63,814 nucleotides of DNA from Phascolarctobacterium sp. (GTDB lineage: Bacteria > Bacillota > Negativicutes > Acidaminococcales > Acidaminococcaceae), in assembly GCF_030531065.1 (NCBI RefSeq), contig NZ_JAUNOQ010000012.1, positions 1 through 63,814 on the forward strand. The letters run 5' to 3'. Numbering within the stretch: position 1 is the stretch's first letter; each line of letters opens with the position of its first letter. Below the pieces are notes generated by a model, which was given only the letters and a program-made list of their open reading frames with translations, was not told the DNA's origin and searched no databases. Of the stretch, positions 1-63,814 are shown piece by piece. A program made the translations under genes and the position numbers.

Positions 1-65
1 ATAAATATATTAATTTATAGAAGCTGTTTTTTCGCTTCTGAATATATTATACGAGAGGGAAAGAT

Positions 66-479
66 ATGGATAAAAGCCTTTTGGAGAATAACGAATACAG
101 CTGGTGCTTTGCCTGCGGCAGGGATAATCCCAGCGGCCTGCATATGCGCTTTGAAATTGACGACGACTGCTGCCGGGCTTATTTTACACCGCGCCGCGAG
201 CATCAAAGCTATACGGGGCGTATGCACGGAGGGCTGGTAGCTGTGCTGCTGGACGAGGTGACGGGAAATTATCTGTACTGCAAGGAAGGCAAACCGTCGT
301 ATACGGCGAAAATAGAAATTCGCTACCGCCAGCCCCTGGCTATTGGCGAGGAAGTTATTTGTACCGGCCGCGAGCTGCGGCGTAAAGGGCGTATGGTAGA
401 GATGCAGGGCGCCATCTGCCGTAAGGACGGCACGGTGCTGGCAGAATCCACCTCTAAAATGATGATTAAGGAGGACTGA
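66..479 (+). CDS. PaaI-type hotdog-fold thioesterase
   Basis: A 137-residue single hotdog-domain protein. The central HGG motif (MHGGLVAVLLDE, about residues 53-64) is the typical PaaI/YbgC-like segment at the start of the long hotdog helix, and the following D/E-containing helix usually supplies the catalytic acid. The family hydrolyses acyl-CoA thioesters in the cytoplasm; the substrate cannot be told from sequence. The N-terminus has a CxxC pair (CFACG, about residues 15-19) seen in some PaaI-like proteins. The ATG follows GAGAGGGAAAG. It lies 68 bases upstream of rnr on the same strand, with no obvious functional link. Confidence 0.82.
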   Translation: MDKSLLENNEYSWCFACGRDNPSGLHMRFEIDDDCCRAYFTPRREHQSYTGRMHGGLVAVLLDEVTGNYLYCKEGKPSYTAKIEIRYRQPLAIGEEVICTGRELRRKGRMVEMQGAICRKDGTVLAESTSKMMIKED

Positions 480-547
480 GGCTTGCGCTGCCTGCAGCAA
501 ACAGCCTTAGACGTTTGTTATGCGAAAGTATGAAAGGTATTTAGGTT

Positions 548-2878
548 ATGCATAAGAAAATTCATGAAAAAATTTTAAGTTTGATGCGCGACGGCAGCTA
601 TGCGCCGCTGACGGCGGAGGAGCTGCTGGACGCGCTGGCCGGAGAATGCAGCGCTACGGATTTTTGGCAGGAGCTGCTGGCCTTGGAGCAAAACGGCGAG
701 ATTATCAAGACTCGTTTTGAAACTTACGGCTTGCCGGAAAAAATGGGTCTGGTGGCCGGACGCTTTCAGCTGACCAGCAAGGGCTTTGGCTTTGTTATTC
801 CCGATAATAAGGGCGACAGACCCGATGTGTTTATACCGCCGCGCTCTCTGAACGGAGCTATGAATAACGACAGGGTACTGGCGCGCGTGAATAACGATAC
901 GCATGGCAAAAAGCCGGAGGGCGAAATTCTGCGCATTATTGTTCACGCCAATAATAAGGTAGTAGGCGTTTTCCATCAAAGCGGCGACTTTGCGTTCGTA
1001 ACGCCGGATGATAAGCGTATCGGGCAGGACGTGTATGTGATGAAGCGCGATTTTAATAAGGCGCAGGACGGACAGAAGGTTGTAGTAGAGATTACGGCCT
1101 GGCCCCAGGAGCACCGCAAGGCCGAGGGTAAGGTCGTTGAGATTTTAGGCAATTTGGGCGACGTGGGCCTGGAGATTTTGTCCATCATTAAGCAGAATGA
1201 TTTGCCGCTGGAATTTCCGGAGGAGGTTTTGGCCGCTTCCCGCAAGGTGCCGAAGACGATTAAAAAGAGCGAGCTGGCGGGACGGCGCGACCTGCGCGGC
1301 CGAACTGTGGTAACGGTGGACGGCGAGGACGCCAAGGACTTGGACGACGCCGTGTATGTGGAGCAAATTAGCAAGGACGAATTTCTGCTGGGCGTATATA
1401 TTGCCGACGTCAGCTATTATGTGACGGAAGACAGCGTGCTGGATAAAGAAGCGCGGGAGCGCGGTACCAGCGTTTATTTGGTGGACAGGGTGCTGCCCAT
1501 GCTGCCGGAGCGCTTATCTAACGGTATTTGCAGCTTGAACGCCGGCGAGGATCGTCTGGCTATGGCCTGCGAAATGCGTATCGACGGCAAGGGCGCAGCG
1601 CTGAGCTACGAAATCTTCCCGGCGGTTATCAATGTGCGCCATCGCTTGAGCTATAATATTGTGCGTTCATGTTTAGCCGACGATAAGGAGCTGTGCCAGC
1701 GTTATGAGGACGTTGTGCCCATGCTGGCGAAGATGGATGAGCTGCGCCAGATACTGCACGATAAACGCGCCCGCCGCGGAGCAGTGGATTTTGATTTGCC
1801 GGAGCAGAAGGTAATTTTGGATGAAAAGCTGCATCCAATCGAGATTGTTCAGCGCGTTCATGGCAATGCAGAATCCATTATCGAAGAATTTATGCTGGCG
1901 GCTAACGAAACCGTGGCGCAACATATGTTTAAGCAGAAGTGGCCCTTTGTTTACCGTGTCCATGACGTGCCTGCGGAGGATAAAATGCAGGAGCTGGCCA
2001 AGCTGCTGGCTAATTTTAACGTCAAGTTCCGTGTGAGCGAGGAAACGAAGCCCAAGGAGGTACAGCAGGCCGTTAAGGCGATAGCAGGCAGGCCGGAGGA
2101 ACGGCTGATTACTACGGTAGCGCTGCGCTCTATGAAGCAGGCTGTGTATCAGACGGACAATATCGGGCATTTTGGTTTGGCGGCTAAGTATTATACGCAT
2201 TTTACTTCGCCTATCCGCCGCTATCCTGATTTGATCGTTCATCGCCTGCTGCGGCAATGGCTGCAAGCGCCTAAGCTGAAAAGCAGCGAGATCGAGCCGC
2301 TGACGGAAAAGCTGGACATGATTGCGGAGCATTCTTCTATTCGTGAACGCGCCGCTGCCGACGCCGAACGCGCTACGGTAGAGCTGAAAAAATGCGAGTA
2401 TATGGCCGACCATATCGGCGAGGAATACGACGGCGTTATTTCCGGCGTTACGGCCTTCGGTATGTTCGTAGAGCTGGCCAACGGCGTGGAGGGCCTGGTG
2501 CATATTTCCAGCCTGATGGACGATTATTACGAATTTTTCGAGGAGCGTTATGCGCTGGTAGGTACGCATACGGGGCACGTTTATCGTTTGGGCGATAAGG
2601 TGCGCATCGAGGTTTTGCAGGTTAATATCAGCGACGTAGCCATCGATTTTATTATGGCGGGAGAAAACGCAGGCGTGCGCGAGCATATCCGTCAGCAGCT
2701 GCTGTCCAGGCAGAAACCTGCCAAGGGATTCAGCAGCCAGCGCGCCGCTTTGAGCGCCGAAACCAACAAGAAAAAGCACGAGCGCAGCAAGGGCTTGAAG
2801 AATAAGCAGCCGGGACGCCGCAGCGGCAAGCATGGCAAGCCTGCGGATAAATCCAAGAAGCGCAGAAAGAAGAAATAA
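548..2878 (+). CDS. rnr: Ribonuclease R
   Basis: A 776-residue 3'-5' exoribonuclease of the RNase II/R family. An N-terminal winged-helix region (about 1-70) precedes cold-shock-like domains. The RNB catalytic domain begins near residue 250 and carries the conserved acidic cluster GEDAKDLDDAV (about 258-269), whose aspartates bind the catalytic metals. A C-terminal S1 domain starts near residue 624, followed by a Lys/Arg-rich tail typical of RNase R rather than RNase II. RNase R degrades structured RNA and works with SmpB/tmRNA in decay of stalled messages. smpB follows after 3 bases, so co-transcription is expected. Confidence 0.96.
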   Translation: MHKKIHEKILSLMRDGSYAPLTAEELLDALAGECSATDFWQELLALEQNGEIIKTRFETYGLPEKMGLVAGRFQLTSKGFGFVIPDNKGDRPDVFIPPRSLNGAMNNDRVLARVNNDTHGKKPEGEILRIIVHANNKVVGVFHQSGDFAFVTPDDKRIGQDVYVMKRDFNKAQDGQKVVVEITAWPQEHRKAEGKVVEILGNLGDVGLEILSIIKQNDLPLEFPEEVLAASRKVPKTIKKSELAGRRDLRGRTVVTVDGEDAKDLDDAVYVEQISKDEFLLGVYIADVSYYVTEDSVLDKEARERGTSVYLVDRVLPMLPERLSNGICSLNAGEDRLAMACEMRIDGKGAALSYEIFPAVINVRHRLSYNIVRSCLADDKELCQRYEDVVPMLAKMDELRQILHDKRARRGAVDFDLPEQKVILDEKLHPIEIVQRVHGNAESIIEEFMLAANETVAQHMFKQKWPFVYRVHDVPAEDKMQELAKLLANFNVKFRVSEETKPKEVQQAVKAIAGRPEERLITTVALRSMKQAVYQTDNIGHFGLAAKYYTHFTSPIRRYPDLIVHRLLRQWLQAPKLKSSEIEPLTEKLDMIAEHSSIRERAAADAERATVELKKCEYMADHIGEEYDGVISGVTAFGMFVELANGVEGLVHISSLMDDYYEFFEERYALVGTHTGHVYRLGDKVRIEVLQVNISDVAIDFIMAGENAGVREHIRQQLLSRQKPAKGFSSQRAALSAETNKKKHERSKGLKNKQPGRRSGKHGKPADKSKKRRKKK

Positions 2879-2881
2879 TAG

Positions 2882-3352
2882 ATGATGGCAGAAGAAAAAA
2901 TTAAAATTATTGCAGAAAACCGTAAGGCGCGGCACGATTTTACTATTTACGAAACCTTTGAGGCGGGCATCGCCTTGACGGGTACGGAAGTAAAATCGCT
3001 GCGGGCAGGCAGAGCCAATATGAAGGACAGCTACGCCCAGGTGACGCGCCGGGCAGAAGTCTTTGTGTATAATCTGCACATCAGCCCTTACGACCATGGT
3101 AATATTTTTAACCATGATCCCTTGCGTAGCCGCCGTTTGCTGCTGCACCGACAGGAAATCAATAAGCTTATCGGCAAGGTGAAGGAAAAGGGCTATGCGC
3201 TGGTGCCGCTCAAGTTGTATTTTAAGCGCGGGCTGGTAAAGCTGGAGCTGGCCTTGGCGGTGGGCAAGAAAAATTACGATAAGCGGCAGGACATGGCGAA
3301 GCGCGACGCTAAGCGGGAAATGGAGCGGGCGTTGAAGGAGCGGAGCCGGTAA
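2882..3352 (+). CDS. smpB: SsrA-binding protein SmpB
   Basis: A 156-residue tmRNA-binding protein of normal family length. Recognisable segments are the N-terminal [36 protein letters not shown], and the C-terminal basic tail ([17 protein letters not shown]) that occupies the mRNA channel of a stalled ribosome. It delivers alanyl-tmRNA to ribosomes lacking a stop codon. It starts 3 bases after rnr. The partner RNA gene ssrA lies 3.8 kb downstream, separated by an autotransporter and repeats, whereas smpB and ssrA are often close neighbours in Firmicutes. A hairpin terminator follows. Confidence 0.97.
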
Positions 3353-3415
3353 AATTTTTGAGAAATCTTTTTCAAAAGACGCGTGCGTTTTAAAATTTAC
3401 AAGTGAAAAATGAAT

Positions 3416-3452
3416 TAAGCAGTCTGGAGTTTGCTTCGGGCTGCTTTTTTGC
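3416..3452 (+). terminator. Rho-independent terminator after smpB
   Basis: An inverted repeat AAGCAG...CTGCTT with a GC-rich loop side is followed directly by a run of T. It lies about 65 bases downstream of the smpB stop and would end the rnr-smpB transcript before the repeat-rich region. Confidence 0.7.
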
Positions 3453-3545
3453 GTTTTGATTTTTACGCGCAAGGGGATTAGGCTTAGGGCCGAAAGTAAA
3501 ACAGGCGACAAGCTAGAGAAAGTAAAGTTTTTGCGTAGTAAAAGC

Positions 3546-3573
3546 TTGTCGGGGGGGACAAGAGTGTTATAAT
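3546..3573 (+). promoter_or_regulatory. Promoter-like element with a G7 spacer
   Basis: TTGTCG and TATAAT are separated by 16 bases that include a run of seven G counted with the hexamer edge, followed by ACAAG. A closely similar element lies at 31573-31600 (TTGACC, G7, ACGAG, TATACT). The only reading frame directly downstream is very short (3587-3631); the autotransporter is over 500 bases away. Transcription from here is inferred only. Confidence 0.45.
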
Positions 3574-3643
3574 GAAGAGGGGAAGGATGGGCTGCAAGAT
3601 TTTTTTCGTGAGGCGTGCTACCGGAGGGTAGCGCTGTTTATAT

Positions 3644-3675
3644 CATACTTTTTCGTAAAGGCACGAAAAAGTATG
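3644..3675. repeat. Perfect 13-bp inverted repeat, 6-base loop
   Basis: CATACTTTTTCGT (3644-3656) and ACGAAAAAGTATG (3663-3675) are exact reverse complements around the loop AAAGGC. It is not followed by a T run, so it is not an ordinary terminator. It lies between the G7 promoter-like element and the approximately 178-bp repeat and may belong to a larger mobile or structured element. Confidence 0.6.
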
Positions 3676-3698
3676 CCAAAAGGGCCTTTAGCCGCTAC

Positions 3699-3877
3699 GC
3701 CGGATTCCGCCGCCTACTGTCACGCCCGTTGGCATGGCCTTAATGCACGAAGCAGGAAAGGGCATAAACGTTATGCTACACTCACGCTGAACGGGCGGTC
3801 GATTGATCAGTTGCAATATAACAATCGCAACACATAGCAAAGCGACCGCAGCCGTCGTGCGTTCCGGTCTCCGCGGC
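3699..3877 (+). repeat. About 178-bp dispersed repeat, copy 1
   Basis: This block begins with GCCGGATTCCGCCGCCTA and ends with TGCGTTCCGGTCT followed by CGCGGC after one variable base. The same two ends, the same distance apart within 2 bases, occur inverted at 63634-63810, while the interiors have diverged. No convincing gene is inside. A 54-codon frame (3673-3837) crosses it, but the equivalent frame in copy 2 has an early stop. Confidence 0.6.
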
Positions 3878-3905
3878 AGGGGATTGCTATCGCAGGTAGT
3901 GCAAT

Positions 3906-4014
3906 CTCCCTCAGTCAGCTGCGCTGACAGCTCCCTCTAGGAGGGAGCAAAAGAGTAAAGTTTAGTTTTGTGCCCCCTCTTAGAGGGGGCTGTCACCGAA
4001 GGTGACTGGGGGAG
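3906..4014. repeat. Palindromic CTCCCTCAGTC element, copy 1
   Basis: A 109-bp element with imperfect terminal inverted repeats (CTCCCTCAGTC / GACTGGGGGAG). Inside are small hairpins: an arm around TCAGC-TGC-GCTGA, GCTCCCTC/GAGGGAGC, an AT-rich middle, CCCCCTC/GAGGGGG, and an arm TCACC-GAA-GGTGA. A second copy at 62889-63024 has the same order with different but still self-complementary arms. It looks like a MITE- or REP-like non-coding element. Confidence 0.75.
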
Positions 4015-4088
4015 TTTGATTCTTGTTTTCTTTTGCGGCAGCACACCGCACGTATATAAAATTTTTATGATGAAAGGATTTGGTGTAT

Positions 4089-7007
4089 ATGAAACGGAAA
4101 CAAATTTTAGCGCGGGCGATAACGTTGGGGTTGTTGCTTGCGATGCCGTGCGGCGCGTGGGCGGAGACTTTGAGCGGTGATGCAACTTATGAAGCCGGTT
4201 TAAGTGTAAATAGCGGTGCTACGTTAGATGGTACAGAAGAAAGCAGGTATAATGTTACAGTAGATGGAACTGTTGAGAATGATAAATACGGCGTTGTTAA
4301 TCAAGGAACGATACAAAATATTGGTACATTAACGGTCGAAAGTATTAAAAACCAAGGCAAGTTGGAAGCAGAAAATTTGAACACTAAAAACGGTAGTTTT
4401 TTGAATGATGGCGAGAATGCTATTGCGACTATTAGTGGTGGTAATATAAACCAAGATATTACAAATAACAATAAAGCTTGTTTAAATATCAAAGGTGATG
4501 TTATGACATCTAGCAGTGCTTCATTTGTAGAAAACTTTAATGGCGCTGTGATGAATATTGATTCTGGAGTTACTTTGACAGTAAATGGTCATTTTCAGAA
4601 TGGATATAAACAATATATGCAACAGAGTATTGAAGGGGGCACTATTAACGCAGAAGGGGCTAATATAGTTTTGAGTAATGAATATAGTACTTTTATGAAT
4701 ACTGGAAATGCTAATATAGGTTCTTTAACTATTAATGGACGTCAGACTTCAACAAATAGGGGAACGTTAATTATTAATGGTTCAGTTAATGTAAATGCTG
4801 GCGCATTAAATAATTCTGGGCAATTTATTTATAATGGAGATAAAGAAATTAAGGGTAGCGTATCAAATACAGGTACGTTGTTTGTTACGCAGGATAATTT
4901 AAAAGTAACGGGAACATTTTCGTTAACTGGCTCTAAGGCGATCATAGCAAAAAATGCTACGGAAACTCTCAATAGATTAACAGCAGGGCTTTCTGTACAC
5001 GTAAAAGATAAAGCGCTTTTGAATATTAAAGAACAAATAACAGCTCCTTTTGAATTATGGGTTAGAAATGGAGGACAGGTAAAAACCAAGCTTTTAGAAG
5101 TAGGAAGTTTAAATAATGAAATTGTAAATACTAGTAATTATCAAGAATGTCGCGTGGAAGCAGATAATTTAGTGTTTAGTAAGAAGATTACTAATGGAGA
5201 AATAAATATGCAACCGGGAAACTCTAGCGGGACAATTGTAATTCACGATTCTATTGAGTATAATGGTGACAGTAGTGGTGAAATAGACAATTATGGCAAG
5301 ATAATTTTTGATAGAACGCAAGCTACCATAGGGAGCAATATTATTGTTAACAATAAAGAGTATCACAATAATAATATGGCATATAATGGCTTCATCGCCA
5401 AAACCGCCGACGGCGACCAAATCACCAACCTCACCATCGAAGGCACGTTAAACAACTCCGGTGTTGTCGCCGCCGAAACGCTTAAAGTTGCCAACGGCGC
5501 GGATGCTGCCGACAGCAAGGGCTTCAATGTCGACAACCTCAATATTTTAGACGGCGGTAGCTTTGCTTTAAACAATGCTGAATATGAATTGCAAAACGTC
5601 GGCGTGGGCGCGAAAGCTACTTTGACCGCTACAGGCGCAGTCAACGATGTCCAATCCGTTGCTTTAGCCGACTCCGCAACTTTTGAAACTAAATCTCTTG
5701 CTATGGCCGACAGCGGCGTTGTTACCAGCGACGGCGGTTCTCTTACGACTAACGCTATGAGCGGCAAAGGTTTGACTTTTAATTTGCAATCCGATAAGGA
5801 AAGACAAATTAACGTAAAAGATTTTAGCGGCAGCGATTTAACTATCAACGTGGCTTCGCTCACTCCGGCGCAAGTAGTTATCGACAAAATGGACGGCAGC
5901 GGCGTAACGATTAACGGCAACAGCGATATTACCGACAGCTTTGAATCGGACAATATCGAAGCGGGCTTGCAATCCCTGGCTTATACGGCTTCGATTAACA
6001 AGCAAAGTGGTGACCAAAGCAGAAAGGTTGCGTCTGCAGCAGGTAAAATTTTAGGCCCGACGGAAGCTATGACTGACGCCAAAAACAATATCATCAAGTC
6101 CAGCGTGAAGGAAGAAGTCAACCCCGCCAACCAGGGCATCAGCGAAATGGCTTCTATCGCGCTCATGACCTGGCGGCAGGAAAACAACGATATGAACAAG
6201 CGCTTGGGCGAGCTGCGCGACAGCGTGGGCGAACACGGCGTCTGGGTGCGCATGACCCGCGGTGAAGCTAAGTATGGCAACCAAAATATTAAAAATCAGT
6301 ATAACGCTTATCAATTAGGCTACGATGAAAAATTGAGCGTTGATAAGCGCTGGACCGTGGGCGCGGCGCTGACCTATACGGACGCGGAAAGCAGCTTTAG
6401 TTACGGCAAGGGCGAAAACAAGCACAAGGGTCTGGCAATTTACGGCAGCCGTTTGAACGACGACGGCAGCTTTATTGATTTAATCGCCCGCTACGCGCGT
6501 CTGGAACACGAGTATGAAGTATACGGCGGCGCGGGCAAAGGGGACTTTGATACGAACGGTTACAGCCTGAGCGCCGAATACGGCAAGCGCTTTACGCAAG
6601 AAAATGGTTTGTGGATAGAACCGCAGGTAGAGCTGACTTACGGCAGAGTAAGCAGCGGCGAGTATCTTACGAATAACGGCGTCAGAGTGCGGCAGGAGGG
6701 CATGGACAGCGTGGTAGGCCGATTGGGCTTCGCTTTAGGCAAAAATTTGGCGCAAGGCAAGGGCAACGTGTACCTGCGCGCGTCGTACCTGTACGATTTC
6801 GACGGCGAGACGGACGTGCGTTACAGCTATGGCATACAGAACAAACGCTTTGAGCAAGACCTCGGCGGCGGCTGGTGGGAGGTCGGCGTAGGCACGAACA
6901 TCAACCTGAGCGAAGTGGCGCATTTGTACTTTGACGTAGAAAAAACCTACGGCGGCGACGTGGCGACGCCGTGGCAGTGGAACGCGGGTGTGCGCTGGAG
7001 TTTCTAA
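4089..7007 (+). CDS. Autotransporter (type Va) with C-terminal beta-barrel
   Basis: About 972 residues. The ATG at 4089 is preferred because AAAGGA lies 10 bases upstream; the TTG at 4080 is too close. A Sec signal peptide (MKRKQILARAITLG, ending near PCGAWA) leads into a repetitive Asn/Gly/Thr-rich passenger expected to form a beta-helix. The final 255 or so residues (from GVWVRMTRGEAKYG, about 717) have alternating strands and end in Trp-Ser-Phe, the usual barrel terminus, so the protein is predicted to insert in the outer membrane and display the passenger. No catalytic triad was seen; adhesion is possible. The passenger from roughly 4200 to 5390 is much more AT-rich than the signal-peptide region and everything after 5391, so the gene looks mosaic. 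Confidence 0.88.
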   Translation: MKRKQILARAITLGLLLAMPCGAWAETLSGDATYEAGLSVNSGATLDGTEESRYNVTVDGTVENDKYGVVNQGTIQNIGTLTVESIKNQGKLEAENLNTKNGSFLNDGENAIATISGGNINQDITNNNKACLNIKGDVMTSSSASFVENFNGAVMNIDSGVTLTVNGHFQNGYKQYMQQSIEGGTINAEGANIVLSNEYSTFMNTGNANIGSLTINGRQTSTNRGTLIINGSVNVNAGALNNSGQFIYNGDKEIKGSVSNTGTLFVTQDNLKVTGTFSLTGSKAIIAKNATETLNRLTAGLSVHVKDKALLNIKEQITAPFELWVRNGGQVKTKLLEVGSLNNEIVNTSNYQECRVEADNLVFSKKITNGEINMQPGNSSGTIVIHDSIEYNGDSSGEIDNYGKIIFDRTQATIGSNIIVNNKEYHNNNMAYNGFIAKTADGDQITNLTIEGTLNNSGVVAAETLKVANGADAADSKGFNVDNLNILDGGSFALNNAEYELQNVGVGAKATLTATGAVNDVQSVALADSATFETKSLAMADSGVVTSDGGSLTTNAMSGKGLTFNLQSDKERQINVKDFSGSDLTINVASLTPAQVVIDKMDGSGVTINGNSDITDSFESDNIEAGLQSLAYTASINKQSGDQSRKVASAAGKILGPTEAMTDAKNNIIKSSVKEEVNPANQGISEMASIALMTWRQENNDMNKRLGELRDSVGEHGVWVRMTRGEAKYGNQNIKNQYNAYQLGYDEKLSVDKRWTVGAALTYTDAESSFSYGKGENKHKGLAIYGSRLNDDGSFIDLIARYARLEHEYEVYGGAGKGDFDTNGYSLSAEYGKRFTQENGLWIEPQVELTYGRVSSGEYLTNNGVRVRQEGMDSVVGRLGFALGKNLAQGKGNVYLRASYLYDFDGETDVRYSYGIQNKRFEQDLGGGWWEVGVGTNINLSEVAHLYFDVEKTYGGDVATPWQWNAGVRWSF

Positions 7008-7105
7008 ACGGTTCTGTAAAAGTAGGCAAAATTTTTGGTATTAGTTGAGTTTGTTGTGTGGACGTTTAGAAGTTGTACGTCTTTGTGAAATTTTGGACTG
7101 CCATA

Positions 7106-7135
7106 TCGACAATGACAGCGGCAGTGTGTTATAAT
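7106..7135 (+). promoter_or_regulatory. Putative ssrA promoter
   Basis: TCGACA and TATAAT are 18 bases apart, and the tmRNA 5' end (7153) lies 18 bases after the -10 box, allowing a short 5' extension to be removed by RNase P. It gives tmRNA its own promoter despite the upstream autotransporter. Confidence 0.55.
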
Positions 7136-7152
7136 GACTTTAATAAAATTTC

Positions 7153-7499
7153 GGGGATGTACTGGTTTCGACGGGGATAGGTGCGGTATGATAAGCGAGC
7201 CGTGGTCCGGCACACGTTAACTGTTGGGACGTTTAAATATAAACGCTGATAAAGAATACGCTTTAGCAGCTTAACTGCTAACTGTCGTCTGAGCTCCTCC
7301 TATAGGCGAAGAATGACAGTCAATATGTAGGATACTGTAGGGCCGACTCCCGTGGGCCTTACGGGAAACTCTGCGGGATAGCGACCTGGACGCCCGTCGA
7401 TAGGCTTTTGGGAAGCGAAAAGCAATATGTCGTCTGCGCTCGGAGAAAGTTGTATGGCAATATTTTCGGACAGGGGTTCGACTCCCCTCATCTCCACCA
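7153..7499 (+). ncRNA. ssrA: Transfer-messenger RNA (tmRNA)
   Basis: The 5' end GGGGATG pairs with CATCTCC next to the terminal ACCA, forming the alanyl acceptor stem. The typical GTACTGGTTTCGACGGGGAT follows the 5' end and a T-arm (GGGGTTCGACTCCCC) lies near the 3' end. The CCA end is encoded. Internally the tag frame ends ...YALAA and stop, and pseudoknot-like GC-rich hairpins follow (for example GGGCCGACTCCCGTGGGCC). With SmpB it rescues stalled ribosomes and marks truncated proteins for proteolysis. Length (347 bases) is normal. Confidence 0.96.
7245..7274 (+). other. tmRNA proteolysis-tag reading frame
   Basis: If the resume codon is the GCT at 7245, the encoded tag is ADKEYALAA then TAA. 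The preceding AAATATAAAC resembles the sequence before the resume codon in clostridial tmRNAs. An AAC resume codon three bases earlier would add one Asn. The LAA end fits ClpXP recognition. Confidence 0.75.
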
Positions 7500-7575
7500 G
7501 CTATTGGCAGAGAGATTTCTGTTGTTTATATAAGGTGGAATCAAAGCGCTCTTGGAAATCGTAATGAGCGCAGCA

Positions 7576-7607
7576 AAAAGCCCACGTCTGCTTAGGCGTG
7601 GGCTTTT
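7576..7607 (+). terminator. Terminator after ssrA
   Basis: An 11-bp stem AAAAGCCCACG / CGTGGGCTTTT with a 10-base loop lies 77 bases after the tmRNA 3' end. It is symmetrical and could also end the minus-strand transcript coming from 8087. Confidence 0.8.
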
Positions 7608-7618
7608 AATGTCCGGCG

Positions 7619-7819
7619 TTAAAAGAAGATCAGCGGCGTGTGGTATACGGCGTTGGCTCCGGCGCTGAGGGCGACAAGGCAGCCGATGGAAAGGGCTACA
7701 AGCAGCGCCGCTTCCTTGGCGCTCAGCGGCTCCTGATTATTCAGAGCGCGCATAAACGCTTTGACGCACAGCGATACCAGCATGCCGAAAAGAAATAGTG
7801 CGAAGAGAATATTCAGCAT
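7619..7819 (-). CDS. Small membrane protein, unknown function
   Basis: A 66-residue protein starting MLNILFALFLFGMLV. It has two hydrophobic segments (about 1-20 and 36-60) joined by a short polar stretch (MRALNNQEPLSAKEAA). I do not recognise a family. The start at 7819 is chosen because AAGGAG lies just upstream, overlapping the end of the preceding gene; a longer frame exists upstream but would overlap that gene. Translational coupling with the TM1266-like gene suggests a shared role, which remains unknown. Confidence 0.6.
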   Translation of the reverse strand: MLNILFALFLFGMLVSLCVKAFMRALNNQEPLSAKEAALLVALSIGCLVALSAGANAVYHTPLIFF

Positions 7820-7823
7820 AAGC

Positions 7824-8087
7824 TTACTCCTTAGCGGCGCCTTCAACATTGGCATAGGCGGTTTTGGCCGTTACGCCGGGAAGCTCTCCCAGCTTGCCTG
7901 AAAGAGCGCTGATAATGTCGCGGGGAGCATCTGCCGCCACGCAGATAATATTTACGCCCTTGGCGCGATAGGGCAGACCCATACGACCGATGATATATTG
8001 TGCATAATCGTGCAGCAGGCTATTGAGCCGTGCTACAGATTCTTCCTGAGCGACTATAATAGAAATAACGGCAACTCTTGTATCCAT
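7824..8087 (-). CDS. TM1266-family iron-only hydrogenase system regulator (putative)
   Basis: An 87-residue ACT/ferredoxin-fold-like protein beginning MDTRVAVISIIVAQEESVAR. The pattern (VAVISI..., a helix ending in YAQYIIGRMGLPY, then VNIICVAADAP and LSGKLGELPGV.AKTAY) matches the small protein family often annotated as putative iron-only hydrogenase system regulator, found beside hydrogenase maturation genes in anaerobes. No hydrogenase genes are in this window. A strong ribosome binding site (AAGGAGGT) precedes the ATG. It is the first gene of a two-gene minus-strand unit. The biochemical role of the family is not firmly established. Confidence 0.7.
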   Translation of the reverse strand: MDTRVAVISIIVAQEESVARLNSLLHDYAQYIIGRMGLPYRAKGVNIICVAADAPRDIISALSGKLGELPGVTAKTAYANVEGAAKE

Positions 8088-8168
8088 AGCGACCTCCTTG
8101 AGTATCTGTCTGTAGTATTTGTTATTATTAGTATAGCATATTTTGCTGTAAAATGCTTGCTATAATTA

Positions 8169-8197
8169 TTGAGAGATTTTACGCTGCGTGGTATGAT
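8169..8197 (+). promoter_or_regulatory. Promoter for the DnaQ-type exonuclease gene
   Basis: TTGAGA and TATGAT are separated by 17 bases, 41 bases upstream of the ATG at 8238. AGGAGG (8227-8232) is the ribosome binding site. The region is shared with the divergent gene starting at 8087. Confidence 0.55.
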
Positions 8198-8237
8198 ATT
8201 GGTATCGCTTAAATTCATACAAACCCAGGAGGTATTC

Positions 8238-8864
8238 ATGGAATTTGTCGCATTAGATTTTGAAACTGCCAATAAGAGCCGCAACAGCGCCTGCTCCATT
8301 GGCTTGGTAACGGTTAAGGACGGGCGTATTGTTGATGAATATTATCAGCTGATTCGTCCGAAATATTTATATTTTGACCCCGATAATATTGCTGTCAACA
8401 GTATTACGCAGGAGATGGTTCTGGATAAGCCCGGCTTCAAGGAGCTGTGGCCGGAAATTTTACCGCGTCTGCAAAATAAACAGGTAGTGGCGCATTTTGC
8501 AAAATTTGACGTTAATGTGCTGCGCAGTACGCTGGAGACATATTATCTGCCGCTGCCTGACTTTGATTTTTTGTGCAGCTGGCTGCTGGCCAAGCAGGCC
8601 TTTCCATTTTTAGAGCGCTTCAGTCTGGACTATGTAGCCGCATATGTGGGCTTTAAATTTCAGCATCATCAGGCTTTGGACGATGCCAGAGCCTGCGCCG
8701 CTATTGTCAACGCTGTACTGGCTAAGACGCCGGCGCAGGATTTTCGCCAGCTGGCGGCGCTGTATAAGCTGCAATGCGGCGAGGTGCGCCGCAGCGGCGT
8801 TACGCTATGCGAGCAGCAGCCGGAGGTTCCGCCTGAGGAACCAATTATGGAATCTCTTTTCTAA
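8238..8864 (+). CDS. DnaQ-like 3'-5' exonuclease (DEDDh)
   Basis: A 208-residue protein with exonuclease motifs in order: ExoI LDFETAN (about 5-11), ExoII around VVAHFAKFDVNVL (near residue 89) and ExoIII HQALDDARACA (near residue 144), giving the DEDDh acidic set and histidine. It resembles the epsilon-like/PolC-like stand-alone exonucleases. It would degrade single-stranded or mismatched 3' ends in the cytoplasm. The start is fixed by AGGAGG 6 bases upstream. The last roughly 35 residues are unlike the catalytic fold and have no clear domain. It is monocistronic, bounded by its own promoter and a shared hairpin. Confidence 0.87.
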   Translation: MEFVALDFETANKSRNSACSIGLVTVKDGRIVDEYYQLIRPKYLYFDPDNIAVNSITQEMVLDKPGFKELWPEILPRLQNKQVVAHFAKFDVNVLRSTLETYYLPLPDFDFLCSWLLAKQAFPFLERFSLDYVAAYVGFKFQHHQALDDARACAAIVNAVLAKTPAQDFRQLAALYKLQCGEVRRSGVTLCEQQPEVPPEEPIMESLF

Positions 8865-8870
8865 GCAAGC

Positions 8871-8909
8871 AAAAATGCCTGTATACCATGAAGGTATGCA
8901 GGCATTTGT
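8871..8909. terminator. Bidirectional terminator
   Basis: AAATGCCTG...CAGGCATTT with an inner TATACC/GGTAT pairing forms a long hairpin between two convergent genes (exonuclease and uracil permease). A/T runs flank both sides, so it can serve both strands. Confidence 0.75.
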
Positions 8910-8917
8910 TGTATAGT

Positions 8918-10168
8918 TTAAAATTCGTCCATCAGATGCAGGTATTGGAACAGCTTAAAGAGCAGGCTCATAATAATGGCGACCAGCGTTGCCAGCACCA
9001 TGCCCTGTACGGAAAAAGCGCCGAAGGACAGCTTGGCGCCGGACAGGCCGATAATCATAATTACGGAGGTCATAACCAGATTGGCAGACTTGCTGTAATC
9101 CACCTTACTTTCTACCAGCACACGGATGCCGGAGGAAGCGATAACGCCGAAGAGCAGAATGCAGATGCCGCCCATAACCGGGACGGGAATACTGTGAATC
9201 AGTTGGGACAGCTTGCCGCAGAAGGACAGGATGATGGCCATAACGGCAGCGCCGCCGATTACCCAGGTGCTGTAAACCTTGGTGATGGCCATAACGCCGA
9301 TGTTTTCACCATAGGTAGTGTTGGGCGTAGCGCCGGCAAAGCCGCTGATAACATTGGATAAACCGTCGGCAAACATGGAGCGGGAAAGTCCTGGGTCTTT
9401 AATAAGGTCGCGGCCGACGATATTGCCTGTAACGACTAAGTGGCCGATATGTTCCGCCATAACGACCAGCGCAGCGGGAGCGATAATCATAATGGCGCTG
9501 AGGTCAAAGACGGGCGCGTAAAAATGCGGCACCTGGAACCAGGGAGCGTCGATAATTGGCTGGAAGTTGACCATACCCATGAAGGCGGCGAAAATATAAC
9601 CGCAGATAACGCCGAAAAGAATGGGGATAATGCTCATAAAGCCGCGGAAAGCTACGGAGCCGATAACGCCGACCGCCAGCGTGAACATGGAAACGGCGAT
9701 GTTGGCGGCGACGATATTATCGCCGGTCAGGCCGGCCATGCCGGCGGCAGTAGGAGCCAGCTCCAGACCGATAACGGCGATGATAGCACCCATGGCGGCA
9801 GGCGGGAAGATTACGTCAATCCATTTAGTGCCTACAAAATGAATAATCAGCGAAAAGAGCATAAAGAGCAGGCCGAAAACTATGAAGCCGGACTGCGCGT
9901 GGCTGTAGCTGGTATTAGAAATAATCAGCAGCACCGGCGAAATGAAGGCGAAGCTGGAACCCAGATAGGAGGGAATCTTACCTTTGGTTAAAAAGATGTA
10001 CAGCAACGTGCCTAAGCCGTTCATAAACAGGCAGGTAGTGGGGCTGACTTTAAATAAAAACGGTACGAGAACGGTGGAGCCGAACATGGCAAAAAGATGC
10101 TGCATGCTCAGCGGAATGTTAAGCAGCAGCGGCGGGCGTTCTTCTACTTGAATAACTCGGTGTTCCAT
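8918..10168 (-). CDS. uraA: Uracil permease (NCS2 family)
   Basis: About 416 residues if started at MEHRVIQVEERPPLLL, the usual NCS2 N-terminus; an AGAGG-type site precedes it. The frame extends 22 residues upstream but that part lacks family similarity. The protein has 12-14 hydrophobic segments, the N-terminal SMQHLFAMFGSTVLVPFL block and the half-helix pair typical of UraA (GSSFAFISP near the first; FAGATPNTTYGENIG for the substrate-site segment). It imports uracil (possibly xanthine) with protons across the inner membrane. Divergently transcribed from the carbamoylase-like gene, which hints at a pyrimidine-related role for both. Confidence 0.9.
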   Translation of the reverse strand: MEHRVIQVEERPPLLLNIPLSMQHLFAMFGSTVLVPFLFKVSPTTCLFMNGLGTLLYIFLTKGKIPSYLGSSFAFISPVLLIISNTSYSHAQSGFIVFGLLFMLFSLIIHFVGTKWIDVIFPPAAMGAIIAVIGLELAPTAAGMAGLTGDNIVAANIAVSMFTLAVGVIGSVAFRGFMSIIPILFGVICGYIFAAFMGMVNFQPIIDAPWFQVPHFYAPVFDLSAIMIIAPAALVVMAEHIGHLVVTGNIVGRDLIKDPGLSRSMFADGLSNVISGFAGATPNTTYGENIGVMAITKVYSTWVIGGAAVMAIILSFCGKLSQLIHSIPVPVMGGICILLFGVIASSGIRVLVESKVDYSKSANLVMTSVIMIIGLSGAKLSFGAFSVQGMVLATLVAIIMSLLFKLFQYLHLMDEF

Positions 10169-10344
10169 GGCAAAAACCTCTTTCCTAAAAATTTTTCCAC
10201 TCATAATTTTAAGTTGAAACAGCGGGAAATGCAAGCTATTTCTGCGAAAGAAGCGTCTTGCGTAATCGCCTTAGGGGACGTATAATGATTTTAGTTGTTT
10301 ATTGTTTATTTAGTTGTGGGTTATACAAATGAGGAGGCGGCATC

Positions 10345-11580
10345 ATGCAAGCAATCAATAAAGCACGAGTAGATAATCTGTTGGCCGGACTGGCGCAGTT
10401 CGGCGCCACCGCAGAGGGTATTACCCGTTTGAGCTACAGCGCCCTGGATAGGGAAGCGCAAAGCTGGCTGCTACGCCAGGTAGCGGATTTAGGGCTGAGC
10501 ATACGGGAGGACGCTGTGGGCAACGTTTTCTTGCGGCGCGAGGGCACGGAGCCGCAGCTGCCGCCGGTGGCCTGCGGCAGCCATTTGGATACGGTGGTTC
10601 ACGGCGGCGCTTACGACGGTATGTGCGGCGTGGTGGGCGCGTTGGAGGCTTTGTATATGCTGAAGGACGAAAGCCTGACGCGCAGTATCGAGGTTATTAT
10701 TTTCAGAGCGGAGGAATCCAGCCGCTTTGGTTTTGCTACCATGGGAAGCAAGCTGCTGACGGGATTGGCGACGCCCGCTTCCTTAAATAAAAGCGCGAAA
10801 AAGGGGGATATTTCCTTTATTGAAGCGCTGCGGCAGTGGGGCTGCGACCCTGATAAATATACCGAGGCTGTCTTGCAGCCGGGCTGCTACAGCAGCTTCA
10901 GCGAACTGCATATCGAGCAGGGCAAGGTATTGGAGGAAACTCAACATCAGATAGGCATTGTGCATAATATTGCCGCGCCGACGCGCTTCAAGCTGTATGT
11001 GCAGGGCATGGCCGACCATTCGGGCGCAACGCCTATGGGGATGCGGCGCGATGCTTTGGTGGCTGCCGCTAAGCTGATTTTGGCGGTTAACGAGAGTGCG
11101 ACTGGGGAGAAGGAACATGGCACGGTGGGAACCGTGGGCGTGGTAGAGGTAGAGCCCGGCTCCATCAATGTGGTGCCCGGAGCCGTTACGCTGTGGGTGG
11201 ATGTGCGCGGCGTGGATTGCGCCAGTATTGAGCGCACGCTGGCGGCGGTACGGCAGCAGGCCGACGCAGTTGCCGCTGCGGACAGCGTGACTATTACCTG
11301 GGAAATGCTGACGGCGGATAAGCCGGTGGCGTTAAGCGACGCTTTGGCGCAGCAGAGCGAAACGATTTGCCGTGAGCTGGGTTACAGCTATCTGCATATG
11401 AACAGCGGCGCAGGGCATGACGCGATGAATATGGCGAAGCTGGCGCCTGCGACGATGATTTTTATTCCTTGCCGCGGCGGCATCAGCCACAATCCGGCGG
11501 AATTTGCCAGGAGCGAGGATATTTGCCGCGGCGTAGAGGTGTTGGCCCATATTCTGCTACGGGAAGCGAATAAAAAATAA
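10345..11580 (+). CDS. M20-family amidohydrolase (N-carbamoyl-L-amino-acid hydrolase / allantoate amidohydrolase type)
   Basis: A 411-residue dinuclear-metal peptidase-fold enzyme. Metal ligands are visible in GSHLDTV (near 78-84), the paired acid RAEESSRFG (near 121-129), HIEQG (near 189) and the C-terminal SGAGHDAM (His near 358), a set typical of carbamoylases rather than general M20 peptidases. The lid/dimerisation domain lies between about 210 and 330. Such enzymes cleave N-carbamoyl amino acids, beta-ureidopropionate or allantoate, releasing ammonia and CO2. Substrate is unknown; the divergent uracil permease favours a pyrimidine or hydantoin catabolite. A good AGGAGG-like site precedes the ATG. 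Confidence 0.85.
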   Translation: MQAINKARVDNLLAGLAQFGATAEGITRLSYSALDREAQSWLLRQVADLGLSIREDAVGNVFLRREGTEPQLPPVACGSHLDTVVHGGAYDGMCGVVGALEALYMLKDESLTRSIEVIIFRAEESSRFGFATMGSKLLTGLATPASLNKSAKKGDISFIEALRQWGCDPDKYTEAVLQPGCYSSFSELHIEQGKVLEETQHQIGIVHNIAAPTRFKLYVQGMADHSGATPMGMRRDALVAAAKLILAVNESATGEKEHGTVGTVGVVEVEPGSINVVPGAVTLWVDVRGVDCASIERTLAAVRQQADAVAAADSVTITWEMLTADKPVALSDALAQQSETICRELGYSYLHMNSGAGHDAMNMAKLAPATMIFIPCRGGISHNPAEFARSEDICRGVEVLAHILLREANKK

Positions 11581-11650
11581 AAGATAAAAATAACGGGACT
11601 GACGTGCGGGCCGGTCCCGTTGCTGTTTTTGTGAAACAAGTATGATATAA

Positions 11651-11790
11651 TGTTGTACACAGCGATTGCGGAGCCGGAGGCGAACGCAGAGGTGATGTAC
11701 AACATATGCCTGTGGCGAAATGTTGTACACAGCGATTGCGGAGCCGAAGGCGAAGCGAAAGCCGTGGTCAAAGTGTTGTAATGCTTGTAT
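11651..11790 (+). repeat. TGTTGTACACAGCGATT repeat element, locus 1
   Basis: Two direct copies of a 34-base unit (11651-11684 and 11721-11754, one difference seen, period 70) begin TGTTGTACACAGCGATTGCG. The intervening piece carries GATGTACAAC, an inverted partner of TGTTGTACA. The same module occurs inverted at 23634-23800. It lies directly upstream of the exported lyase-like gene and may hold or affect its promoter. Confidence 0.65.
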
Positions 11791-11824
11791 ATAAAACAAT
11801 TTGGTCAGAAAGGAGCAATTTTAT

Positions 11825-13321
11825 ATGAGAAAATTTTTAGCCGCGCTGCTGCTGTGCGCTGCGAGCGGAACGGCGCTGAACTGCGCCGCAGGTGAAGCCG
11901 CGCCGCGCGATAATTTTTATTGGTTGGGGCAGATAAATAAGGCGACTGCCGTTATCAATACTGACGAGGGACTGCTGACTAAGGAGCAGGGCCATAAATT
12001 TGCCATGGGCCTGCAAAGAGTTTTGGCGCAGGGGGACGAGCCAGGCGGGCAGCGTCCCGGTCTGGTAATAACCTTTGAACCGCTGCTGATCGACGCTGCC
12101 GGACCGGAAATAACCAAGCTGCATGCAGGGCGTTCCAGTCAGGATATGCTGACGACGGTGAGCCTGGCTATGCAAAGAGAGCAGGCGCTGGAGCTGGCTG
12201 CGGCGCTGAACGAGATGCAGCGCAGCCTGCTGAAGCTGGCGGAAAAGCAGCAAAGGACCATTCTGCCTAATTACACTAACGGTGTGGCTGCCCAGCCCAA
12301 CAGCTTTGCTCACTACCTTTTGGCTTATAATGCGGCGTTTGACAGGGATATGCAGCGCTTGCAGGCCTATTACAAGCGCTTGAACCGTTCGCCCATGGGC
12401 GCAACAGTGCTGAACGGCACGGGCTGGCCCTTGGACAGGGACCGTATGGCGGATTTACTGGGCTTTGATGAAATTGCCTACAATACTTATGACGCCGGGC
12501 AGGTTTTTCCGCAGGAAGCGCCGGTGGAGATGGGCGCGGTGGCCAGCAGCATTGCTATCCATATGGGCAGCTTTATTGAAGAAATTATGCAGCAGTATGC
12601 GCAGCCGCGGCCCTGGATTTTACTGCGGGAGGGCGACGGCAATACCTATGTTTCCAGCGCTATGCCGCAGAAGCGCAATCCGGGCATTCTGAACAAGGCG
12701 CGTACCGATTGCTCAACCTTGTTAGGTACGGCGGTGGGCGGCGTTTTCCGCGCTCACAATATCCCTGCCGGCATGGCCGACGGGCGGCTGCTGGGAACGG
12801 ACAGCATTACCCGTCAGACCATCAGCGTGGTGAAGCAGTTTAATAAAATACTTAATGCGCTGGAGGTCAACCCGGAGCGGGCTTTAGAGGAGCTTAACCT
12901 GGACTGGACCTGCTCGCAGGAAATCGCCGACGAGCTGATGCGGAAATATGAGGTTCCCTTCCGCACTGGCCATCATTTTGCGTCGGAAATAGTTACCTAT
13001 GCGCGGGCGCATAATATTCCTCCTTCCGAGTTCACTTATGCGGATGCCTGCGCTATTTATCAACGGCTGGCGCAGGAGGACGCAGCTCTGCCGCAGAAGC
13101 TGCCGCTGACAGAAGCGGAATTTCGCGCCTGTCTGGACCCTGTGGCCATCGTTAATAACCGTGCCGTTAAGGGCGGGCCGCAGCCGTCGGAATTAAAAAT
13201 TATGTTTGCGCAGGCGGATAAAGACTTGGCGCAAAATATAAATTGGCAAAAACAGGCGGCGGCAAAAGTTGCCGACGCGGAAATGAAATTGAATAACGAG
13301 TTTGCCGCATTGTTGAGATAG
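11825..13321 (+). CDS. Exported argininosuccinate lyase-like protein (aspartase/fumarase superfamily)
   Basis: About 498 residues. The ATG at 11825 follows AAAGGAGCAATTTTAT and opens a Sec signal peptide (MRKFLAALLLCAASGTAL), so the mature enzyme should be periplasmic. The body matches argininosuccinate lyase: SSAMPQKRNPG (Ser277-Ser278) equals the signature loop [12 protein letters not shown] of ArgH in this window. The Thr-His pair of ArgH's [10 protein letters not shown] is here NYTNGVAAQP, so the histidine used in catalysis is replaced by Asn152. A different substrate or reaction is therefore likely. A terminator follows; the gene is monocistronic. Confidence 0.8.
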   Translation: MRKFLAALLLCAASGTALNCAAGEAAPRDNFYWLGQINKATAVINTDEGLLTKEQGHKFAMGLQRVLAQGDEPGGQRPGLVITFEPLLIDAAGPEITKLHAGRSSQDMLTTVSLAMQREQALELAAALNEMQRSLLKLAEKQQRTILPNYTNGVAAQPNSFAHYLLAYNAAFDRDMQRLQAYYKRLNRSPMGATVLNGTGWPLDRDRMADLLGFDEIAYNTYDAGQVFPQEAPVEMGAVASSIAIHMGSFIEEIMQQYAQPRPWILLREGDGNTYVSSAMPQKRNPGILNKARTDCSTLLGTAVGGVFRAHNIPAGMADGRLLGTDSITRQTISVVKQFNKILNALEVNPERALEELNLDWTCSQEIADELMRKYEVPFRTGHHFASEIVTYARAHNIPPSEFTYADACAIYQRLAQEDAALPQKLPLTEAEFRACLDPVAIVNNRAVKGGPQPSELKIMFAQADKDLAQNINWQKQAAAKVADAEMKLNNEFAALLR

Positions 13322-13343
13322 GTAGAAAAATCGAAAAAAGCGC

Positions 13344-13387
13344 AAAAAAATAACCGCCAGCCCTGAGAAAACTTGCGGTTATTTTTT
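13344..13387 (+). terminator. Terminator after the exported lyase-like gene
   Basis: AAAAAATAACCGC / GCGGTTATTTTTT forms a 13-bp stem with a 17-base loop and A/T tracts on each side, between convergent genes. It may act on both strands. Confidence 0.8.
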
Positions 13388-13472
13388 AACTGATATTTTT
13401 TAAGGACAACCGCTTATCGGTAGTACCTCTTTGTATTTATATTATAGCGATAAATAAGAGAAATGTCAAATT

Positions 13473-14297
13473 TTACAGAGCTGTGCCGTTAGTCAAGTAA
13501 ATTTTTTCGGCTTTGGCTTCGGCTAGCTGGGCTTGGTTAATCAGCCCATATTTATGCATGGAGGCCAAAACTAAAAGCTGGCGCTCCTTGCAGCCCTGCG
13601 GATTTTCCAGCGGATTGAGGGCGCTGGGGGCGTAGGGCAGCGCGGCGATAACGGCGGCCTCGGCCAGCGTCATGGCGGAGGGAGCCTTGCCAAAATATTT
13701 GGCGGCGGCCTGCTTAATACCGTTGGCGCCTGCTCCAAAATAAGTGGTGTTCAGATACAGCTCTAAGATTTCGTCCTTGGTATAGTTATCCTCCAGCATA
13801 AGGGAAAGAATGGCTTCTTCAATTTTTCGCTCCATGCTTTGCTCGTGGGTAAGAAAAACATTTTTGACAAATTGCTGGGTCAGCGTGCTGCCGCCCTGCA
13901 CTACTTCGCCCGCGCTGATGTTTACCAGCAGAGCGCGCAGAATGCCGTCCACGGCTATAGCGCCATGCTCGTAAAAGGCGTGGTCCTCAATGGCTATCAG
14001 CGCCTGGGGGATATTCTGATTCATAGCGTCCAGCGATGTCCAGTCGGGGCTTTGACGGATAGGGTCGATTACCTCGTCCATATTGAAGGCCAGATAAAAT
14101 TTCTGCATAGGCGACGGCCATTCCTCTTTAGGCGGCAGCAGGCTGACGAAGAGCGCCATAGCGGCCGCTTTTTCATGCTTATTCACTTTTTCCTCCTGCT
14201 GCTGCGCGGGTGCGGCGGGCTGGGGCTTATCCGTTAGCGCGTCGTAGCCGACCATCCCGGCAAAAATCAGGAGCGCCATTACCAGTATTTTTATCAT
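13473..14297 (-). CDS. Monofunctional peptidoglycan glycosyltransferase (GT51)
   Basis: About 274 residues: a short cytoplasmic start, one membrane segment (ILVMALLIFAGMVGYDAL), a Gln/Pro-rich linker and a GT51 transglycosylase domain. The catalytic motif IAIEDHAFYEHGAI carries the essential Glu, and QGGSTLTQQFVKN is the second conserved block. There is no transpeptidase domain, so it resembles MtgA rather than a class A PBP. It polymerises lipid II at the periplasmic face. The frame extends upstream, but GAGG sits 7 bases before the ATG at 14297; the ATG at 14303 is too close. Divergent from argC. Confidence 0.88.
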   Translation of the reverse strand: MIKILVMALLIFAGMVGYDALTDKPQPAAPAQQQEEKVNKHEKAAAMALFVSLLPPKEEWPSPMQKFYLAFNMDEVIDPIRQSPDWTSLDAMNQNIPQALIAIEDHAFYEHGAIAVDGILRALLVNISAGEVVQGGSTLTQQFVKNVFLTHEQSMERKIEEAILSLMLEDNYTKDEILELYLNTTYFGAGANGIKQAAAKYFGKAPSAMTLAEAAVIAALPYAPSALNPLENPQGCKERQLLVLASMHKYGLINQAQLAEAKAEKIYLTNGTAL

Positions 14298-14464
14298 GCT
14301 CATACCTCGCTTATACTTCTTCATTATATTGTAGCAAGAAATAGACTTTTTGGCAAAAGAATACATAAAAAATGCTAGGAAAATCCGCGCAGGCGTAGTA
14401 AAATATATAACATAAAATGGATGAGTGTTTCTTGCCCTTTTTTGCAAAAAACCTTGCACAGCAC

Positions 14465-14499
14465 TTGCAATGTTATGCAGGTTGGATGTATAATTATCA
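14465..14499 (+). promoter_or_regulatory. argC promoter with a possible ArgR operator
   Basis: TTGCAA and TATAAT are 18 bases apart, with AAAGGAGG and the argC ATG just downstream. TGTATAATTATCA (14487-14499) overlaps the -10 box and resembles half-symmetric ARG boxes (TGNAT-W4-ATNCA), which would place it for ArgR repression. The operator call is tentative. Confidence 0.45.
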
Positions 14500-14518
14500 A
14501 ACATAAAGGAGGATGTAT

Positions 14519-15553
14519 ATGAAAGCAAGTGTTATCGGGGCAACCGGTTACGCAGGCGTAGAGCTTTTGCGGCTGCTGGATGGACATCCGGAGGCGGAAA
14601 TTGCCGCGATTACTTCCGAAAGCAGTACAGGCGAAGCTATTGCCGGCATGTATCCCCATTTATCCGGGCGTATTGTAAAAAATTTGACGTCGATGCAGGA
14701 TATCGAGGCTATTGCTGACGACAGCGACGTAATTTTTATCGCCCTGCCTCACGGCCATGCTATGAAGATTGGCAAAAGGCTGCGCGGCAGTAAAACCAAA
14801 ATCATCGATCTTGGCGGCGATTATAGATTTAAGGATTATCGCGTTTTTGAAGAATGGTACAAGGTGAAGCACGAGGACCCGGAGGCGCAGGCTGTTTATG
14901 GCCTGACGGAACTGTACCGGGAGCAGGTGCGCGGCGCGCAGCTGGTGGCTAATCCAGGCTGCTACACCACTTGCAGCATTTTGGCAATGGTGCCGCTCTT
15001 AAAATATGATTTAATCGAGCATCAGGGAATTATTGTGGACGCTAAGTCCGGTACGACCGGCGCAGGCCGCAGCCTGAAGGCAGGCAGCCTGTATTGCAGC
15101 GTCAACGAAAGCTTTAAGGCTTACGGCGTGGCGACTCACCGCCATACGCCGGAGATAGAGCAAATTTACAGCGAATTTGCCGGCGAGCCGGTGGTTATTC
15201 AATTTACGCCCCACTTGCTGCCTGTGGACAGAGGCATTCTGGCTACCTGCTACGGCCAGCTGAAGGAAGGCGTTACGGACGCGCAGATTGAAGAGGCTTA
15301 TCAGGCCATGTACGGTAAGGAATTTTTTATTCGCCTGCGCGGCAAGGGCGGCTGCCCGGAATTGAAAAATGTGCGCGCTTCTAATTATGTCGACCTTGGC
15401 TGGCAGACGGACAAGCGCACCGGTCGCATTATCGTGATGAATTGCATCGATAATCTGGTCAAGGGCGCTGCAGGTCAGGCGGTGCAGAATATGAACGTCA
15501 TGTTCGGTTTGGACGAAACCGCCGGACTGCGTCAGCTGCCCATCGTCCCCTAA
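14519..15553 (+). CDS. argC: N-acetyl-gamma-glutamyl-phosphate reductase
   Basis: A 344-residue NADPH-dependent reductase making N-acetylglutamate semialdehyde from the acyl phosphate, third step to ornithine. The Rossmann start MKASVIGATGYAG and the catalytic cysteine in NPGCYTT (Cys148) are clear, as is the conserved SGTTGAGRS region. AAAGGAGG lies 6 bases before the ATG at 14519; the in-frame ATG at 14513 is too close. It is the first gene of the arg cluster and argJ follows after about 35 bases. Confidence 0.96.
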   Translation: MKASVIGATGYAGVELLRLLDGHPEAEIAAITSESSTGEAIAGMYPHLSGRIVKNLTSMQDIEAIADDSDVIFIALPHGHAMKIGKRLRGSKTKIIDLGGDYRFKDYRVFEEWYKVKHEDPEAQAVYGLTELYREQVRGAQLVANPGCYTTCSILAMVPLLKYDLIEHQGIIVDAKSGTTGAGRSLKAGSLYCSVNESFKAYGVATHRHTPEIEQIYSEFAGEPVVIQFTPHLLPVDRGILATCYGQLKEGVTDAQIEEAYQAMYGKEFFIRLRGKGGCPELKNVRASNYVDLGWQTDKRTGRIIVMNCIDNLVKGAAGQAVQNMNVMFGLDETAGLRQLPIVP

Positions 15554-15588
15554 GCGTATAAAATATTGATAATAAAAGAGGGAAAAGC

Positions 15589-16794
15589 ATGAAAAAGATT
15601 GAAGGCTGGGTTACTGCTCCCCAGGGCTTTTTGGCCGCCGGCGTGAAAGCCGGTATTAAGGCCAGCGGCAATCATGACGTGGCTGTAATTTACAGCACCG
15701 TGCCCGCTGCCTGCGGCGCAGTATTTACCCAAAATAAAATGTGCGCGGCTCCCGTGCTGGTCTGCCGCGAGGTCAACAAGCAGGGCTACGCTCAGGCCAT
15801 CGTGGTCAACAGCGGCTGCGCAAACGCCTGCACCGGCGCTCAGGGCTTGGACGACGCAAAAAAAATGCAGGCTCATGCGGCGGAGTTGCTGGGCATCGAA
15901 CCGCAGGAGGTTTTTGTTTGCTCCACCGGCGTTATCGGGCAGTTTTTGCCCATGGATAAGCTGCTGACGGGCATTGCCGACGCTGTGGACAGCATGGACG
16001 AATGCGAGGGCGAAAGCTGCGCTATGGCCATTCAAACCACCGATACCTTTATCAAACGGGCTGCCTATGAGGCGGAAATCGGCGGCAAAACGGTGAAGAT
16101 CGCCGGTATCGCTAAGGGCGCGGGCATGATCCACCCCAATATGGCGACGATGTTGACCTTTATCACTACGGACGCCGCCGTCGCTCCCGATGTGCTGAAA
16201 CGCACGGTGAAGGCCGTTGCCGACAAGTCCTTTAATATGGTGGTGGTCGACGGCGACACCAGCACCAACGACAGCATGATTGTGCTGGCCAACGGCCTGG
16301 CGGAAAATGAGATTATTTTATCCGAAGAGCATCCTGATTATCCGGCGTTCTATGAAGCTTTGCTGGCTTGCGCTACGGATTTGGCGAAGATGATCGCGCA
16401 CGACGGCGAGGGCGCTACGAAATTTCTGGAAGTCAACGTGGTGGGCGCGGCCGACGCGGCCGACGCCAAAACGGCGGCTATGGCTATCGCTAAATCGCCG
16501 CTCGTCAAAACGGCGTTTTTCGGCGAAGACCCTAACTGGGGACGCATCGTCTGCGCAGCGGGCTACAGCGGCGCGGCTATGACTGCGGATAAAGTCAACC
16601 TGGAAATCGGCGGCATCCGCCTGGTGGAAAACGGCATGAACTGCAACGTGCCCGCCGAAAAGCTGGCGCCGACCATGGCCGAACACGATATTTCCATGAC
16701 TATCGATTTGGCGGCAGGCGACGCTAAAGCTACGGTCTGGACCTGCGACTTCAGCTATGAATATGTAAAAATCAACGGCGAGTATCATACCTGA
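15589..16794 (+). CDS. argJ: Bifunctional glutamate/ornithine N-acetyltransferase
   Basis: A 401-residue precursor that self-cleaves at the KGAGMIHPNMATML motif; Thr187 becomes the N-terminal nucleophile of the beta chain. ArgJ moves the acetyl group from N-acetylornithine to glutamate, closing the acetyl cycle, and bifunctional forms can also use acetyl-CoA. Since no argA or argE is in the cluster, ArgJ should supply both steps, although bifunctionality cannot be proven from sequence. It lies between argC and argB on the same strand, with GAGGG-type ribosome binding. Confidence 0.96.
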   Translation: MKKIEGWVTAPQGFLAAGVKAGIKASGNHDVAVIYSTVPAACGAVFTQNKMCAAPVLVCREVNKQGYAQAIVVNSGCANACTGAQGLDDAKKMQAHAAELLGIEPQEVFVCSTGVIGQFLPMDKLLTGIADAVDSMDECEGESCAMAIQTTDTFIKRAAYEAEIGGKTVKIAGIAKGAGMIHPNMATMLTFITTDAAVAPDVLKRTVKAVADKSFNMVVVDGDTSTNDSMIVLANGLAENEIILSEEHPDYPAFYEALLACATDLAKMIAHDGEGATKFLEVNVVGAADAADAKTAAMAIAKSPLVKTAFFGEDPNWGRIVCAAGYSGAAMTADKVNLEIGGIRLVENGMNCNVPAEKLAPTMAEHDISMTIDLAAGDAKATVWTCDFSYEYVKINGEYHT

Positions 16795-16825
16795 TCAGAT
16801 ATAAAATATAAAGGAGGATTTTACA

Positions 16826-17716
16826 ATGTTAATGAACGACAATCAAGTACAAACCTTAGTGGAGGCTTTACCGTACCTGAGCGCTTTTAAAAATAAAACC
16901 ATCGTTGTGAAATACGGCGGCAACGCCATGCTCAACGACGAGCTGAAAAATAAGGTGCTGCAGGATATCGTATTTTTGCAATGCGCCGGTATGCGTCCCG
17001 TCGTAGTACACGGCGGCGGCCCGGAAATCACCCGTATGCTGATGCAGGCCGGTAAAAAGAGCGAATTTGTCAGCGGCCTGCGCGTAACCGACGCTGAATC
17101 CGTCGGCATCGCAGAAATGGCTTTGGTCGGCAAAATCAATACCGACCTGGTAGCGCGCCTGAACACTTTAGGCGGCAAGGCAGTGGGCCTGAACGGCAAG
17201 GACGCTAAGCTGATCTGCGCTAAAAAACATTTAGCGGACGTATATGAAAACGGCGAGGTAAACCTTGTGGATATCGGTTATGTAGGCAATGTTGAACACA
17301 TCAACACCGAACTGATCGACTGCCTGCTGAATAACGGCTTTATCCCCGTAATTGCTCCTACCGGCGTAGGCGCGCAGGGCGAAACCTATAATATCAACGC
17401 CGACAGCGTTGCCGGTGAGATTGCCGGGGCCTTGAAGGCTGAAAAGCTGCTGGTGCTGACCGACGTGCGCGGTATTTATTCCGATTACCGCGACGAGAAC
17501 AGCTTTATTTCTACTCTGACCTTTGAAAAGGCTCAGGAGCTGATTATCCGCGGCAAAATCGACGGCGGCATGATTCCTAAGGTTCGCGCCTGCATTACCG
17601 CTTTGTCCGGCGGCGCTAAAAAGACCCATATTATCGACGGCCGCGCCGAGCATACCATCCTGATGGAAATTTTCAGCGACGAGGGCGTGGGCACCGAGGT
17701 CGTTAAAGAAATCTGA
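16826..17716 (+). CDS. argB: Acetylglutamate kinase
   Basis: A 296-residue amino-acid kinase family protein. It has the glycine-rich KYGGNAM segment near residue 30, VVHGGGPEI near 62 and the C-terminal KIDGGMIPKV loop typical of NAGK. It phosphorylates N-acetylglutamate, the second and often arginine-inhibited step; the N-terminal helix (LVEALPYLSAFKNKTIVVKYGG) is of the kind found in arginine-sensitive hexameric enzymes. The ATG follows AAAGGAGG by 9 bases. About 78 bases separate it from argD. Confidence 0.96.
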   Translation: MLMNDNQVQTLVEALPYLSAFKNKTIVVKYGGNAMLNDELKNKVLQDIVFLQCAGMRPVVVHGGGPEITRMLMQAGKKSEFVSGLRVTDAESVGIAEMALVGKINTDLVARLNTLGGKAVGLNGKDAKLICAKKHLADVYENGEVNLVDIGYVGNVEHINTELIDCLLNNGFIPVIAPTGVGAQGETYNINADSVAGEIAGALKAEKLLVLTDVRGIYSDYRDENSFISTLTFEKAQELIIRGKIDGGMIPKVRACITALSGGAKKTHIIDGRAEHTILMEIFSDEGVGTEVVKEI

Positions 17717-17794
17717 TAATGATATTTTAAGCAGGGGGCCGATGCTGGCGTCGGTCCTTTGTTATATTTTTTCCGCTAAGAGAGAGGGTGCGAT

Positions 17795-18985
17795 ATGGAT
17801 AAGAAAACTGTTATCGAGCAGACGGAAAAATATTATCTGCCCGTTTTCGGCAGATATGATATGGTGCTGGACCACGGGCAGGGCTGTAAAGTTTATGATA
17901 ATGAAGGCAATGAGTACATCGACGCTTTTGCCGGTATTGCCGTAAATTCTTTAGGTTATAATCATCCGGTGCTGGTGAAGGCTATTGCCGAGCAGGCGGC
18001 TAAAATCATGCACTGCTCCAATTTATATTATACGGAAATTCAGGCTAAGGCCGTGCGCATGGTGGCTGAAGCCACCGGTATGGATCGCGTGTTCTTCGCC
18101 AACTGCGGCGCGGAGGGCAACGAGGGCGCGATGAAGCTGGCGCGCAAATATGGCGTGTCTAAGTCGTCCACGAAATATAAAATTATTTCCGCCGACGAAT
18201 CGTTCCATGGGCGTACCTTTGATACTTTAGCCGCCACGGGCCACGATTATTACCATGTGGGCTACGGCCCGCTGAGCCCCGGCCATGTGCTGGTTCCTTA
18301 TGCCGATATTAAGGCGTTGGAAGCAGTTATGGACGAGGACGTGTGCGCAGTTCTGCTGGAGCCCATTCAGGGCGAGGGCGGCGTGCATGTGCCCAGCGAC
18401 GAATATTTGCGGCAGGCGCGCGCCTTGTGCGACAAGTACGACGCTTTGCTGATTTTTGACGAGGTGCAGACCGGCGTTGCCCGTACCGGCAAATGGTTCG
18501 CTTATATGCACAGCGGCGTGAAGCCGGACGTAATTACCTTTGCCAAGGGCATCGGCGGCGGCTTTCCGGTAGCAGGCTTTGCCGTGCCGGAGCGTTTGGC
18601 GCATGTATTCAAGCCCGGCGATCACGGCGGCACCTTCGGCGGTAATCCGCTGGCCTGCGCCGCCGTTTACGCTACGCTGGCTACCATTCGTTCCGAAAAC
18701 CTGGTGGACAAGGTAGCGGAAAAGGGCGCATATTTTATGGAAGAGCTGCGTAAGCTGCAAGCGAAATATCCCGCCAAGGTGAAGGATGTGCGCGGGCGCG
18801 GATTGATTTTGGGCGTAGAGGTGGCAGGTGAGGGCAAGCCTGTGGTGGAAAGCTGCCTGGCGAACCGTGTAGTGGTCAACTGCACTGCGGGCAATGTTAT
18901 TCGTTTGGTTCCGCCCTTGATTATCAGTAAGGAAGAAATTGATACTGTAGTGGCTGCTTTGGATAAAGCTCTGGCTGCGCTGTGA
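17795..18985 (+). CDS. argD: Acetylornithine aminotransferase
   Basis: A 396-residue class III aminotransferase. The PLP lysine is Lys251 in FAKGIGGGFPVAGF; the cofactor-binding NCGAEGNEGAMKLAR block and FDEVQTGVARTGK are typical of ArgD. It converts N-acetylglutamate semialdehyde to N-acetylornithine with glutamate as amino donor. The start follows GAGAGAGGG. It lies between argB and argF in the cluster, 20 bases before argF, so it is presumably co-transcribed. Confidence 0.95.
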   Translation: MDKKTVIEQTEKYYLPVFGRYDMVLDHGQGCKVYDNEGNEYIDAFAGIAVNSLGYNHPVLVKAIAEQAAKIMHCSNLYYTEIQAKAVRMVAEATGMDRVFFANCGAEGNEGAMKLARKYGVSKSSTKYKIISADESFHGRTFDTLAATGHDYYHVGYGPLSPGHVLVPYADIKALEAVMDEDVCAVLLEPIQGEGGVHVPSDEYLRQARALCDKYDALLIFDEVQTGVARTGKWFAYMHSGVKPDVITFAKGIGGGFPVAGFAVPERLAHVFKPGDHGGTFGGNPLACAAVYATLATIRSENLVDKVAEKGAYFMEELRKLQAKYPAKVKDVRGRGLILGVEVAGEGKPVVESCLANRVVVNCTAGNVIRLVPPLIISKEEIDTVVAALDKALAAL

Positions 18986-19005
18986 TGTGATTGAGAGGGT
19001 AAAAA

Positions 19006-19947
19006 ATGGGCTTAAAGAATAAAGATTTAATTTCGATTCACGATTTATCCGTGGGCGAGGTTGCTACAATTTTAGATGTGGCTAAAAAGCTGAAGCGTAA
19101 GCAAAAGGCCGGCGAGCCGCATCAGTACTTAAAGGGCAAAACCCTGGCCATGCTGTTTTCCAAGGCTTCTACCCGCACCAGAACCTCCTTTGAAGTGGGC
19201 TTCTGGCAGCTGGGCGGGCACCCGATTTATTTAAGCGACGCTTCGTCCCAGATCGGCCGCGGCGAGCCTGTGCGCGATACGGCGCGGGTGCTTTCCCGCT
19301 TTGTGGACGGCATCATGATTCGTACCTTTTCCCATGATTCCGTAATCGAGCTGGCTAAATATGCAACGGTGCCCGTTATTAACGGTTTAACGGATTTGCT
19401 GCATCCCTGTCAGGCTCTGACCGATATGTTCACCATTCAGGAAAAGATGGAGGTCTTAAAAGGCCGTAAGCTGGTATATGTGGGCGACGGCAATAATATG
19501 GCTCATTCGCTGATGTTCGCCTGCGCTAAAGTGGGCATGAACATGGTTTGCGCCAGCCCCAGGGGCTACCAGCCCGACCCGGAGGTGTTGCGTTTGGCGC
19601 AGGAGGACGCTTCCCATACCGGCTGCACTATTACCGTGGAGGAAGATTTGTTCAAGGCCGCTAAGGGCGCTGACGTGCTGTATACCGACGTGTGGACCAG
19701 CATGGGCGAGGAGGCGGAGCGCGAGGTGCGCTTCCAAGCTCTGCATAATTATCAAATAAATCAGGAGCTGCTGGATACCGCGCGCCCGGAGGCCATCGTG
19801 CTGCACTGCCTGCCTGCCCACCGCGGCGAGGAAATTACCGAGGAGGTTCTGGAAGGGCCGCATTCCGTAGTATTCGACGAAGCGGAAAACCGCCTGCACG
19901 TGCAGAAAGCTATTATGGCGCTGTTGATGAGCGACGAGGCGCTCTAA
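19006..19947 (+). CDS. argF: Ornithine carbamoyltransferase
   Basis: A 313-residue OTCase. The carbamoyl-phosphate loop is SKASTRTRTSFE (Ser52 onward), and the ornithine-side HCLPAHRGEEI starts at His267. The DLLHPCQ segment confirms the transcarbamoylase family. It makes citrulline from ornithine and carbamoyl phosphate. A catabolic role (arcB-like) is less likely because it sits inside the biosynthetic arg cluster. A separate promoter lies between it and argG. Confidence 0.95.
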   Translation: MGLKNKDLISIHDLSVGEVATILDVAKKLKRKQKAGEPHQYLKGKTLAMLFSKASTRTRTSFEVGFWQLGGHPIYLSDASSQIGRGEPVRDTARVLSRFVDGIMIRTFSHDSVIELAKYATVPVINGLTDLLHPCQALTDMFTIQEKMEVLKGRKLVYVGDGNNMAHSLMFACAKVGMNMVCASPRGYQPDPEVLRLAQEDASHTGCTITVEEDLFKAAKGADVLYTDVWTSMGEEAEREVRFQALHNYQINQELLDTARPEAIVLHCLPAHRGEEITEEVLEGPHSVVFDEAENRLHVQKAIMALLMSDEAL

Positions 19948-19981
19948 GCAAAAAAAATTTTGTATACATGCCCCAAGACTA

Positions 19982-20010
19982 TTGGATTGCGGCATGAAAA
20001 GTGCTATAAT
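19982..20010 (+). promoter_or_regulatory. Internal promoter before argG
   Basis: TTGGAT and TATAAT are 17 bases apart, about 65 bases upstream of the argG ATG. Between the -10 box and the gene lies TATGTATTTTATTCAG, which resembles an ARG box with a 3-base rather than 4-base centre, so ArgR control is possible but unproven. Confidence 0.45.
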
Positions 20011-20074
20011 ACAAAAAGATTGCAAGATTATTCATTGAATATGTATTTTATTCAGTTCTAGGAGGCTTTTGACA

Positions 20075-21295
20075 ATGAAAAAAGAAGACATTAAGAAAGT
20101 AGTTCTGGCTTATTCCGGCGGCCTGGATACATCCGTAATTATTCCCTGGCTGAAGGAGCATTACAATAATTGCGAGGTTATTGCCGTTTGCGCCGATTTA
20201 GGCCAGGGCGACGAGCTGGCTCCCGTACATGACAAGGCTATCAATACCGGCGCCAGCAAATGCTATATTTTAGATTTGAAAGAAGAATTTATCCGCGATT
20301 ACGTATGGCCCACTGTTAAAGCCGGCGCCGTATATGAAAAGAAATACCTGCTGGGCACTTCCTTTGCCCGTCCGCTGATCGCTAAAAAACTGGTAGAGAT
20401 TGCAGAAGCTGAAGGCGCTGACGCTATCGCTCACGGCGCTACCGGTAAGGGCAACGACCAGGTGCGTTTTGAGCTTTCCGTTATGGCTCTGGCCCCGCAG
20501 CTGGCAATTATCGCTCCCTGGCGTGAGTGGGAGCTGCGTTCCCGCGATCAGGAGATCGATTATGCGGCGGCCCATAACATTCCCATTCCCGTATCCCATG
20601 ACCATGATTATTCCATGGACCGCAATATGTGGCATCTGTCCCATGAAGGCTCCGATCTGGAGGATCCCTGGAACGCTCCCAAGGACGAGCTGTTTATCGT
20701 AACCAATATTCCTGAAAAGGCTCCCGACAAACCGGAATATGTAGAGCTGGAATACGTTGAAGGCGTACCCGTTTCCGTAAACGGCGAGAAGCTGAGCCCG
20801 GCTAAATTGGTAGAAAAGCTCAACGAAATCGGTATCCGCAACGCTGTAGGCATTACCGATATGGTAGAGGACCGTCTGGTAGGTATGAAATCCCGCGGCG
20901 TTTATGAAAACCCCGCAGGCGCTATCATTTACTTCGGCCATAACGATTTGGAAAACCTGTGCCTGGACCGCGCAACCCAATCCTTCAAGCAGCAGGTATC
21001 CATCCGCTATTCAGAGCTTGTTTACGACGGCATGTGGTTCAGCCCGCTGCGCGAGGCTCTGGACGCTTTCGTCAACGAAACTCAAAAGACCGTTACCGGT
21101 ACTGTACGCATGAAACTGTATAAAGGCAACATCTACAGCGCCGGCGTAAAATCCCCGTACTCCCTGTACAGCCAGGAATATGTAACCTTCGGCGAGGACG
21201 AAGTATACAACCAGGCTGACGCAACCGGCTTCATCAACCTCTTTGGCCTGCCGCTGAGAGTTCGTGCGCTGATGAAGAAAGGCGACCTGAAATAA
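20075..21295 (+). CDS. argG: Argininosuccinate synthase
   Basis: About 406 residues. The PP-loop [10 protein letters not shown] near the N-terminus binds ATP for adenylation of citrulline, and [15 protein letters not shown] is the conserved citrulline/aspartate region. The ATG at 20075 is preferred over an in-frame TTG at 20069 because TAGGAGG is 8 or so bases upstream. The stop overlaps the argH start by one base (TAATG), indicating translational coupling of the last two steps of arginine synthesis. Confidence 0.97.
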
Positions 21296-22707
21296 TGGCT
21301 AAGCTTTGGGGCGGTCGTTTCAGTAAAAATACTAACGAATTAGTGGACGCATTTAATGCGTCCATTGATTTTGATAAGCGTTTATATCACGAGGATATTC
21401 GCGGCAGTATCGCGCATGCCCGTATGCTGGCAAAGTGCGGTATCATTCCGGCAGAGGACGGGGAGAAGATTATTGCTGGATTGAAGGATATCCTGGCTGA
21501 TATTGAGGCTGGTAATTTCCATTTCGACGTGGCTCTGGAGGATATTCATATGAATGTCGAAGCCCGTCTGACAGAGCGCATTGGCAGCGCCGGCGCGCGT
21601 TTGCATACAGCCCGCAGCCGTAACGACCAGGTGGCGCTGGATATGCATATGTATATGAAGCGCGAGGTGGCAGAAATCGCCGAGCTGCTGCTGCGCTTTG
21701 AGGAAGCACTGCTGACGGTGGCGAAGAAGCACGATAAAACCTTGATGCCTGGCTATACCCATTTGCAGCGGGCACAGCCGATTACCTTCGCTCATCATCT
21801 GCTGGCATATTTTAATATGCTGCAGCGCGACTTCCGCCGTTTGCTGGGCGTATGGGAGGGCGCTGATATGATGCCCTTGGGCGCTGGCGCTATCGCCGGT
21901 ACCACCTTCCCTATCGACCGCTTTATGGTGGCCGACGAGCTGAATTTCAGCACGGTTTATCCCAACAGCATGGACGCGGTCAGCGACCGCGACTACGTTA
22001 TTGAGTTCCTGTCCTTCGCTTCTATGCTGATGATGCATTTGAGCCGTTTGAGCGAGGAAATCTGCCTGTGGAGCAGTACGGAATTTGGCTTTGTCGAGCT
22101 GGACGACGGCTTTGCTACCGGCTCCTCCATGATGCCGCAGAAAAAGAACCCGGATATTTCGGAGCTGGTGCGCGGCAAGACCGGCCGTGTTTACGGCCAT
22201 TTGCAGGCCATGCTGGTAACTGCCAAGGGCCTGCCCCTGACCTACAATAAGGATTTGCAGGAGGACAAGGAAGGCTTCTTTGACGCTGTGGATACCGTTA
22301 AGTTCAGCCTGGCGGTTTACCGCGATATGATTCTGACTATGACTGTCAACGTGGATAAAATGGCGCAGGCCGTGAGCAGGGATTTTTCCAACGCTACGGA
22401 CCTGGCCGATTATCTGGTGCGCAAGGGGATGCCCTTCCGCCAGGCGCACGAGGTTGTGGGCAAATGCGTGGCTTACGCTATTCATCAGGGCAAATTCCTG
22501 CCGGAAATCAGCTTGGAGGAATACAAGCAGTTCTCCGAGCTGTTTGAAAGCGATTTGCTGGCGGCGCTGAATCCGGAAAACTGCGTGGAAGCGCGTAAAT
22601 CCTATGGCGGCCCCGCTTTTTCGGAAAATGAAAAGCAGCTTGCCGCAGGCGATAAGGTTTTGGCTGCTCAACGCCAAAAGCTGGCGGAGCTGCAAGGTAA
22701 ATTATAA
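21295..22707 (+). CDS. argH: Argininosuccinate lyase
   Basis: A 470-residue member of the aspartase/fumarase superfamily that splits argininosuccinate into arginine and fumarate. The signature loop [12 protein letters not shown] carries Ser277-Ser278, and [10 protein letters not shown] carries the catalytic Thr-His. It begins with [12 protein letters not shown], a canonical ArgH start. It overlaps argG by one base and ends the arg cluster before a strong terminator. A diverged, exported paralogue lies at 11825-13321. Confidence 0.97.
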
Positions 22708-22729
22708 AACATAAATAAAAAATAAAAAT

Positions 22730-22775
22730 AGAGTCGGCGCTTGCGGATAATTTCCTCAAGCGGCGGCTCTTTTTT
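22730..22775 (+). terminator. Terminator of the arg cluster
   Basis: GAGTCGGCGCTTG pairs with CAAGCGGCGGCTC (one mismatch) around a roughly 12-base loop, followed by six T. It separates the arg cluster from the convergent TauE-like gene. Confidence 0.8.
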
Positions 22776-22795
22776 ACGCCTTAACGATATTTATT

Positions 22796-23566
22796 TTAAA
22801 AAGAGCTGAGTAAAAACTTCAGCCCCGTCAGGAAAACGAGAACGCTGGAAAATTTCAGCAGGTAGGAGGCTTGCAGCCTTTGGGCGATTTGCACGCCGAT
22901 TTGCGCTCCGATAAACGCGCCCGCGCCGATACACAGCCCGACCAGCCACATGATATGCCCTAAAAAGCCGTGCGAAATAACTCCGGCTAAGGAGGAAACG
23001 GCTAAAATACAGGTGGAGGTGGCGATGGCCACGTGTACCGGAAATTTTAATACGTAAGCCATGAAGGGCACGTGGATAATGCCGCCGCCGATTCCCAGAA
23101 TACTGGCTAAAAAGCCCACGCCGACGCTGCAAGCGACGCCTAATTGCCAATTATAATTTTCCGGCGCTTGCGTCGCCGCGTTGTCCTGCGTCGCGGCTTT
23201 TTTATTTTTATTAGCCTTCGTAAACATATTGTAAGCTACGAAGATAAAAAAGAATCCGAAGAGAAAATAGAATAGCCTGCCTTGCAGGTATTCCGCGGCA
23301 TAGCTGCCTAAAAAAGCTCCCGGCACGGTAGCCAAAGCGAATTTCAGCGCCGCGTCGAGGCACACCTGACGCTTGCGCATATAGCCCAGCGTGCCAGATA
23401 TGGCGTTCAACAATACGACCAGCACCGACGTGCCGATGGCGGCCTGAGGCTCGTAGCCACAATAAAACACTAGCAGCGGCACAATTACTATGCCGCCGCC
23501 AATGCCTAAAAGCGAACCTAACAAGCCGACGCCAACGCCGACAATTAGAAAACTAAGTAATTCCAT
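22796..23566 (-). CDS. TauE/SafE-family sulfite or organic anion exporter
   Basis: About 256 residues starting MELLSFLIVGVGVGLLGSLL; GAGGG sits 6 bases upstream of this ATG. It has two homologous halves, each opening with a glycine-rich LLGIGGGIVIVPLLV / ILGIGGGIIHVPFMA block, which is the family hallmark, and about eight membrane segments. Members move small organosulfur or carboxylate anions, or sulfite, across the inner membrane; the substrate here is unknown. It stands alone on the minus strand between the arg cluster terminator and a repeat region. Confidence 0.85.
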   Translation of the reverse strand: MELLSFLIVGVGVGLLGSLLGIGGGIVIVPLLVFYCGYEPQAAIGTSVLVVLLNAISGTLGYMRKRQVCLDAALKFALATVPGAFLGSYAAEYLQGRLFYFLFGFFFIFVAYNMFTKANKNKKAATQDNAATQAPENYNWQLGVACSVGVGFLASILGIGGGIIHVPFMAYVLKFPVHVAIATSTCILAVSSLAGVISHGFLGHIMWLVGLCIGAGAFIGAQIGVQIAQRLQASYLLKFSSVLVFLTGLKFLLSSF

Positions 23567-23633
23567 TTGCATCCCTCTATCACTCAATCACTCTTACAAA
23601 TGGCAAAAACTGCTGCAAAAATTTTATATATTA

Positions 23634-23800
23634 CATTATACCATGTCTACCGCGGCTCTGTCATCGTATTTTACTCGCCAATCGCCGGGTGCCAGGTATA
23701 TGTTGTACATCAGCTCTCGCTTCGCTTTCAGCTCGCGAATCGCTGTGTACAAGCATTATACCATGTCTACCGCGGCTCTGTCACCATCGGGTGGCTGGTA
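23634..23800 (-). repeat. TGTTGTACACAGCGATT repeat element, locus 2 (inverted)
   Basis: A 30-base direct repeat (CATTATACCATGTCTACCGC and on; 23634-23663 and 23754-23783) flanks a block that is the reverse complement of the element at 11651-11790: GTATATGTTGTACATCAGCTC at its start and AATCGCTGTGTACAA (23738-23752) at its end. Short reading frames here run through the repeat and are not considered genes. Confidence 0.6.
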
Positions 23801-24120
23801 TACACGGAAATCAATTTTAAGAAATAACATCTGTATTCTCTAGTTGTTTCTACTTCCTGAAAGTATTCAAGCATAATTTTCTTCTTCATACATCTATTAT
23901 ATCATTTTTTGAAAATTGATTTTCGCGGCTTGCAGACCGCAGATTTCCGCATGTGTTATTAGTCGTCGGCGCAAGGGCTGGGTTGTTAGGCAAAAAAAGA
24001 ACCGGCACATCTCCCTCTTAGACGTACCGGCTGAATATCAGGCATTGAGGAACAATGCCCCCTAGCAAATGTCTCAGTATTACTACGGGTTTATTATAAA
24101 TATTTTGAAAATCTTTGTGC

Positions 24121-24134
24121 GTTGCTAAAGCAAC
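24121..24134. promoter_or_regulatory. GTTGC-N4-GCAAC palindrome 1 (putative Crp/Fnr-family operator)
   Basis: GTTGCTAAAGCAAC is a perfect 5-4-5 palindrome with the geometry of Fnr-type sites (TTGAT-N4-ATCAA). The identical 14-mer recurs at 26929-26942. It lies about 260 bases before the regulator gene. Confidence 0.5.
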
Positions 24135-24274
24135 AAATATTTAGCCGGCAGGACTTTCTTTAATTTTTTTATTTAGTCTTTATATAAATTGCCGGCGTGC
24201 TTAAAAATTAGCGCCTGTAAAGCGCTGCGGCGGCTGCTTACTACTAATTTAAGTTTTTTATTGACAAAAGCGGT

Positions 24275-24288
24275 GTTGCCTGCGCAAC
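24275..24288. promoter_or_regulatory. GTTGC-N4-GCAAC palindrome 2 (putative Crp/Fnr-family operator)
   Basis: GTTGCCTGCGCAAC, extended to TGTTGC/GCAACA. Its centre lies about 76 bases before the predicted transcription start of the Crp/Fnr gene, so autoregulation is plausible. The centre differs from site 1, which argues that the half-sites rather than the whole sequence are conserved. Confidence 0.55.
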
Positions 24289-24322
24289 AAACTTACTTAA
24301 TACTTACTTTAATTACAAAATA

Positions 24323-24351
24323 TTTACATCTATAATTGGCTTTGGCATAAT
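24323..24351 (+). promoter_or_regulatory. Promoter of the Crp/Fnr regulator gene
   Basis: TTTACA and CATAAT are 17 bases apart, about 35-45 bases before the coding region. The upstream AAACTTACT...TTAATTACAAAAT text also occurs before the second transporter gene (around 26985-27012). Confidence 0.55.
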
Positions 24352-24384
24352 GGATATATCAAATGAATGGAGTGAATATAGGCG

Positions 24385-25080
24385 GTGACAGGAATGGCTA
24401 TAAAAATGTACTCACCCAATTATGCAGATATACCCTTGTTCCATGGTTTAGCCAGGGAAGAAATCAACGAAGTATTGCAAAAGTTTCATTGCTTAATCAA
24501 GCATTTCCCCAAATCTGATTATATCTATCTGGCCGGCGATTGCGTAGAAAACCTGTGCGTGGTTTTGGAAGGCACGGTGCAGATGATTAAGGAGGATATT
24601 TGGGGCGAAAAATCCATTATCGCTAATTTAGGTTCGGGTTCCGTTTTCGCCGAAAACTTTTTGGGCAAGCTGGGGGACCGCAGCGTAGTAAGCTATTTTG
24701 CAGCCAGCGACAGCGAGGTTTTGATGCTGCCCTTGGGCAAAATGCTTTGCGACGTCAGCAGCCACAGCGAAGCCAACAGGCGCTTGATGTGCAATATCGT
24801 TTCCATTTTAGCCGATAATAATACGCGCTTAATTGAAAAAACCGAGATTCTGTGCAAAAAAACTCTGCGCAGTAAAATTTTGGCTTACTTGGAGCAGGAA
24901 GCAAAATACAATAACAGTACTCGTTTTACGATTCCTTTCAACAGAACGGATCTGGCCAATTATCTGGACGCCGACCGCAGCGCTTTGACGCGCGAGCTGG
25001 CGCGGATGCGCGAAGAGGGGCTGATCAATTTTGAGAAGAATACTTTTGAGCTTTTAGAGGTGCAGCACAAGGAAAAGTAA
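24385..25080 (+). CDS. Crp/Fnr-family transcriptional regulator
   Basis: Up to 231 residues. An N-terminal cyclic-nucleotide-binding-like beta roll (to about residue 125), a long dimer helix and a C-terminal winged helix with RTDLANYLDADRSALTRELARM; DRSALTREL is the recognition helix. No Fnr-type four-cysteine cluster is present, so a 4Fe-4S oxygen sensor is unlikely; the ligand is unknown. The start is uncertain: GTG 24385, ATG 24394 and ATG 24406 are all possible. Perfect GTTGC-N4-GCAAC palindromes occur before this gene and before the second SLC13 transporter, and only a degraded one before the first, suggesting a local regulon. Confidence 0.88.
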   Translation: MTGMAIKMYSPNYADIPLFHGLAREEINEVLQKFHCLIKHFPKSDYIYLAGDCVENLCVVLEGTVQMIKEDIWGEKSIIANLGSGSVFAENFLGKLGDRSVVSYFAASDSEVLMLPLGKMLCDVSSHSEANRRLMCNIVSILADNNTRLIEKTEILCKKTLRSKILAYLEQEAKYNNSTRFTIPFNRTDLANYLDADRSALTRELARMREEGLINFEKNTFELLEVQHKEK

Positions 25081-25129
25081 CGGCAGCTAAGAAATGCAAG
25101 TAAATACCGGTACGCTTTGCAAAGCATTT

Positions 25130-25159
25130 AAGAACGCCTGCGGGCGTTCTTCTTTTTTT
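25130..25159 (+). terminator. Terminator after the Crp/Fnr gene
   Basis: AAGAACGCCTG and CGGGCGTTCTT form a tight hairpin followed by a run of seven T, 50 bases after the stop codon. Confidence 0.85.
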
Positions 25160-25416
25160 AGTACTGCGGCTGCTTTTTCAGAGTGTTTGATAAGTAAAAT
25201 AAGATAAATAAATTTAATAATGAAAATGTAAGTAAATACAAATAATTAGTACCAATAAAGTTCGCGTAATTTTCAGAAAATGTAGTCTTGCTGTTGCTTG
25301 AGTCGCATTATACAAGGGCTTGTTATGCTATTATATAGGCAACAGAATTGAGCTGGTTATGATTGATGTAGTTATAATTATGCGATTTTCTGGAATATTT
25401 AAAAGGAGGGAATATT
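25160..25416. other. Upstream region of the first SLC13-type transporter
   Basis: AT-rich leader with no gene. It includes GTTGCTTGAGTCGC (25293-25306), a degraded relative of the GTTGC-N4-GCAAC site, and TATTATATAGG-like -10 material near 25330. The ribosome binding site AAAAGGAGGG lies just before the ATG. Confidence 0.35.
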
Positions 25417-26691
25417 ATGTCCCCAGCAATTAAGTGTTTAATTCTGTTGGCGGTAGTTGCGTTATTATTTATTACTGAACTTATTCCTTTGGCAATTACC
25501 GCTACTGCTGGCGCCATTGCCTGCGGCCTGTTGGGCCTGCTGCCTGCAAAACAGGTATTCAGCGGTCTGTCCAATTCTACCGTAGTATTGTTCGCCGGTA
25601 TGTTCATCGTTGGCGCAGCCATGTTCTACACCGGTTTGGCGCAGTCCATCGGCAACAAGGTAGTTTCCTTGTGCGGCACCGGCGAAAACAGCCTGATGTT
25701 TGGTCTGATGATCGTTGGCACCGTGCTGTCTTCCGTACTGTCCAACACCGGTACTGCGGCCTGCCTGCTGCCCGTAGCCTTGGGCATTTGCTCTGCCGCT
25801 AAAATTCCCGCTTCCCGTCAGTTGATGCCTTTGGCGTTCGCCTGCGGTTGGGGCGGTATCATTACCATGGTAGGCACGCCTCCTAACATTATCGCTACCG
25901 GCGCGTTGACTGCCGCCGGCCTGCCCGGCTTCGGCTTCTTCGAGTTCGCCTGGATCGGTATCCCTGTTTCTGTCGCAGGTATGCTGTACATGATGTTCGT
26001 TGGCAAGCACCTGCTGCCGAAGGTAGATTTGGACGCCGACCAGGAAATCGAGCAAGAAATTGAAGCTACCAGCCAGGATTCCAAAAAGCAGATTATCTCC
26101 GGCGTTATCCTGATCGCCGTAGTATTGGTAATGGCTTTGGATATTAAAGGCGTTACTTTGGAAATGGCGGCAATTATCGGCGCGTTGGTTTGCGTACTGA
26201 CCGGCTGCCTGACTGAAAAGCAAGCTTACGCTTCCATCGACTGGGTAACGATTTTCCTGTTCGCCGGCATGATGCCCGTTTCCACTGCTATGGATAAAAC
26301 CGGCGCCGGTAAGCTGATCGCTGAATGGACTGTCGGCCTGATGGGCGGCGACCCTTCTCCGATGGTTGTAACCGCAGTATTGTTCGCGCTGTCCTGCATT
26401 CTGACTCAGTTTATGTCCAATACCGCTTCCGCAGCTTTGCTGTGCCCCATTGGTATCGCAATTGCTAAGCAGCTCAATGCTGACCCGAAAGCTGTTATCA
26501 TGGCTATCGCCGTTGCCGCCTCCTGCGCGTTCGCAACTCCGGTAGGCACACCTCCGAACACCCTGGTACTGGGCCCCGGCGGCTACAAATTCATGGACTA
26601 TGTAAAAGCCGGTACCGGTCTGGTAATCGTATGCTTTATCGTATCGTTGGTGGTTATTCCGATGGTATGGCCGTTCTTCCCCGGAAAGTAA
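25417..26691 (+). CDS. SLC13/DASS-type anion (dicarboxylate) transporter, copy 1
   Basis: A 424-residue inner-membrane protein with about 11-12 hydrophobic segments in two repeats. Each half has an SNT motif (LSNTGTAACLLP near residue 108; MSNTASAALLCP near 336) followed by a TPPN motif (VGTPPNIIATG; VGTPPNTLVLG), the substrate and sodium site of SLC13/DASS and related ion-transporter proteins. The likely cargo is a C4-dicarboxylate such as succinate, but related families move sulfate or citrate. It is nearly identical to the gene at 27106-28380 and lies just after a Crp/Fnr regulator. Confidence 0.85.
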   Translation: MSPAIKCLILLAVVALLFITELIPLAITATAGAIACGLLGLLPAKQVFSGLSNSTVVLFAGMFIVGAAMFYTGLAQSIGNKVVSLCGTGENSLMFGLMIVGTVLSSVLSNTGTAACLLPVALGICSAAKIPASRQLMPLAFACGWGGIITMVGTPPNIIATGALTAAGLPGFGFFEFAWIGIPVSVAGMLYMMFVGKHLLPKVDLDADQEIEQEIEATSQDSKKQIISGVILIAVVLVMALDIKGVTLEMAAIIGALVCVLTGCLTEKQAYASIDWVTIFLFAGMMPVSTAMDKTGAGKLIAEWTVGLMGGDPSPMVVTAVLFALSCILTQFMSNTASAALLCPIGIAIAKQLNADPKAVIMAIAVAASCAFATPVGTPPNTLVLGPGGYKFMDYVKAGTGLVIVCFIVSLVVIPMVWPFFPGK

Positions 26692-26745
26692 GTTATATTT
26701 AGTACCGGACGGATTAAAAAAATAAAGAAAGCAATTAAGATATTT

Positions 26746-26776
26746 AAAACGCCGCGCGTAAAAGCTCGGCGTTTTT
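26746..26776 (+). terminator. Terminator after transporter copy 1
   Basis: AAAACGCCG pairs with CGGCGTTTTT around a 12-base loop, ending in a T run about 60 bases beyond the stop codon. Transporter copy 2 must therefore have its own promoter. Confidence 0.8.
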
Positions 26777-26928
26777 CATTTTATTAAAAGAACTGATAAT
26801 AGTTGTATAGACTGATGACAAGCAGATATAGCTTTATTGATTTATTAAAATTAAAGAATAAATTTAAAGTCTAAAAAGCGATAATGGGCGTGGCGCGGCG
26901 TCGGTGGCAGGCGTTGGGAAAGTATTCT

Positions 26929-26942
26929 GTTGCTAAAGCAAC
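26929..26942. promoter_or_regulatory. GTTGC-N4-GCAAC palindrome 3 (putative Crp/Fnr-family operator)
   Basis: GTTGCTAAAGCAAC, identical to 24121-24134 and extended to TGTTGC/GCAACA. It lies 177 bases upstream of transporter copy 2, in a 414-base gene-free stretch (26692-27105) that otherwise contains the copy-1 terminator and AT-rich text resembling the regulator's own upstream region. Confidence 0.55.
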
Positions 26943-27105
26943 AGACCTTTCATTAAAATATTGTTATCATAACTTTAGTTAAAGAAACTTACTAGTTTTT
27001 TTAATTACAAAATTATCTCTGGAACTTTGAAAAATTTATATTTTTTACTGATATATGGTGCCTTCGGGCATTGTATATAAATATCTTTTAAAGGAGGAAC
27101 ATATA

Positions 27106-28380
27106 ATGTCCCCAGCAATTAAATGTTTAATTCTGTTGGCAGTAGTTGCGTTATTATTTGTAACTGAACTTATTCCTTTGGCAATTACTGCTACCGCTGG
27201 CGCTATTGCATGCGGCCTTTTGGGCTTGATTCCTGCTAAACAGGTATTTAGCGGCTTGTCCAACTCCACCGTTGTACTGTTCGCCGGCATGTTCGTCGTT
27301 GGCGCTGCCATGTTCTACACCGGCTTGGCACAGGCTATCGGTAACAAAGTAGTATCTCTTTGCGGCACCGGTGAAAACAGCCTGATGTTCGGCCTGATGC
27401 TCGTTGGCACCGTGCTTTCTTCCGTACTGTCCAACACCGGTACTGCCGCCTGCCTGCTGCCCGTAGCTTTGGGTATTTGCTCCGCAGCTAAGATTCCCGC
27501 TTCCCGTCAGTTGATGCCTTTGGCGTTTGCCTGCGGTTGGGGCGGTATCATCACCATGGTAGGCACGCCTCCTAACATCATCGCTACCGGCGCTATGACC
27601 GCTGCCGGTCTGGAAGGCTTTGGCTTCTTCGAGTTCGCCTGGATCGGTATTCCTGTTTCTGTCGCAGGTATGCTGTACATGATGTTCGTTGGTAAACACC
27701 TGCTGCCGAAGGTAGAATTGGACGCCGACCAGGAAATCGAACAAGAAATTGAAGCTAACGAAACTTCTAAGAACAAAATGATCGTTTCCGGCGTTATCCT
27801 GCTGGCCGTAGTTTTGGTAATGGCTTTGGGTATCAAAGGTATCACCTTGGAAATGGCCGCAATTATCGGCGCGTTGGTTTGCGTACTGACCGGCTGCCTG
27901 ACTGAAAAACAAGCCTACGCTTCCATCGACTGGGTAACGATTTTCCTGTTCGCCGGCATGATGCCCGTATCCACCGCTATGGATAAAACCGGCGCCGGCA
28001 AGCTGATCGCTGAATGGACCGTTAACCTGATGGGCGGCGATCCTTCTCCGTTGGTTGTAACCGCAGTTCTGTTCATCCTGTCCTGCGGCCTGACCCAGTT
28101 CATGTCCAACACCGCGTCCGCAGCTCTGCTGTGCCCGATCGGTATTGCAATTTCCAAACAACTGGGCGCTGACCCGAAAGCAGTTCTGATGGCTATCGCC
28201 GTTGCCGCATCCTGCGCATTCGCAACTCCGGTAGGCACGCCTCCGAACACTTTGGTACTGGGCCCCGGCGGCTATAAATTCATGGATTATGTAAAAGCCG
28301 GTACCGGTCTGGTAATCGTAGCTTTCATCGTATCTCTGGTTGTTATTCCTATTGTTTGGCCGTTCTTCCCCGGCAAATAA
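27106..28380 (+). CDS. SLC13/DASS-type anion (dicarboxylate) transporter, copy 2
   Basis: A 424-residue near-duplicate of the upstream transporter with the same SNT and TPPN motifs in each half. Differences are concentrated in the central cytoplasmic loop after EQEIEA (NETSKNKMIVSG against TSQDSKKQIISG) and a few conservative changes. The ATG at 27106 follows AAAGGAGG; a frame extends 17 codons upstream but has no similarity to copy 1. The two copies share long runs of identical DNA, so the duplication is recent or kept alike by gene conversion. Confidence 0.85.
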   Translation: MSPAIKCLILLAVVALLFVTELIPLAITATAGAIACGLLGLIPAKQVFSGLSNSTVVLFAGMFVVGAAMFYTGLAQAIGNKVVSLCGTGENSLMFGLMLVGTVLSSVLSNTGTAACLLPVALGICSAAKIPASRQLMPLAFACGWGGIITMVGTPPNIIATGAMTAAGLEGFGFFEFAWIGIPVSVAGMLYMMFVGKHLLPKVELDADQEIEQEIEANETSKNKMIVSGVILLAVVLVMALGIKGITLEMAAIIGALVCVLTGCLTEKQAYASIDWVTIFLFAGMMPVSTAMDKTGAGKLIAEWTVNLMGGDPSPLVVTAVLFILSCGLTQFMSNTASAALLCPIGIAISKQLGADPKAVLMAIAVAASCAFATPVGTPPNTLVLGPGGYKFMDYVKAGTGLVIVAFIVSLVVIPIVWPFFPGK

Positions 28381-28430
28381 TTAAAAATCTCTGACGCATT
28401 CTCCAAGATTTTGGGGATTATCGACAAAAA

Positions 28431-28468
28431 TTAAAGCCTGTCGCTTCGGCGGCGGGCTTAATTTTTTT
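28431..28468 (+). terminator. Terminator after transporter copy 2
   Basis: TTAAAGCCTGTCGC and GGCGGCGGGCTTAA form a hairpin with loop TTC or similar, followed by a T run. Confidence 0.8.
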
Positions 28469-28609
28469 GGTTAGTTTGGATTTTGCATGGTATTATTTCC
28501 CAGACGTAGCTTTGGTAAACCAAAAACTATAAGCATTTTTCCGTTGCTTCTTTTCCTTTGCGCATGATATAATAAAAATATATAACTGTATTGCAGAGGA
28601 GGCAGCAGC

Positions 28610-29068
28610 ATGAAGTGTCCATTTTGTTCGTACCGTGATAGCCGTGTTGTCGATAGCCGTGCCGTGGAGGACGGAGGCTCTATCCGCCGCCGCAGGGAAT
28701 GCCCTGAGTGTGGCAGGCGTTTTACTACTTACGAAAAGTATGAAGAAACGCCCCTGGTTGTGAGCAAAAAGGATGGACGCCGTGAGCTGTTCGACGCTAA
28801 AAAACTGCTTGCCGGCCTGCTGAAGGCTTTTGAAAAACGTCCCGTTCCTTATGAAAAGGTACAGGAAATTGCCGACAGCGTGGAGCGAGAGCTGCGCATG
28901 GGCGGCGATTCCGAGATAGAAAGCGCTAAGATCGGCGAGCTGGTGATGCGGCATTTAGAAGAAACCGATCAAATCGCTTATGTTCGCTTCGCCTCTGTTT
29001 ACCGTCAGTTTGCCGACGTGAAGAATTTTATGCAGGAGCTGGAACGCATTATGAAAAAAAATAAATAA
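28610..29068 (+). CDS. nrdR: Transcriptional repressor NrdR
   Basis: A 152-residue ATP/dATP-sensing repressor of ribonucleotide reductase genes. The zinc ribbon uses Cys3, Cys6, Cys31 and Cys34 (MKCPFC and ECPECG), followed by an ATP-cone domain beginning VVSKKDGRRELFDAKKL. Length is the family norm. GAGGAGG-like sequence precedes the ATG. No ribonucleotide reductase gene or clear NrdR box was found in the window. A hairpin terminator follows, so it is probably monocistronic. Confidence 0.97.
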   Translation: MKCPFCSYRDSRVVDSRAVEDGGSIRRRRECPECGRRFTTYEKYEETPLVVSKKDGRRELFDAKKLLAGLLKAFEKRPVPYEKVQEIADSVERELRMGGDSEIESAKIGELVMRHLEETDQIAYVRFASVYRQFADVKNFMQELERIMKKNK

Positions 29069-29087
29069 AGCGCTTCAACACATAAAA

Positions 29088-29135
29088 GCAGGCGCCCCAA
29101 ATGTTCGCTTAGACAGCGGCATTTGAGGCGCCTTT
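29088..29135. terminator. Terminator between nrdR and the TPM gene
   Basis: AGGCGCC...AAATG...AGCG pairs with CGCT...CATTT...GGCGCCT, a long interrupted stem between convergent genes, with T/A tracts on both sides. Confidence 0.75.
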
Positions 29136-29172
29136 GTGTATTCGTATGCGATTATTTTGTCAGGGGACTGCC

Positions 29173-29931
29173 TTACCAGCGTCGGGACGAACCGCCGCCC
29201 CCGCCGCTGCCGCCGCCAAAACCGCCGCCGCCGAAGCCGCCGCCCCCGCCGCGCCGGAACAGGCTCAAAAGCAGCATTTGGGTGATAAAGCCGCCCAAAA
29301 ACAGATTATCGATAATCAGCAGGACGATAACGCCTGCAATCAGCAACAGGTCTGTCAGGCCGGAACTTTTGCCGCCAGCTTGTCCGTTGGCAGCGCCGCC
29401 GTTATAACGCACGCCGGTCAGCTCTACGCCTTCGCTTTTAGCAATGGTGGCTGCGGTAGCGGCGTAGCCCTGCAGGATGCCGGCGCTGTAATTGCCCTTT
29501 TTAAAATAGGGCAGCATGTATTGGTCCTGGATACGGCCCGTTAAGCCGTCGGGCAGTACGCCCTCCAGACCGTAGCCTACTTCGATGCGCGAGGCACGGT
29601 CTTCGGTGGCGATAACCATCAGCACGCCGTTGTTTTTCGCTTTATTGCCCACGCCCCATTGGCGCAGAACTGCCAGAGCGTAGTCCTCTATAGGGTAGCC
29701 GTCCAAGCTTTTGACGGTTACTACTGCCACCTGGGCGGTCGTTTTGTTATCCAGGTCCTGCCCTATGCTGAGCATTTTCTGCCTGTCGCCTTGGCTGATA
29801 ACGCCTGCGTAATCCTGCACATAGATGCCGCTGGCCGCCGCAGGCCTGGGAGGGATGCTGGGCTCGGCAAAGGCTGCCGCAGCAAAGAAGGTTTGCAGCA
29901 GCAGCGCTAGGTAGATAAATAATTTTTTCAT
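29173..29931 (-). CDS. TPM-domain (YgcG-type) membrane protein
   Basis: A 252-residue protein with a signal peptide (MKKLFIYLALLLQTFFAAAAFA), a TPM/YgcG domain (about 35-165; VQDYAGVISQGDRQKM and AVVTVKSLDGYPIEDYA are typical), a transmembrane segment (about 195-225) and a Gly/Ser-rich tail of repeated GGGGFGGG. TPM domains face the periplasm or cell exterior and are linked to envelope protein quality control, though their chemistry is unsettled. It is directly downstream of a lemA-type gene (29 bases), a pairing common in bacteria. Confidence 0.88.
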   Translation of the reverse strand: MKKLFIYLALLLQTFFAAAAFAEPSIPPRPAAASGIYVQDYAGVISQGDRQKMLSIGQDLDNKTTAQVAVVTVKSLDGYPIEDYALAVLRQWGVGNKAKNNGVLMVIATEDRASRIEVGYGLEGVLPDGLTGRIQDQYMLPYFKKGNYSAGILQGYAATAATIAKSEGVELTGVRYNGGAANGQAGGKSSGLTDLLLIAGVIVLLIIDNLFLGGFITQMLLLSLFRRGGGGGFGGGGFGGGSGGGGGSSRRW

Positions 29932-29960
29932 AGGCTAAACCGCCTTCCTTTAAAGCTGGT

Positions 29961-30515
29961 TTAGAATTTTACCTGGGGAACCTTTTGCGCGCCTTCGTCA
30001 GCCTTAAAGTAATCGCGGGCGCTGAAGCCGAAGGCACCTGCATACAGGGAAGCGGGCAGGGATTTGATTTTGGCGTTGTAAACCTGTACTGCGTCGTTAT
30101 AATCCTTGCGGGCCACGGCAATGCGGTTTTCCGTGCCTGCCAGTTCGTCTTGCAGCTGGGTGAAATTGGCGTTGGCTTTCAGGTCGGGATAGTTTTCGGC
30201 TACCATCAGCAGGCGGCTCAAAGCGCTGTTCATTTCGCTGTTGGCTGCGCTGGCTTCAGCAACGGTTTTAGCGCCGCCTAATTTGGCGCGGGCGTCGCTG
30301 ACTGCCTTAAATACTTCGGTTTCATGGGCGGCATAGCCTTTAACGGTATTAACCAGATTGGGGATCAGGTCGTTGCGGCGCTGCAGTTGGTTTTCTACCT
30401 GCGCCCATTTGCCGGTAACATTTTCGTTCAGGCTTACTAAACCGTTATAGCTGCTGAACAGCATACCTACGACGATTACTATAGCGGCGATAACGCCTAA
30501 CAGGGTTTTACTCAT
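29961..30515 (-). CDS. lemA: LemA family protein
   Basis: A 184-residue protein with one N-terminal membrane anchor (LLGVIAAIVIVVGMLFSSYNGLV) and the helical LemA domain: WAQVENQLQRRNDLIPNLV and the YPDLKANANFTQLQDEL block are diagnostic. The function is poorly known; LemA proteins recur next to TPM-domain proteins, as here, and are thought to act in the envelope. GAAAGGAAGA lies just before the ATG. First gene of a two-gene minus-strand unit. Confidence 0.92.
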   Translation of the reverse strand: MSKTLLGVIAAIVIVVGMLFSSYNGLVSLNENVTGKWAQVENQLQRRNDLIPNLVNTVKGYAAHETEVFKAVSDARAKLGGAKTVAEASAANSEMNSALSRLLMVAENYPDLKANANFTQLQDELAGTENRIAVARKDYNDAVQVYNAKIKSLPASLYAGAFGFSARDYFKADEGAQKVPQVKF

Positions 30516-30716
30516 GGATACATCTTCCTTTCAGTTTTTCTAATAATTTTACAATATATAATAAACTCATTGTACGGTATCTTGCTGTTTCTGTCAAATG
30601 TCAAAAAGTCAAAAACGTAACCAATGTGCAAATTCTTTGTGAAAATCCGGCAGGCCGTCAGCTTAGGGAAGTTTATAGTTAAGATTTAAATGCCATTGTG
30701 ATATAGAATATATTTC

Positions 30717-30745
30717 TTGCATATATATTTAATAAGGTGTATTAT
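30717..30745 (+). promoter_or_regulatory. Promoter for the XRE regulator gene
   Basis: TTGCAT and TATTAT are 17 bases apart. The coding region begins about 210 bases after the expected start, so the transcript has a long leader. The 447-base region 30516-30962 holds this promoter, AT-rich sequence, and an unused-looking AAAGGAGG (about 30824-30831). Confidence 0.5.
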
Positions 30746-30962
30746 ATTATTAGCTATATAATGGAAGGCCAAAGCTTTCGCATTGTCGATTATGTATAAT
30801 TATTTTTGCAAGATTTAAGGGAGAAAGGAGGCGTCTGTTTAGCTTTCATTTGCTCTTGATGTGGGCAAAGGGCTTGGGAAAGATTGGCAGCCACCATGCT
30901 TGCCGGATAATGACGGCAATTAAGTGAAACAATAAAAAATCCTTTTGGAAGATGATGGAATT

Positions 30963-31277
30963 ATGGCAAAAGAACTTAATTACAAAGAAATTGGCTTGCG
31001 TATTAAAACCCTGCGCTTGAAAAGCAACATTTATCAAACGGATCTGGCCAAAGAAATTGGCGTGTCTCAAACACATATGAGCAATATTGAAAGCGGCAGA
31101 GCGGGCTTGACTCTGGAAAATCTTGTAAAAATGGCGCGTATTTTTGACTGTGGTATCGATGAAATTGTTTTTGGTACGGAAGCAGTAAAGCAGGATACAG
31201 GCTTGGAGGCCTTGAAGAACTGCACTATGCAGGACGTGCTGCAGGCTTTGCAGATGCTGAAAACTATTAAAAGTTAA
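30963..31277 (+). CDS. XRE-family helix-turn-helix regulator
   Basis: A 104-residue protein with an N-terminal Cro/CI-type HTH: LRIKTLRLKSNIYQTDLAKEIGVSQTHMSNIESGRAGLTLENLVKMARIF. The C-terminal 40 residues are unlike a sensor domain. ATG 30963 is chosen over an in-frame TTG at 30945. It precedes the unusual 31.7-44.1 kb gene block on the same strand with 480 bases and a hairpin between, so it may regulate that block or be unrelated. Confidence 0.88.
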   Translation: MAKELNYKEIGLRIKTLRLKSNIYQTDLAKEIGVSQTHMSNIESGRAGLTLENLVKMARIFDCGIDEIVFGTEAVKQDTGLEALKNCTMQDVLQALQMLKTIKS

Positions 31278-31294
31278 TTCGGGGGCTGTCGAGA

Positions 31295-31339
31295 AGGCGC
31301 TGGCTGCGGTAAGCGGCGGGGCTTTCGCGGCAGCCTTTT
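31295..31339 (+). terminator. Terminator after the XRE gene
   Basis: AAGG...GGCTGC pairs with GCAGCC...CCTTTT around a roughly 22-base loop; the 3' arm runs into TTTTC. It would isolate the regulator transcript from the downstream block. Confidence 0.5.
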
Positions 31340-31546
31340 CTTATTAGTGTGGAAAAAGTATTGCTGATATTGTAAAATATGTTGATAGTGTAATAGAGGA
31401 ATTAAATTTGTTATTAACAATTTTAATCCCTCTATTTTTATGCCCGCTTTTTGCTATTCTATCTTTCGTAAGGGCATTTATTTGTGGAGAGATTTCGAAC
31501 ATAAGCCAATTTTGGAACTTGACCAAGGCCCCAAGCCCTGAAAGAC

Positions 31547-31569
31547 AAAGTCGCTTTGATAGCGACTTT
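31547..31569. terminator. Hairpin just before the G7 promoter element
   Basis: AAAGTCGCT / AGCGACTTT is a perfect 9-bp stem with a 5-base loop, followed by TTG. It lies immediately upstream of the G7 promoter-like element and could shield the block from upstream transcription. Confidence 0.45.
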
Positions 31570-31572
31570 TGC

Positions 31573-31600
31573 TTGACCGGGGGGGACGAGGTGCTATACT
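31573..31600 (+). promoter_or_regulatory. G7-spacer promoter upstream of the motor/cytoskeletal block
   Basis: TTGACC and TATACT are 16 bases apart; the spacer is seven G then ACGAGGTGC. It matches the element at 3546-3573 in the G7 tract, the following AC-R-AG and the overall geometry. The first gene of the block starts about 155 bases downstream. The 485-base stretch 31278-31763 otherwise contains two hairpins and AT-rich DNA. Confidence 0.5.
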
Positions 31601-31763
31601 GAATATGAATTTATGTCTTCTAATTTGTGAAACATATCTGAAAAAAATGTAATAAATTTATGCTGTTGGTTGCTTCGCTTAAGAATTTTTTGGGAAGGAG
31701 AGCTGCTTTATATTTTGTATTATAGTTTAATTTTTATGATATAAGAAACGGAATGGAGTGCTT

Positions 31764-33161
31764 ATGATGAGAAGAATAATTTTATTTATTACATTGGCGT
31801 TGCTTGCGATTTTTCTTTATGGGTGTTCTAATAATGACGCCGGCGGGCGGAATATAGCGAAGCCGATAGTAAATGTTTCTAGTAAATCAGATAGCATAGA
31901 TGCTGCAATTTATATTGATGGAACTTTTTCTATGGCGGGGTACGTAAATCAGCAAGGTAGCTCTGTTTATAGCGAATCGCTGAAAAATATAGAGCGCACG
32001 ATTACCGGTGGGTGGAAGCAAGAAAAAATCGAATATGTAAAGTTTGGCGACAGCTTGCAGAATTTAAGTCGCGAGCAATTTTTGCAAGCAAATCATACAA
32101 TTTTTTATCAGGAAAAAGATACAAGCTTACAAAAAGTAGTCGAAGCTATGGATGCTAATAAGCTTAATATTATGGTTACGGATCTTTTTCAAACGAATCA
32201 GGATATCGATAGCTTAATAATAGCATTGAAAAAAGCTTGTTTTGCTGACGAGAGCAAAGCAATGGCGATAATTGGTGTGAAAAGTCAATTTAACGGTAAA
32301 ATTTACGACGTTGGCAAAAATATGTTAGCGTTTGCCTACGCCAGCAATGATGAAGTGGAATCGTATAGGCCGTTTTATTTGTTAATTATAGGTAAGGAAG
32401 CGGACGTGCGTTTTTTTGCCGAAGCTTATGCTAAAAATTTTGACGACGATAGGCTTATTAAAATGAATTTGCTGTCTAAACATATGGGCTGCAATGTTAA
32501 GTTGACTTCTGGAAAAGCGGTGAAAAATAATAGTAAGGAAAGAATAGCCAACATGGCGCAAATTTCCACTATGCTAGGGAGTAACAGCGATATTTTGCAG
32601 TACCGTCTAAAATTAGATGAAAAGAAGTCGGGCTTTTACGCGACTTTGACAGCTGAAGATGTTATCGGTAATTGTCCGGATAAATTTAAGCGCACTATTT
32701 CTGATGTAGAAAAATGGCAACAAACGGGTAAGCAGAAAGAGACAGGCTTCCTAAATAAATTGATGGGGAAAGCTGCTAATAGCTTTGGCAATGCGGAGTT
32801 TGTTAAAGTAGACCACAAGGATTTCTTAGAAATTTTAGCTTCTGACGCCGGTTTACATGATACTAACGCTAATGTTCCGCTGCAATTTATTTTTAATCCG
32901 CTTGGAATAAGAAAAGCGGAAGGCAAATACCGAGTTAAGATAGCTGTTCTTCCAGATAAGGACGACTATATAGAGTCAAATAATGTATTCAGCGATTGGA
33001 ATTTTCAAGATGCGGAAATTTCTAATCCTGAAGATTTGTCGGGAATGGGGAATAAAACATTGAATATTGATGGCTTTGTAAAAATGGCTGCTTCGTTGAA
33101 TTATGAAATGAATCAGCCCGGCTTCTATGATATTTATGTTTATTTAGAAGCTTTGAAATAA
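31764..33161 (+). CDS. vWA-like lipoprotein, first gene of an uncharacterised operon
   Basis: About 465 residues. The signal peptide ends in a lipobox (FLYGC, Cys21), so the protein should be lipid-anchored on the periplasmic side. IYIDGTFSMAGY (Asp52, Thr54, Ser56) resembles the DxSxS metal-binding motif of von Willebrand A domains, and IMVTDLFQ (Asp near 135) fits the later MIDAS position. The C-terminal third looks beta-rich. The ATG at 31764 is chosen from GGAG 5 bases upstream. It starts a same-strand series to 44092. AT-rich codon use unlike the arg genes. Role unknown; metal-dependent adhesion or assembly is an inference. Confidence 0.65.
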   Translation: MMRRIILFITLALLAIFLYGCSNNDAGGRNIAKPIVNVSSKSDSIDAAIYIDGTFSMAGYVNQQGSSVYSESLKNIERTITGGWKQEKIEYVKFGDSLQNLSREQFLQANHTIFYQEKDTSLQKVVEAMDANKLNIMVTDLFQTNQDIDSLIIALKKACFADESKAMAIIGVKSQFNGKIYDVGKNMLAFAYASNDEVESYRPFYLLIIGKEADVRFFAEAYAKNFDDDRLIKMNLLSKHMGCNVKLTSGKAVKNNSKERIANMAQISTMLGSNSDILQYRLKLDEKKSGFYATLTAEDVIGNCPDKFKRTISDVEKWQQTGKQKETGFLNKLMGKAANSFGNAEFVKVDHKDFLEILASDAGLHDTNANVPLQFIFNPLGIRKAEGKYRVKIAVLPDKDDYIESNNVFSDWNFQDAEISNPEDLSGMGNKTLNIDGFVKMAASLNYEMNQPGFYDIYVYLEALK

Positions 33162-33194
33162 TTTTAAAATAATATTTTTAAGGAGCGTGTAAAA

Positions 33195-33644
33195 ATGACT
33201 TGGGGTAGTTTTATTGTCAAAACGTTAGGCATGTTAATTTTGTTGTGGTTGGTTTTATTCTTCGCTTACGGAAATATGTTTTTAGTTGACACCATTGTTC
33301 CGGTAGAAGGAATAGACGTAGATGAATGGATTAGTTCATATAAAATTTGCGGAGGAATCAGCGGCCTTTCAGGGTTTATTTGCGCAGCCATTTGGTTTTT
33401 CATAGGTAATGGGTATGCGGGTGAAGGCGGAATAAGCATAAAATTTTATGCTCTGTTAATACTTTCTATTGTTTTAGGCCTTTTATGTAATTTTATTTTC
33501 TTACCGGGAGCTGTTGACGGCAGCGGCTTAGCAAGCGTATTTGTCGTAGTATTTCCTCCGGTGTTATATTATTTGGCAGGCTTGTTTGCGTATGCGCCCG
33601 CTGTAAAATATATTCCTGCCGGCGCGGATACTTTACATAAATAA
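33195..33644 (+). CDS. Small polytopic membrane protein, unknown function
   Basis: A 149-residue protein with about four hydrophobic segments (roughly residues 6-30, 51-72, 82-104 and 111-135) and few charged residues between them. No family is recognised. A ribosome binding site (AAGGAG) precedes the ATG. It sits 33 bases after the vWA-like lipoprotein gene and 15 before the tubulin-like gene, so it is presumably part of the same operon and could be a membrane partner of one of them. Confidence 0.7.
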   Translation: MTWGSFIVKTLGMLILLWLVLFFAYGNMFLVDTIVPVEGIDVDEWISSYKICGGISGLSGFICAAIWFFIGNGYAGEGGISIKFYALLILSIVLGLLCNFIFLPGAVDGSGLASVFVVVFPPVLYYLAGLFAYAPAVKYIPAGADTLHK

Positions 33645-33659
33645 TTTGGAGGAAAGAAA

Positions 33660-35159
33660 ATGAGTTATTATTTGATTGGCATCGGCGGGACTGGGGCCAG
33701 GTGCTTGGAATCTTTTGTTCATTTATGCGGCGCCGGGTTGTTAAAAGATTCACAGCCGGTAAAAATTATTTATGTTGACGCCGACGTATCTTGCGGTAAT
33801 TTGCAGCGCACACAAAAAGCGGCGGATCTTTATAATAAAGCGCAAAAGATTGGTTTTGGCAATATCGGTATTTTTAAAAATGTTCTTGATACATTTGACC
33901 CGTGGACGCCCGTTCCGGAAAATTGCGCTAACTTAGATGATGTATTTCAAAGAACCAGCTTAGTAAATAAAAAGGACTATAAGGCGTTAGGGTTGCTGTA
34001 CGAATCTTTATTTACAGAGCAGGAACGGAAAACGCCTTTAGATAAAGGTTTCCGCGGGCATCCTGCTATAGGCGCGGCCGTTATGAGTCACGCTATGGAA
34101 GAAAACCATACGGAGCAGTGGCAAAAAATAGAGCAGCAAATAAATACGGATAAGGACGCCAAAGTATTTTTGTTTGCTTCAGTATTTGGCGGTACGGGAG
34201 CTGCCGGGTTTCCTACTATCGCTAAAATCTTAAAAAATTATTTAAAAACAGATGCGGAAGGGCAGTGCATTGCCAAAATTGGCGGCGCGCTGGTCTTACC
34301 GTATTTTCAATTTCCACCTGCGCCGACGGATGAAGAAAAAGAAATGCAAGCCAAAGTTTCAGATTTTATGTTAAATACGAAATCAGCTTTGGATTACTAT
34401 AATAAAAGCGAAATTTTAGGCAATATTTTCAACAGCATTTATCTAGTAGGCGATAATGATTTGACGCAGATGAAGGAATTTAGCCTTGGCGCTAATACGC
34501 AAAAAAACGATTCTCATTTTATTGAAATTTATGCCGCTTTAGCCGCTTTCGATTTCTTTAACAAAAATAATTTTGAAAAAGTAGAAACGCCAATGATAGC
34601 GCGGGGCGATGATACCGAAGCGACGACGGATAAAATTATGTGGGAAGATATTCCTAACGTCTGCGTAGACGGCAATGTCAAGGATAAGTTAAGCGCGTTT
34701 ATTAGGTTTTTATACGCCTATAAAAATTGCATTCTTGTAAATTTGGAAAAGTGCGCGCACGACGAAAGCGAAAAAAGAAATGTCGCCTGGTACAAGGACT
34801 TAGTAGAAAAAGCCGGTAAAATTGACGTATACCATGATCGGGAAGTAATGGATTCCTTTAAGGCTTTGGGCGATTATACCGACGCATTTTTTGAGTGGTG
34901 GAAGCAAATTATCCAAAGTAATGATAAACGGCAAATTGAATTGCTAAATAAAATGATTTGGGAAAGCAGCATTTGGGAGCAAAGCCGTTTGGATATTTAT
35001 CAGGTGGTGCTGCCGGTTAAAGAACGCAAGGATAAACTTACGTATCAGGCATTTTTTAAAGGACTTTGCACTTATACGCGCAAGCTGAAAACCACTAATG
35101 ATAGCGGCTCGGAAATTTTGATGAATGCCGCTTATGAATTATGCAATAGCAGTAAATAA
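33660..35159 (+). CDS. Tubulin/FtsZ-like NTPase candidate
   Basis: A 499-residue soluble protein. The start MSYYLIGIGGTGARCLES has a Rossmann-like glycine loop, and about residue 178 there is ASVFGGTGAAGFPT, matching the position and pattern of the tubulin/FtsZ signature GGGTGSG. The remaining C-terminal half is helical and unassigned. Proteins of this kind are annotated as tubulin-like and are sparsely characterised; GTP binding and polymerisation are therefore inferences. An NAD-binding fold is the main alternative. GGAGG precedes the ATG. Lies between a membrane protein and an actin-fold ATPase gene. Confidence 0.62.
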   Translation: MSYYLIGIGGTGARCLESFVHLCGAGLLKDSQPVKIIYVDADVSCGNLQRTQKAADLYNKAQKIGFGNIGIFKNVLDTFDPWTPVPENCANLDDVFQRTSLVNKKDYKALGLLYESLFTEQERKTPLDKGFRGHPAIGAAVMSHAMEENHTEQWQKIEQQINTDKDAKVFLFASVFGGTGAAGFPTIAKILKNYLKTDAEGQCIAKIGGALVLPYFQFPPAPTDEEKEMQAKVSDFMLNTKSALDYYNKSEILGNIFNSIYLVGDNDLTQMKEFSLGANTQKNDSHFIEIYAALAAFDFFNKNNFEKVETPMIARGDDTEATTDKIMWEDIPNVCVDGNVKDKLSAFIRFLYAYKNCILVNLEKCAHDESEKRNVAWYKDLVEKAGKIDVYHDREVMDSFKALGDYTDAFFEWWKQIIQSNDKRQIELLNKMIWESSIWEQSRLDIYQVVLPVKERKDKLTYQAFFKGLCTYTRKLKTTNDSGSEILMNAAYELCNSSK

Positions 35160-35173
35160 AGGAGCGCTGATTT

Positions 35174-38100
35174 ATGTCTATACCTTTACTTCCAAGTTTA
35201 AAAGAAGAAAATAAAATAGCTATCACTAAACGCGGGCAATGGGCATCTGATAATCAGACTTCTTTATCCGGGTTGGTTGACGGTTTGAAAGTTACTGCCG
35301 ACGCTCAGTCTAATATTACGTCCATTCCCGATTTATGGGCTCGTCCCGCTATGTACGAGATGGTATTATTTGACGAAAAGCATCATTTACATAATAAGTA
35401 TTTAGCGGAATGGCGCGGCATTTTGGCTATGCTGGCCCTGCGCGATATGCGCAATTTTAAAGACATAAAAAAAGAAGAAATTATTTTACCGGAAATTAGT
35501 AAAATACCCGCTAACAGTTTTAGCTTTTTTAAAGTTATTGCCAGCCTTTTGCCGGACGAATACAAAAAATATAAAGATAATACTATTGATAGCGGCTATA
35601 AACTCCAGATTCTTACCTATGCGGAAAGGGCTCTGGCTATTATTTGGCCTACTATCTTGGTGTGCCCTGCTATCGGCTTAGATAAAATGATAGACCGTTC
35701 GGTGTCTTGGTGGAATGTTGACGGAATTTCCGACCCTGTGTCCAGCATTAGCGAACAGGAAAAGGCTTTGTTGAAAAAATGGCTCGATAAGATTAAAGAC
35801 GATATTATTGATTACAATACGTCTCATAAAGAATACAAGCTGGAAAAGACAGTTCGGTTGTTGGATGATTTTCAAAATGATTTGGAAACTAACGAAAATC
35901 CTACTAATTATTCCTTAGGTACAGGTTTGAAAATTACCGGCTTTTGCCAGTGTATCGATAAAGCGATTAAGTGTAAGGTTGACGCGCAGCAATTTTTGGC
36001 GGCTTCTAATGTAAGATTGATTAATAGAAGAGGTATCGACGCCAAGAATTTATTAGTCATGACGCCCGATATGTATAAGCAGTGGAATAGAGCCGCCAGC
36101 GACATTGTTGTCGCAGGCAATATCAATCTTGATTCCGCTTTGCCTTATGGAGGCGTAATTTTTGATAAAGAAAAAATTAACGGCGAAGATTTAAGTCCTT
36201 TCAATGCGGAACTAAGAACGGGCGAAGACTTTTTTACGGAAAAAATTTGCCTGATTGAAGGTTCCGGCGCTGCTTTTCCTAATTCTTTGTATAAGGAGCC
36301 TTTCGTTTATAGGCGTCCTCAGAACATTTTGCTGCCTATTAAGAGAGAACTTTTAAATTATCTTTCCCCGGAATATATTGTTAAAAATTTCCGCATCAGC
36401 GTAGTAAATGATGTGGATATAAAGGTCGAATTAGATTTGCCGTTATCCGGTTTTTCTGAAGAAGGCGAAATATTAACTATCCAAAAAGTATATAAAGGAA
36501 ATACGGACGCCGAATACTGGAAACGCGATATTGTGGATGATTTAGCGTTGCCTTTAATTCAAATTTGGCCCAATTTCATTCCCAATGATGAGAAAAACTG
36601 GCAGGCTTATTATTCTTATTACGATACTTTGGGTAGCAGTACTTTTGCCGTAGAGCCGCTGTGGAATGAATCTGTAAAAAGAAAGGTTACCTACGACGGT
36701 GGTTTCTATGCCGAAATAGTTAAAGGAAAAACTTTCCCGGAAGGCTATGCTTGTACGGCTGAGTTCCAAACGACGGCGCAAACAAAGAACATCGAAATCG
36801 GCTTGATTTTATTGGCTAAGCCGGATAAACTGCAGCTGCAAATAAATAATAATTGTAAGTTAGGCATAGACTTTGGCACGACTAATACTGTCGCTTATAT
36901 GTCGATGCATGATAAAACTGATATGATTCGTTTTAGAAACAGGCTATATTCTGTAACGGATTATAACGACGCTATTCCTATGGCAGAATTGCGTAGACAT
37001 TTCTTTACGGTATCAGAACAACCTAACGGCGACGCTATATCTATTCGCACTTTGTTTAATCCGAATATTGGCGAATTTAAAGGCGATTTAAATCAACCTG
37101 TATTTCCTGGAGTAGTATACTATTTGGACTCTATCACTAATATTGAAGACGATAAGGGCTTTACGAATCTAATTCAGGGTAAAGAAATGAAATGGGATAC
37201 CGCGCAGGGAATTGATTATATGAAATATTTCATCTTGCATATGGGTTTGCAATGTCTTGCAGAAGCGGTAGCGAACGGCGCAACTAATATTGAGTGGTAT
37301 TATTCTTATCCCGGTGCGTTTAGCGAATTGCAGATTGGCAAATTACAACAGATTTGGTCTGGGGCTGTAAAGATTTTCCAAAAAATCTGTCCTACTTTAA
37401 TTGCCGAAAAGGCTGTTGACAAAAGCGAAAGCACGTCTATGGCAGAATTCTTTAAAGGCAATATGCAGGCGACACTTTCGCGTGGTATCGCTTGCTTCGA
37501 CATTGGCGGCGGTTCGACCGATATTGCTATTTGGCGCGGTCTGGATAGCGCAAGACCTAAAGGACAGTGTTCTTTGCGTTTTGCCGGGAACAATATTTTA
37601 AATCAGCAATTATTTAAGAATAAACAGATTTTACAATATTTCACTAGCAATGATAGTGATTTTAATAAGAATATCCAGGCGTTATGTGTTGAAGATGATT
37701 ATAAAAAATTCAATATGAATTTAGAAGCCTTATTAAAATATCATGAAACAACTCTGTTTAAATCTTTAGTATCTACAACTGTTAATAAAGACGTAAAACT
37801 GTTTATAAGAAATATAGCGTTTGCTTTGTCGGGTATCTTTTTCTATGCAGGTATGATTATTGGTAATTTAAGAAAAAATAATGAGTTAGGGGAAGATTTA
37901 CCGCACTGCTATATTGGCGGCAACGGTTCTAAATTATTGGATTGGGTCGATAACGGTAATTACGATTGTGGAACCTCCAATACCTTTGAATCCGTTTATA
38001 CTACTTGCCTGGCTATGGGGGTAGGGGTAGCGACTAAATCTGGAATTACAAAACACGACTTGAATTTTGGTGTGAACAAGAGCAGTAAGCCTAAAGAGGA

Positions 38101-38566
38101 AGTAGCTTACGGTTTAGTATGCCGTCCAAGTATCAGCCTTCATAAGGCAAAAGGCAGCGGAGCTGACGATATGGTGTTTAATATTACCGATTTAGACGCA
38201 GAAAATTTTTTAGACGGATTATTATCTGATGAAAATGAGGGTAAAGAAGTTTTGGCGGGAGAAAAGTTCTATCTAGCTGGCGAAAAAATAGATAAAGACT
38301 ATATTACAGTTCAAGATATTCGCCGAGAGATAAAAATTGATCCTAATATGCCTACCTTTAAGTTATTCGTAAAGGGATTTAATGCTCTCATTGCTAAAAA
38401 AGGATACAGTAATAATTATCAAGTTAATTTTAGCGATGCTAATTTTGAAAACATCAGAGATCAAGCAAATGACGAATTTGCCAACCAGGCATTGGAGGAC
38501 GAAGAAAAAATTACTTTGGAACCGCCGTTTATCGTCATTTTGCGCCAAGCTTTAGCTTCTTTGTAA
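35174..38566 (+). CDS. Large protein with C-terminal actin/Hsp70-fold ATPase domain
   Basis: An 1130-residue protein. The actin-like ATPase domain starts near residue 560: phosphate-1 LGIDFGTTNTVAYM (about 562-575), phosphate-2 ACFDIGGGSTDIAIW (about 773-787) and an adenosine-type YIGGNGSKLLDW (about 913). The first 550 residues have no recognised domain. The architecture loosely recalls SrfB-type proteins, which also pair a large extra region with an Hsp70-like core, but I cannot confirm this. ATP binding is well supported; filament formation is not shown. AGGAG precedes the ATG. Confidence 0.72.
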   Translation: MSIPLLPSLKEENKIAITKRGQWASDNQTSLSGLVDGLKVTADAQSNITSIPDLWARPAMYEMVLFDEKHHLHNKYLAEWRGILAMLALRDMRNFKDIKKEEIILPEISKIPANSFSFFKVIASLLPDEYKKYKDNTIDSGYKLQILTYAERALAIIWPTILVCPAIGLDKMIDRSVSWWNVDGISDPVSSISEQEKALLKKWLDKIKDDIIDYNTSHKEYKLEKTVRLLDDFQNDLETNENPTNYSLGTGLKITGFCQCIDKAIKCKVDAQQFLAASNVRLINRRGIDAKNLLVMTPDMYKQWNRAASDIVVAGNINLDSALPYGGVIFDKEKINGEDLSPFNAELRTGEDFFTEKICLIEGSGAAFPNSLYKEPFVYRRPQNILLPIKRELLNYLSPEYIVKNFRISVVNDVDIKVELDLPLSGFSEEGEILTIQKVYKGNTDAEYWKRDIVDDLALPLIQIWPNFIPNDEKNWQAYYSYYDTLGSSTFAVEPLWNESVKRKVTYDGGFYAEIVKGKTFPEGYACTAEFQTTAQTKNIEIGLILLAKPDKLQLQINNNCKLGIDFGTTNTVAYMSMHDKTDMIRFRNRLYSVTDYNDAIPMAELRRHFFTVSEQPNGDAISIRTLFNPNIGEFKGDLNQPVFPGVVYYLDSITNIEDDKGFTNLIQGKEMKWDTAQGIDYMKYFILHMGLQCLAEAVANGATNIEWYYSYPGAFSELQIGKLQQIWSGAVKIFQKICPTLIAEKAVDKSESTSMAEFFKGNMQATLSRGIACFDIGGGSTDIAIWRGLDSARPKGQCSLRFAGNNILNQQLFKNKQILQYFTSNDSDFNKNIQALCVEDDYKKFNMNLEALLKYHETTLFKSLVSTTVNKDVKLFIRNIAFALSGIFFYAGMIIGNLRKNNELGEDLPHCYIGGNGSKLLDWVDNGNYDCGTSNTFESVYTTCLAMGVGVATKSGITKHDLNFGVNKSSKPKEEVAYGLVCRPSISLHKAKGSGADDMVFNITDLDAENFLDGLLSDENEGKEVLAGEKFYLAGEKIDKDYITVQDIRREIKIDPNMPTFKLFVKGFNALIAKKGYSNNYQVNFSDANFENIRDQANDEFANQALEDEEKITLEPPFIVILRQALASL

Positions 38567-38643
38567 TTTGATAATGTGATTTACGGGTTCAAGATGATTT
38601 TTAGTTATTTTGAACCCTGTTTTCTTAGAAAGGATTGATTTAT

Positions 38644-39447
38644 ATGGATTATGAATATTATCAAGGAAAGTTACAGGATATAAAAAATGCTTTGGACGAA
38701 GGCTATAAATCGTGTGCGGATAATTTTAAGAAGCAAGAGAGCCTTTATAAAGACAATATTTATTTCATCGATACTTTAATGCAGGATATTACTTATAAAA
38801 AAATTACTGAGGATAATTTAGCAATTATCCAAAAAATTTTACGAGGTGAATTTACGGATAGCGCTTTGCCGAGCCAATTATCAAAAAAAGATGAAAACGA
38901 AAAAAGCTCTATTGATAGCTTACAAATCCAAAGAGGTACAACTCCTGATATGATTTCTAAATTTTCTTATGGGGAAAATATAAGGGAAGCTTCTTCTAGC
39001 GAAATTGAGGCTGTAAAAAAGTTCATAGAGGCATATAAAGCTGGGCAATTATCCTCTAATTACGAGACATTAGGAATTTCTAAAACCTACGCTCAAATAT
39101 TTGCCTTTATGAATAAAGATAGGTGGAAAGCGTATCAGGATAAAGATAAAATTTCTTTATCCGCTAAAAATGTCAATAGAATTTTATATTTTGCCCATGC
39201 TGTTGAGGGGAAATCGAATGTATATTTTTTAACTCCTTCTCGTACAGAAATGGCGGCTTTCGGAGGGACTAAAGCAATTCAATCTGCGTATCCGGCTTTT
39301 TTTGATTTTGATATGGAAGTATGCGCAACGGAAAATAAAAAAGTAGCTAAATTGATAGCTCCTGCAGTCGTTGTAAAGAAAGACGACGAATATAAACTTT
39401 ATGTGGATAAGAATGGCAAAGCTTGGAAAGGCAAAATTGAATTTTAA
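38644..39447 (+). CDS. Uncharacterised soluble protein of the 31.8-44.1 kb operon
   Basis: About 267 residues with no signal peptide or membrane segment. The N-terminal 90 residues are charged and helical, the middle contains a Ser/Lys-rich stretch (LSKKDENEKSSIDS), and the C-terminus is more beta-rich. No motif is recognised. The ATG at 38644 has AAAGGA 9 bases upstream. A 77-base gap with the inverted pair GGGTTCAAGATG / ATTTTGAACCC precedes it, the largest gap in this part of the operon. It directly precedes the MotA-like gene by 14 bases. Confidence 0.65.
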   Translation: MDYEYYQGKLQDIKNALDEGYKSCADNFKKQESLYKDNIYFIDTLMQDITYKKITEDNLAIIQKILRGEFTDSALPSQLSKKDENEKSSIDSLQIQRGTTPDMISKFSYGENIREASSSEIEAVKKFIEAYKAGQLSSNYETLGISKTYAQIFAFMNKDRWKAYQDKDKISLSAKNVNRILYFAHAVEGKSNVYFLTPSRTEMAAFGGTKAIQSAYPAFFDFDMEVCATENKKVAKLIAPAVVVKKDDEYKLYVDKNGKAWKGKIEF

Positions 39448-39461
39448 AGGGGAATGGTAAA

Positions 39462-41198
39462 ATGGATTTTTATGTACATCTTGTATGGCCGCAGGAATGG
39501 CTCTTGCGTGCAGTCATTAGTTTACTTTTTGTTGTAGCTCTTTATGTGGCTTGGCTGTGCGTAAGATTGCGCCTGCGCGTTGCCGAAAACTACAAAATAT
39601 TGGAAGCTTTGGGAAGTAAGGATGATATTTATTACTTAGAGAATACTTTAAGAATGAATAACGTCGATTATGAAGGCGCTTTTACCGTATTTGAAAACAA
39701 TAAAGGAAAAACAGATGCAAACGAGCCTGTCTTTGAACATCTTAAAGCAATTTACGACGCTGGGCGCAGAAGTAGCAGACTGGACGCAGATTTGCTGGTT
39801 AAAAATACTATTGATAAAATCTGTACTAATGTCGATACCATTAAAAGTTGTATTTCCGTATTTTTGGTTATTGGTATTTTAGGTACGTTGATTGGCTTGG
39901 GTTTGAGTATAGGTTCTTTTAACGGCGACAGCTTTATTATTCAGGCGGATGCTAATAATACCGCTAAAGAATTATCGAAGCTGTTTGGCAATTTGCGGGG
40001 TGCGTTTGCTCCCAGTATGTGGGGCGTATTTTTAACTATTTGCTTTGTTATTTTATATACATTATTTATTCAGGAACGTTGCATCAATAAGCTTACGGAT
40101 AAATTGACGACCAGTACTATTAAAGTATGGCTGCCCGCGTTATATCCAACCGATTTTCAAAAGGGCGCTAACACGATGGCGCAGTTAAACGATACGATAA
40201 AAAATGCGTCCGGCATCAATGAGAGCGCTAACGACTTACTAAGCAATTTGGATATGGCTAACGCCACGGTAAAAGCATTGAACGATGTTTCTGCGGCTCT
40301 TAATCAGTCTGTAGAAAAATTTAACGATGGCAGCGACAAAGTAAGCGTTTTGAAAGATTCCATAGCAGCTTTGTCGCAGCAAATAGAGGAAAATAATAAA
40401 AATTACCAAAAGTTTATGAGCGACGCCATAGTTCAGGTCAGCAATTTCCAGAATGACGCGCGGCAGCAATTTATGGAGCAAATTAAAGCTGTACGCGATA
40501 ATTTTGAGTTGCAAAACGCACAATTACAGGAAGTAGTAAGAACTTTAGCCATTTATGATAAGAATGCTTTCAGCAAGCATCAGGATTTGGATTTGAAATT
40601 AGCTTCTTCCGCTAACGATATCAATAGCGCCGTAGCGACGCTTGACGATAGGGATAAGAAAATTATCGGTACGGTAGAAGGAGCGTTGGCGCCGCAAATA
40701 GTTAAGATGACTGAACAGATAAAAAAAGTGAGTGAAGCTTTGGACCGTATTGACAGTCCCTTAACTTCAACTGCGGGAGAAATTCAAAAAATGTTCGGCA
40801 ATATGCTTACCAGTATGGAACACACGCAAGCCGATATGCTTCAGGCCATTACTAAAGGAGGCATTTCTGCCGAAGATATAGAAAAAATGATGCGCAATAA
40901 GGTTGCGTCGTCCAATTTTCCTGATAACGGGGGCATGGAGCAAAAGTTGCAGGATATTTTGGAATGTTTGCAGCAAAACAGCGTTAATAATGCAGGTAGT
41001 AATTTGCCGATTGCAACTGTTACCAAGGATGATGAAGGAACAGTTGGCGTTGTAAAAAAATATATGCCTATAGCTATCGGCATTTTGTTGGCGATTAGCA
41101 TTGCAGTACAGTGCGTAATGGTGAGCAAAATTGGCGCGCTGGAACAATCGCAGAATAACGTTAACCAAGTGCTTTTAAAAGGCGATAAGGTAAGATAG
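39462..41198 (+). CDS. MotA/TolQ/ZorA-like membrane channel with long coiled-coil tail
   Basis: A 578-residue protein. An N-terminal membrane segment (about 15-37) is followed by two more (about 133-156 and 188-210); the first of these has ILGTLIGLGLSIG, the pattern of MotA/TolQ/ExbB proton channels. Residues about 240-420 are heptad-rich coiled coil, and an extra C-terminal membrane segment (about 540-560, IAIGILLAISIAVQCVMV) is unusual. Paired with the MotB-like gene 14 bases downstream, it could form an ion-driven stator. ZorA of Zorya defence systems also has a long tail, but that resemblance is only architectural. Confidence 0.72.
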   Translation: MDFYVHLVWPQEWLLRAVISLLFVVALYVAWLCVRLRLRVAENYKILEALGSKDDIYYLENTLRMNNVDYEGAFTVFENNKGKTDANEPVFEHLKAIYDAGRRSSRLDADLLVKNTIDKICTNVDTIKSCISVFLVIGILGTLIGLGLSIGSFNGDSFIIQADANNTAKELSKLFGNLRGAFAPSMWGVFLTICFVILYTLFIQERCINKLTDKLTTSTIKVWLPALYPTDFQKGANTMAQLNDTIKNASGINESANDLLSNLDMANATVKALNDVSAALNQSVEKFNDGSDKVSVLKDSIAALSQQIEENNKNYQKFMSDAIVQVSNFQNDARQQFMEQIKAVRDNFELQNAQLQEVVRTLAIYDKNAFSKHQDLDLKLASSANDINSAVATLDDRDKKIIGTVEGALAPQIVKMTEQIKKVSEALDRIDSPLTSTAGEIQKMFGNMLTSMEHTQADMLQAITKGGISAEDIEKMMRNKVASSNFPDNGGMEQKLQDILECLQQNSVNNAGSNLPIATVTKDDEGTVGVVKKYMPIAIGILLAISIAVQCVMVSKIGALEQSQNNVNQVLLKGDKVR

Positions 41199-41212
41199 CG
41201 GGAGGCGGGTAT

Positions 41213-41917
41213 ATGCTGAAAGATAAATTCGGTTTCAACTTTTGGCCGTCTTTTACCGACCTTATGTTGTCGTTAGTATTGGTAGTGTTGATTATTCTTT
41301 TCGTTGTATCTAAAATGATTGCTTCCGGCAGTGAAAATCTGGATAAGGCCAGGGATAGTCAAAAATCTATTCAAAGTCAGATACAGGATAATATTAGCGG
41401 CAATTATACTATAGCCGTCATTTCTGATAAAAGTAATGAAGAAACTAACGAGCAGATGAAAAATAGTCAGGCGGATATTACGATTATCAATAAATTGGAC
41501 CGACAGACGATTACTTTTAGCGATAAGATTTTGTTCGATTCGGGAAGAAGCGATTTAAAACCGGCGGGATACGAAGTGTTAAAGATTGTCGGGCCTGTTG
41601 TGGCGGCGAATTTGGAGAATATCAGCGAGATTCAGATTCAAGGGCATGCCGATATTGTCAATACTGACGATTTTAATTTGACGTTGGCGTCTGCCAGAGC
41701 GATGGCTGTTTATAAATTTCTGCAAACTTCTGTGGGGATTGATCCGGCGAAGTATTTGATGTCTATTACGTCTTTTGGCAAATATAAACCTGTTGGACGT
41801 GAAGCTGGGCAATATTTTGATCAAGCTAAATTAGAAGCGGCCAATGCCAACAATGATTTAAAAGCTAAGAATAGGCGTATCGAAATAGTGCTGTTTTATA
41901 AGAACGATATGAAGTAA
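41213..41917 (+). CDS. MotB/ZorB-like protein with OmpA peptidoglycan-binding domain
   Basis: A 234-residue protein with one N-terminal membrane segment, FTDLMLSLVLVVLIILFVV, carrying Asp16 at the position of the proton-binding aspartate of MotB. A roughly 60-residue linker leads to an OmpA-like domain: LFDSGRSDLKPAGYEVL, IQGHAD, LASARAMAVYKFL and the final NRRIEIVLF. This set predicts anchoring to peptidoglycan. It directly follows the MotA-like gene, the order of motAB and zorAB. With its partner it would convert ion flow into torque or conformational work. Confidence 0.82.
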   Translation: MLKDKFGFNFWPSFTDLMLSLVLVVLIILFVVSKMIASGSENLDKARDSQKSIQSQIQDNISGNYTIAVISDKSNEETNEQMKNSQADITIINKLDRQTITFSDKILFDSGRSDLKPAGYEVLKIVGPVVAANLENISEIQIQGHADIVNTDDFNLTLASARAMAVYKFLQTSVGIDPAKYLMSITSFGKYKPVGREAGQYFDQAKLEAANANNDLKAKNRRIEIVLFYKNDMK

Positions 41918-41934
41918 AGCGGGGAGGAAATATC

Positions 41935-42819
41935 ATGCAGTGTCCAATTTGTAAAAATAATTTAAATCCAGGCGAGCAAGTTTGTAGTAAATGTGGAACA
42001 AACATTATTTATTGTGATAATTGCGGCGCTGCTAATAAACAAGAAGAAAAATTTTGTGGCCGATGCGGAAATGTTTTAGCTGGTAAAGATTTTTCAGAAG
42101 GGGAAACATTTATACCGCCGTATTTAGATTCAGCTTCCGCAAAGAATAAGACTACTACAGAAAATGCGCCGAGTAAACCTGTCGCAGATAAACTTAGTAA
42201 AATTGTAAATATTAAAGCGATTGGTGCTCTGGGTGCAGCAGTTGTATTATGTTTTGGAATATACAACTTTAGCTTAGTAAATAAAAATGATTCTGTTTCC
42301 AAGCAAACGTTGCAACAAGAGGCACCTGCGCCGGAAAAAAAGCTGGAATCCAAAGAAACCAAAAGCGAAGATAAGGCTCCGGCGAAATCAGAAAAGGTTG
42401 GGAAGATAGAAATAGATAATAATAAAAAATATACTGACGCTAGGGTTGAACGGGCTAAAAATATGGTGCCTGTGCATTATAAGCCGCAGCGCTATTATCA
42501 AGACAACATTATGTACCCAATGGTTTATGGTAAGCAGGGAGTTTCTTATTATATTGATTTATATGAAGCTACGATAGATCATGAATATACCTTAGAAGAT
42601 GGCAGTAAAATTTATGAGTTTTCTACATTTTCTATTTCCAGCGATGGAATTAGTGCTAGTAAATCGCGTAAAGAAGCTTATGTAAGAATTAGTGACAAAG
42701 TTGAGCCTGTTTCCAAGGAAGGGGAACATCAATGGAAACATATGGAATATTTTGGCTTTACTGCTCAGCAGTATAATACTGCGCTACTATTAACAGATTA
42801 TTTTCAGCTTGCAAAATAA
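41935..42819 (+). CDS. Zinc-ribbon membrane-anchored protein
   Basis: A 294-residue protein with two adjacent zinc ribbons at the N-terminus (CPICK...CSKCG and CDNCG...CGRCG), a charged linker, one membrane segment (about 96-115, IGALGAAVVLCFGIYNF), a Lys/Glu-rich stretch and an extracytoplasmic beta-rich domain with many Tyr. The ribbons should lie in the cytoplasm and the C-terminal domain outside. Double-ribbon proteins of this kind are common in Firmicutes with no fixed function. Follows the MotB-like gene by 17 bases. Confidence 0.72.
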   Translation: MQCPICKNNLNPGEQVCSKCGTNIIYCDNCGAANKQEEKFCGRCGNVLAGKDFSEGETFIPPYLDSASAKNKTTTENAPSKPVADKLSKIVNIKAIGALGAAVVLCFGIYNFSLVNKNDSVSKQTLQQEAPAPEKKLESKETKSEDKAPAKSEKVGKIEIDNNKKYTDARVERAKNMVPVHYKPQRYYQDNIMYPMVYGKQGVSYYIDLYEATIDHEYTLEDGSKIYEFSTFSISSDGISASKSRKEAYVRISDKVEPVSKEGEHQWKHMEYFGFTAQQYNTALLLTDYFQLAK

Positions 42820-42854
42820 AATTGCAGTAGTTTGTTGAAAGGATTTGATGAATT

Positions 42855-43010
42855 GTGGAAATTTTAATTTGGTTGGGTTTGGCTGTAGCTATTGGTTATT
42901 TTGCTAAGGAACGCGGAAGAAGTCCTCTTGGATGGGGATTGGCGGCGGCTGTTTTCAGCCCGTTGTTGGCTTTTATAGTTCTCTTAATTTTGAAAAACAA
43001 TCGCAGGTAA
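42855..43010 (+). CDS. Small membrane protein with GRSPxGWG motif (short paralogue)
   Basis: A 51-residue protein starting at GTG, with AAAGGA 11 bases upstream. The sequence MEILIWLGLAVAIGYFAKER then GRSPLGWG and a second hydrophobic segment predicts a helical hairpin in the membrane with the GRSP loop between. It closely resembles the first 47 residues of the next gene, so the two arose by duplication. Function unknown. It is below the usual length cut-off and easily missed. Confidence 0.7.
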   Translation: MEILIWLGLAVAIGYFAKERGRSPLGWGLAAAVFSPLLAFIVLLILKNNRR

Positions 43011-43031
43011 ATATATGTAGGAGGCGAGACG

Positions 43032-43469
43032 GTGGAATTTTTAGTTTTTATTGCATTTGCCGTGGGCATAGGTATGTTTGCTAAAAAGAAAGGGCGCAGC
43101 CCTTGGGGGTGGGGCATAGCTTCATTATTTATTAGTCCTTTATTAGCGGGAATTATTTTGGCGTTGATGAAAGATATTTCCCAAGAGCAAGGGATAAATG
43201 AGGTAGACATGCAGCAACAAGCTTTGAAAGAACGCGTTGCAGTGAATGAAGTGCAGATAAATCAGCGCTTTGAGAAAGTGGAAAACCAACTTTCTTCCAT
43301 AAAAAAAGAAGTTGGTATGTTGGCGAACGATAAATCTGAAGAAAAAGTTTTATTAGCCCCAAATAAGCCAACTGCCGAAGTTAATTTTTGCCCACGCTGC
43401 GGTAGTAGTGTGAGAACTGACGCTTGTTTTTGTATAAAATGCGGCGCTCCTTTAAAAAGCGAGGATTAA
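43032..43469 (+). CDS. Membrane protein with GRSPxGWG hairpin, coiled coil and zinc ribbon
   Basis: A 145-residue protein, GTG start after AGGAGGCGAGAC. Its N-terminal 47 residues (MEFLVFIAFAVGIGMFAKKK, GRSPWGWG, second hydrophobic segment) duplicate the upstream 51-residue protein. A helical segment (about 55-100, probable coiled coil) and a C-terminal zinc ribbon (CPRCGSS...CIKCG) are added. The ribbon and coiled coil should be cytoplasmic. It may tether a partner near the membrane motor proteins, which is an inference. Confidence 0.75.
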   Translation: MEFLVFIAFAVGIGMFAKKKGRSPWGWGIASLFISPLLAGIILALMKDISQEQGINEVDMQQQALKERVAVNEVQINQRFEKVENQLSSIKKEVGMLANDKSEEKVLLAPNKPTAEVNFCPRCGSSVRTDACFCIKCGAPLKSED

Positions 43470-43474
43470 GATAG

Positions 43475-44092
43475 ATGAAGATGTTTAACCGATGGCTGCA
43501 AAGTGTGCGAGACTATACTGGCTCTAGTAAATTATCTCTTGCTGGAGAAATAATTATCAGCAGCAAGCAGCTTTCGCAGATTTTGATGCTCCAAGATGTG
43601 GAAAAGACGTTAATTAGCAAAATTACTGCAGAATTAAGACGGCAGTTTTCATATTTACAGATAAAAGAGCAACATAATGTTGTAGAAACAAGTATTAAGT
43701 TTTATACTTATGAAAAATTTATTGCTGAGACACAATTTTTAGAGAAATTTAGGTCTGCTTTAGCAGATTGTTTATGCTGCCTTAATGAAACGGACCGATT
43801 GAAGGCTTGTGTTTCGGTCAAAGGGGCTATTTTGAATACTAGCTTTGAGCAAAAGTTTATATTTTTAAGCAAAGAATCTAAAGTAGAATATAAGATAATT
43901 GATAGGAAGGAAGTAGGGAATTTTAACGATATTAGTTTGCACCGCATTAAAGTATATGGGTTAGCGGCTATATTTGGCATTCTGATTTTGTACAATTTAT
44001 ATTGTTTGTACGCCTACATTCCTGACCATGATCCAAGCAAATTATTACATCCAGTAAATTTAAAATCAGCAAAATGGAAGATTGACATATAA
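43475..44092 (+). CDS. Tail-anchored protein of unknown function, last gene of the block
   Basis: A 205-residue protein with no signal peptide. A charged, mainly helical and beta-mixed cytoplasmic part (about 1-165) precedes one C-terminal membrane segment (about 168-190, VYGLAAIFGILILYNLYCLY) and a short tail. No family was recognised. It starts 5 bases after the zinc-ribbon gene, with GAGGA 9 bases upstream, and is followed by a long inverted repeat, so it probably ends the operon. Confidence 0.68.
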   Translation: MKMFNRWLQSVRDYTGSSKLSLAGEIIISSKQLSQILMLQDVEKTLISKITAELRRQFSYLQIKEQHNVVETSIKFYTYEKFIAETQFLEKFRSALADCLCCLNETDRLKACVSVKGAILNTSFEQKFIFLSKESKVEYKIIDRKEVGNFNDISLHRIKVYGLAAIFGILILYNLYCLYAYIPDHDPSKLLHPVNLKSAKWKIDI

Positions 44093-44125
44093 GTTCTTTC
44101 ATTTCACGCCGCTTTTTCCGGACAA

Positions 44126-44166
44126 AGAGAAAACACTCTGCAGGGGATAGTGCAGAGTGTTTCTCT
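44126..44166 (+). terminator. Long hairpin after the block
   Basis: AGAGAAAACACTCTGCA pairs with TGCAGAGTGTTTCTCT (one bulge) around GGGGATAG. There is no strong T run after it, but its place 34 bases beyond the last gene fits a transcript end. Confidence 0.6.
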
Positions 44167-44202
44167 TAGGAAAGCTGTTTATGATGAATTTGATGGGAAG
44201 GG

Positions 44203-44226
44203 TGTAGCAAGTTCATCTTTGCTACA
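44203..44226. promoter_or_regulatory. Inverted repeat upstream of the liv operon
   Basis: TGTAGCAA (44203-44210) and TTGCTACA (44219-44226) are exact inverted copies with an 8-base centre. It is about 300 bases before the livK promoter in a 490-base gene-free region (44093-44582). An operator is possible; no regulator is known. Confidence 0.35.
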
Positions 44227-44498
44227 TCTAAAGTATACTACATTGTCGTGGCAGAAGAAGGGCAAAGGATTGAAAAAAATGTGAAACTAAGCGTAAACGG
44301 CGATATTTTACAAAAAAAAGTTAAAAATTTGTTGTCTTGCTGTGATGTACACGGCCTGCTGTTGTCTTTGAGGTTTGTCGCTTAAACAAACACAAAAGCG
44401 TAAAAAAAGATAAAGTGTCTACAAAGCTGCTTGAAAAATTTTACATAAAATGAGAAAAAACCGCCTGTATGATTAATGTTGCAACAGTAAATGTACTA

Positions 44499-44527
44499 TT
44501 GCAAGGAAACAATTTGCATGATATAAT
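44499..44527 (+). promoter_or_regulatory. liv operon promoter
   Basis: TTGCAA and TATAAT are exactly 17 bases apart, ending 55 bases before the livK ATG. This is one of the best-matched housekeeping promoters in the window. Confidence 0.7.
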
Positions 44528-44582
44528 CGACTTTAACAATAAGCTGCAATATTTATTAGCAGGGAGAAGAGGGGTTTGGACA

Positions 44583-45740
44583 ATGAAAATGAAAAAAGTA
44601 TTATCTGTGTTGTTGGCTTCCGCTGTGATGCTGGGCGCATTGACTGGCTGCGGCAGCGATAAGAAGGAAGAGGGCAAGAGCGATAGCATTAAATTGGGCG
44701 TATTTCTGCCCTTGACCGGCGATAACGCCGCTGGCGGCGAGTTGGAGCTGCGCGGCATTAAGCTGGCTAACAAACTGCATCCCGAGGTTTTGGGCAAAAA
44801 GGTTGAGCTGGTTGTAGCGGACAATAAATCCGATAAGGCAGAGGCTGCTTCCGTGGCCGCGCGCCTGATTGAAAAGGATAAGGTAGTTACTTTGCTGGGA
44901 AGCTATGGCTCCTCCCTGGCTATGGCTGCCGGCAACATCGTCAAGGACGCTAAGGTTCCGGCCATTGGCACCAGCTGCACTAACCCGCAGGTAACTGCTA
45001 ATAACGATTACTATTTCCGCGCCTGCTTTATCGATCCTTTCCAGGGCACTGTAATGGCTAATTACGCCTTCAAGCAGGGCGCTCGCAAGGTCGCTATCGT
45101 GCAGGAGGTTTCCAACGACTATTCCGTTGGTCTGGCAAAATTCTTTAAAGAAGCTTTTGTAAAGCTGACTAACGATCCTAACGCCATTATCGACATTGCT
45201 AACTATCAGACTGGCGATAAGGACTTTACCGCTGTGCTGACTAACTTAAAGGCTAAAAACCCGGACGCTGTTTTTGCTCCCGGCAACTTTACCGAATCCG
45301 CTCTGTTGGTTAAACAAGCGCGTCAATTAGGTATCGAGGCTCCGTTCATGGGCGGCGATACTTGGGAAACTCAGGAATTTATCGACGTTGGCGGTAAGGA
45401 AGTTGAAGGCTGCGTAATGAGCACCGCTTTTGACCGTGAAAAGGCTTCCACCGAAGAAGCGCAGAAGTTCCTGAAGGCTTATACCGACGAATACAAGGCC
45501 GAGCCTTCCGCGTTGACCGCTATGGCTTACGATTCTTATCTGATCGCCGTGGACGCTATTAAACGCGCCAACAGCACCGAACCGCAGAAGATTCGCGACG
45601 CTATCGCTCAAACTAAGGATCTGGAAGCCGTAACCGGCAAAACCACCCTGGATAAGAACGGCGACGCTATTAAGGCTGCCGTTATCAAGGTTGTTAAAGA
45701 CGGCAAATTCAAATATTTGGATTATGTAGACGTAAAATAA
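44583..45740 (+). CDS. livK: Branched-chain amino-acid ABC transporter substrate-binding lipoprotein
   Basis: About 385 residues. A signal peptide with lipobox LTGC anchors it to the outer face of the inner membrane. The type I periplasmic-binding fold is seen from IKLGVFLPLTGDNAAGG onward, with the SYGSSLAMAAGNIV and KVPAIGTSCTNPQVT ligand-loop regions typical of the leucine/isoleucine/valine group. The ATG at 44583 is chosen because GAGGGG lies 9 bases upstream and the hydrophobic segment follows directly; the longer frame is unlikely. First gene of livKHMGF. Confidence 0.93.
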   Translation: MKMKKVLSVLLASAVMLGALTGCGSDKKEEGKSDSIKLGVFLPLTGDNAAGGELELRGIKLANKLHPEVLGKKVELVVADNKSDKAEAASVAARLIEKDKVVTLLGSYGSSLAMAAGNIVKDAKVPAIGTSCTNPQVTANNDYYFRACFIDPFQGTVMANYAFKQGARKVAIVQEVSNDYSVGLAKFFKEAFVKLTNDPNAIIDIANYQTGDKDFTAVLTNLKAKNPDAVFAPGNFTESALLVKQARQLGIEAPFMGGDTWETQEFIDVGGKEVEGCVMSTAFDREKASTEEAQKFLKAYTDEYKAEPSALTAMAYDSYLIAVDAIKRANSTEPQKIRDAIAQTKDLEAVTGKTTLDKNGDAIKAAVIKVVKDGKFKYLDYVDVK

Positions 45741-45839
45741 GATAAGGCTTTAAAGTGTGCTCCTGCTTCCGATGGAGGCAGGAGCATATCTTTTGAAAAG
45801 GCGGCCGTGGAGCCGTTACTTTTAAATGGTGGTGAAAGA

Positions 45840-46772
45840 ATGGATTTTATAACTGATTTGTTTCAGGTTATTGCCAATATGTCGGCCACGAGCTTAGCGC
45901 AGCATTTTGTCAACGGCGTTTCTCTGGGCAGTTTGTACGCCCTGATCGCCATTGGCTATACCATGGTATATGGCATTTTGCTGATGATTAACTTTGCTCA
46001 CGGCGATATTGTTATGATGGCCTGCTATTTTGCTTTCTTTGGCATTACGGTGTTCCACATTCCCTGGTACATTACCTTTGTGGGCGTAATTATTGCCACG
46101 GCGCTGCTGGGCGTGCTTATCGAACGCACGGCTTACCGTCCTCTGCGCGAGGCGCCGAAAAATTCCGTGCTGATTTCTGCTATCGGCGCTTCCTTCCTGC
46201 TGGAAAATCTGGCTAACTATTTATTCAGCGGCCGCCCGCTGCGTTTTCCCGATATTCCTTTGCTGAGCCAGAATATCGCTGTAGGCGGCGTGCAGATACA
46301 GGCTATCTGCTTAGTAATTCCCGTGATTACTTTCATTAGCTTAATCGTGCTGCTGCATATCGTCAACCACACGAAGGTGGGCATGGCGATGCGCGCTGTT
46401 TCCAAGGATTACGAAATTGCCCGCGTTATGGGCGTTAATATCGACCGCGTTATTTCCACAACCTTCGTGATTGGCAGCGCGTTGGCTGCTATCGGCGCGT
46501 TTATGTGGGGCGTGCGTTATCCGGGCATTACGCCTATGCTGGGCGTTATGCCGGGCCTGAAATGCTTTATTGCCGCGGTAATCGGCGGTATCGGCAATAT
46601 TAAGGGCGCGGTAATCGGCGGCTTTATCCTAGGCTTGGGCGAGGTCTTTATCGTGGCCTTCTTCCCACAGCTTTCCGGCTACCGCGACGCTTTCGCATTC
46701 ATTGTGCTGATTATCATTCTATTCTATAAGCCTACGGGCCTTTTAGGCGAAAAAACTACGGAGAAGGTGTAA
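45840..46772 (+). CDS. livH: Branched-chain amino-acid ABC transporter permease LivH
   Basis: A 310-residue inner-membrane permease with about eight hydrophobic segments. FVNGVSLGSLYALIAIGYTMVYGIL and INFAHGDIVM are family hallmarks, and the coupling region contains RAVSKDYEIARVMGV. The ATG at 45840 is chosen since the upstream extension is polar and unlike LivH. It pairs with LivM to form the channel fed by LivK and driven by LivG/LivF. Confidence 0.94.
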   Translation: MDFITDLFQVIANMSATSLAQHFVNGVSLGSLYALIAIGYTMVYGILLMINFAHGDIVMMACYFAFFGITVFHIPWYITFVGVIIATALLGVLIERTAYRPLREAPKNSVLISAIGASFLLENLANYLFSGRPLRFPDIPLLSQNIAVGGVQIQAICLVIPVITFISLIVLLHIVNHTKVGMAMRAVSKDYEIARVMGVNIDRVISTTFVIGSALAAIGAFMWGVRYPGITPMLGVMPGLKCFIAAVIGGIGNIKGAVIGGFILGLGEVFIVAFFPQLSGYRDAFAFIVLIIILFYKPTGLLGEKTTEKV

Positions 46773-46774
46773 GC

Positions 46775-47845
46775 ATGACAAAAAGAAATATATTGCTGAC
46801 TGTAGCCGGTATTGTGGTTCTTTTTGGCTTGGCCTGCTACGCTCAGCTGGAGCTTGATTCTTATTTTCGCAGGGTTATTAACCTGTGCCTGATTTATGCG
46901 ATCATCGGCCTGTCCATGAATCTGACTAACGGCTTTGCCGGTCAGTTCAGCCTGGGCCAGGCTGGCTTTATGGCGATTGGCGCGTATGTGGTGGGCATCT
47001 TTACGGTGCCTGTGGAGCTGCGGGAAAATGTTTTTTACGCCGTGCCCATGAACCCGCTGATTGCCGATATTGAAATGCCGCTGTGGCTGGCGCTGATTGT
47101 AGGCGGCCTGCTGTCGGCGTTGGTAGCCTTTTTGATTGGCACGCCGGTGCTGCGCCTGCGCGGCGACTATCTGGCTATCGCTACCCTGGGCTTTTCGGAA
47201 ATTATCCGCATTGTGATTACCAATGCCCAGAGCTTTACTAACGGCGCTTTAGGCATTAAGGATATTCCGGCGCTGAACGATGTGCGCTATATTTTTATCG
47301 CTGCGGCTATAACCTTTATTTTTGTTACCTGCCTGATAAATTCCTCCTACGGACGCGCCTTTAAAGCCATCCGTGAGGACGAAATTGCAGCCGAGGCCAT
47401 GGGCGTAGGGCTGTTCCATCATAAATGCCTGGCCTTTATGCTGAGCGCATTTTTCGCCGGTATCGGCGGCGGCTTGTACGCTACGCTGCTGGGCACCGTT
47501 GACCCTAAGAACTTCCTGTTTACTTTGACTTATAATTTTTTGCTGATTATCGTTTTAGGCGGTATGGGCAGCATTACCGGCAGTATGCTGGGAAGTATCA
47601 TTGTTACGGCGGGCTTGGAATTCCTGCGCGTGTTCGACGAGCCGCTGACGCTGTTCGGTACGGCGATTCCGCTGTTCCGCCCCGGCTTCCGTATGGTTAT
47701 CTTTTCCATTCTGCTTATGGCCTGCGTACTGTTCTGGCGCAAGGGCATTATGGGTACCGACGAATTTTCCTGGGATAAATTTATCGCTTTCTGCAAAAAT
47801 CCCTTCAAATATATGATGCGGAAGGGGGCTAAGAACAATGGCTAA
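46775..47845 (+). CDS. livM: Branched-chain amino-acid ABC transporter permease LivM
   Basis: A 356-residue permease with about nine to ten hydrophobic segments. NLTNGFAGQFSLGQAGFMAIGAYV is the typical LivM N-terminal block, and the coupling motif is FKAIREDEIAAEAMGV. It follows livH by 2 bases and its last codons overlap livG by 8 bases, so translation is coupled. Together with LivH it carries leucine, isoleucine and valine inward. Confidence 0.95.
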   Translation: MTKRNILLTVAGIVVLFGLACYAQLELDSYFRRVINLCLIYAIIGLSMNLTNGFAGQFSLGQAGFMAIGAYVVGIFTVPVELRENVFYAVPMNPLIADIEMPLWLALIVGGLLSALVAFLIGTPVLRLRGDYLAIATLGFSEIIRIVITNAQSFTNGALGIKDIPALNDVRYIFIAAAITFIFVTCLINSSYGRAFKAIREDEIAAEAMGVGLFHHKCLAFMLSAFFAGIGGGLYATLLGTVDPKNFLFTLTYNFLLIIVLGGMGSITGSMLGSIIVTAGLEFLRVFDEPLTLFGTAIPLFRPGFRMVIFSILLMACVLFWRKGIMGTDEFSWDKFIAFCKNPFKYMMRKGAKNNG

Positions 47846-48635
47846 GACGCCCACTGTTTTAAAAACTGACAGCATTACTATGCGCTTTGGCGGCGTAACT
47901 GCTGTTTTTGAATTGAAGCTGGATATCCGCGAGCATCAGATTGTGGCCTTAATCGGGCCTAACGGCGCGGGCAAGACCACGGCCTTCAATATGATTACCG
48001 GCGTTTATACGCCTACGGAGGGCGACGTGCTTTATACGGTTCCCGGTAAGGAGGAGCGTAAAATTACCGGCAAGCGGCCCAGCGATATCGCCAAAATGGG
48101 CATTGCCCGTACCTTTCAGAATATCCGCCTGTTTAAGGATTTAAGCGTTTATGAGAACGTCATGATTGCTAAGCACCTGCATTTGAAATCCGACTTCCTT
48201 TCCGCTGCACTGCACTTGCCCTGGTATAATAAGGAGCAGCGCGCCATGGAGGCCGAGGTGGAGAAGCTGCTGCGCGAAGTCGGCCTGTGGGATTTGCGTA
48301 ACGAAAAGGCCAGCAGCCTGCCCTACGGCAAGCAGCGCCGTTTGGAAATCGTGCGCGCGCTGGCGACGAACCCGCGCCTGCTGCTTTTGGACGAACCGGC
48401 AGCCGGCATGAACCCCAAGGAAACGGAGGAGCTGACGGAATTTATCCGTCAGATTCGCGACGAGTATAATCTGACGGTTTTTATGATCGAGCATCATATG
48501 GATCTGGTTATGGAAATTAGCGATTGGATTTATGTTTTGGATTTTGGTATGCTGATCGCCGAGGGCACGCCTGCGGAGATCCAGAACAACAGCCGTGTTA
48601 TCGAGGCTTACCTGGGGGTGGAAGAGGATGCTTAA
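47838..48635 (+). CDS. livG: Branched-chain amino-acid ABC transporter ATPase LivG
   Basis: A 265-residue ATPase. Walker A GPNGAGKTTAFN, a Q-loop in GIARTFQNIRLF, a variant signature around SSLPYGKQRRLEIVRAL (typical of LivG, instead of LSGGQ) and Walker B LLLLDEPAAGMN. It powers branched-chain amino-acid uptake with LivF. The start overlaps livM by 8 bases and the end overlaps livF by 8 bases. Confidence 0.95.
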   Translation: MAKTPTVLKTDSITMRFGGVTAVFELKLDIREHQIVALIGPNGAGKTTAFNMITGVYTPTEGDVLYTVPGKEERKITGKRPSDIAKMGIARTFQNIRLFKDLSVYENVMIAKHLHLKSDFLSAALHLPWYNKEQRAMEAEVEKLLREVGLWDLRNEKASSLPYGKQRRLEIVRALATNPRLLLLDEPAAGMNPKETEELTEFIRQIRDEYNLTVFMIEHHMDLVMEISDWIYVLDFGMLIAEGTPAEIQNNSRVIEAYLGVEEDA

Positions 48636-49338
48636 AGTTGAAAATCTGGTTGTTTCCTACGGCGGCATCGAAGCTCTGAAGGGTATCTCGCTGGAGGTGC
48701 CTGAAGGTAAGATCGTAACGCTGATAGGCGCGAACGGCGCGGGCAAGAGCACGCTGCTGCGCAGTATTATCGGCTTGGTGAAGCCGGACAGCGGCTCTAT
48801 TACCTATAATGATAAGCAGCTGATGGGCTTGAATTCCCAGCAGATTGTGGAAAACGGCATTACGCTGGTGCCTGAGGGCCGCCGCGTTTTCCCCAATTTG
48901 ACGGTTTTGGAAAATTTGCAGATCGGCGCTTACCTGCGCAATGATAAGGACGGTATCGCTAAGGATATTCGTTGGATTTACGATTTGTTCCCCCGTTTGG
49001 AGGAACGCAGCTGGCAGATGGCCGGTACTTTGAGCGGCGGCGAGCAGCAGATGCTGGCTGTAGGCCGCGCGTTGATGTGCCGTCCTAAGGTGCTGATGAT
49101 GGACGAACCCTCCCTGGGCCTTGCTCCCTTGATTATTAAGGATATTTTTAATATCATCGGGGAAATTAACCGTCAGGGCATGACGATCCTGCTTATCGAG
49201 CAGAACGCCAATATGGCGCTGAAGGTAGCGGATTTGGCTTACGTTTTGGAAACGGGCCGCATTACTATGAGCGGCACGGGCCGCGAGCTGCTGGAGAATC
49301 CTGATATTAAAGCTGCCTACTTAGGAAAGAAGAAATAA
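48628..49338 (+). CDS. livF: Branched-chain amino-acid ABC transporter ATPase LivF
   Basis: A 236-residue ATPase: Walker A GANGAGKSTLLRS, signature LSGGEQQMLAVGRAL and Walker B VLMMDEPSLGLAP. The ATG at 48628 gives the normal LivF N-terminus MLKVENLVVSYGG; an 11-codon upstream extension is an overlap with livG. It completes the transporter and closes the operon; a structured region and terminator follow. Confidence 0.95.
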   Translation: MLKVENLVVSYGGIEALKGISLEVPEGKIVTLIGANGAGKSTLLRSIIGLVKPDSGSITYNDKQLMGLNSQQIVENGITLVPEGRRVFPNLTVLENLQIGAYLRNDKDGIAKDIRWIYDLFPRLEERSWQMAGTLSGGEQQMLAVGRALMCRPKVLMMDEPSLGLAPLIIKDIFNIIGEINRQGMTILLIEQNANMALKVADLAYVLETGRITMSGTGRELLENPDIKAAYLGKKK

Positions 49339-49353
49339 ATAGGCGCTAATGCG

Positions 49354-49454
49354 AAACAGGCAATAAAGCATCATCTGCTTTGTCAGGACGGCTAGGAGTA
49401 TTTATTATACGCCGTCGCCGTCCTTTCGCGCATCTGATGCTTTCTAGCCTGTTT
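49354..49454 (+). ncRNA. Nested stem structure between livF and the ECF genes
   Basis: Three 8-bp perfect complementary pairs are nested in order: AAACAGGC (49354-49361) with GCCTGTTT (49447-49454), AAGCATCA (49366-49373) with TGATGCTT (49435-49442), and AGGACGGC (49385-49392) with GCCGTCCT (49417-49424). Together they form a 100-base interrupted rod. It could be a structured 3' end of the liv mRNA or a small RNA. No known class was recognised. Confidence 0.5.
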
Positions 49455-49472
49455 AAATTATATAAAGTTCGC

Positions 49473-49516
49473 AATAGTCAACCGATAATAAATCATCGGT
49501 TGACTATTTTTTTTAG
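49473..49516 (+). terminator. Strong terminator before ecfA1
   Basis: AATAGTCAACCGAT and ATCGGTTGACTATT form a perfect 14-bp stem with an 8-base loop, followed by at least six T. The ECF genes 50 bases downstream need their own promoter or read-through. Confidence 0.9.
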
Positions 49517-49567
49517 AGTAGCTATAATTAGAAGAAAAGTTGATTAACGACAAGTGGAGGGCTTTTC

Positions 49568-50398
49568 GTGATTAAGATAGAGAATTTAAAGCATTATTAT
49601 ACCGACGCCGACGGCAACGAGGTGAAGGCGCTGGACGGCGTTACCTTGGAAATAAAGCAGGGCGAATTTGTGGCCGTCATAGGCGCTAACGGCAGCGGCA
49701 AATCTACGCTGGCACGGCATTTGAACTGCCTGCTGCTGCCTACGTCAGGGCGCGTGGAGGTCGGCGGCAAGGATACGCTGGACGAAAAGCATATGTGGTA
49801 TATCCGCCAGCAGGTGGGCATGGTCTTTCAAAATCCGGATAACCAGATTGTAGCGGCGATTGTGGAGGAGGACGTAGCCTTCGGCCCGGAAAATATCGGC
49901 GTGGCAGGGCCGGAAATCGCTCCCCGTGTGGCGAAGGCTTTGGCGGCGGTGGGCATGACGGATTATGCCAGGCACGCTCCTCATTTGTTAAGCGGCGGGC
50001 AAAAGCAGCGCGTGGCCATCGCCGGGATTATGGCGTTGGAGCCCAAGTGCATCGTGCTGGACGAGCCAACCGCGATGCTGGATCCGCAGGGGCGCAAGGA
50101 AATAGTAAGCACGGTGCGCCGCCTGAACAAGGAAAAGGGCATTACTATCGTTTATATTACCCATTATATGACGGAGGCTTTGGCGGCCGACAGGGTTGTG
50201 GTGATGGAAAAAGGGCATATCCGCTTTACGGGGACGCCGCGCGAAGTGTTCAGCCGTGTGGACGAGCTGGAGCAGCTGGGGCTGGAAGCGCCGCTGGCCG
50301 CTAAGGTTGCGAGCGAGCTGCGCAAAAGCGGCGTGAAGCTGTCTGAGAATATTATTACGGATGAGGAGCTGGCGCAAGCATTATGTCAATTGCATTAA
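49568..50398 (+). CDS. ecfA1: ECF transporter ATPase, A1 subunit
   Basis: A 276-residue cobalt/ECF-type ATPase with Walker A GANGSGKSTLARH, signature LSGGQKQRVAIAG and Walker B CIVLDEPTAMLDP. It starts at GTG after GGAGGG. ECF A1/A2 ATPases pair with EcfT to energise vitamin and metal uptake through interchangeable S components. It overlaps ecfA2 by 16 bases, followed by ecfT, the classical order. No S component gene is next to it, as expected for shared (group II) modules. Confidence 0.94.
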   Translation: MIKIENLKHYYTDADGNEVKALDGVTLEIKQGEFVAVIGANGSGKSTLARHLNCLLLPTSGRVEVGGKDTLDEKHMWYIRQQVGMVFQNPDNQIVAAIVEEDVAFGPENIGVAGPEIAPRVAKALAAVGMTDYARHAPHLLSGGQKQRVAIAGIMALEPKCIVLDEPTAMLDPQGRKEIVSTVRRLNKEKGITIVYITHYMTEALAADRVVVMEKGHIRFTGTPREVFSRVDELEQLGLEAPLAAKVASELRKSGVKLSENIITDEELAQALCQLH

Positions 50399-51240
50399 CG
50401 AATATTTATCATACATATTCCAAGGGCACGCCCTTTGAGCGCCTGGCTTTGCAGGATGTTTCGCTGGAGATCGCCAAGGGTGAAATAGTTGCCGTTATCG
50501 GCCATACGGGCAGCGGCAAATCCACGCTGGTACAGCATCTTAACGGCTTGCTGAAGCCGGATAAGGGGCAGGCTGCCATCGACGGCGTGAATATTAACGC
50601 CAAGGGGACGCAGGCTAAGGCCGCCCGGCAGCAGGTGGGCATGGTGTTCCAATACCCTGAGCATCAGATTTTTGCGGAAACCGTTTTTGAGGATATTGCC
50701 TTTGGCCCGCGCAATAAGGGCTTTAATGAGGACGAGGTGGCCAAGCAGGTGCGCGAGGCCATGGCTTTTGTCGGGCTGGATTACGATACCTTTGCCCAGC
50801 GGTCGCCCTTCCAGCTGAGCGGCGGGCAGATGCGCCGCGTGGCGATTGCCGGGGTGGTGGCGATGAATCCGGACTATCTGGTGCTGGACGAGCCCAGCGC
50901 CGGGCTGGATCCCCGCAGCCGCAACGCCGTGTTCCGCGAGATTATGGCCTTGCATAAAAGCCGCGGCATTGCCATTGTTTTAGTTACGCACAGTATGGAG
51001 GAGGCGGTGAAGTACGCCGACCGTCTGCTGGTTATTAACGGCGGCAAGGTGCTGTTCGACGGCCAGCCTGCGGCTATTTTCAAGGAGCATGGCGCAGAGC
51101 TGGTACAGGTGGGCGTGGACGTGCCGCAGGTGTATAAATTGGCCGCGCTGCTGCGGCAGCAGGGACTGGAGCTGCCGGAAGGCATTAAGGACGAAGCGGC
51201 TCTTATTAAAGCGATTAAAAAGGCAAAGGGGTGGAAATGA
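50383..51240 (+). CDS. ecfA2: ECF transporter ATPase, A2 subunit
   Basis: A 285-residue ATPase with Walker A GHTGSGKSTLVQH, signature LSGGQMRRVAIAG and Walker B YLVLDEPSAGLDP. Overlaps with ecfA1 (16 bases) and with ecfT (ATGA) indicate coupled translation. It forms a heterodimer with EcfA1 on the cytoplasmic face of EcfT. The methionine in the signature loop is normal for the A2 type. Confidence 0.94.
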   Translation: MSIALTNIYHTYSKGTPFERLALQDVSLEIAKGEIVAVIGHTGSGKSTLVQHLNGLLKPDKGQAAIDGVNINAKGTQAKAARQQVGMVFQYPEHQIFAETVFEDIAFGPRNKGFNEDEVAKQVREAMAFVGLDYDTFAQRSPFQLSGGQMRRVAIAGVVAMNPDYLVLDEPSAGLDPRSRNAVFREIMALHKSRGIAIVLVTHSMEEAVKYADRLLVINGGKVLFDGQPAAIFKEHGAELVQVGVDVPQVYKLAALLRQQGLELPEGIKDEAALIKAIKKAKGWK

Positions 51241-52055
51241 TGCTGAGCGATATTACTTTAGGCCAATATTTCCCCGGCAATTCCTTGGTTCATCGTCTGG
51301 ACCCGCGCACGAAGATTTTAGCGACGATTATTTATATTATCGCTATCTTTTTTGCGTCAGCGCCCTTGTCCTACGGTATTTTGACCGGCTTTGCCGCCGT
51401 TGTTATTCTGATTTCGCGGTTGCCGTGGCTGCTAGTGCTGAAATCCTTGAAGCCGATATGGATTATCGTTATTTTGACTATGCTGATTCATATGTTTACT
51501 GCGCCGGGTGAGCATATAATTTTTACCTGGAAGTTTTTAAGCGTTACCCAGGAAGGACTGGATATGGGCTTAAAGATGGCGGTGCGCCTGATTTTGCTGC
51601 TGCTGTTTTCTTCGGTGCTGACCTTTACTACTTCGCCCATTGTGCTGACGGACGGGATTGAAAGCCTGCTGCGGCCCTTTAAGCGCGTCGGCGTGCCTGC
51701 TCATGAGCTGGCTATGATGATGACCATTGCGCTGCGCTTTATACCTACTTTATTGGAAGAAACAGACCGTATTATGAAGGCGCAGACGGCTCGCGGCGCG
51801 GATTTTTCCAGCGGTAATCTTTTGGAGCGCATGAAGAATATGCTGCCGCTGCTGGTGCCGCTGTTTATCAGCGCTTTCCGCAGGGCGGACGAGCTGGCGG
51901 TGGCTATGGAGGCCCGCTGCTACCGTGGCGGCGAGGGGCGTACCCGTATGCATGAATTGGCCTTTGCCGCAGGCGATTATGCCGCGTTGACGCTGACGGT
52001 ATTGCTGGCAGTTGGCCTTGCCGTGCTGCGCTGGGGGAACGTATGCGTACTATAA
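51237..52055 (+). CDS. ecfT: ECF transporter transmembrane subunit EcfT
   Basis: About 272 residues with five or more hydrophobic segments. HRLDPRTKILATI is the usual EcfT start. Coupling helices carry the Ala-Arg-Gly-type motifs AQTARGADF and AMEARCYRG that contact the ATPases. The ATG at 51237 overlaps the ecfA2 stop (ATGA). It scaffolds the ATPases with S components encoded elsewhere. The gene overlaps truA by 13 bases. Confidence 0.93.
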   Translation: MMLSDITLGQYFPGNSLVHRLDPRTKILATIIYIIAIFFASAPLSYGILTGFAAVVILISRLPWLLVLKSLKPIWIIVILTMLIHMFTAPGEHIIFTWKFLSVTQEGLDMGLKMAVRLILLLLFSSVLTFTTSPIVLTDGIESLLRPFKRVGVPAHELAMMMTIALRFIPTLLEETDRIMKAQTARGADFSSGNLLERMKNMLPLLVPLFISAFRRADELAVAMEARCYRGGEGRTRMHELAFAAGDYAALTLTVLLAVGLAVLRWGNVCVL

Positions 52056-52807
52056 AGCTGGTTGTAGCTTATGACGGCAGCGCTTATCATGGTTTTCAAA
52101 AGCAGAAGAACGCCGTAACGGTGCAGAGCGTTTTAGAGGATATGCTGGCGAAGCTGTGCGGAGAGAGAGTGGTTACGGCAGGCAGCGGCCGCACGGACGC
52201 CGGCGTGCATGCGCTGGCGCAGACCGTAACCTTTACTACGCGGGGGCGCATTCCCTGCGCTAATATTCTGCGCGCTTCGCGCACTATGCTGCCGCGCGAT
52301 ATCGTGCTTATCGACGCGCAGGAGGTGGAGGCAGGCTTTCACGCCCGCTTCAGCGCCTGCTGGAAGGTTTATCAATATAAAATCTTATGCAACGATTACG
52401 ACGATCCCTTTATGGCGCGCTATGCCTGGCAGCTGCGGGAGCGGCTGGATATGGAGGCGATGAACGAGGCCGCCGCTTTTTTGTGCGGTACGCATGATTT
52501 CAGCGCCTTTCGCAGTACGGGCAGCGTGGAAAGCTCGGCCGTCAAAACTATATATGAGGCCTGTTGGCGGCGGCAGGGGCGGGAGCTGCTCTTTCGTATT
52601 GCCGGCGACGGCTTTTTGTACCATATGGTGCGCAATATTGTCTGGACTTTGGTACAGGTGGGGCTGGGCAAGCGCGCTCCGTCCGACGTCGCCGCCGAAC
52701 TGCTGACGCAGCGGGGCGCTGTTTTAAACGAGCCTGCGCCGCCGGAGGGCTTATATTTGGAGCAGGTTTGCTATGAGCCTTATGCGGCGCATAAGGTAAG
52801 CACATAG
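52043..52807 (+). CDS. truA: tRNA pseudouridine(38-40) synthase
   Basis: A 254-residue pseudouridine synthase. The catalytic aspartate is Asp52 in GSGRTDAGVHA, and the start RTIKLVVAYDGSAYHGFQKQ is canonical. It modifies uridines in the anticodon stem of several tRNAs. It begins inside the end of ecfT and precedes rplM, the common Firmicute order ecfA-ecfA-ecfT-truA-rplM-rpsI. Confidence 0.95.
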   Translation: MRTIKLVVAYDGSAYHGFQKQKNAVTVQSVLEDMLAKLCGERVVTAGSGRTDAGVHALAQTVTFTTRGRIPCANILRASRTMLPRDIVLIDAQEVEAGFHARFSACWKVYQYKILCNDYDDPFMARYAWQLRERLDMEAMNEAAAFLCGTHDFSAFRSTGSVESSAVKTIYEACWRRQGRELLFRIAGDGFLYHMVRNIVWTLVQVGLGKRAPSDVAAELLTQRGAVLNEPAPPEGLYLEQVCYEPYAAHKVST

Positions 52808-52870
52808 CCGGGCTTTAATACTTGCGCGACAATATTGTGCGAAAAGTGTAAAAAACTATGCAAAAATCTC

Positions 52871-52899
52871 TTGACTTACTATCTTGATTTCAGTATAAT
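52871..52899 (+). promoter_or_regulatory. rplM-rpsI promoter
   Basis: TTGACT and TATAAT are 17 bases apart, with about 95 bases of leader to the rplM ATG. Leaders of rplM in Firmicutes often hold an L13-binding structure; one might be present here, but no consensus was verified. Confidence 0.8.
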
Positions 52900-53000
52900 A
52901 TATCTACGTGATTTTCCGCTTGATTTCATTAGCCCCGAAATACGGTGAGAAGATCGCAACGAACTGTATATTTGGAATTTATCTAGGAGGGACACAAGCG

Positions 53001-53438
53001 ATGAAATCTTTTATGGCTAATCCGTCCAACATCGAACGCAAATGGTTCGTTGTTGACGCAGCTGATAAAACTCTGGGCCGTTTGGCAGCAGAGGTTGCAA
53101 AAGTCCTGCGCGGTAAGCATAAACCTACCTTTACCCCGCATATGGACACCGGTGATCACGTAATCATTATCAATGCAGATAAGGTTGTTCTGACCGGCAA
53201 AAAACTGACTAAGAAAGTTTACTTCCATCATTCCGGTTATCTCGGCGGCGACAGCTACGTAAAGGCTGGCGATATGCTGAAGAAAAACCCTGTAAAAATG
53301 GTAGAGCTGGCTGTTAAGGGTATGATTCCTCATAACCGTCTGGGCAGCGACATTTTCTCCAAGCTTCATGTATACGCTGGCAGCGAGCATCCGCATGCAG
53401 CTCAAAAACCTGAAGTAATGGAACTCAACATCAGATAA
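53001..53438 (+). CDS. rplM: 50S ribosomal protein L13
   Basis: About 145 residues, the normal length. [20 protein letters not shown] and the [12 protein letters not shown] segment are diagnostic. The ATG at 53001 follows AGGAGG by 9 bases; the longer frame upstream is leader sequence. L13 is an early assembly protein of the large subunit. It is followed by rpsI 21 bases later. Confidence 0.97.
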
Positions 53439-53459
53439 CATCCGGGAGGGAACTAATAA

Positions 53460-53852
53460 ATGGCAGTAGTTACTTATAACGCAACCGGTCGTCGTAAATC
53501 TTCCGTTGCTCGCGTTCGCCTGGTTCCGGGTGAAGGCAACATCGTAATTAACGACCGCGAATTAAACCAATACTTTGGCCTGAAAACCTTGGAGCTGATT
53601 GTAAACCAACCGCTCGAAGTTACCGAAACCAAAGGCAAATATGACGTACTCGTAAACGTAAACGGCGGCGGCATCTCCGGTCAAGCCGGCGCTATCCGTC
53701 ACGGCATTGCCCGCGCATTGCTGAAGGTTGACGCTGAATTCCGTCCTGCTCTGAAAAAAGCAGGCTTCCTGACTCGCGACCCGCGCGAAAAAGAGCGTCG
53801 TAAATACGGCTTGAAGAAAGCTCGTAAAGCAAGCCAGTTCTCCAAACGTTAA
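53460..53852 (+). CDS. rpsI: 30S ribosomal protein S9
   Basis: A 130-residue protein beginning [19 protein letters not shown], with the [17 protein letters not shown] block and the conserved basic tail ending QFSKR, which reaches the P-site tRNA. Co-transcribed with rplM, ended by a hairpin terminator. Confidence 0.98.
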
Positions 53853-53886
53853 TTTTGGGACTATTCGGCTCCAATCACAAATCGCA

Positions 53887-53925
53887 GCAAAACCCTGCAG
53901 CCAGTTGGCTGTGGGGTTTTTCTTT
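53887..53925 (+). terminator. Terminator after rpsI
   Basis: AAAACCCTGCAGCC pairs with GGCTGTGGGGTTTT around AGTT, followed by TCTTT. It ends the rplM-rpsI transcript. Confidence 0.85.
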
Positions 53926-54017
53926 ACTTTTTTGTGAAAAATATGTGCAAAAAAAGGATTTTGCCGCTTACAAAAAGAATAAAATATAGTTATCAAGCTG
54001 TAGAAGGGATGAAGCCA

Positions 54018-54389
54018 ATGCTGCTGGGAGTAGGCTGCGATATTATTGAAATAGCGAGAATAAAAAAAGCTGTGCAAAGCGAGGCCTTTAAGCGCCGGGT
54101 GTTTGCCCCAGGGGAAATAGCCTATTGCGAAAGCCGGGGCCGGCAGGCGGCAGCCAGCTTTGCCGCGCGCTTTGCCGCCAAGGAGGCGGTGCTGAAAGCG
54201 TTGGGCACGGGCCTGCGCGGCGGCTCGCTGACGGAAATAAGCGTGGCTAACGATGAGTTAGGCAGGCCGTCGGTGCAGCTTACAGGTTATCATCGGCAGC
54301 TGGCGGATGAATTGGGAGTAAAGCAAATTTTTTTGAGTATGAGCCATGCCCGCGAGATTGCGATGGCCTATGTAGTAATGGAGGATTAG
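54018..54389 (+). CDS. acpS: Holo-[acyl-carrier-protein] synthase
   Basis: About 123 residues, the typical AcpS length. GVGCDIIEIARIKKA contains the Mg-binding aspartate and FAAKEAVLKALG the catalytic Glu/Lys helix. It transfers 4'-phosphopantetheine from CoA to acyl carrier protein. The ATG at 54018 is preferred (GAAGGG 9 bases upstream); longer forms from 53934 or 54009 are unlikely. Three bases separate it from nnr, a frequent pairing. Confidence 0.94.
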   Translation: MLLGVGCDIIEIARIKKAVQSEAFKRRVFAPGEIAYCESRGRQAAASFAARFAAKEAVLKALGTGLRGGSLTEISVANDELGRPSVQLTGYHRQLADELGVKQIFLSMSHAREIAMAYVVMED

Positions 54390-54392
54390 GAC

Positions 54393-55982
54393 ATGAAGCT
54401 TGTTACGGCACAGGAAATGAAGGAAATAGACTGTTTGGCAACGGCAGAATACGGCGTACCCGGACTGCTGCTGATGGACGCGGCGGCCAAGCAGGTGGCC
54501 GACGTTGTTTTGCAGTATTTGCCGGAAGAACGCGAGGGCCGCGCAGTGATTTTTTGCGGCGGCGGCAATAACGGGGGCGACGGCTTTGGCGCCGGGCGCT
54601 GGCTGCTGACCTGCGGCGTGCAGGCGCGGGCCTTTTTGGTTGGCGCTGCGCCGGAGCAAGTAAGCGGCGACGCGGCGGTGGAAATGCAGCTGTACCGACA
54701 GGCTGGAGGCAGCGTGGAGGTTTTAAACAGCGAGGACGACTGGCTGGTGGCGCAGCTGGCTGCGGAACGTGCCGACGTTTTGGTGGACGCTTTGCTGGGC
54801 ACGGGCTTCAGCGGCGAACTGCGGCCTGCTGCCCGACGCGCCTGCCAGCTGCTGAATAAAAGCGCCGCGCCGGTGATTGCCGTGGATATTCCCAGCGGCG
54901 TGCAGGCTGACGACGGCATGGCTGCAAGTGACGCAGTACGGGCAGCGGCTACGGTGACAATGGCTCTCCCCAAGACGGGGCTGCTGCTGTATCCGGGACG
55001 CGAGCATGCCGGCAAGCTTTTTGTGGCGAATATTGGTATGCCTGCCAAGCTGATGGACGCTTACCCCAGTCGCAAGTACCGCATTACCGGCGCTATGGTG
55101 CGTGCTTTGCTGCCGCTGCGGGCGGCCAACGCGCATAAGGGCGATGCCGGACGCGTGCTGATTTGCGCGGGCAGCCCCGGTTATACGGGAGCTGCGGCCT
55201 TGTGCGGCAATGCGGCTGTGAAGGCCGGGGCGGGGCTGGTATCGCTGCTGACGCCGCTCAGCAGCCGCGAGGTTTTAGCGGTGAAGCTGACGGAGGTTAT
55301 GGTGCACGGTTTGCTGGAGCGGATGCCCGGCGTTTTGGGCGGCGGCGCGGCCAACGATGTGCTGCAGCGTTCGCAGAACGCCGACGTGCTGGCGCTGGGA
55401 CCGGGCTTGGGCGTGTCCGAAAGTACGCAGCAGGCTGTGCGCGATATTTTGACCAGGGCCGAGCTGCCAGTGGTCATCGACGCCGACGCTTTAACCGCTT
55501 TGCAGGGACATACAGATCTGCTGGCGCAGATGCAGGCGCCTAAGGCGCTGACGCCGCATCCCGGCGAGATGGCGCGCCTGACGGGTCTGGCTGTGGAGGA
55601 GATTGACCGCGACAGAATTAACGTGGCCGCTAAATATGCCGGGGAGTGGCAGGCTGTGCTGGTATTGAAGGGCGCGCCGACCGTTATCGGCTGCCCGGAT
55701 GGGACGGTCTATGTGAACAGCACGGGCAGCAGCGCTTTGGCTACCGGCGGCAGCGGCGACGTGCTGACGGGCATTATTGCCGCTTTGGCAGCGCAGGGAA
55801 TTACCTTGCAGGAGGCGGCTGTTTGCGGCGTTTACCTGCACGGTCTGGCAGGCACGCTGGCCTGCGGCGACGTGGGCCTGGCGGCGGGCGAAATCGCCGC
55901 GCATTTAGGCGAGGCAAGACGGCAGGCGCTGGCTGAAATGTCTGTTGGGGTTTACAATACGGGCTTAATAATGATAAAATAA
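54393..55982 (+). CDS. nnr: Bifunctional NAD(P)H-hydrate repair enzyme (epimerase and dehydratase)
   Basis: A 529-residue fusion. The N-terminal YjeF domain (to about 215) has FCGGGNNGGDGFGAGR and epimerises damaged NAD(P)HX. The C-terminal ribokinase-fold dehydratase (about 225-525) carries GSPGYTGAA and the signature GGSGDVLTGIIAAL, removing water at the cost of ADP or ATP. It follows acpS immediately. The product rescues hydrated nicotinamide cofactors in the cytoplasm. Confidence 0.95.
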   Translation: MKLVTAQEMKEIDCLATAEYGVPGLLLMDAAAKQVADVVLQYLPEEREGRAVIFCGGGNNGGDGFGAGRWLLTCGVQARAFLVGAAPEQVSGDAAVEMQLYRQAGGSVEVLNSEDDWLVAQLAAERADVLVDALLGTGFSGELRPAARRACQLLNKSAAPVIAVDIPSGVQADDGMAASDAVRAAATVTMALPKTGLLLYPGREHAGKLFVANIGMPAKLMDAYPSRKYRITGAMVRALLPLRAANAHKGDAGRVLICAGSPGYTGAAALCGNAAVKAGAGLVSLLTPLSSREVLAVKLTEVMVHGLLERMPGVLGGGAANDVLQRSQNADVLALGPGLGVSESTQQAVRDILTRAELPVVIDADALTALQGHTDLLAQMQAPKALTPHPGEMARLTGLAVEEIDRDRINVAAKYAGEWQAVLVLKGAPTVIGCPDGTVYVNSTGSSALATGGSGDVLTGIIAALAAQGITLQEAAVCGVYLHGLAGTLACGDVGLAAGEIAAHLGEARRQALAEMSVGVYNTGLIMIK

Positions 55983-56018
55983 AATATTAAAGCTTTTCGA
56001 TAAAATAAGGTTGATGAG

Positions 56019-57263
56019 GTGATATTCTTGCGCAAAATATTTTTGCTGGCGCTGCTGTGCTGTTGCCTGCTGTTGACAGCGGCGGCGGAAGCGGCGCAGG
56101 TAACTGATGTAAAATGGGGCGTGGATAAGGATAATGTTTTGCGTTTTGTTGTGGACGCAACCGATTCCGCAGGCTACGCCGTGGAGCTGGAGGACGGATT
56201 GCTCAAACTGACGGTGAACGCTAAGGCTGAAGCAGGCGTGCTTAAAGTAAGCAAAATAAAGAGCGCCGTCGCCGACAGTATGCAGGTCGTGGCTAACGGC
56301 AGCAATACTGTGGTGCGCGTGCCCTTGAAGATGCGGCTTACGAGCGGCGACTATAAAGCTTTTACGTTAAAGAAGGACCCCGTGACCAAACGTCCCTTTC
56401 GCGTGGTCCTGGACGTAACGGCGGCTAAAAAAACGACAAGCGCGGCGGCTGGCGCGGGCACGGCGGTAGTAGTGGGAACGCGTCCCGTAGTGGGCAGCAC
56501 GCCGACGAAAGGCGGCGCGGCCACGGTAGGCGCAACGCCGAAAGAAACGCCTAAGCCCGTAGTGCGGACGGACGATAAAAAGCCGGACGACAAAAAAGAA
56601 AGCAGTAAAAAGGAAGATAGTAAAAAAGATAAGGACAAAGAGAAAAAGGAAGAGCGGGCCGTTAAGGGCAGCGGCAAATTCCGCACCAACGGCGGCTTGA
56701 AGGATAAGATTATTACTTTGGACGCCGGGCATGGCGGCAGCGACCCCGGAGCCATCGGCGCTAAAGGGACTAAGGAAAAGACGATTACGCTGGCCATCAC
56801 TTTGAAGGTGCAGGAGCTTTTGAAAAAGAAGGGCGCCAAGGTTTATATGACCCGCACTAAGGACGTGGACGTTTACGGCCCGAATGCCAGCGACAAGGAC
56901 GAACTGCAGGCGCGCGTCAACGTGGCGGAAAAATATAATTCCGATTTGTTCCTGAGCCTGCATATCAATTCGTCGGTCAATAAGAGCGTCGGCGGTTTTT
57001 CCACCTATTATTATCCCAAGACGAACCACGACCTGCGCATTGCGCAAGCCGTGCAGAAGCAGCTGACGGATAATTTCGGCGTGGACGATTTGGGCGTGCG
57101 CCAGGCTAATTTCTATGTGGTGAAGCGGTGCAGTATGCCGGCCGCTTTGCTGGAGATGTGCTTTATCAGCAATCCCAAGGAAGAAACGCTGATGCAGAGC
57201 AATTGGTTCCAGAAAAAAACTGCGTCGATGATTGTCGCAGGCATTGAAAAATATTTTGCATAA
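56019..57263 (+). CDS. N-acetylmuramoyl-L-alanine amidase (AMIN plus Amidase_3)
   Basis: About 414 residues. A signal peptide (FLLALLCCCLLLTAAAEA), an AMIN-like targeting domain (about 30-130), a Thr/Ala then Lys/Asp/Glu-rich linker (about 140-215) and a zinc amidase domain from about 228. His238 in LDAGHGGSDPGA, a downstream Glu and SLHINSS complete the metal site; LLEMCFISN holds the catalytic Glu. It cleaves stem peptides from glycan strands in the periplasm. The start may be GTG 56019 or TTG 56028. Confidence 0.88.
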   Translation: MIFLRKIFLLALLCCCLLLTAAAEAAQVTDVKWGVDKDNVLRFVVDATDSAGYAVELEDGLLKLTVNAKAEAGVLKVSKIKSAVADSMQVVANGSNTVVRVPLKMRLTSGDYKAFTLKKDPVTKRPFRVVLDVTAAKKTTSAAAGAGTAVVVGTRPVVGSTPTKGGAATVGATPKETPKPVVRTDDKKPDDKKESSKKEDSKKDKDKEKKEERAVKGSGKFRTNGGLKDKIITLDAGHGGSDPGAIGAKGTKEKTITLAITLKVQELLKKKGAKVYMTRTKDVDVYGPNASDKDELQARVNVAEKYNSDLFLSLHINSSVNKSVGGFSTYYYPKTNHDLRIAQAVQKQLTDNFGVDDLGVRQANFYVVKRCSMPAALLEMCFISNPKEETLMQSNWFQKKTASMIVAGIEKYFA

Positions 57264-57278
57264 ACGGAGGCAGTATCG

Positions 57279-57815
57279 ATGAAAAAATTATTTTTAGTAA
57301 TGCTGCTTGTGTTTGCAGTAATTAACAGCGGCTGCTTTGGCGACGAACCGAAGCGGCAGGGACAGCCTGTTGCGCCGGCGCAGCAGGAAGTAAAGCAGAT
57401 AAGCTTTGTTGTTTACCGTGCGGCGGCTGACGGCAGCGAAAAGCTGCTGCCGGAAAAGATTACGATGCAGGATAACGGCAAAACCTTGCCGGAAAACGCG
57501 CTGACCGCTTTGGTAAGCGCCAAACCGCAGGACGCGCGTATGGACGACGTAGTGCCCATCGGCACGAAGGTTTTGGGCTTGAAAATCGACGCGGACGGCA
57601 CGGCTTACGCCGATTTTTCCAAGGAACTGGCGAAAAGGTCTTACGGCTCTTATAACGAGATGATGCTGTGCTACGCTATCGCCAACACGCTGACGGAATT
57701 TCCGGAGATCCAGCGGGTGCAGATTATGGTGGAGGGCAAGAAGGTTGTATCCCTGAGCGGGCATATGGATTTGGAGGACCCGCTGACGCGCAACGAAAGT
57801 TTGCTCAATAAATAG
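57279..57815 (+). CDS. GerMN-domain lipoprotein
   Basis: A 178-residue protein with a lipobox (VINSGC) and a GerMN domain (about 45-165): VLGLKIDADGTAYADFSKEL and the IANTLTEFPEIQRVQIMVEGKKV region are typical. GerMN domains occur in Bacillus GerM and in envelope lipoproteins of non-sporulating Firmicutes and often sit beside cell-wall amidases, as here (16 bases after). A role in peptidoglycan binding or regulation is inferred. Confidence 0.85.
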   Translation: MKKLFLVMLLVFAVINSGCFGDEPKRQGQPVAPAQQEVKQISFVVYRAAADGSEKLLPEKITMQDNGKTLPENALTALVSAKPQDARMDDVVPIGTKVLGLKIDADGTAYADFSKELAKRSYGSYNEMMLCYAIANTLTEFPEIQRVQIMVEGKKVVSLSGHMDLEDPLTRNESLLNK

Positions 57816-57832
57816 GCGCAGGGAGAGATAGT

Positions 57833-58306
57833 ATGCAGATGTATTTAAAAGACGCGGCGGCTACGGAGGCGCTGGGCTTGCTGCTCGGCAAGCACGCTGC
57901 TTCCGGCGACGTTTATTGCCTGAACGGCGATCTGGGCGCTGGCAAAACGCTGCTCAGCCGCGGCGTGGCGCGGGCCTTGGGCGCGCCGCCGGAGGATGTG
58001 ACCAGCCCCACCTTTGCTATTATGAATGTGTACCGGGGACGGGAGCTGGAGGTGCGGCATTTTGATTTGTACCGCCTGAACCGTCCGGAGGAGCTGGAGG
58101 ATATCGGCTTTGACGAATATGCGGGCGGCGAGGGCGTAACGCTTATCGAATGGGCCGATTTATTTGCCGGACAGCTGCCGGAGGAATATTTAAAAATTGA
58201 ACTGCGCCGTGAGGGCGCAGGACGCAGGGCTGTGCTGACGCCCTGTGGGCAGCGTTACGAAGCGCTGCTGAAGGAGGTAAAGCAGGATGCTGACTTTAGC
58301 TATTGA
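57833..58306 (+). CDS. tsaE: tRNA threonylcarbamoyladenosine synthesis ATPase TsaE
   Basis: A 157-residue P-loop protein: Walker A GDLGAGKTLLSRGVARALG and TSPTFAIMNVYRG are diagnostic. With TsaB and TsaD it makes the t6A37 modification of ANN-decoding tRNAs. The ATG follows GGGAGAG. It overlaps tsaB by 20 bases. ATG at 57839 is a possible alternative start. Confidence 0.95.
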   Translation: MQMYLKDAAATEALGLLLGKHAASGDVYCLNGDLGAGKTLLSRGVARALGAPPEDVTSPTFAIMNVYRGRELEVRHFDLYRLNRPEELEDIGFDEYAGGEGVTLIEWADLFAGQLPEEYLKIELRREGAGRRAVLTPCGQRYEALLKEVKQDADFSY

Positions 58307-58982
58307 TACGGCGACCAAGGTTTGTACGGCGGCTTTATGCCGCGAGCGGGAGCTGTTGGCCGAATATACGATTAATATGGGCATGACTCATTCCGAGGGC
58401 CTGCTGCCGCAGCTGGAGCAGCTGCTGGCGCGCACGGGCACGGCTAAAAAGGATATTGGCTTGCTGGCTGTCAGCATGGGGCCGGGCTCCTTTACGGGGC
58501 TGCGCATCGGGCTGGCAACGGCGGAGGCCATGGCCTACAGCTGGCGGTGCTGCCTGCACGGCGTGGATACGCTGAAGGCGCTGGCCTATAACACGCCCTT
58601 GGAGGGCCTGGTGCTGTCGCCGGTGTTGGACGCGCAGAAGGGTAATTTTTACCAGGCGCTTTATCGCTGGCAGGACGGCAGGCTGCAGAAGCTGGAAGCC
58701 GTGCAGGTTGTAAGCGGCGACAGAGCGCTGGAGCGGATTGCCTTGCAGGGTAGCCCGGCGTTGCTGCTGGGCGAATGCGCCCGTTTAGCGCAAAAGGGCT
58801 TGCCCTGCGGCGTGCAGGCCGCGCCGCAGGCTTTGCGGACGCCGCGCGCCAGCTCGGTGGCGTGGGCGGCGCTGGACGAGTTCGACCCGGAGGCGGATAG
58901 AAAAATTTTTGGCTTGGAGCCTTACTATATCAGAAGATCAGAGGCAGAGGAATTGTGGGAGAAGAAACAACAGCAGCAGTAA
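58287..58982 (+). CDS. tsaB: tRNA threonylcarbamoyladenosine synthesis protein TsaB
   Basis: A 231-residue actin-fold protein: LTLAIDTATKVCTAAL start and SMGPGSFTGLRIGLATAEA are characteristic. TsaB lacks catalytic residues and forms a complex with TsaD and TsaE. It overlaps tsaE at its start and rimI at its end, indicating one transcript. Confidence 0.95.
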   Translation: MLTLAIDTATKVCTAALCRERELLAEYTINMGMTHSEGLLPQLEQLLARTGTAKKDIGLLAVSMGPGSFTGLRIGLATAEAMAYSWRCCLHGVDTLKALAYNTPLEGLVLSPVLDAQKGNFYQALYRWQDGRLQKLEAVQVVSGDRALERIALQGSPALLLGECARLAQKGLPCGVQAAPQALRTPRASSVAWAALDEFDPEADRKIFGLEPYYIRRSEAEELWEKKQQQQ

Positions 58983-59431
58983 GCTTTAGACCGTTGGTTG
59001 CGGCGGATATTCCGGAAGTCGCCGCTATCGAGGCGGAAGCCTTTTACGACGCCTGGAACGAAAATATGCTGCTGAACGAGCTGAATAACAGCTTGTCCAC
59101 ATATTTGGCCATGGAATGCGGCGGACGTTTGATTGGCTACGCAGGCTTTTGGCTGGTGGCCGGGGAAGCGCAGATCACCCGTGTGGCGGTGGCGCAGGCT
59201 GAACGCGGGCAGGGCTGCGGTACGCGGCTGACGGCGGCGCTGGTAAGCAAGGCGTGGGAGCTGGGGGCCGAGGCCGTTACGCTGGAGGTGCGCGAAAGCA
59301 ATCTGGCCGCGCAGAAGGCCTATCTTACCTGCGGCTTTGCCAGCGAAGGCGTCAGGCCGCATTATTACGAGGATAATCACGAAAATGCGGTGATTATGTG
59401 GCTGTATAAGGAAGGGGCGCGTCATGTCTGA
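58955..59431 (+). CDS. rimI: Ribosomal-protein-alanine N-acetyltransferase RimI
   Basis: A 158-residue GNAT acetyltransferase. [23 protein letters not shown] is the acetyl-CoA binding R/QxxGxG/A region and [18 protein letters not shown] the C-terminal motif typical of RimI. It likely acetylates the N-terminus of S18 and perhaps other proteins. GTG start inside tsaB, preceded by GAGGCAGAGG; it overlaps tsaD by 8 bases. Confidence 0.92.
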
Positions 59432-60455
59432 GGTGCTTAGGCAGGAAAAGGATATTTATATATTGGGCATCGAAAGCAGCTGCGACGAAACGGCGGCGGC
59501 AGTAGTGAAAAACGGTCGCGAGGTTCTGAGCAATATTATTTCGTCCCAAATCGTAATTCATCGGAAGTTTGGCGGCGTTGTGCCGGAAATAGCTTCCCGC
59601 AAGCATATTGAAAATATAATGCCCGTTATCGACGAGGCTTTGAGCCGGGCGCAGGTACCTCTGGAGCAGATCGACGCTGTGGCAGTTACCTATGGCCCCG
59701 GCCTGGTAGGCGCTTTGCTGGTGGGCTTGTCGGCGGCGAAGGCGCTGGCCTGGGCTGCGGATAAGCCCTTAATCGGCGTTAATCATCTGGAGGGGCACGT
59801 CTTTGCCAATTTTTTGACCGACCCGGAGCTGAAGCCGCCCTTTATGGCTTTAGTTGTCAGCGGCGGGCATACGGCGCTGCTCAAGGTTACGGGCTATAAC
59901 AGCTTTGAGCTGATGGGGCAGACCCGCGACGACGCTGCGGGCGAAGCCTTTGATAAAATTGCCCGCGTTATGGGGCTGCCCTATCCGGGCGGGCCGGAAA
60001 TCGAGCGCCTGGCTCTGAGCGGCAGCGACGCGGCGATGCAGTTCCCGCTGGCGCGTTTGGACAAGCCCTATGAATTCAGCTTCAGCGGACTCAAATCCGC
60101 CGTCATCAATTATTTGCACAATCAGGAGCAGGCCGGCAGGCCGGTTAATCATGCCGACGTAGCCGCTTCCTTCCAGAAGGCGGTCGTGGACGCGCTGGTT
60201 AAGCAGGCCGTGCTGGCCATGCAGGCTACGGGCTATCAAAAAATTGTGCTGGCCGGCGGCGTATCCGCCAATAAAACGCTGCAAAACACGCTGGCGGCCG
60301 CAATGAAGGGCATTGGCGCCGAGCTGGTGCATCCAACGCCGATCCTGTGTACTGATAATGCGGTGATGATTGCCTGCCGCGGTTATTTTATGTATCGGGC
60401 CGGCATGCGCAGTCCACTGGATTTAAACGCTGTTCCATCGCTTAAATTGGGGTGA
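59424..60455 (+). CDS. tsaD: tRNA threonylcarbamoyladenosine transferase TsaD
   Basis: A 343-residue actin-fold enzyme with iron-binding [11 protein letters not shown], the N-terminal [16 protein letters not shown] and SGGHTALL. It transfers threonylcarbamoyl to A37 of tRNA. The last gene of the tsaE-tsaB-rimI-tsaD run, all overlapping; no terminator is obvious, only the DnaA-box-like cluster after it. Confidence 0.97.
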
Positions 60456-60482
60456 ACAAATATCCAACAGAGTGCATAAGCC

Positions 60483-60564
60483 TGTGGATAGTGTGGATAG
60501 CCTGGGTAAAACGGCCTGCACAGGCGCTGATTGCTGTGCATAAATCTGTGGATAGTGTGGATAA
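60483..60564. repeat. Cluster of DnaA-box-like TGTGGATAR repeats
   Basis: TGTGGATAG occurs at 60483-60491, 60492-60500 and 60547-60555, and TGTGGATAA (the exact complement of the DnaA box TTATCCACA) at 60556-60564. They form two tandem doublets, 64 bases apart. TGTGCATAA (60535-60543) is a near match and GGTGGATTA follows at about 60569. They lie between tsaD and the histidine kinase gene. DnaA binding is inferred. Confidence 0.55.
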
Positions 60565-60625
60565 AAGGGTGGATTAAAGGCTGTCTGCTGTGGAAAGGAC
60601 AGCTAAGGAGGAAAGCGGATAAACA

Positions 60626-62008
60626 ATGTTGAGCAATTTGACGGCTGAACAGAAAAACAGTTTACAAAAGATGCAGGCGGTGCTGGGGCTGGCGGCCGAT
60701 CTGGCGCACAGCCAGGTGACTATCTACCTGCCCGGCGACGATAAGAAGTTTTTGAACGTGTATAAGCAGGAGCAGCCCATGACGCAGATGAGCGGCGAAC
60801 GTCCCGACATGACGGGCCGTCGCGTGCGCGCTGTGGAGGAGCCGCTGGTGGCGCGCGCTTTGCAGAAGAACATGGTACTGACGGGCAAAAAGGAATGGTC
60901 CTTAGGCGTATTTAATTTGCTCAAGGTGTACCCGCTGCTGGATGGACGCGGGCATTGCTACGCTGCCGTCAGCTTTGAAACGGCGGCGCCGGACGAAATC
61001 ATTCTGGCGCAGGCGATGGAGCTGTTATGCCATGCGCAGCAGTCGGCGGCGGATAACCCTCATTATCAAAGGATGCTGCCGTCGGACGGCATTATGGTGG
61101 TGGACCCCAATAAAATGATTATTGCCGCCAATAACAGAGCGCGGCATATGTTTGACGTCATGGATATACCGCAGGTGGTGGGCTTCCGCACTAACGACGT
61201 AGCTATTAACTGGCCGCTGGTGGGCATGGTTATGGACACGGGAACGGCAGAAAGCAAGGAGTTTACCATGCACGGGCTGCTGCTTTCCATCCGCGTGCTG
61301 CCCGTAGTGCCGCGCCCTAAGGGCGGCTGCGCTATCGTCATTTTGCAGGATATTACGGAGCTGCGCAAAAAGGACGAGGAGCTGCTGATAAAATCGGTGG
61401 TTATTAAAGAAATTCACCATCGGGTGAAAAATAATTTACAGGCCATCACCAGCCTGCTGCGTTTACAGCAGCGGCGAGCCCAGTGCGACGAAACGCGCCT
61501 GGTGCTGCGGGATTGTATCAGCCGCGTCAACAGCATCGCCATTGTTCACGAATATCTGTCCCAGCAGGATTCGGGGCTGATTGATGTGGGCAAGGTGGCG
61601 AAGGGGATTTATCAGGCTATTATGAGCGGCATGCTGGCTCCGGATTTTAGGCTGGAGGCCGATTTCAGCGCCGACGAGGTGCAGCTGCCTTCGGATAAAG
61701 CGACCAGCATCGCCCTGATTTTGAACGAGCTGCTGCAAAATACCATCGAGCATGCCTTTGAGCAGCGCGGCAGCGGTAAATTGCAGGTGCGCTTTGCCGA
61801 AGAGGCGCAGGATTATCTGCTGTCCATTGCCGACGACGGCGTGGGCCTGCCGCCGGGCTTTCAAATGACGGGGCGCAAAAGCCTGGGGCTGAAAATTATC
61901 AAAACCATGGCGGAATCCGATTTACAGGGCTCGTTCACTCTGGCCAACAGGCCGGGCGGCGGGACGGTTGCTGTGGTAAAAATTCCAAAGGCGGGTGTGA
62001 TGAAATGA
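60626..62008 (+). CDS. Sensor histidine kinase (HWE/HisKA_2-like type)
   Basis: A 460-residue soluble sensor kinase without membrane segments. An N-terminal sensor domain (about 1-150), a PAS-like domain (about 150-245, PSDGIMVVDPNKMIIAANN) and a dimerisation/phosphoacceptor helix KEIHHRVKNNLQAITSLLRL with His264/His265, then an HATPase (NELLQNTIEHAF, DDGVGLPPGF). It resembles PdtaS/EutW-type kinases that pair with ANTAR regulators, and such a gene overlaps its stop by ATGA. The signal is unknown. AAGGAGG is rather far (14 bases) from the ATG. Confidence 0.9.
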   Translation: MLSNLTAEQKNSLQKMQAVLGLAADLAHSQVTIYLPGDDKKFLNVYKQEQPMTQMSGERPDMTGRRVRAVEEPLVARALQKNMVLTGKKEWSLGVFNLLKVYPLLDGRGHCYAAVSFETAAPDEIILAQAMELLCHAQQSAADNPHYQRMLPSDGIMVVDPNKMIIAANNRARHMFDVMDIPQVVGFRTNDVAINWPLVGMVMDTGTAESKEFTMHGLLLSIRVLPVVPRPKGGCAIVILQDITELRKKDEELLIKSVVIKEIHHRVKNNLQAITSLLRLQQRRAQCDETRLVLRDCISRVNSIAIVHEYLSQQDSGLIDVGKVAKGIYQAIMSGMLAPDFRLEADFSADEVQLPSDKATSIALILNELLQNTIEHAFEQRGSGKLQVRFAEEAQDYLLSIADDGVGLPPGFQMTGRKSLGLKIIKTMAESDLQGSFTLANRPGGGTVAVVKIPKAGVMK

Positions 62009-62586
62009 TGAAAAAGCTGAAAATATTATTAGCCGACGACGAGGCCATTCTGCGCCTGGACCTGCGCGAGATGCTGACGGACGCCGGGCACGAAATAGTG
62101 GGCGAGGCAGCTAACGGCGAGGAGGCCGTGCGTTTGGCGCGGGAATTGCAGCCGGAGTTTATTATTATGGACGTTAAGATGCCTGTTATGGACGGGCTGA
62201 CGGCGGCCAAAATAATTTCAAACGAAGATATCGCGCCGGTTTTGCTGCTGACGGCCTACAGCCAGCAGGATATTGTGGAAAAAGCCTCCGATGCGGGAGT
62301 AATAGCTTATCTGGTGAAGCCGGTGCGCGAGGAGCAGCTGTTCCCGGCTATGGAAATTGCGGAGAAGCGCTTTCAGGAGATGCAGAGCCTGAATGCGGAG
62401 CTGCGCCAGCTGAAGGACAGCCTGGAAACGCGCAAGCTATTAGACCGCGCCAAGGGCATTCTTATGGCCGCTCACGGGATGACGGAGCAGGAGGCCTACC
62501 GCAAAATGCAGCAGTTCAGCATGGCCAAGCGCATCACCTTAAAGGCTTTGGCGGAAAGTATTATCGCCGCTGCCGCTAAGCGTTAA
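62005..62586 (+). CDS. Response regulator with ANTAR RNA-binding domain
   Basis: A 193-residue protein: receiver domain (about 4-120) with phospho-acceptor Asp56 in IIMDVKMPVMDG, then a helical linker and ANTAR domain (about 130-190; RKLLDRAKGILMAAHGMTEQEAYRKM). ANTAR proteins bind paired hexaloop hairpins in mRNA leaders to prevent termination. It is coupled to the upstream kinase by ATGA overlap. Targets are unknown; none was identified in the window. A terminator hairpin follows. Confidence 0.93.
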   Translation: MMKKLKILLADDEAILRLDLREMLTDAGHEIVGEAANGEEAVRLARELQPEFIIMDVKMPVMDGLTAAKIISNEDIAPVLLLTAYSQQDIVEKASDAGVIAYLVKPVREEQLFPAMEIAEKRFQEMQSLNAELRQLKDSLETRKLLDRAKGILMAAHGMTEQEAYRKMQQFSMAKRITLKALAESIIAAAAKR

Positions 62587-62600
62587 ATAAAATAAAGTAC

Positions 62601-62637
62601 AAGCAGGTATCGTTATTGCGGTAGCTGCTTATTTTTT
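62601..62637 (+). terminator. Terminator after the ANTAR regulator gene
   Basis: AAGCAGGTATCG pairs with CGGTAGCTGCTT (with a bulge) and is followed by ATTTTTTT. It ends the two-component transcript. Confidence 0.75.
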
Positions 62638-62667
62638 TGCATATACCCAAATATAAGTGCATAAAAT

Positions 62668-62709
62668 TAACGCTCCGGCATACTGTTTGGTTAGTATACC
62701 GGAGCGTTT
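62668..62709 (-). terminator. Terminator of the yvrJ/DUF genes (minus strand)
   Basis: AACGCTCCGG...TACT pairs with AGTATACCGGAGCGTT in a long stem just downstream of the minus-strand yvrJ-like gene. The A-rich flank on the plus strand gives a U tract on the minus transcript. Confidence 0.7.
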
Positions 62710-62715
62710 AGTGTG

Positions 62716-62865
62716 TTATTTAGCGGCGGCGATTACGCGGGTCAGGGCGTCGATGTTGGCGCTCAGCTTATCGATTTTGCTTTCCATGCGCACGAGCAGG
62801 TAACAGCTCACCAGCATGGGGAAGCCGTAATCGGCGGCCGCGGTCAGCAGCTTGTCCAGCTCCAT
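62716..62865 (-). CDS. YvrJ-family small protein
   Basis: A 49-residue protein: MELDKLLTAAADYGFPMLVS followed by a short hydrophobic stretch and a charged amphipathic helix (MESKIDKLSANIDALTRVI). The FPMLVSCYLLVRME core matches the YvrJ family, which often occurs next to DUF1659 and DUF2922 genes in Firmicutes, as here. It is a single-pass membrane peptide of unknown function. AAAGGAGC precedes the ATG on the minus strand. A palindromic repeat separates it from its neighbour. Confidence 0.85.
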   Translation of the reverse strand: MELDKLLTAAADYGFPMLVSCYLLVRMESKIDKLSANIDALTRVIAAAK

Positions 62866-62888
62866 GTAAATCAGCTCCTTTGATACTT

Positions 62889-63024
62889 ACTCCCTCAGTC
62901 TGCTCGCAAGCTCGCAGCCAGCTCCCTCAAAGAGGGAGCACAATTTATTTTGGCATTTCGCTTTAGGTTTGTGCCCCCTCAAGGAGGGGGCTGGCATTTT
63001 GCGTAGCAAAATGACTGAGGGAGT
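62889..63024. repeat. Palindromic CTCCCTCAGTC element, copy 2
   Basis: A 136-bp element with exact terminal inverted repeats ACTCCCTCAGTC / GACTGAGGGAGT. Inside, GCTCCCTC/GAGGGAGC and GCCCCCTC/GAGGGGGC hairpins flank an AT-rich centre, and the outer arms (GCGAG family; CATTTTGCGTAGCAAAATG) are again self-complementary but unlike those of copy 1 at 3906-4014. It sits between the DUF2922 and yvrJ genes. Confidence 0.75.
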
Positions 63025-63053
63025 CAAATTATGGGGTAGTGAGCTTAATTACT

Positions 63054-63266
63054 TTACAGCAGTTCGCTGGTGGTGCAGGTGTGCATGCGGGCTTCCGCAA
63101 TCTCGGACAGCTCGCCGGCGGCGTTTTCAAAAACAGCCTGCTCGATGAGCACCTGCATAGCGGCCTGAGCCTCGTCCAGAGTAACGTCCTCGCGGGGATT
63201 AGCCACGGTGATGATTTTCTTCTTATTTTGGTCGGTGGTGAATACTAATTGCAGTTCTTTTTCCAT
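63054..63266 (-). CDS. DUF2922-family protein
   Basis: A 70-residue protein beginning MEKELQLVFTTDQNKKKIITV, with the NPREDVTLDEAQAAMQVLIEQ segment characteristic of DUF2922. Function unknown. AGGAGGT precedes the ATG. It follows the DUF1659 gene by 17 bases on the minus strand, the usual pair order. Confidence 0.88.
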   Translation of the reverse strand: MEKELQLVFTTDQNKKKIITVANPREDVTLDEAQAAMQVLIEQAVFENAAGELSEIAEARMHTCTTSELL

Positions 63267-63283
63267 GGGTAGTTACCTCCTGA

Positions 63284-63511
63284 TTATTGTACGTCTTCCA
63301 ATTTTACTTTTTCGCTGACGTTGACGCTGTGAACCTGCGCAGCCATGAGGCCGCCCAGCGCGTTAGCAACCGCGACAATAGCTTCGTCAGAAGCTGCCGC
63401 TTTGATTTTGTTGTAGGTGCGGGCTTTGGTTTTGATGGAGCCGTCGTCATTGGTACCGTCCTCCACGTTTAAGATTAAAGAGCGTTTTTCGATGGATTTG
63501 GTGATGGGCAT
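63284..63511 (-). CDS. DUF1659-family protein
   Basis: A 75-residue protein (MPITKSIEKRSLILNVEDGT...KTKARTYNKIKAAASDEAIVAVANALGGLM) with the DUF1659 pattern of two strands and a helix. Function unknown; the DUF1659/DUF2922/YvrJ trio is widespread in Firmicutes. AAAGGAAG lies upstream of the ATG. First gene of the minus-strand unit. Confidence 0.88.
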   Translation of the reverse strand: MPITKSIEKRSLILNVEDGTNDDGSIKTKARTYNKIKAAASDEAIVAVANALGGLMAAQVHSVNVSEKVKLEDVQ

Positions 63512-63633
63512 GAAAATCTTCCTTTCGTTTTGTTTTAGTTTTGGGTTTGGTGTGGGATTTACTGTGGCGTGCTGCCGTGTGGCGGCTGCTTTTTAAGCAG
63601 CCTAGCTGTTCCTTCTTACCTATGGTAGCACAC

Positions 63634-63810
63634 GCCGCGCAGACCGGAACGCACGCCGGATGCGCAAGCAAGCTTTGTTTGCACAGACTATGGTAGGACT
63701 ACGCGACTTACTTCGTCTGCGAGGAGCGGCGAGCTGACTTTCGCTTGTTGTGCGAACTATAAGCGTCCGTCTCCCTATGCGGACGAAACTGCTAGGCGGC
63801 GGAATCCGGC
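63634..63810 (-). repeat. About 178-bp dispersed repeat, copy 2 (inverted)
   Basis: Read on the minus strand it begins GCCGGATTCCGCCGCCTA (63810-63793) and ends TGCGTTCCGGTCT then CGCGGC near 63634, matching the ends of 3699-3877 with nearly equal spacing. The interior differs and includes CGTCCGCATAGGGAGACGGACG-like self-complementary text (stem CGTCCG / CGGACG). The window ends just beyond it. The 303 bases from 63512 hold no gene. Confidence 0.6.
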
Positions 63811-63814
63811 AAGC

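What the first reader, a model, noticed from the sequence alone, without database searches (positions are those of the whole stretch)
31764..44092. Uncharacterised 12.3-kb operon combining a stator-like ion channel pair with tubulin-like and actin-like NTPases
Seen: eleven closely spaced same-strand genes (vWA-like lipoprotein, membrane protein, GGTG-loop protein, 1130-residue protein with DFGTTNT and DIGGGSTD motifs, unknown soluble protein, MotA/TolQ-like protein with coiled coil, MotB/OmpA-like protein, zinc-ribbon membrane proteins, a tail-anchored unknown). Known: MotAB, TolQR and ZorAB pairs turn ion flow into motion; actin/Hsp70- and tubulin-fold proteins bind nucleotides and can polymerise. 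Inferred: one envelope-spanning machine linking a cytoplasmic nucleotide-driven part to a peptidoglycan-anchored motor and an external vWA lipoprotein. It could be a defence, secretion, adhesion or envelope-remodelling system. I cannot match it to a named system.
Basis: partly seen in the sequence, partly recalled or inferred. Interest (0 to 1): 0.9.

Follow-up and report, generated by a model that had tools for sequence, protein, structure and literature searches.

The report
Actin-tubulin envelope machine with ion motor
A horizontally spread bacterial gene block, found in three phyla, encodes an undescribed envelope-associated machine that pairs a giant actin-like and a tubulin-like protein with a surface lipoprotein and, in some bacteria, with an ion-driven motor known so far mainly from the Zorya phage-defence system.

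Summary
Eleven same-strand genes (31764-44092, gaps 5-80 bp) form one low-GC block (0.378, flanks 0.50/0.54). A congener lacks it, with homology resuming 38 bp after the last gene.

Neighbourhood analysis supports one system. Lipoprotein A, small membrane protein B, tubulin-like C and actin-like D lie together in that order in 15 loci from Bacillota, Bacteroidota and cyanobacterial plasmids. Bitopic protein E usually follows. In 300 class genomes, all 19 with a Tubulin_2 gene also carry D, even where the two loci lie apart. B-D and D-E fusions occur. In the window, one Negativicutes relative and several Bacteroidota a stator pair F-G follows D-E.

Tests: D 558-1005 is an MreB/actin fold (Z 18.5). 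A is a vWA fold. C is Tubulin_2. F-G match ZorA/ZorB best, with channel residues intact.

The nearest described kind is the FtsZl1/vWA operons of Makarova & Koonin (2010), with a predicted membrane-remodelling role; the text I could read mentions neither the actin-like protein nor the motor. It is not Zorya: no known effector is detected. My best mechanism is a nucleotide-driven cytoplasmic scaffold tied across the membrane to peptidoglycan, for envelope surveillance or remodelling. Function is inferred, not shown.

The parts
31764..33161 (+). A: lipoprotein with vWA-like domain (residues ~40-240) and C-terminal beta-rich part
   Evidence: Lipobox Cys21 invariant and Asp140 invariant in 18 relatives; AF2 model pLDDT ~90 over 40-240; listed top PDB matches almost all vWA/MIDAS domains, VIA Z 6.8-8.3
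33195..33644 (+). B: small membrane protein of about 3-4 transmembrane helices
   Evidence: Family profile hits in the same position in other loci; fused to the N-terminus of D in L046 (E=4e-15)
33660..35159 (+). C: tubulin-like protein of the Tubulin_2/FtsZl1 family
   Evidence: PF13809 E=1e-11, 8 of 10 family members hit; conserved FGGTGAAG-type T4 loop
35174..38566 (+). D: 1130-aa protein; residues ~558-1005 an MreB/actin-fold ATPase domain, 1-557 unassigned N-terminal region, helical C-terminus
   Evidence: AF2 model VIA Z 18.5 to MreB; profile hits MreB E=2e-8, DnaK, FtsA; invariant D566, G568, E752, D776, G778, D783
38585..38617 (+). hairpin followed by T-rich tail in the D-E gap (possible partial terminator)
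   Evidence: 15-pair stem, but terminator-like sites in the region are at chance level
38644..39447 (+). E: soluble in the window, bitopic (signal + TM + coiled region) in many relatives; conserved C-terminal domain
   Evidence: E-family C-terminal domain is fused to D in 13 genomes; alignment
39462..41198 (+). F: ZorA/MotA-type channel protein with long coiled-coil tail
   Evidence: PF01618 E=4e-6; ZorA E=6e-6; best PDB sequence match ZorA 8qyy E=1.3e-3; invariant T142, S185, T192
41213..41917 (+). G: ZorB/MotB-type protein, one TM helix with ion-site Asp16, OmpA-type peptidoglycan-binding domain
   Evidence: PF00691 E=1e-12; ZorB1 E=6e-18; PDB 8vvn E=6e-11, 8qyd E=6e-6; D16 invariant
41935..42819 (+). 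H: double zinc ribbon, one TM helix, extracytoplasmic domain
   Evidence: PF13248 E=6e-9; zinc-ribbon membrane proteins recur near other loci
42855..43010 (+). I: 51-aa membrane peptide, paralogue of the N-terminal part of J
   Evidence: reading frame seen; similarity to J read directly from the sequence
43032..43469 (+). J: membrane protein with C-terminal zinc ribbon
   Evidence: PF13240 E=3e-6
43475..44092 (+). K: tail-anchored protein of unknown family
   Evidence: no Pfam match; hydrophobic segment read from the sequence
44130..44163 (.). stem-loop terminator at the right edge of the block
   Evidence: 13-pair stem; homology with congener G411 resumes at 44130
30963..31277 (+). HTH_3 (XRE-type) regulator upstream; possible regulator, outside the conserved block
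   Evidence: PF01381 E=2e-13

Best explanation
Genes A-G encode one envelope-associated machine. Core (conserved): the actin-like ATPase D and the tubulin-like C form a nucleotide-controlled assembly on the inner face of the cytoplasmic membrane. It is held there by the small membrane protein B and by E, whose C-terminal domain works with D. On the outer side the vWA lipoprotein A is the contact or sensor. Variable slot: different lineages add a different module after D-E. In this window it is a ZorAB-type stator: G anchors to peptidoglycan, F turns ion flow into movement of a coiled-coil tail, and the tail passes force or a signal to the C/D assembly. Shown here: the gene set, its conservation, the folds, intact catalytic and channel residues. 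Inferred: physical assembly, polymerisation, direction of signalling, and the task, which I take to be surveillance and remodelling of a disturbed envelope. Anti-phage defence is one possible use of such a task.
For: Conserved order A-B-C-D across Bacillota, Bacteroidota and cyanobacterial plasmids. F-G follows D-E in the same order in L053, L099 and L100 as in the window, and in L027, whose contig begins inside C. Co-occurrence: 19 of 19 Tubulin_2-positive genomes are D-positive among 300 (Fisher p=3e-27), including genomes with C and D at separate loci. C and D distance matrices correlate r=0.99, and 0.98 for unlinked pairs. Fusions: B-D in L046, D-E in 13 genomes. Folds: D = MreB/actin Z 18.5; A = vWA; C = Tubulin_2; F-G = ZorA/ZorB. 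Other loci carry other genes after D-E: GH3 family protein, YkuD L,D-transpeptidase and OmpA-domain proteins. Accessory nature: low GC, absent from a congener, plasmid-borne in cyanobacteria.
Against: No complex was modelled and no experiment exists. The motor is missing from most relatives, so it cannot be essential to the core's action. C lacks an obvious T7 catalytic loop, as noted for FtsZl1 in general, so polymerisation is uncertain. The C-D distance correlation and the co-occurrence count are confounded by species phylogeny. About half of D (1-557) has no assigned fold. The task 'envelope surveillance' rests only on domain logic.
Confidence: 0.45

Rival explanations
1. Dedicated anti-phage defence system that works like Zorya: F-G senses cell-wall damage by an incoming phage and its tail activates the C/D cytoplasmic NTPases, which block infection directly or through an unknown effector (H, J, K or the N-terminal half of D).
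For: F-G is closest to ZorA/ZorB. Patchy, low-GC, plasmid-borne distribution. Tubulin- or HSP70-containing vWA/GTPase conflict systems were predicted in eLife 2020 (PMC7159879).
Against: No nuclease or known effector in the operon by PADLOC or Pfam. No clear defence-gene enrichment among 115 flanking proteins: the PADLOC matches shown were mostly to general families and single members. No relatives found in phage or viral contigs. Most relatives lack F-G.
Confidence: 0.3
2. Constitutive morphogenesis or surface-structure machine: C/D filaments position envelope synthesis or an adhesin, powered by F-G, like a specialised elongasome or gliding motor.
For: D fold is nearest to MreB. Peptidoglycan-directed or OmpA-domain partners occur in variants. 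Membrane-remodelling prediction for FtsZl1 (PMC2875224).
Against: Accessory distribution, even within a genus, argues against a basic shape function. No secretion or adhesin gene was recognised in the block.
Confidence: 0.15
3. Two functional modules that are merely co-located: a core A-B-C-D-E system plus an independent ZorAB-type motor.
For: F-G is absent from most core loci.
Against: Same D-E-F-G order in two phyla.
Confidence: 0.1

Closest known systems
FtsZl1 (Tubulin_2) / vWA / OmpA operons, Makarova & Koonin 2010 (PMC2875224)
   Same: C is a Tubulin_2 protein next to a vWA protein; OmpA-domain and membrane proteins in the operon; patchy distribution in diverse bacteria; function unknown
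   Different: No P-loop GTPase or protein kinase detected in the window block; the main text that I read mentions no MotA/ExbB and no Hsp70, and actin only in general remarks; the proteins described there usually have an extended coiled coil. Its supplementary family lists could not be read, so D may be among its unannotated families
GAP1-N2 GTPase-centric conflict systems, eLife 2020 (PMC7159879)
   Same: Tubulin-domain proteins, vWA proteins with TM segments, zinc ribbons; HSP70 in another theme
   Different: Defined by a DO-GTPase with GAP1 and an FNIII-repeat protein, none detected here; tubulin and HSP70 occur in separate themes; no motor described in the passages read
Zorya defence (ZorAB; PMC11890865)
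   Same: F-G resembles ZorA-ZorB: channel residues, ion-site Asp, long cytoplasmic tail, peptidoglycan-binding domain
   Different: No ZorC/D/E or other Zorya effector; cytoplasmic partners are tubulin-like and actin-like
MreB/FtsA/actin family
   Same: D 558-1005 fold and nucleotide motifs
   Different: Embedded in an 1100-aa protein with a ~550-residue N-terminal region of unassigned fold

Membership tests
FtsZl1/Tubulin_2 family (protein C) | Tubulin_2 domain with the GGxGTG-type T4 loop | tested here: met
   PF13809 E=1e-11 above cutoff; FGGTGAAG loop
FtsZl1 operon type | adjacent vWA-domain protein | tested here: met
   A has a vWA fold
FtsZl1 operon type | divergent P-loop GTPase and/or protein kinase (frequent, not universal) | tested here: not met
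   no such Pfam match in ten window proteins; described as frequent, so not a bar to membership
Zorya | ZorA and ZorB pair | tested here: met
   PADLOC ZorA 6e-6, ZorB 6e-18; PDB matches; by similarity only, the pair is divergent
Zorya | ZorC+ZorD, ZorE or other Zorya effector | tested here: not met
   no such PADLOC match among the other proteins at E<=1
GAP1-N2 conflict systems | DO-GTPase, GAP1, FNIII protein | tested here: inconclusive
   no GTPase or fn3 Pfam match; GAP1-specific models not checked separately
Actin superfamily (protein D) | phosphate-1, phosphate-2 and adenosine motifs and the fold | tested here: met
Actin superfamily (protein D) | nucleotide-dependent polymerisation | not testable with these tools
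   needs purified protein
SrfB virulence-factor family (considered for D) | match to PF07520 | tested here: inconclusive
   not among Pfam matches of D; no profile-profile comparison was made

The most novel reading that the evidence does not exclude
A previously undescribed kind of trans-envelope machine in which an actin-fold and a tubulin-fold NTPase work together on the membrane and, in some lineages, are coupled to a peptidoglycan-anchored ion motor: a bacterial cytoskeletal pair driven or triggered by proton or sodium flow.
Probability: 0.4. Interest if true: 0.92.

Novelty: new variant of a known kind. Interest (0 to 1): 0.78.

Why it matters
An operon that joins an actin-like and a tubulin-like protein in one conserved, horizontally moving module is not described in the literature searched here, and the extra ZorAB-type motor would show that such motors serve systems other than Zorya. 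The conserved core gives concrete handles (fusions, invariant catalytic residues, cultured cyanobacterial and Hymenobacter carriers) to test what the FtsZl1 proteins, unexplained since 2010, do. NCBI annotates the cyanobacterial D as 'hypothetical protein'.

Tried and rejected
First scan of genome contigs with the single C protein found nothing; the D alignment worked. SrfB was suspected for D from memory; no Pfam support. A-family PDB sequence search gave only chance-like matches, so structure was used. C gave no PDB sequence match. Viral-contig and phage scans for D were negative. The weak D-profile matches in most Bacteroidota and Bacillota genomes (E 1e-8 to 1e-4, around model position 780-830, in ORFs of FtsA/MreB size) were set aside as probable FtsA/MreB cross-matches. 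The ~470-aa gene near C in genus g283 was tested as a hidden A gene and rejected; by eye it resembles a LytR-CpsA-Psr protein. L037:9403-10803 was first taken for A by position and dropped; it looks like a peptidase, and the true A there is at 1490-2707. Defence-island enrichment was not seen. VIA rows list no family for D residues 1-557, which is not evidence of a new fold.

Full report
What is there. The block 31764-44092 holds eleven + strand genes, A-K, with gaps of 5-33 bp except about 80 bp between D and E. It has GC 0.378 against 0.50 on its left and 0.54 on its right. The congener G411 gave no D match; its homology with the window begins at 44130, 38 bp after the stop of K, at a stem-loop terminator, and runs through the livK-type gene. 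The block is therefore an accessory, probably acquired, insert.

What the proteins are. C is a Tubulin_2 protein (PF13809 E=1e-11). D is an 1130-residue protein whose AlphaFold2 model (mean pLDDT 77) matches MreB at Z 18.5 (287 residues, 3.8 A), FtsA at 17.9 and actins at about 17 over residues 558-1005. Its profile hits MreB, DnaK and FtsA by sequence. The phosphate-1 Asp566, Glu752, phosphate-2 Asp776 and the surrounding glycines are invariant or nearly so in 30 relatives. A has an invariant lipobox Cys21 and a vWA fold: nearly all the listed top structural matches are vWA/MIDAS domains, Z 6.8-8.3 over 123-163 residues. Z values near 8 alone are weak, but the uniformity of the list and the D/E-x-S/T-x-S-M and TD motifs agree. 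F and G match ZorA and ZorB better than other motors and keep the channel Thr/Ser (T142, S185, T192) and the ion-site Asp16. E has a conserved C-terminal domain. In many relatives it is preceded by a signal sequence, one TM helix and a coiled region, which would put that domain in the cytoplasm.

Do the genes belong together. A D-based search found 22 of 300 class genomes, distant loci in Sericytochromatia, two Clostridia lineages, Flavobacteriaceae and Hymenobacter, further Bacteroidota, cyanobacterial plasmids and a human oral Prevotella. Family profiles show A-B-C-D in order on one strand in 15 loci: window, L042, L043, L045, L049, L050, L051, L053, L099, L100, L101, L102, L104, L105, L126. 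Partial or rearranged sets occur in L037, L052/L107, L103, L106, L125 and L127. L099-L106 and L125-L127 were not used to build the profiles. In one genus (g283) C lies on another contig than D, yet every one of the 19 Tubulin_2-positive genomes is D-positive (Fisher p=3e-27). This counts genomes, many from one genus, so the p-value overstates independence: by genus D is in 7 of 97 and Tubulin_2 in 4 of 97. C and D distances correlate at r=0.99 and, for unlinked pairs, 0.98; shared ancestry of the genomes explains part of this. In L046 B is fused to D, and a different FtsZ-type protein (PF00091 E=3e-9) takes the place next to A and D. The E C-terminal domain is fused to D in 13 genomes.

Core and variable slot. 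F-G directly follows D-E in the window and L027 (Negativicutes) and in L053, L099 and L100 (Bacteroidota); L107 has F, with no G called. Elsewhere other genes follow: a GH3 family protein (L042, L045), an SH3-like protein plus YkuD L,D-transpeptidase (L101), OmpA-domain proteins (L103, L104), TerD genes (L104) and a retropepsin-like protease (L102). Zinc-ribbon membrane proteins recur. Several of these downstream genes are of families that act on or bind peptidoglycan.

Mechanism. Shown: composition, order, folds, intact catalytic residues, fusions. Inferred: D and C assemble at the membrane through B and E; A reports from outside; in this variant G grips peptidoglycan and F's tail transmits motion or a signal. 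This borrows from Zorya, where ZorB binds peptidoglycan, the ZorA tail and ion flow are needed for function, and cytoplasmic effectors act (PMC11890865). The task is not shown. Envelope surveillance/remodelling is my first choice, phage defence second, constitutive morphogenesis third.

Comparison with the known. Makarova and Koonin (PMC2875224) described the FtsZl1 family with vWA, GTPase, kinase and OmpA neighbours and predicted membrane remodelling; [quoted passage not shown] The bitopic E, the membrane protein B and the F-G pair are candidates for the missing connection. Their main text names neither MotA/ExbB nor Hsp70, and actin only in general remarks; their supplements could not be read. 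Kaur et al. (PMC7159879) described GTPase-centred systems with tubulin and vWA, or HSP70, in separate themes. No paper found describes this combination, within an open-access library that lacks many journals. I therefore rate it a new variant of the FtsZl1 kind, with a real chance that the actin-tubulin core deserves its own category.

Noticed in passing
L046:9329-14727 (-): B fused to D, next to A and to a 389-aa FtsZ/tubulin-type protein (PF00091) that replaces the usual C.
   Followed up: partly
L104:6171-8062 (-): TerD gene(s) directly beside A-B-C-D and an OmpA-domain protein; one was confirmed individually, three TerD matches were seen among the 115 flanking proteins.
   Followed up: partly
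L048: Sericytochromatia contig with D, three E-type genes and part of a second D-like ORF; the genome gave no C match.
   Followed up: partly
L125 and L126: The core lies on cyanobacterial plasmids typed as mobilizable (Gloeothece verrucosa PCC 7822, Picosynechococcus sp. PCC 7003); NCBI names D hypothetical.
   Followed up: yes
window 44130-44163: Stem-loop terminator that coincides with the right edge of the insertion relative to the congener.
   Followed up: partly
window 38585-38617: 15-pair hairpin with T-rich tail in the only long gap of the block (D-E); may lower expression downstream. Such sites are at chance frequency here.
   Followed up: no
L101:12209-14109, L042:4295-5455, L045:15249-16442: YkuD L,D-transpeptidase and GH3 genes occupy positions downstream of D where the window has the motor.
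   Followed up: partly
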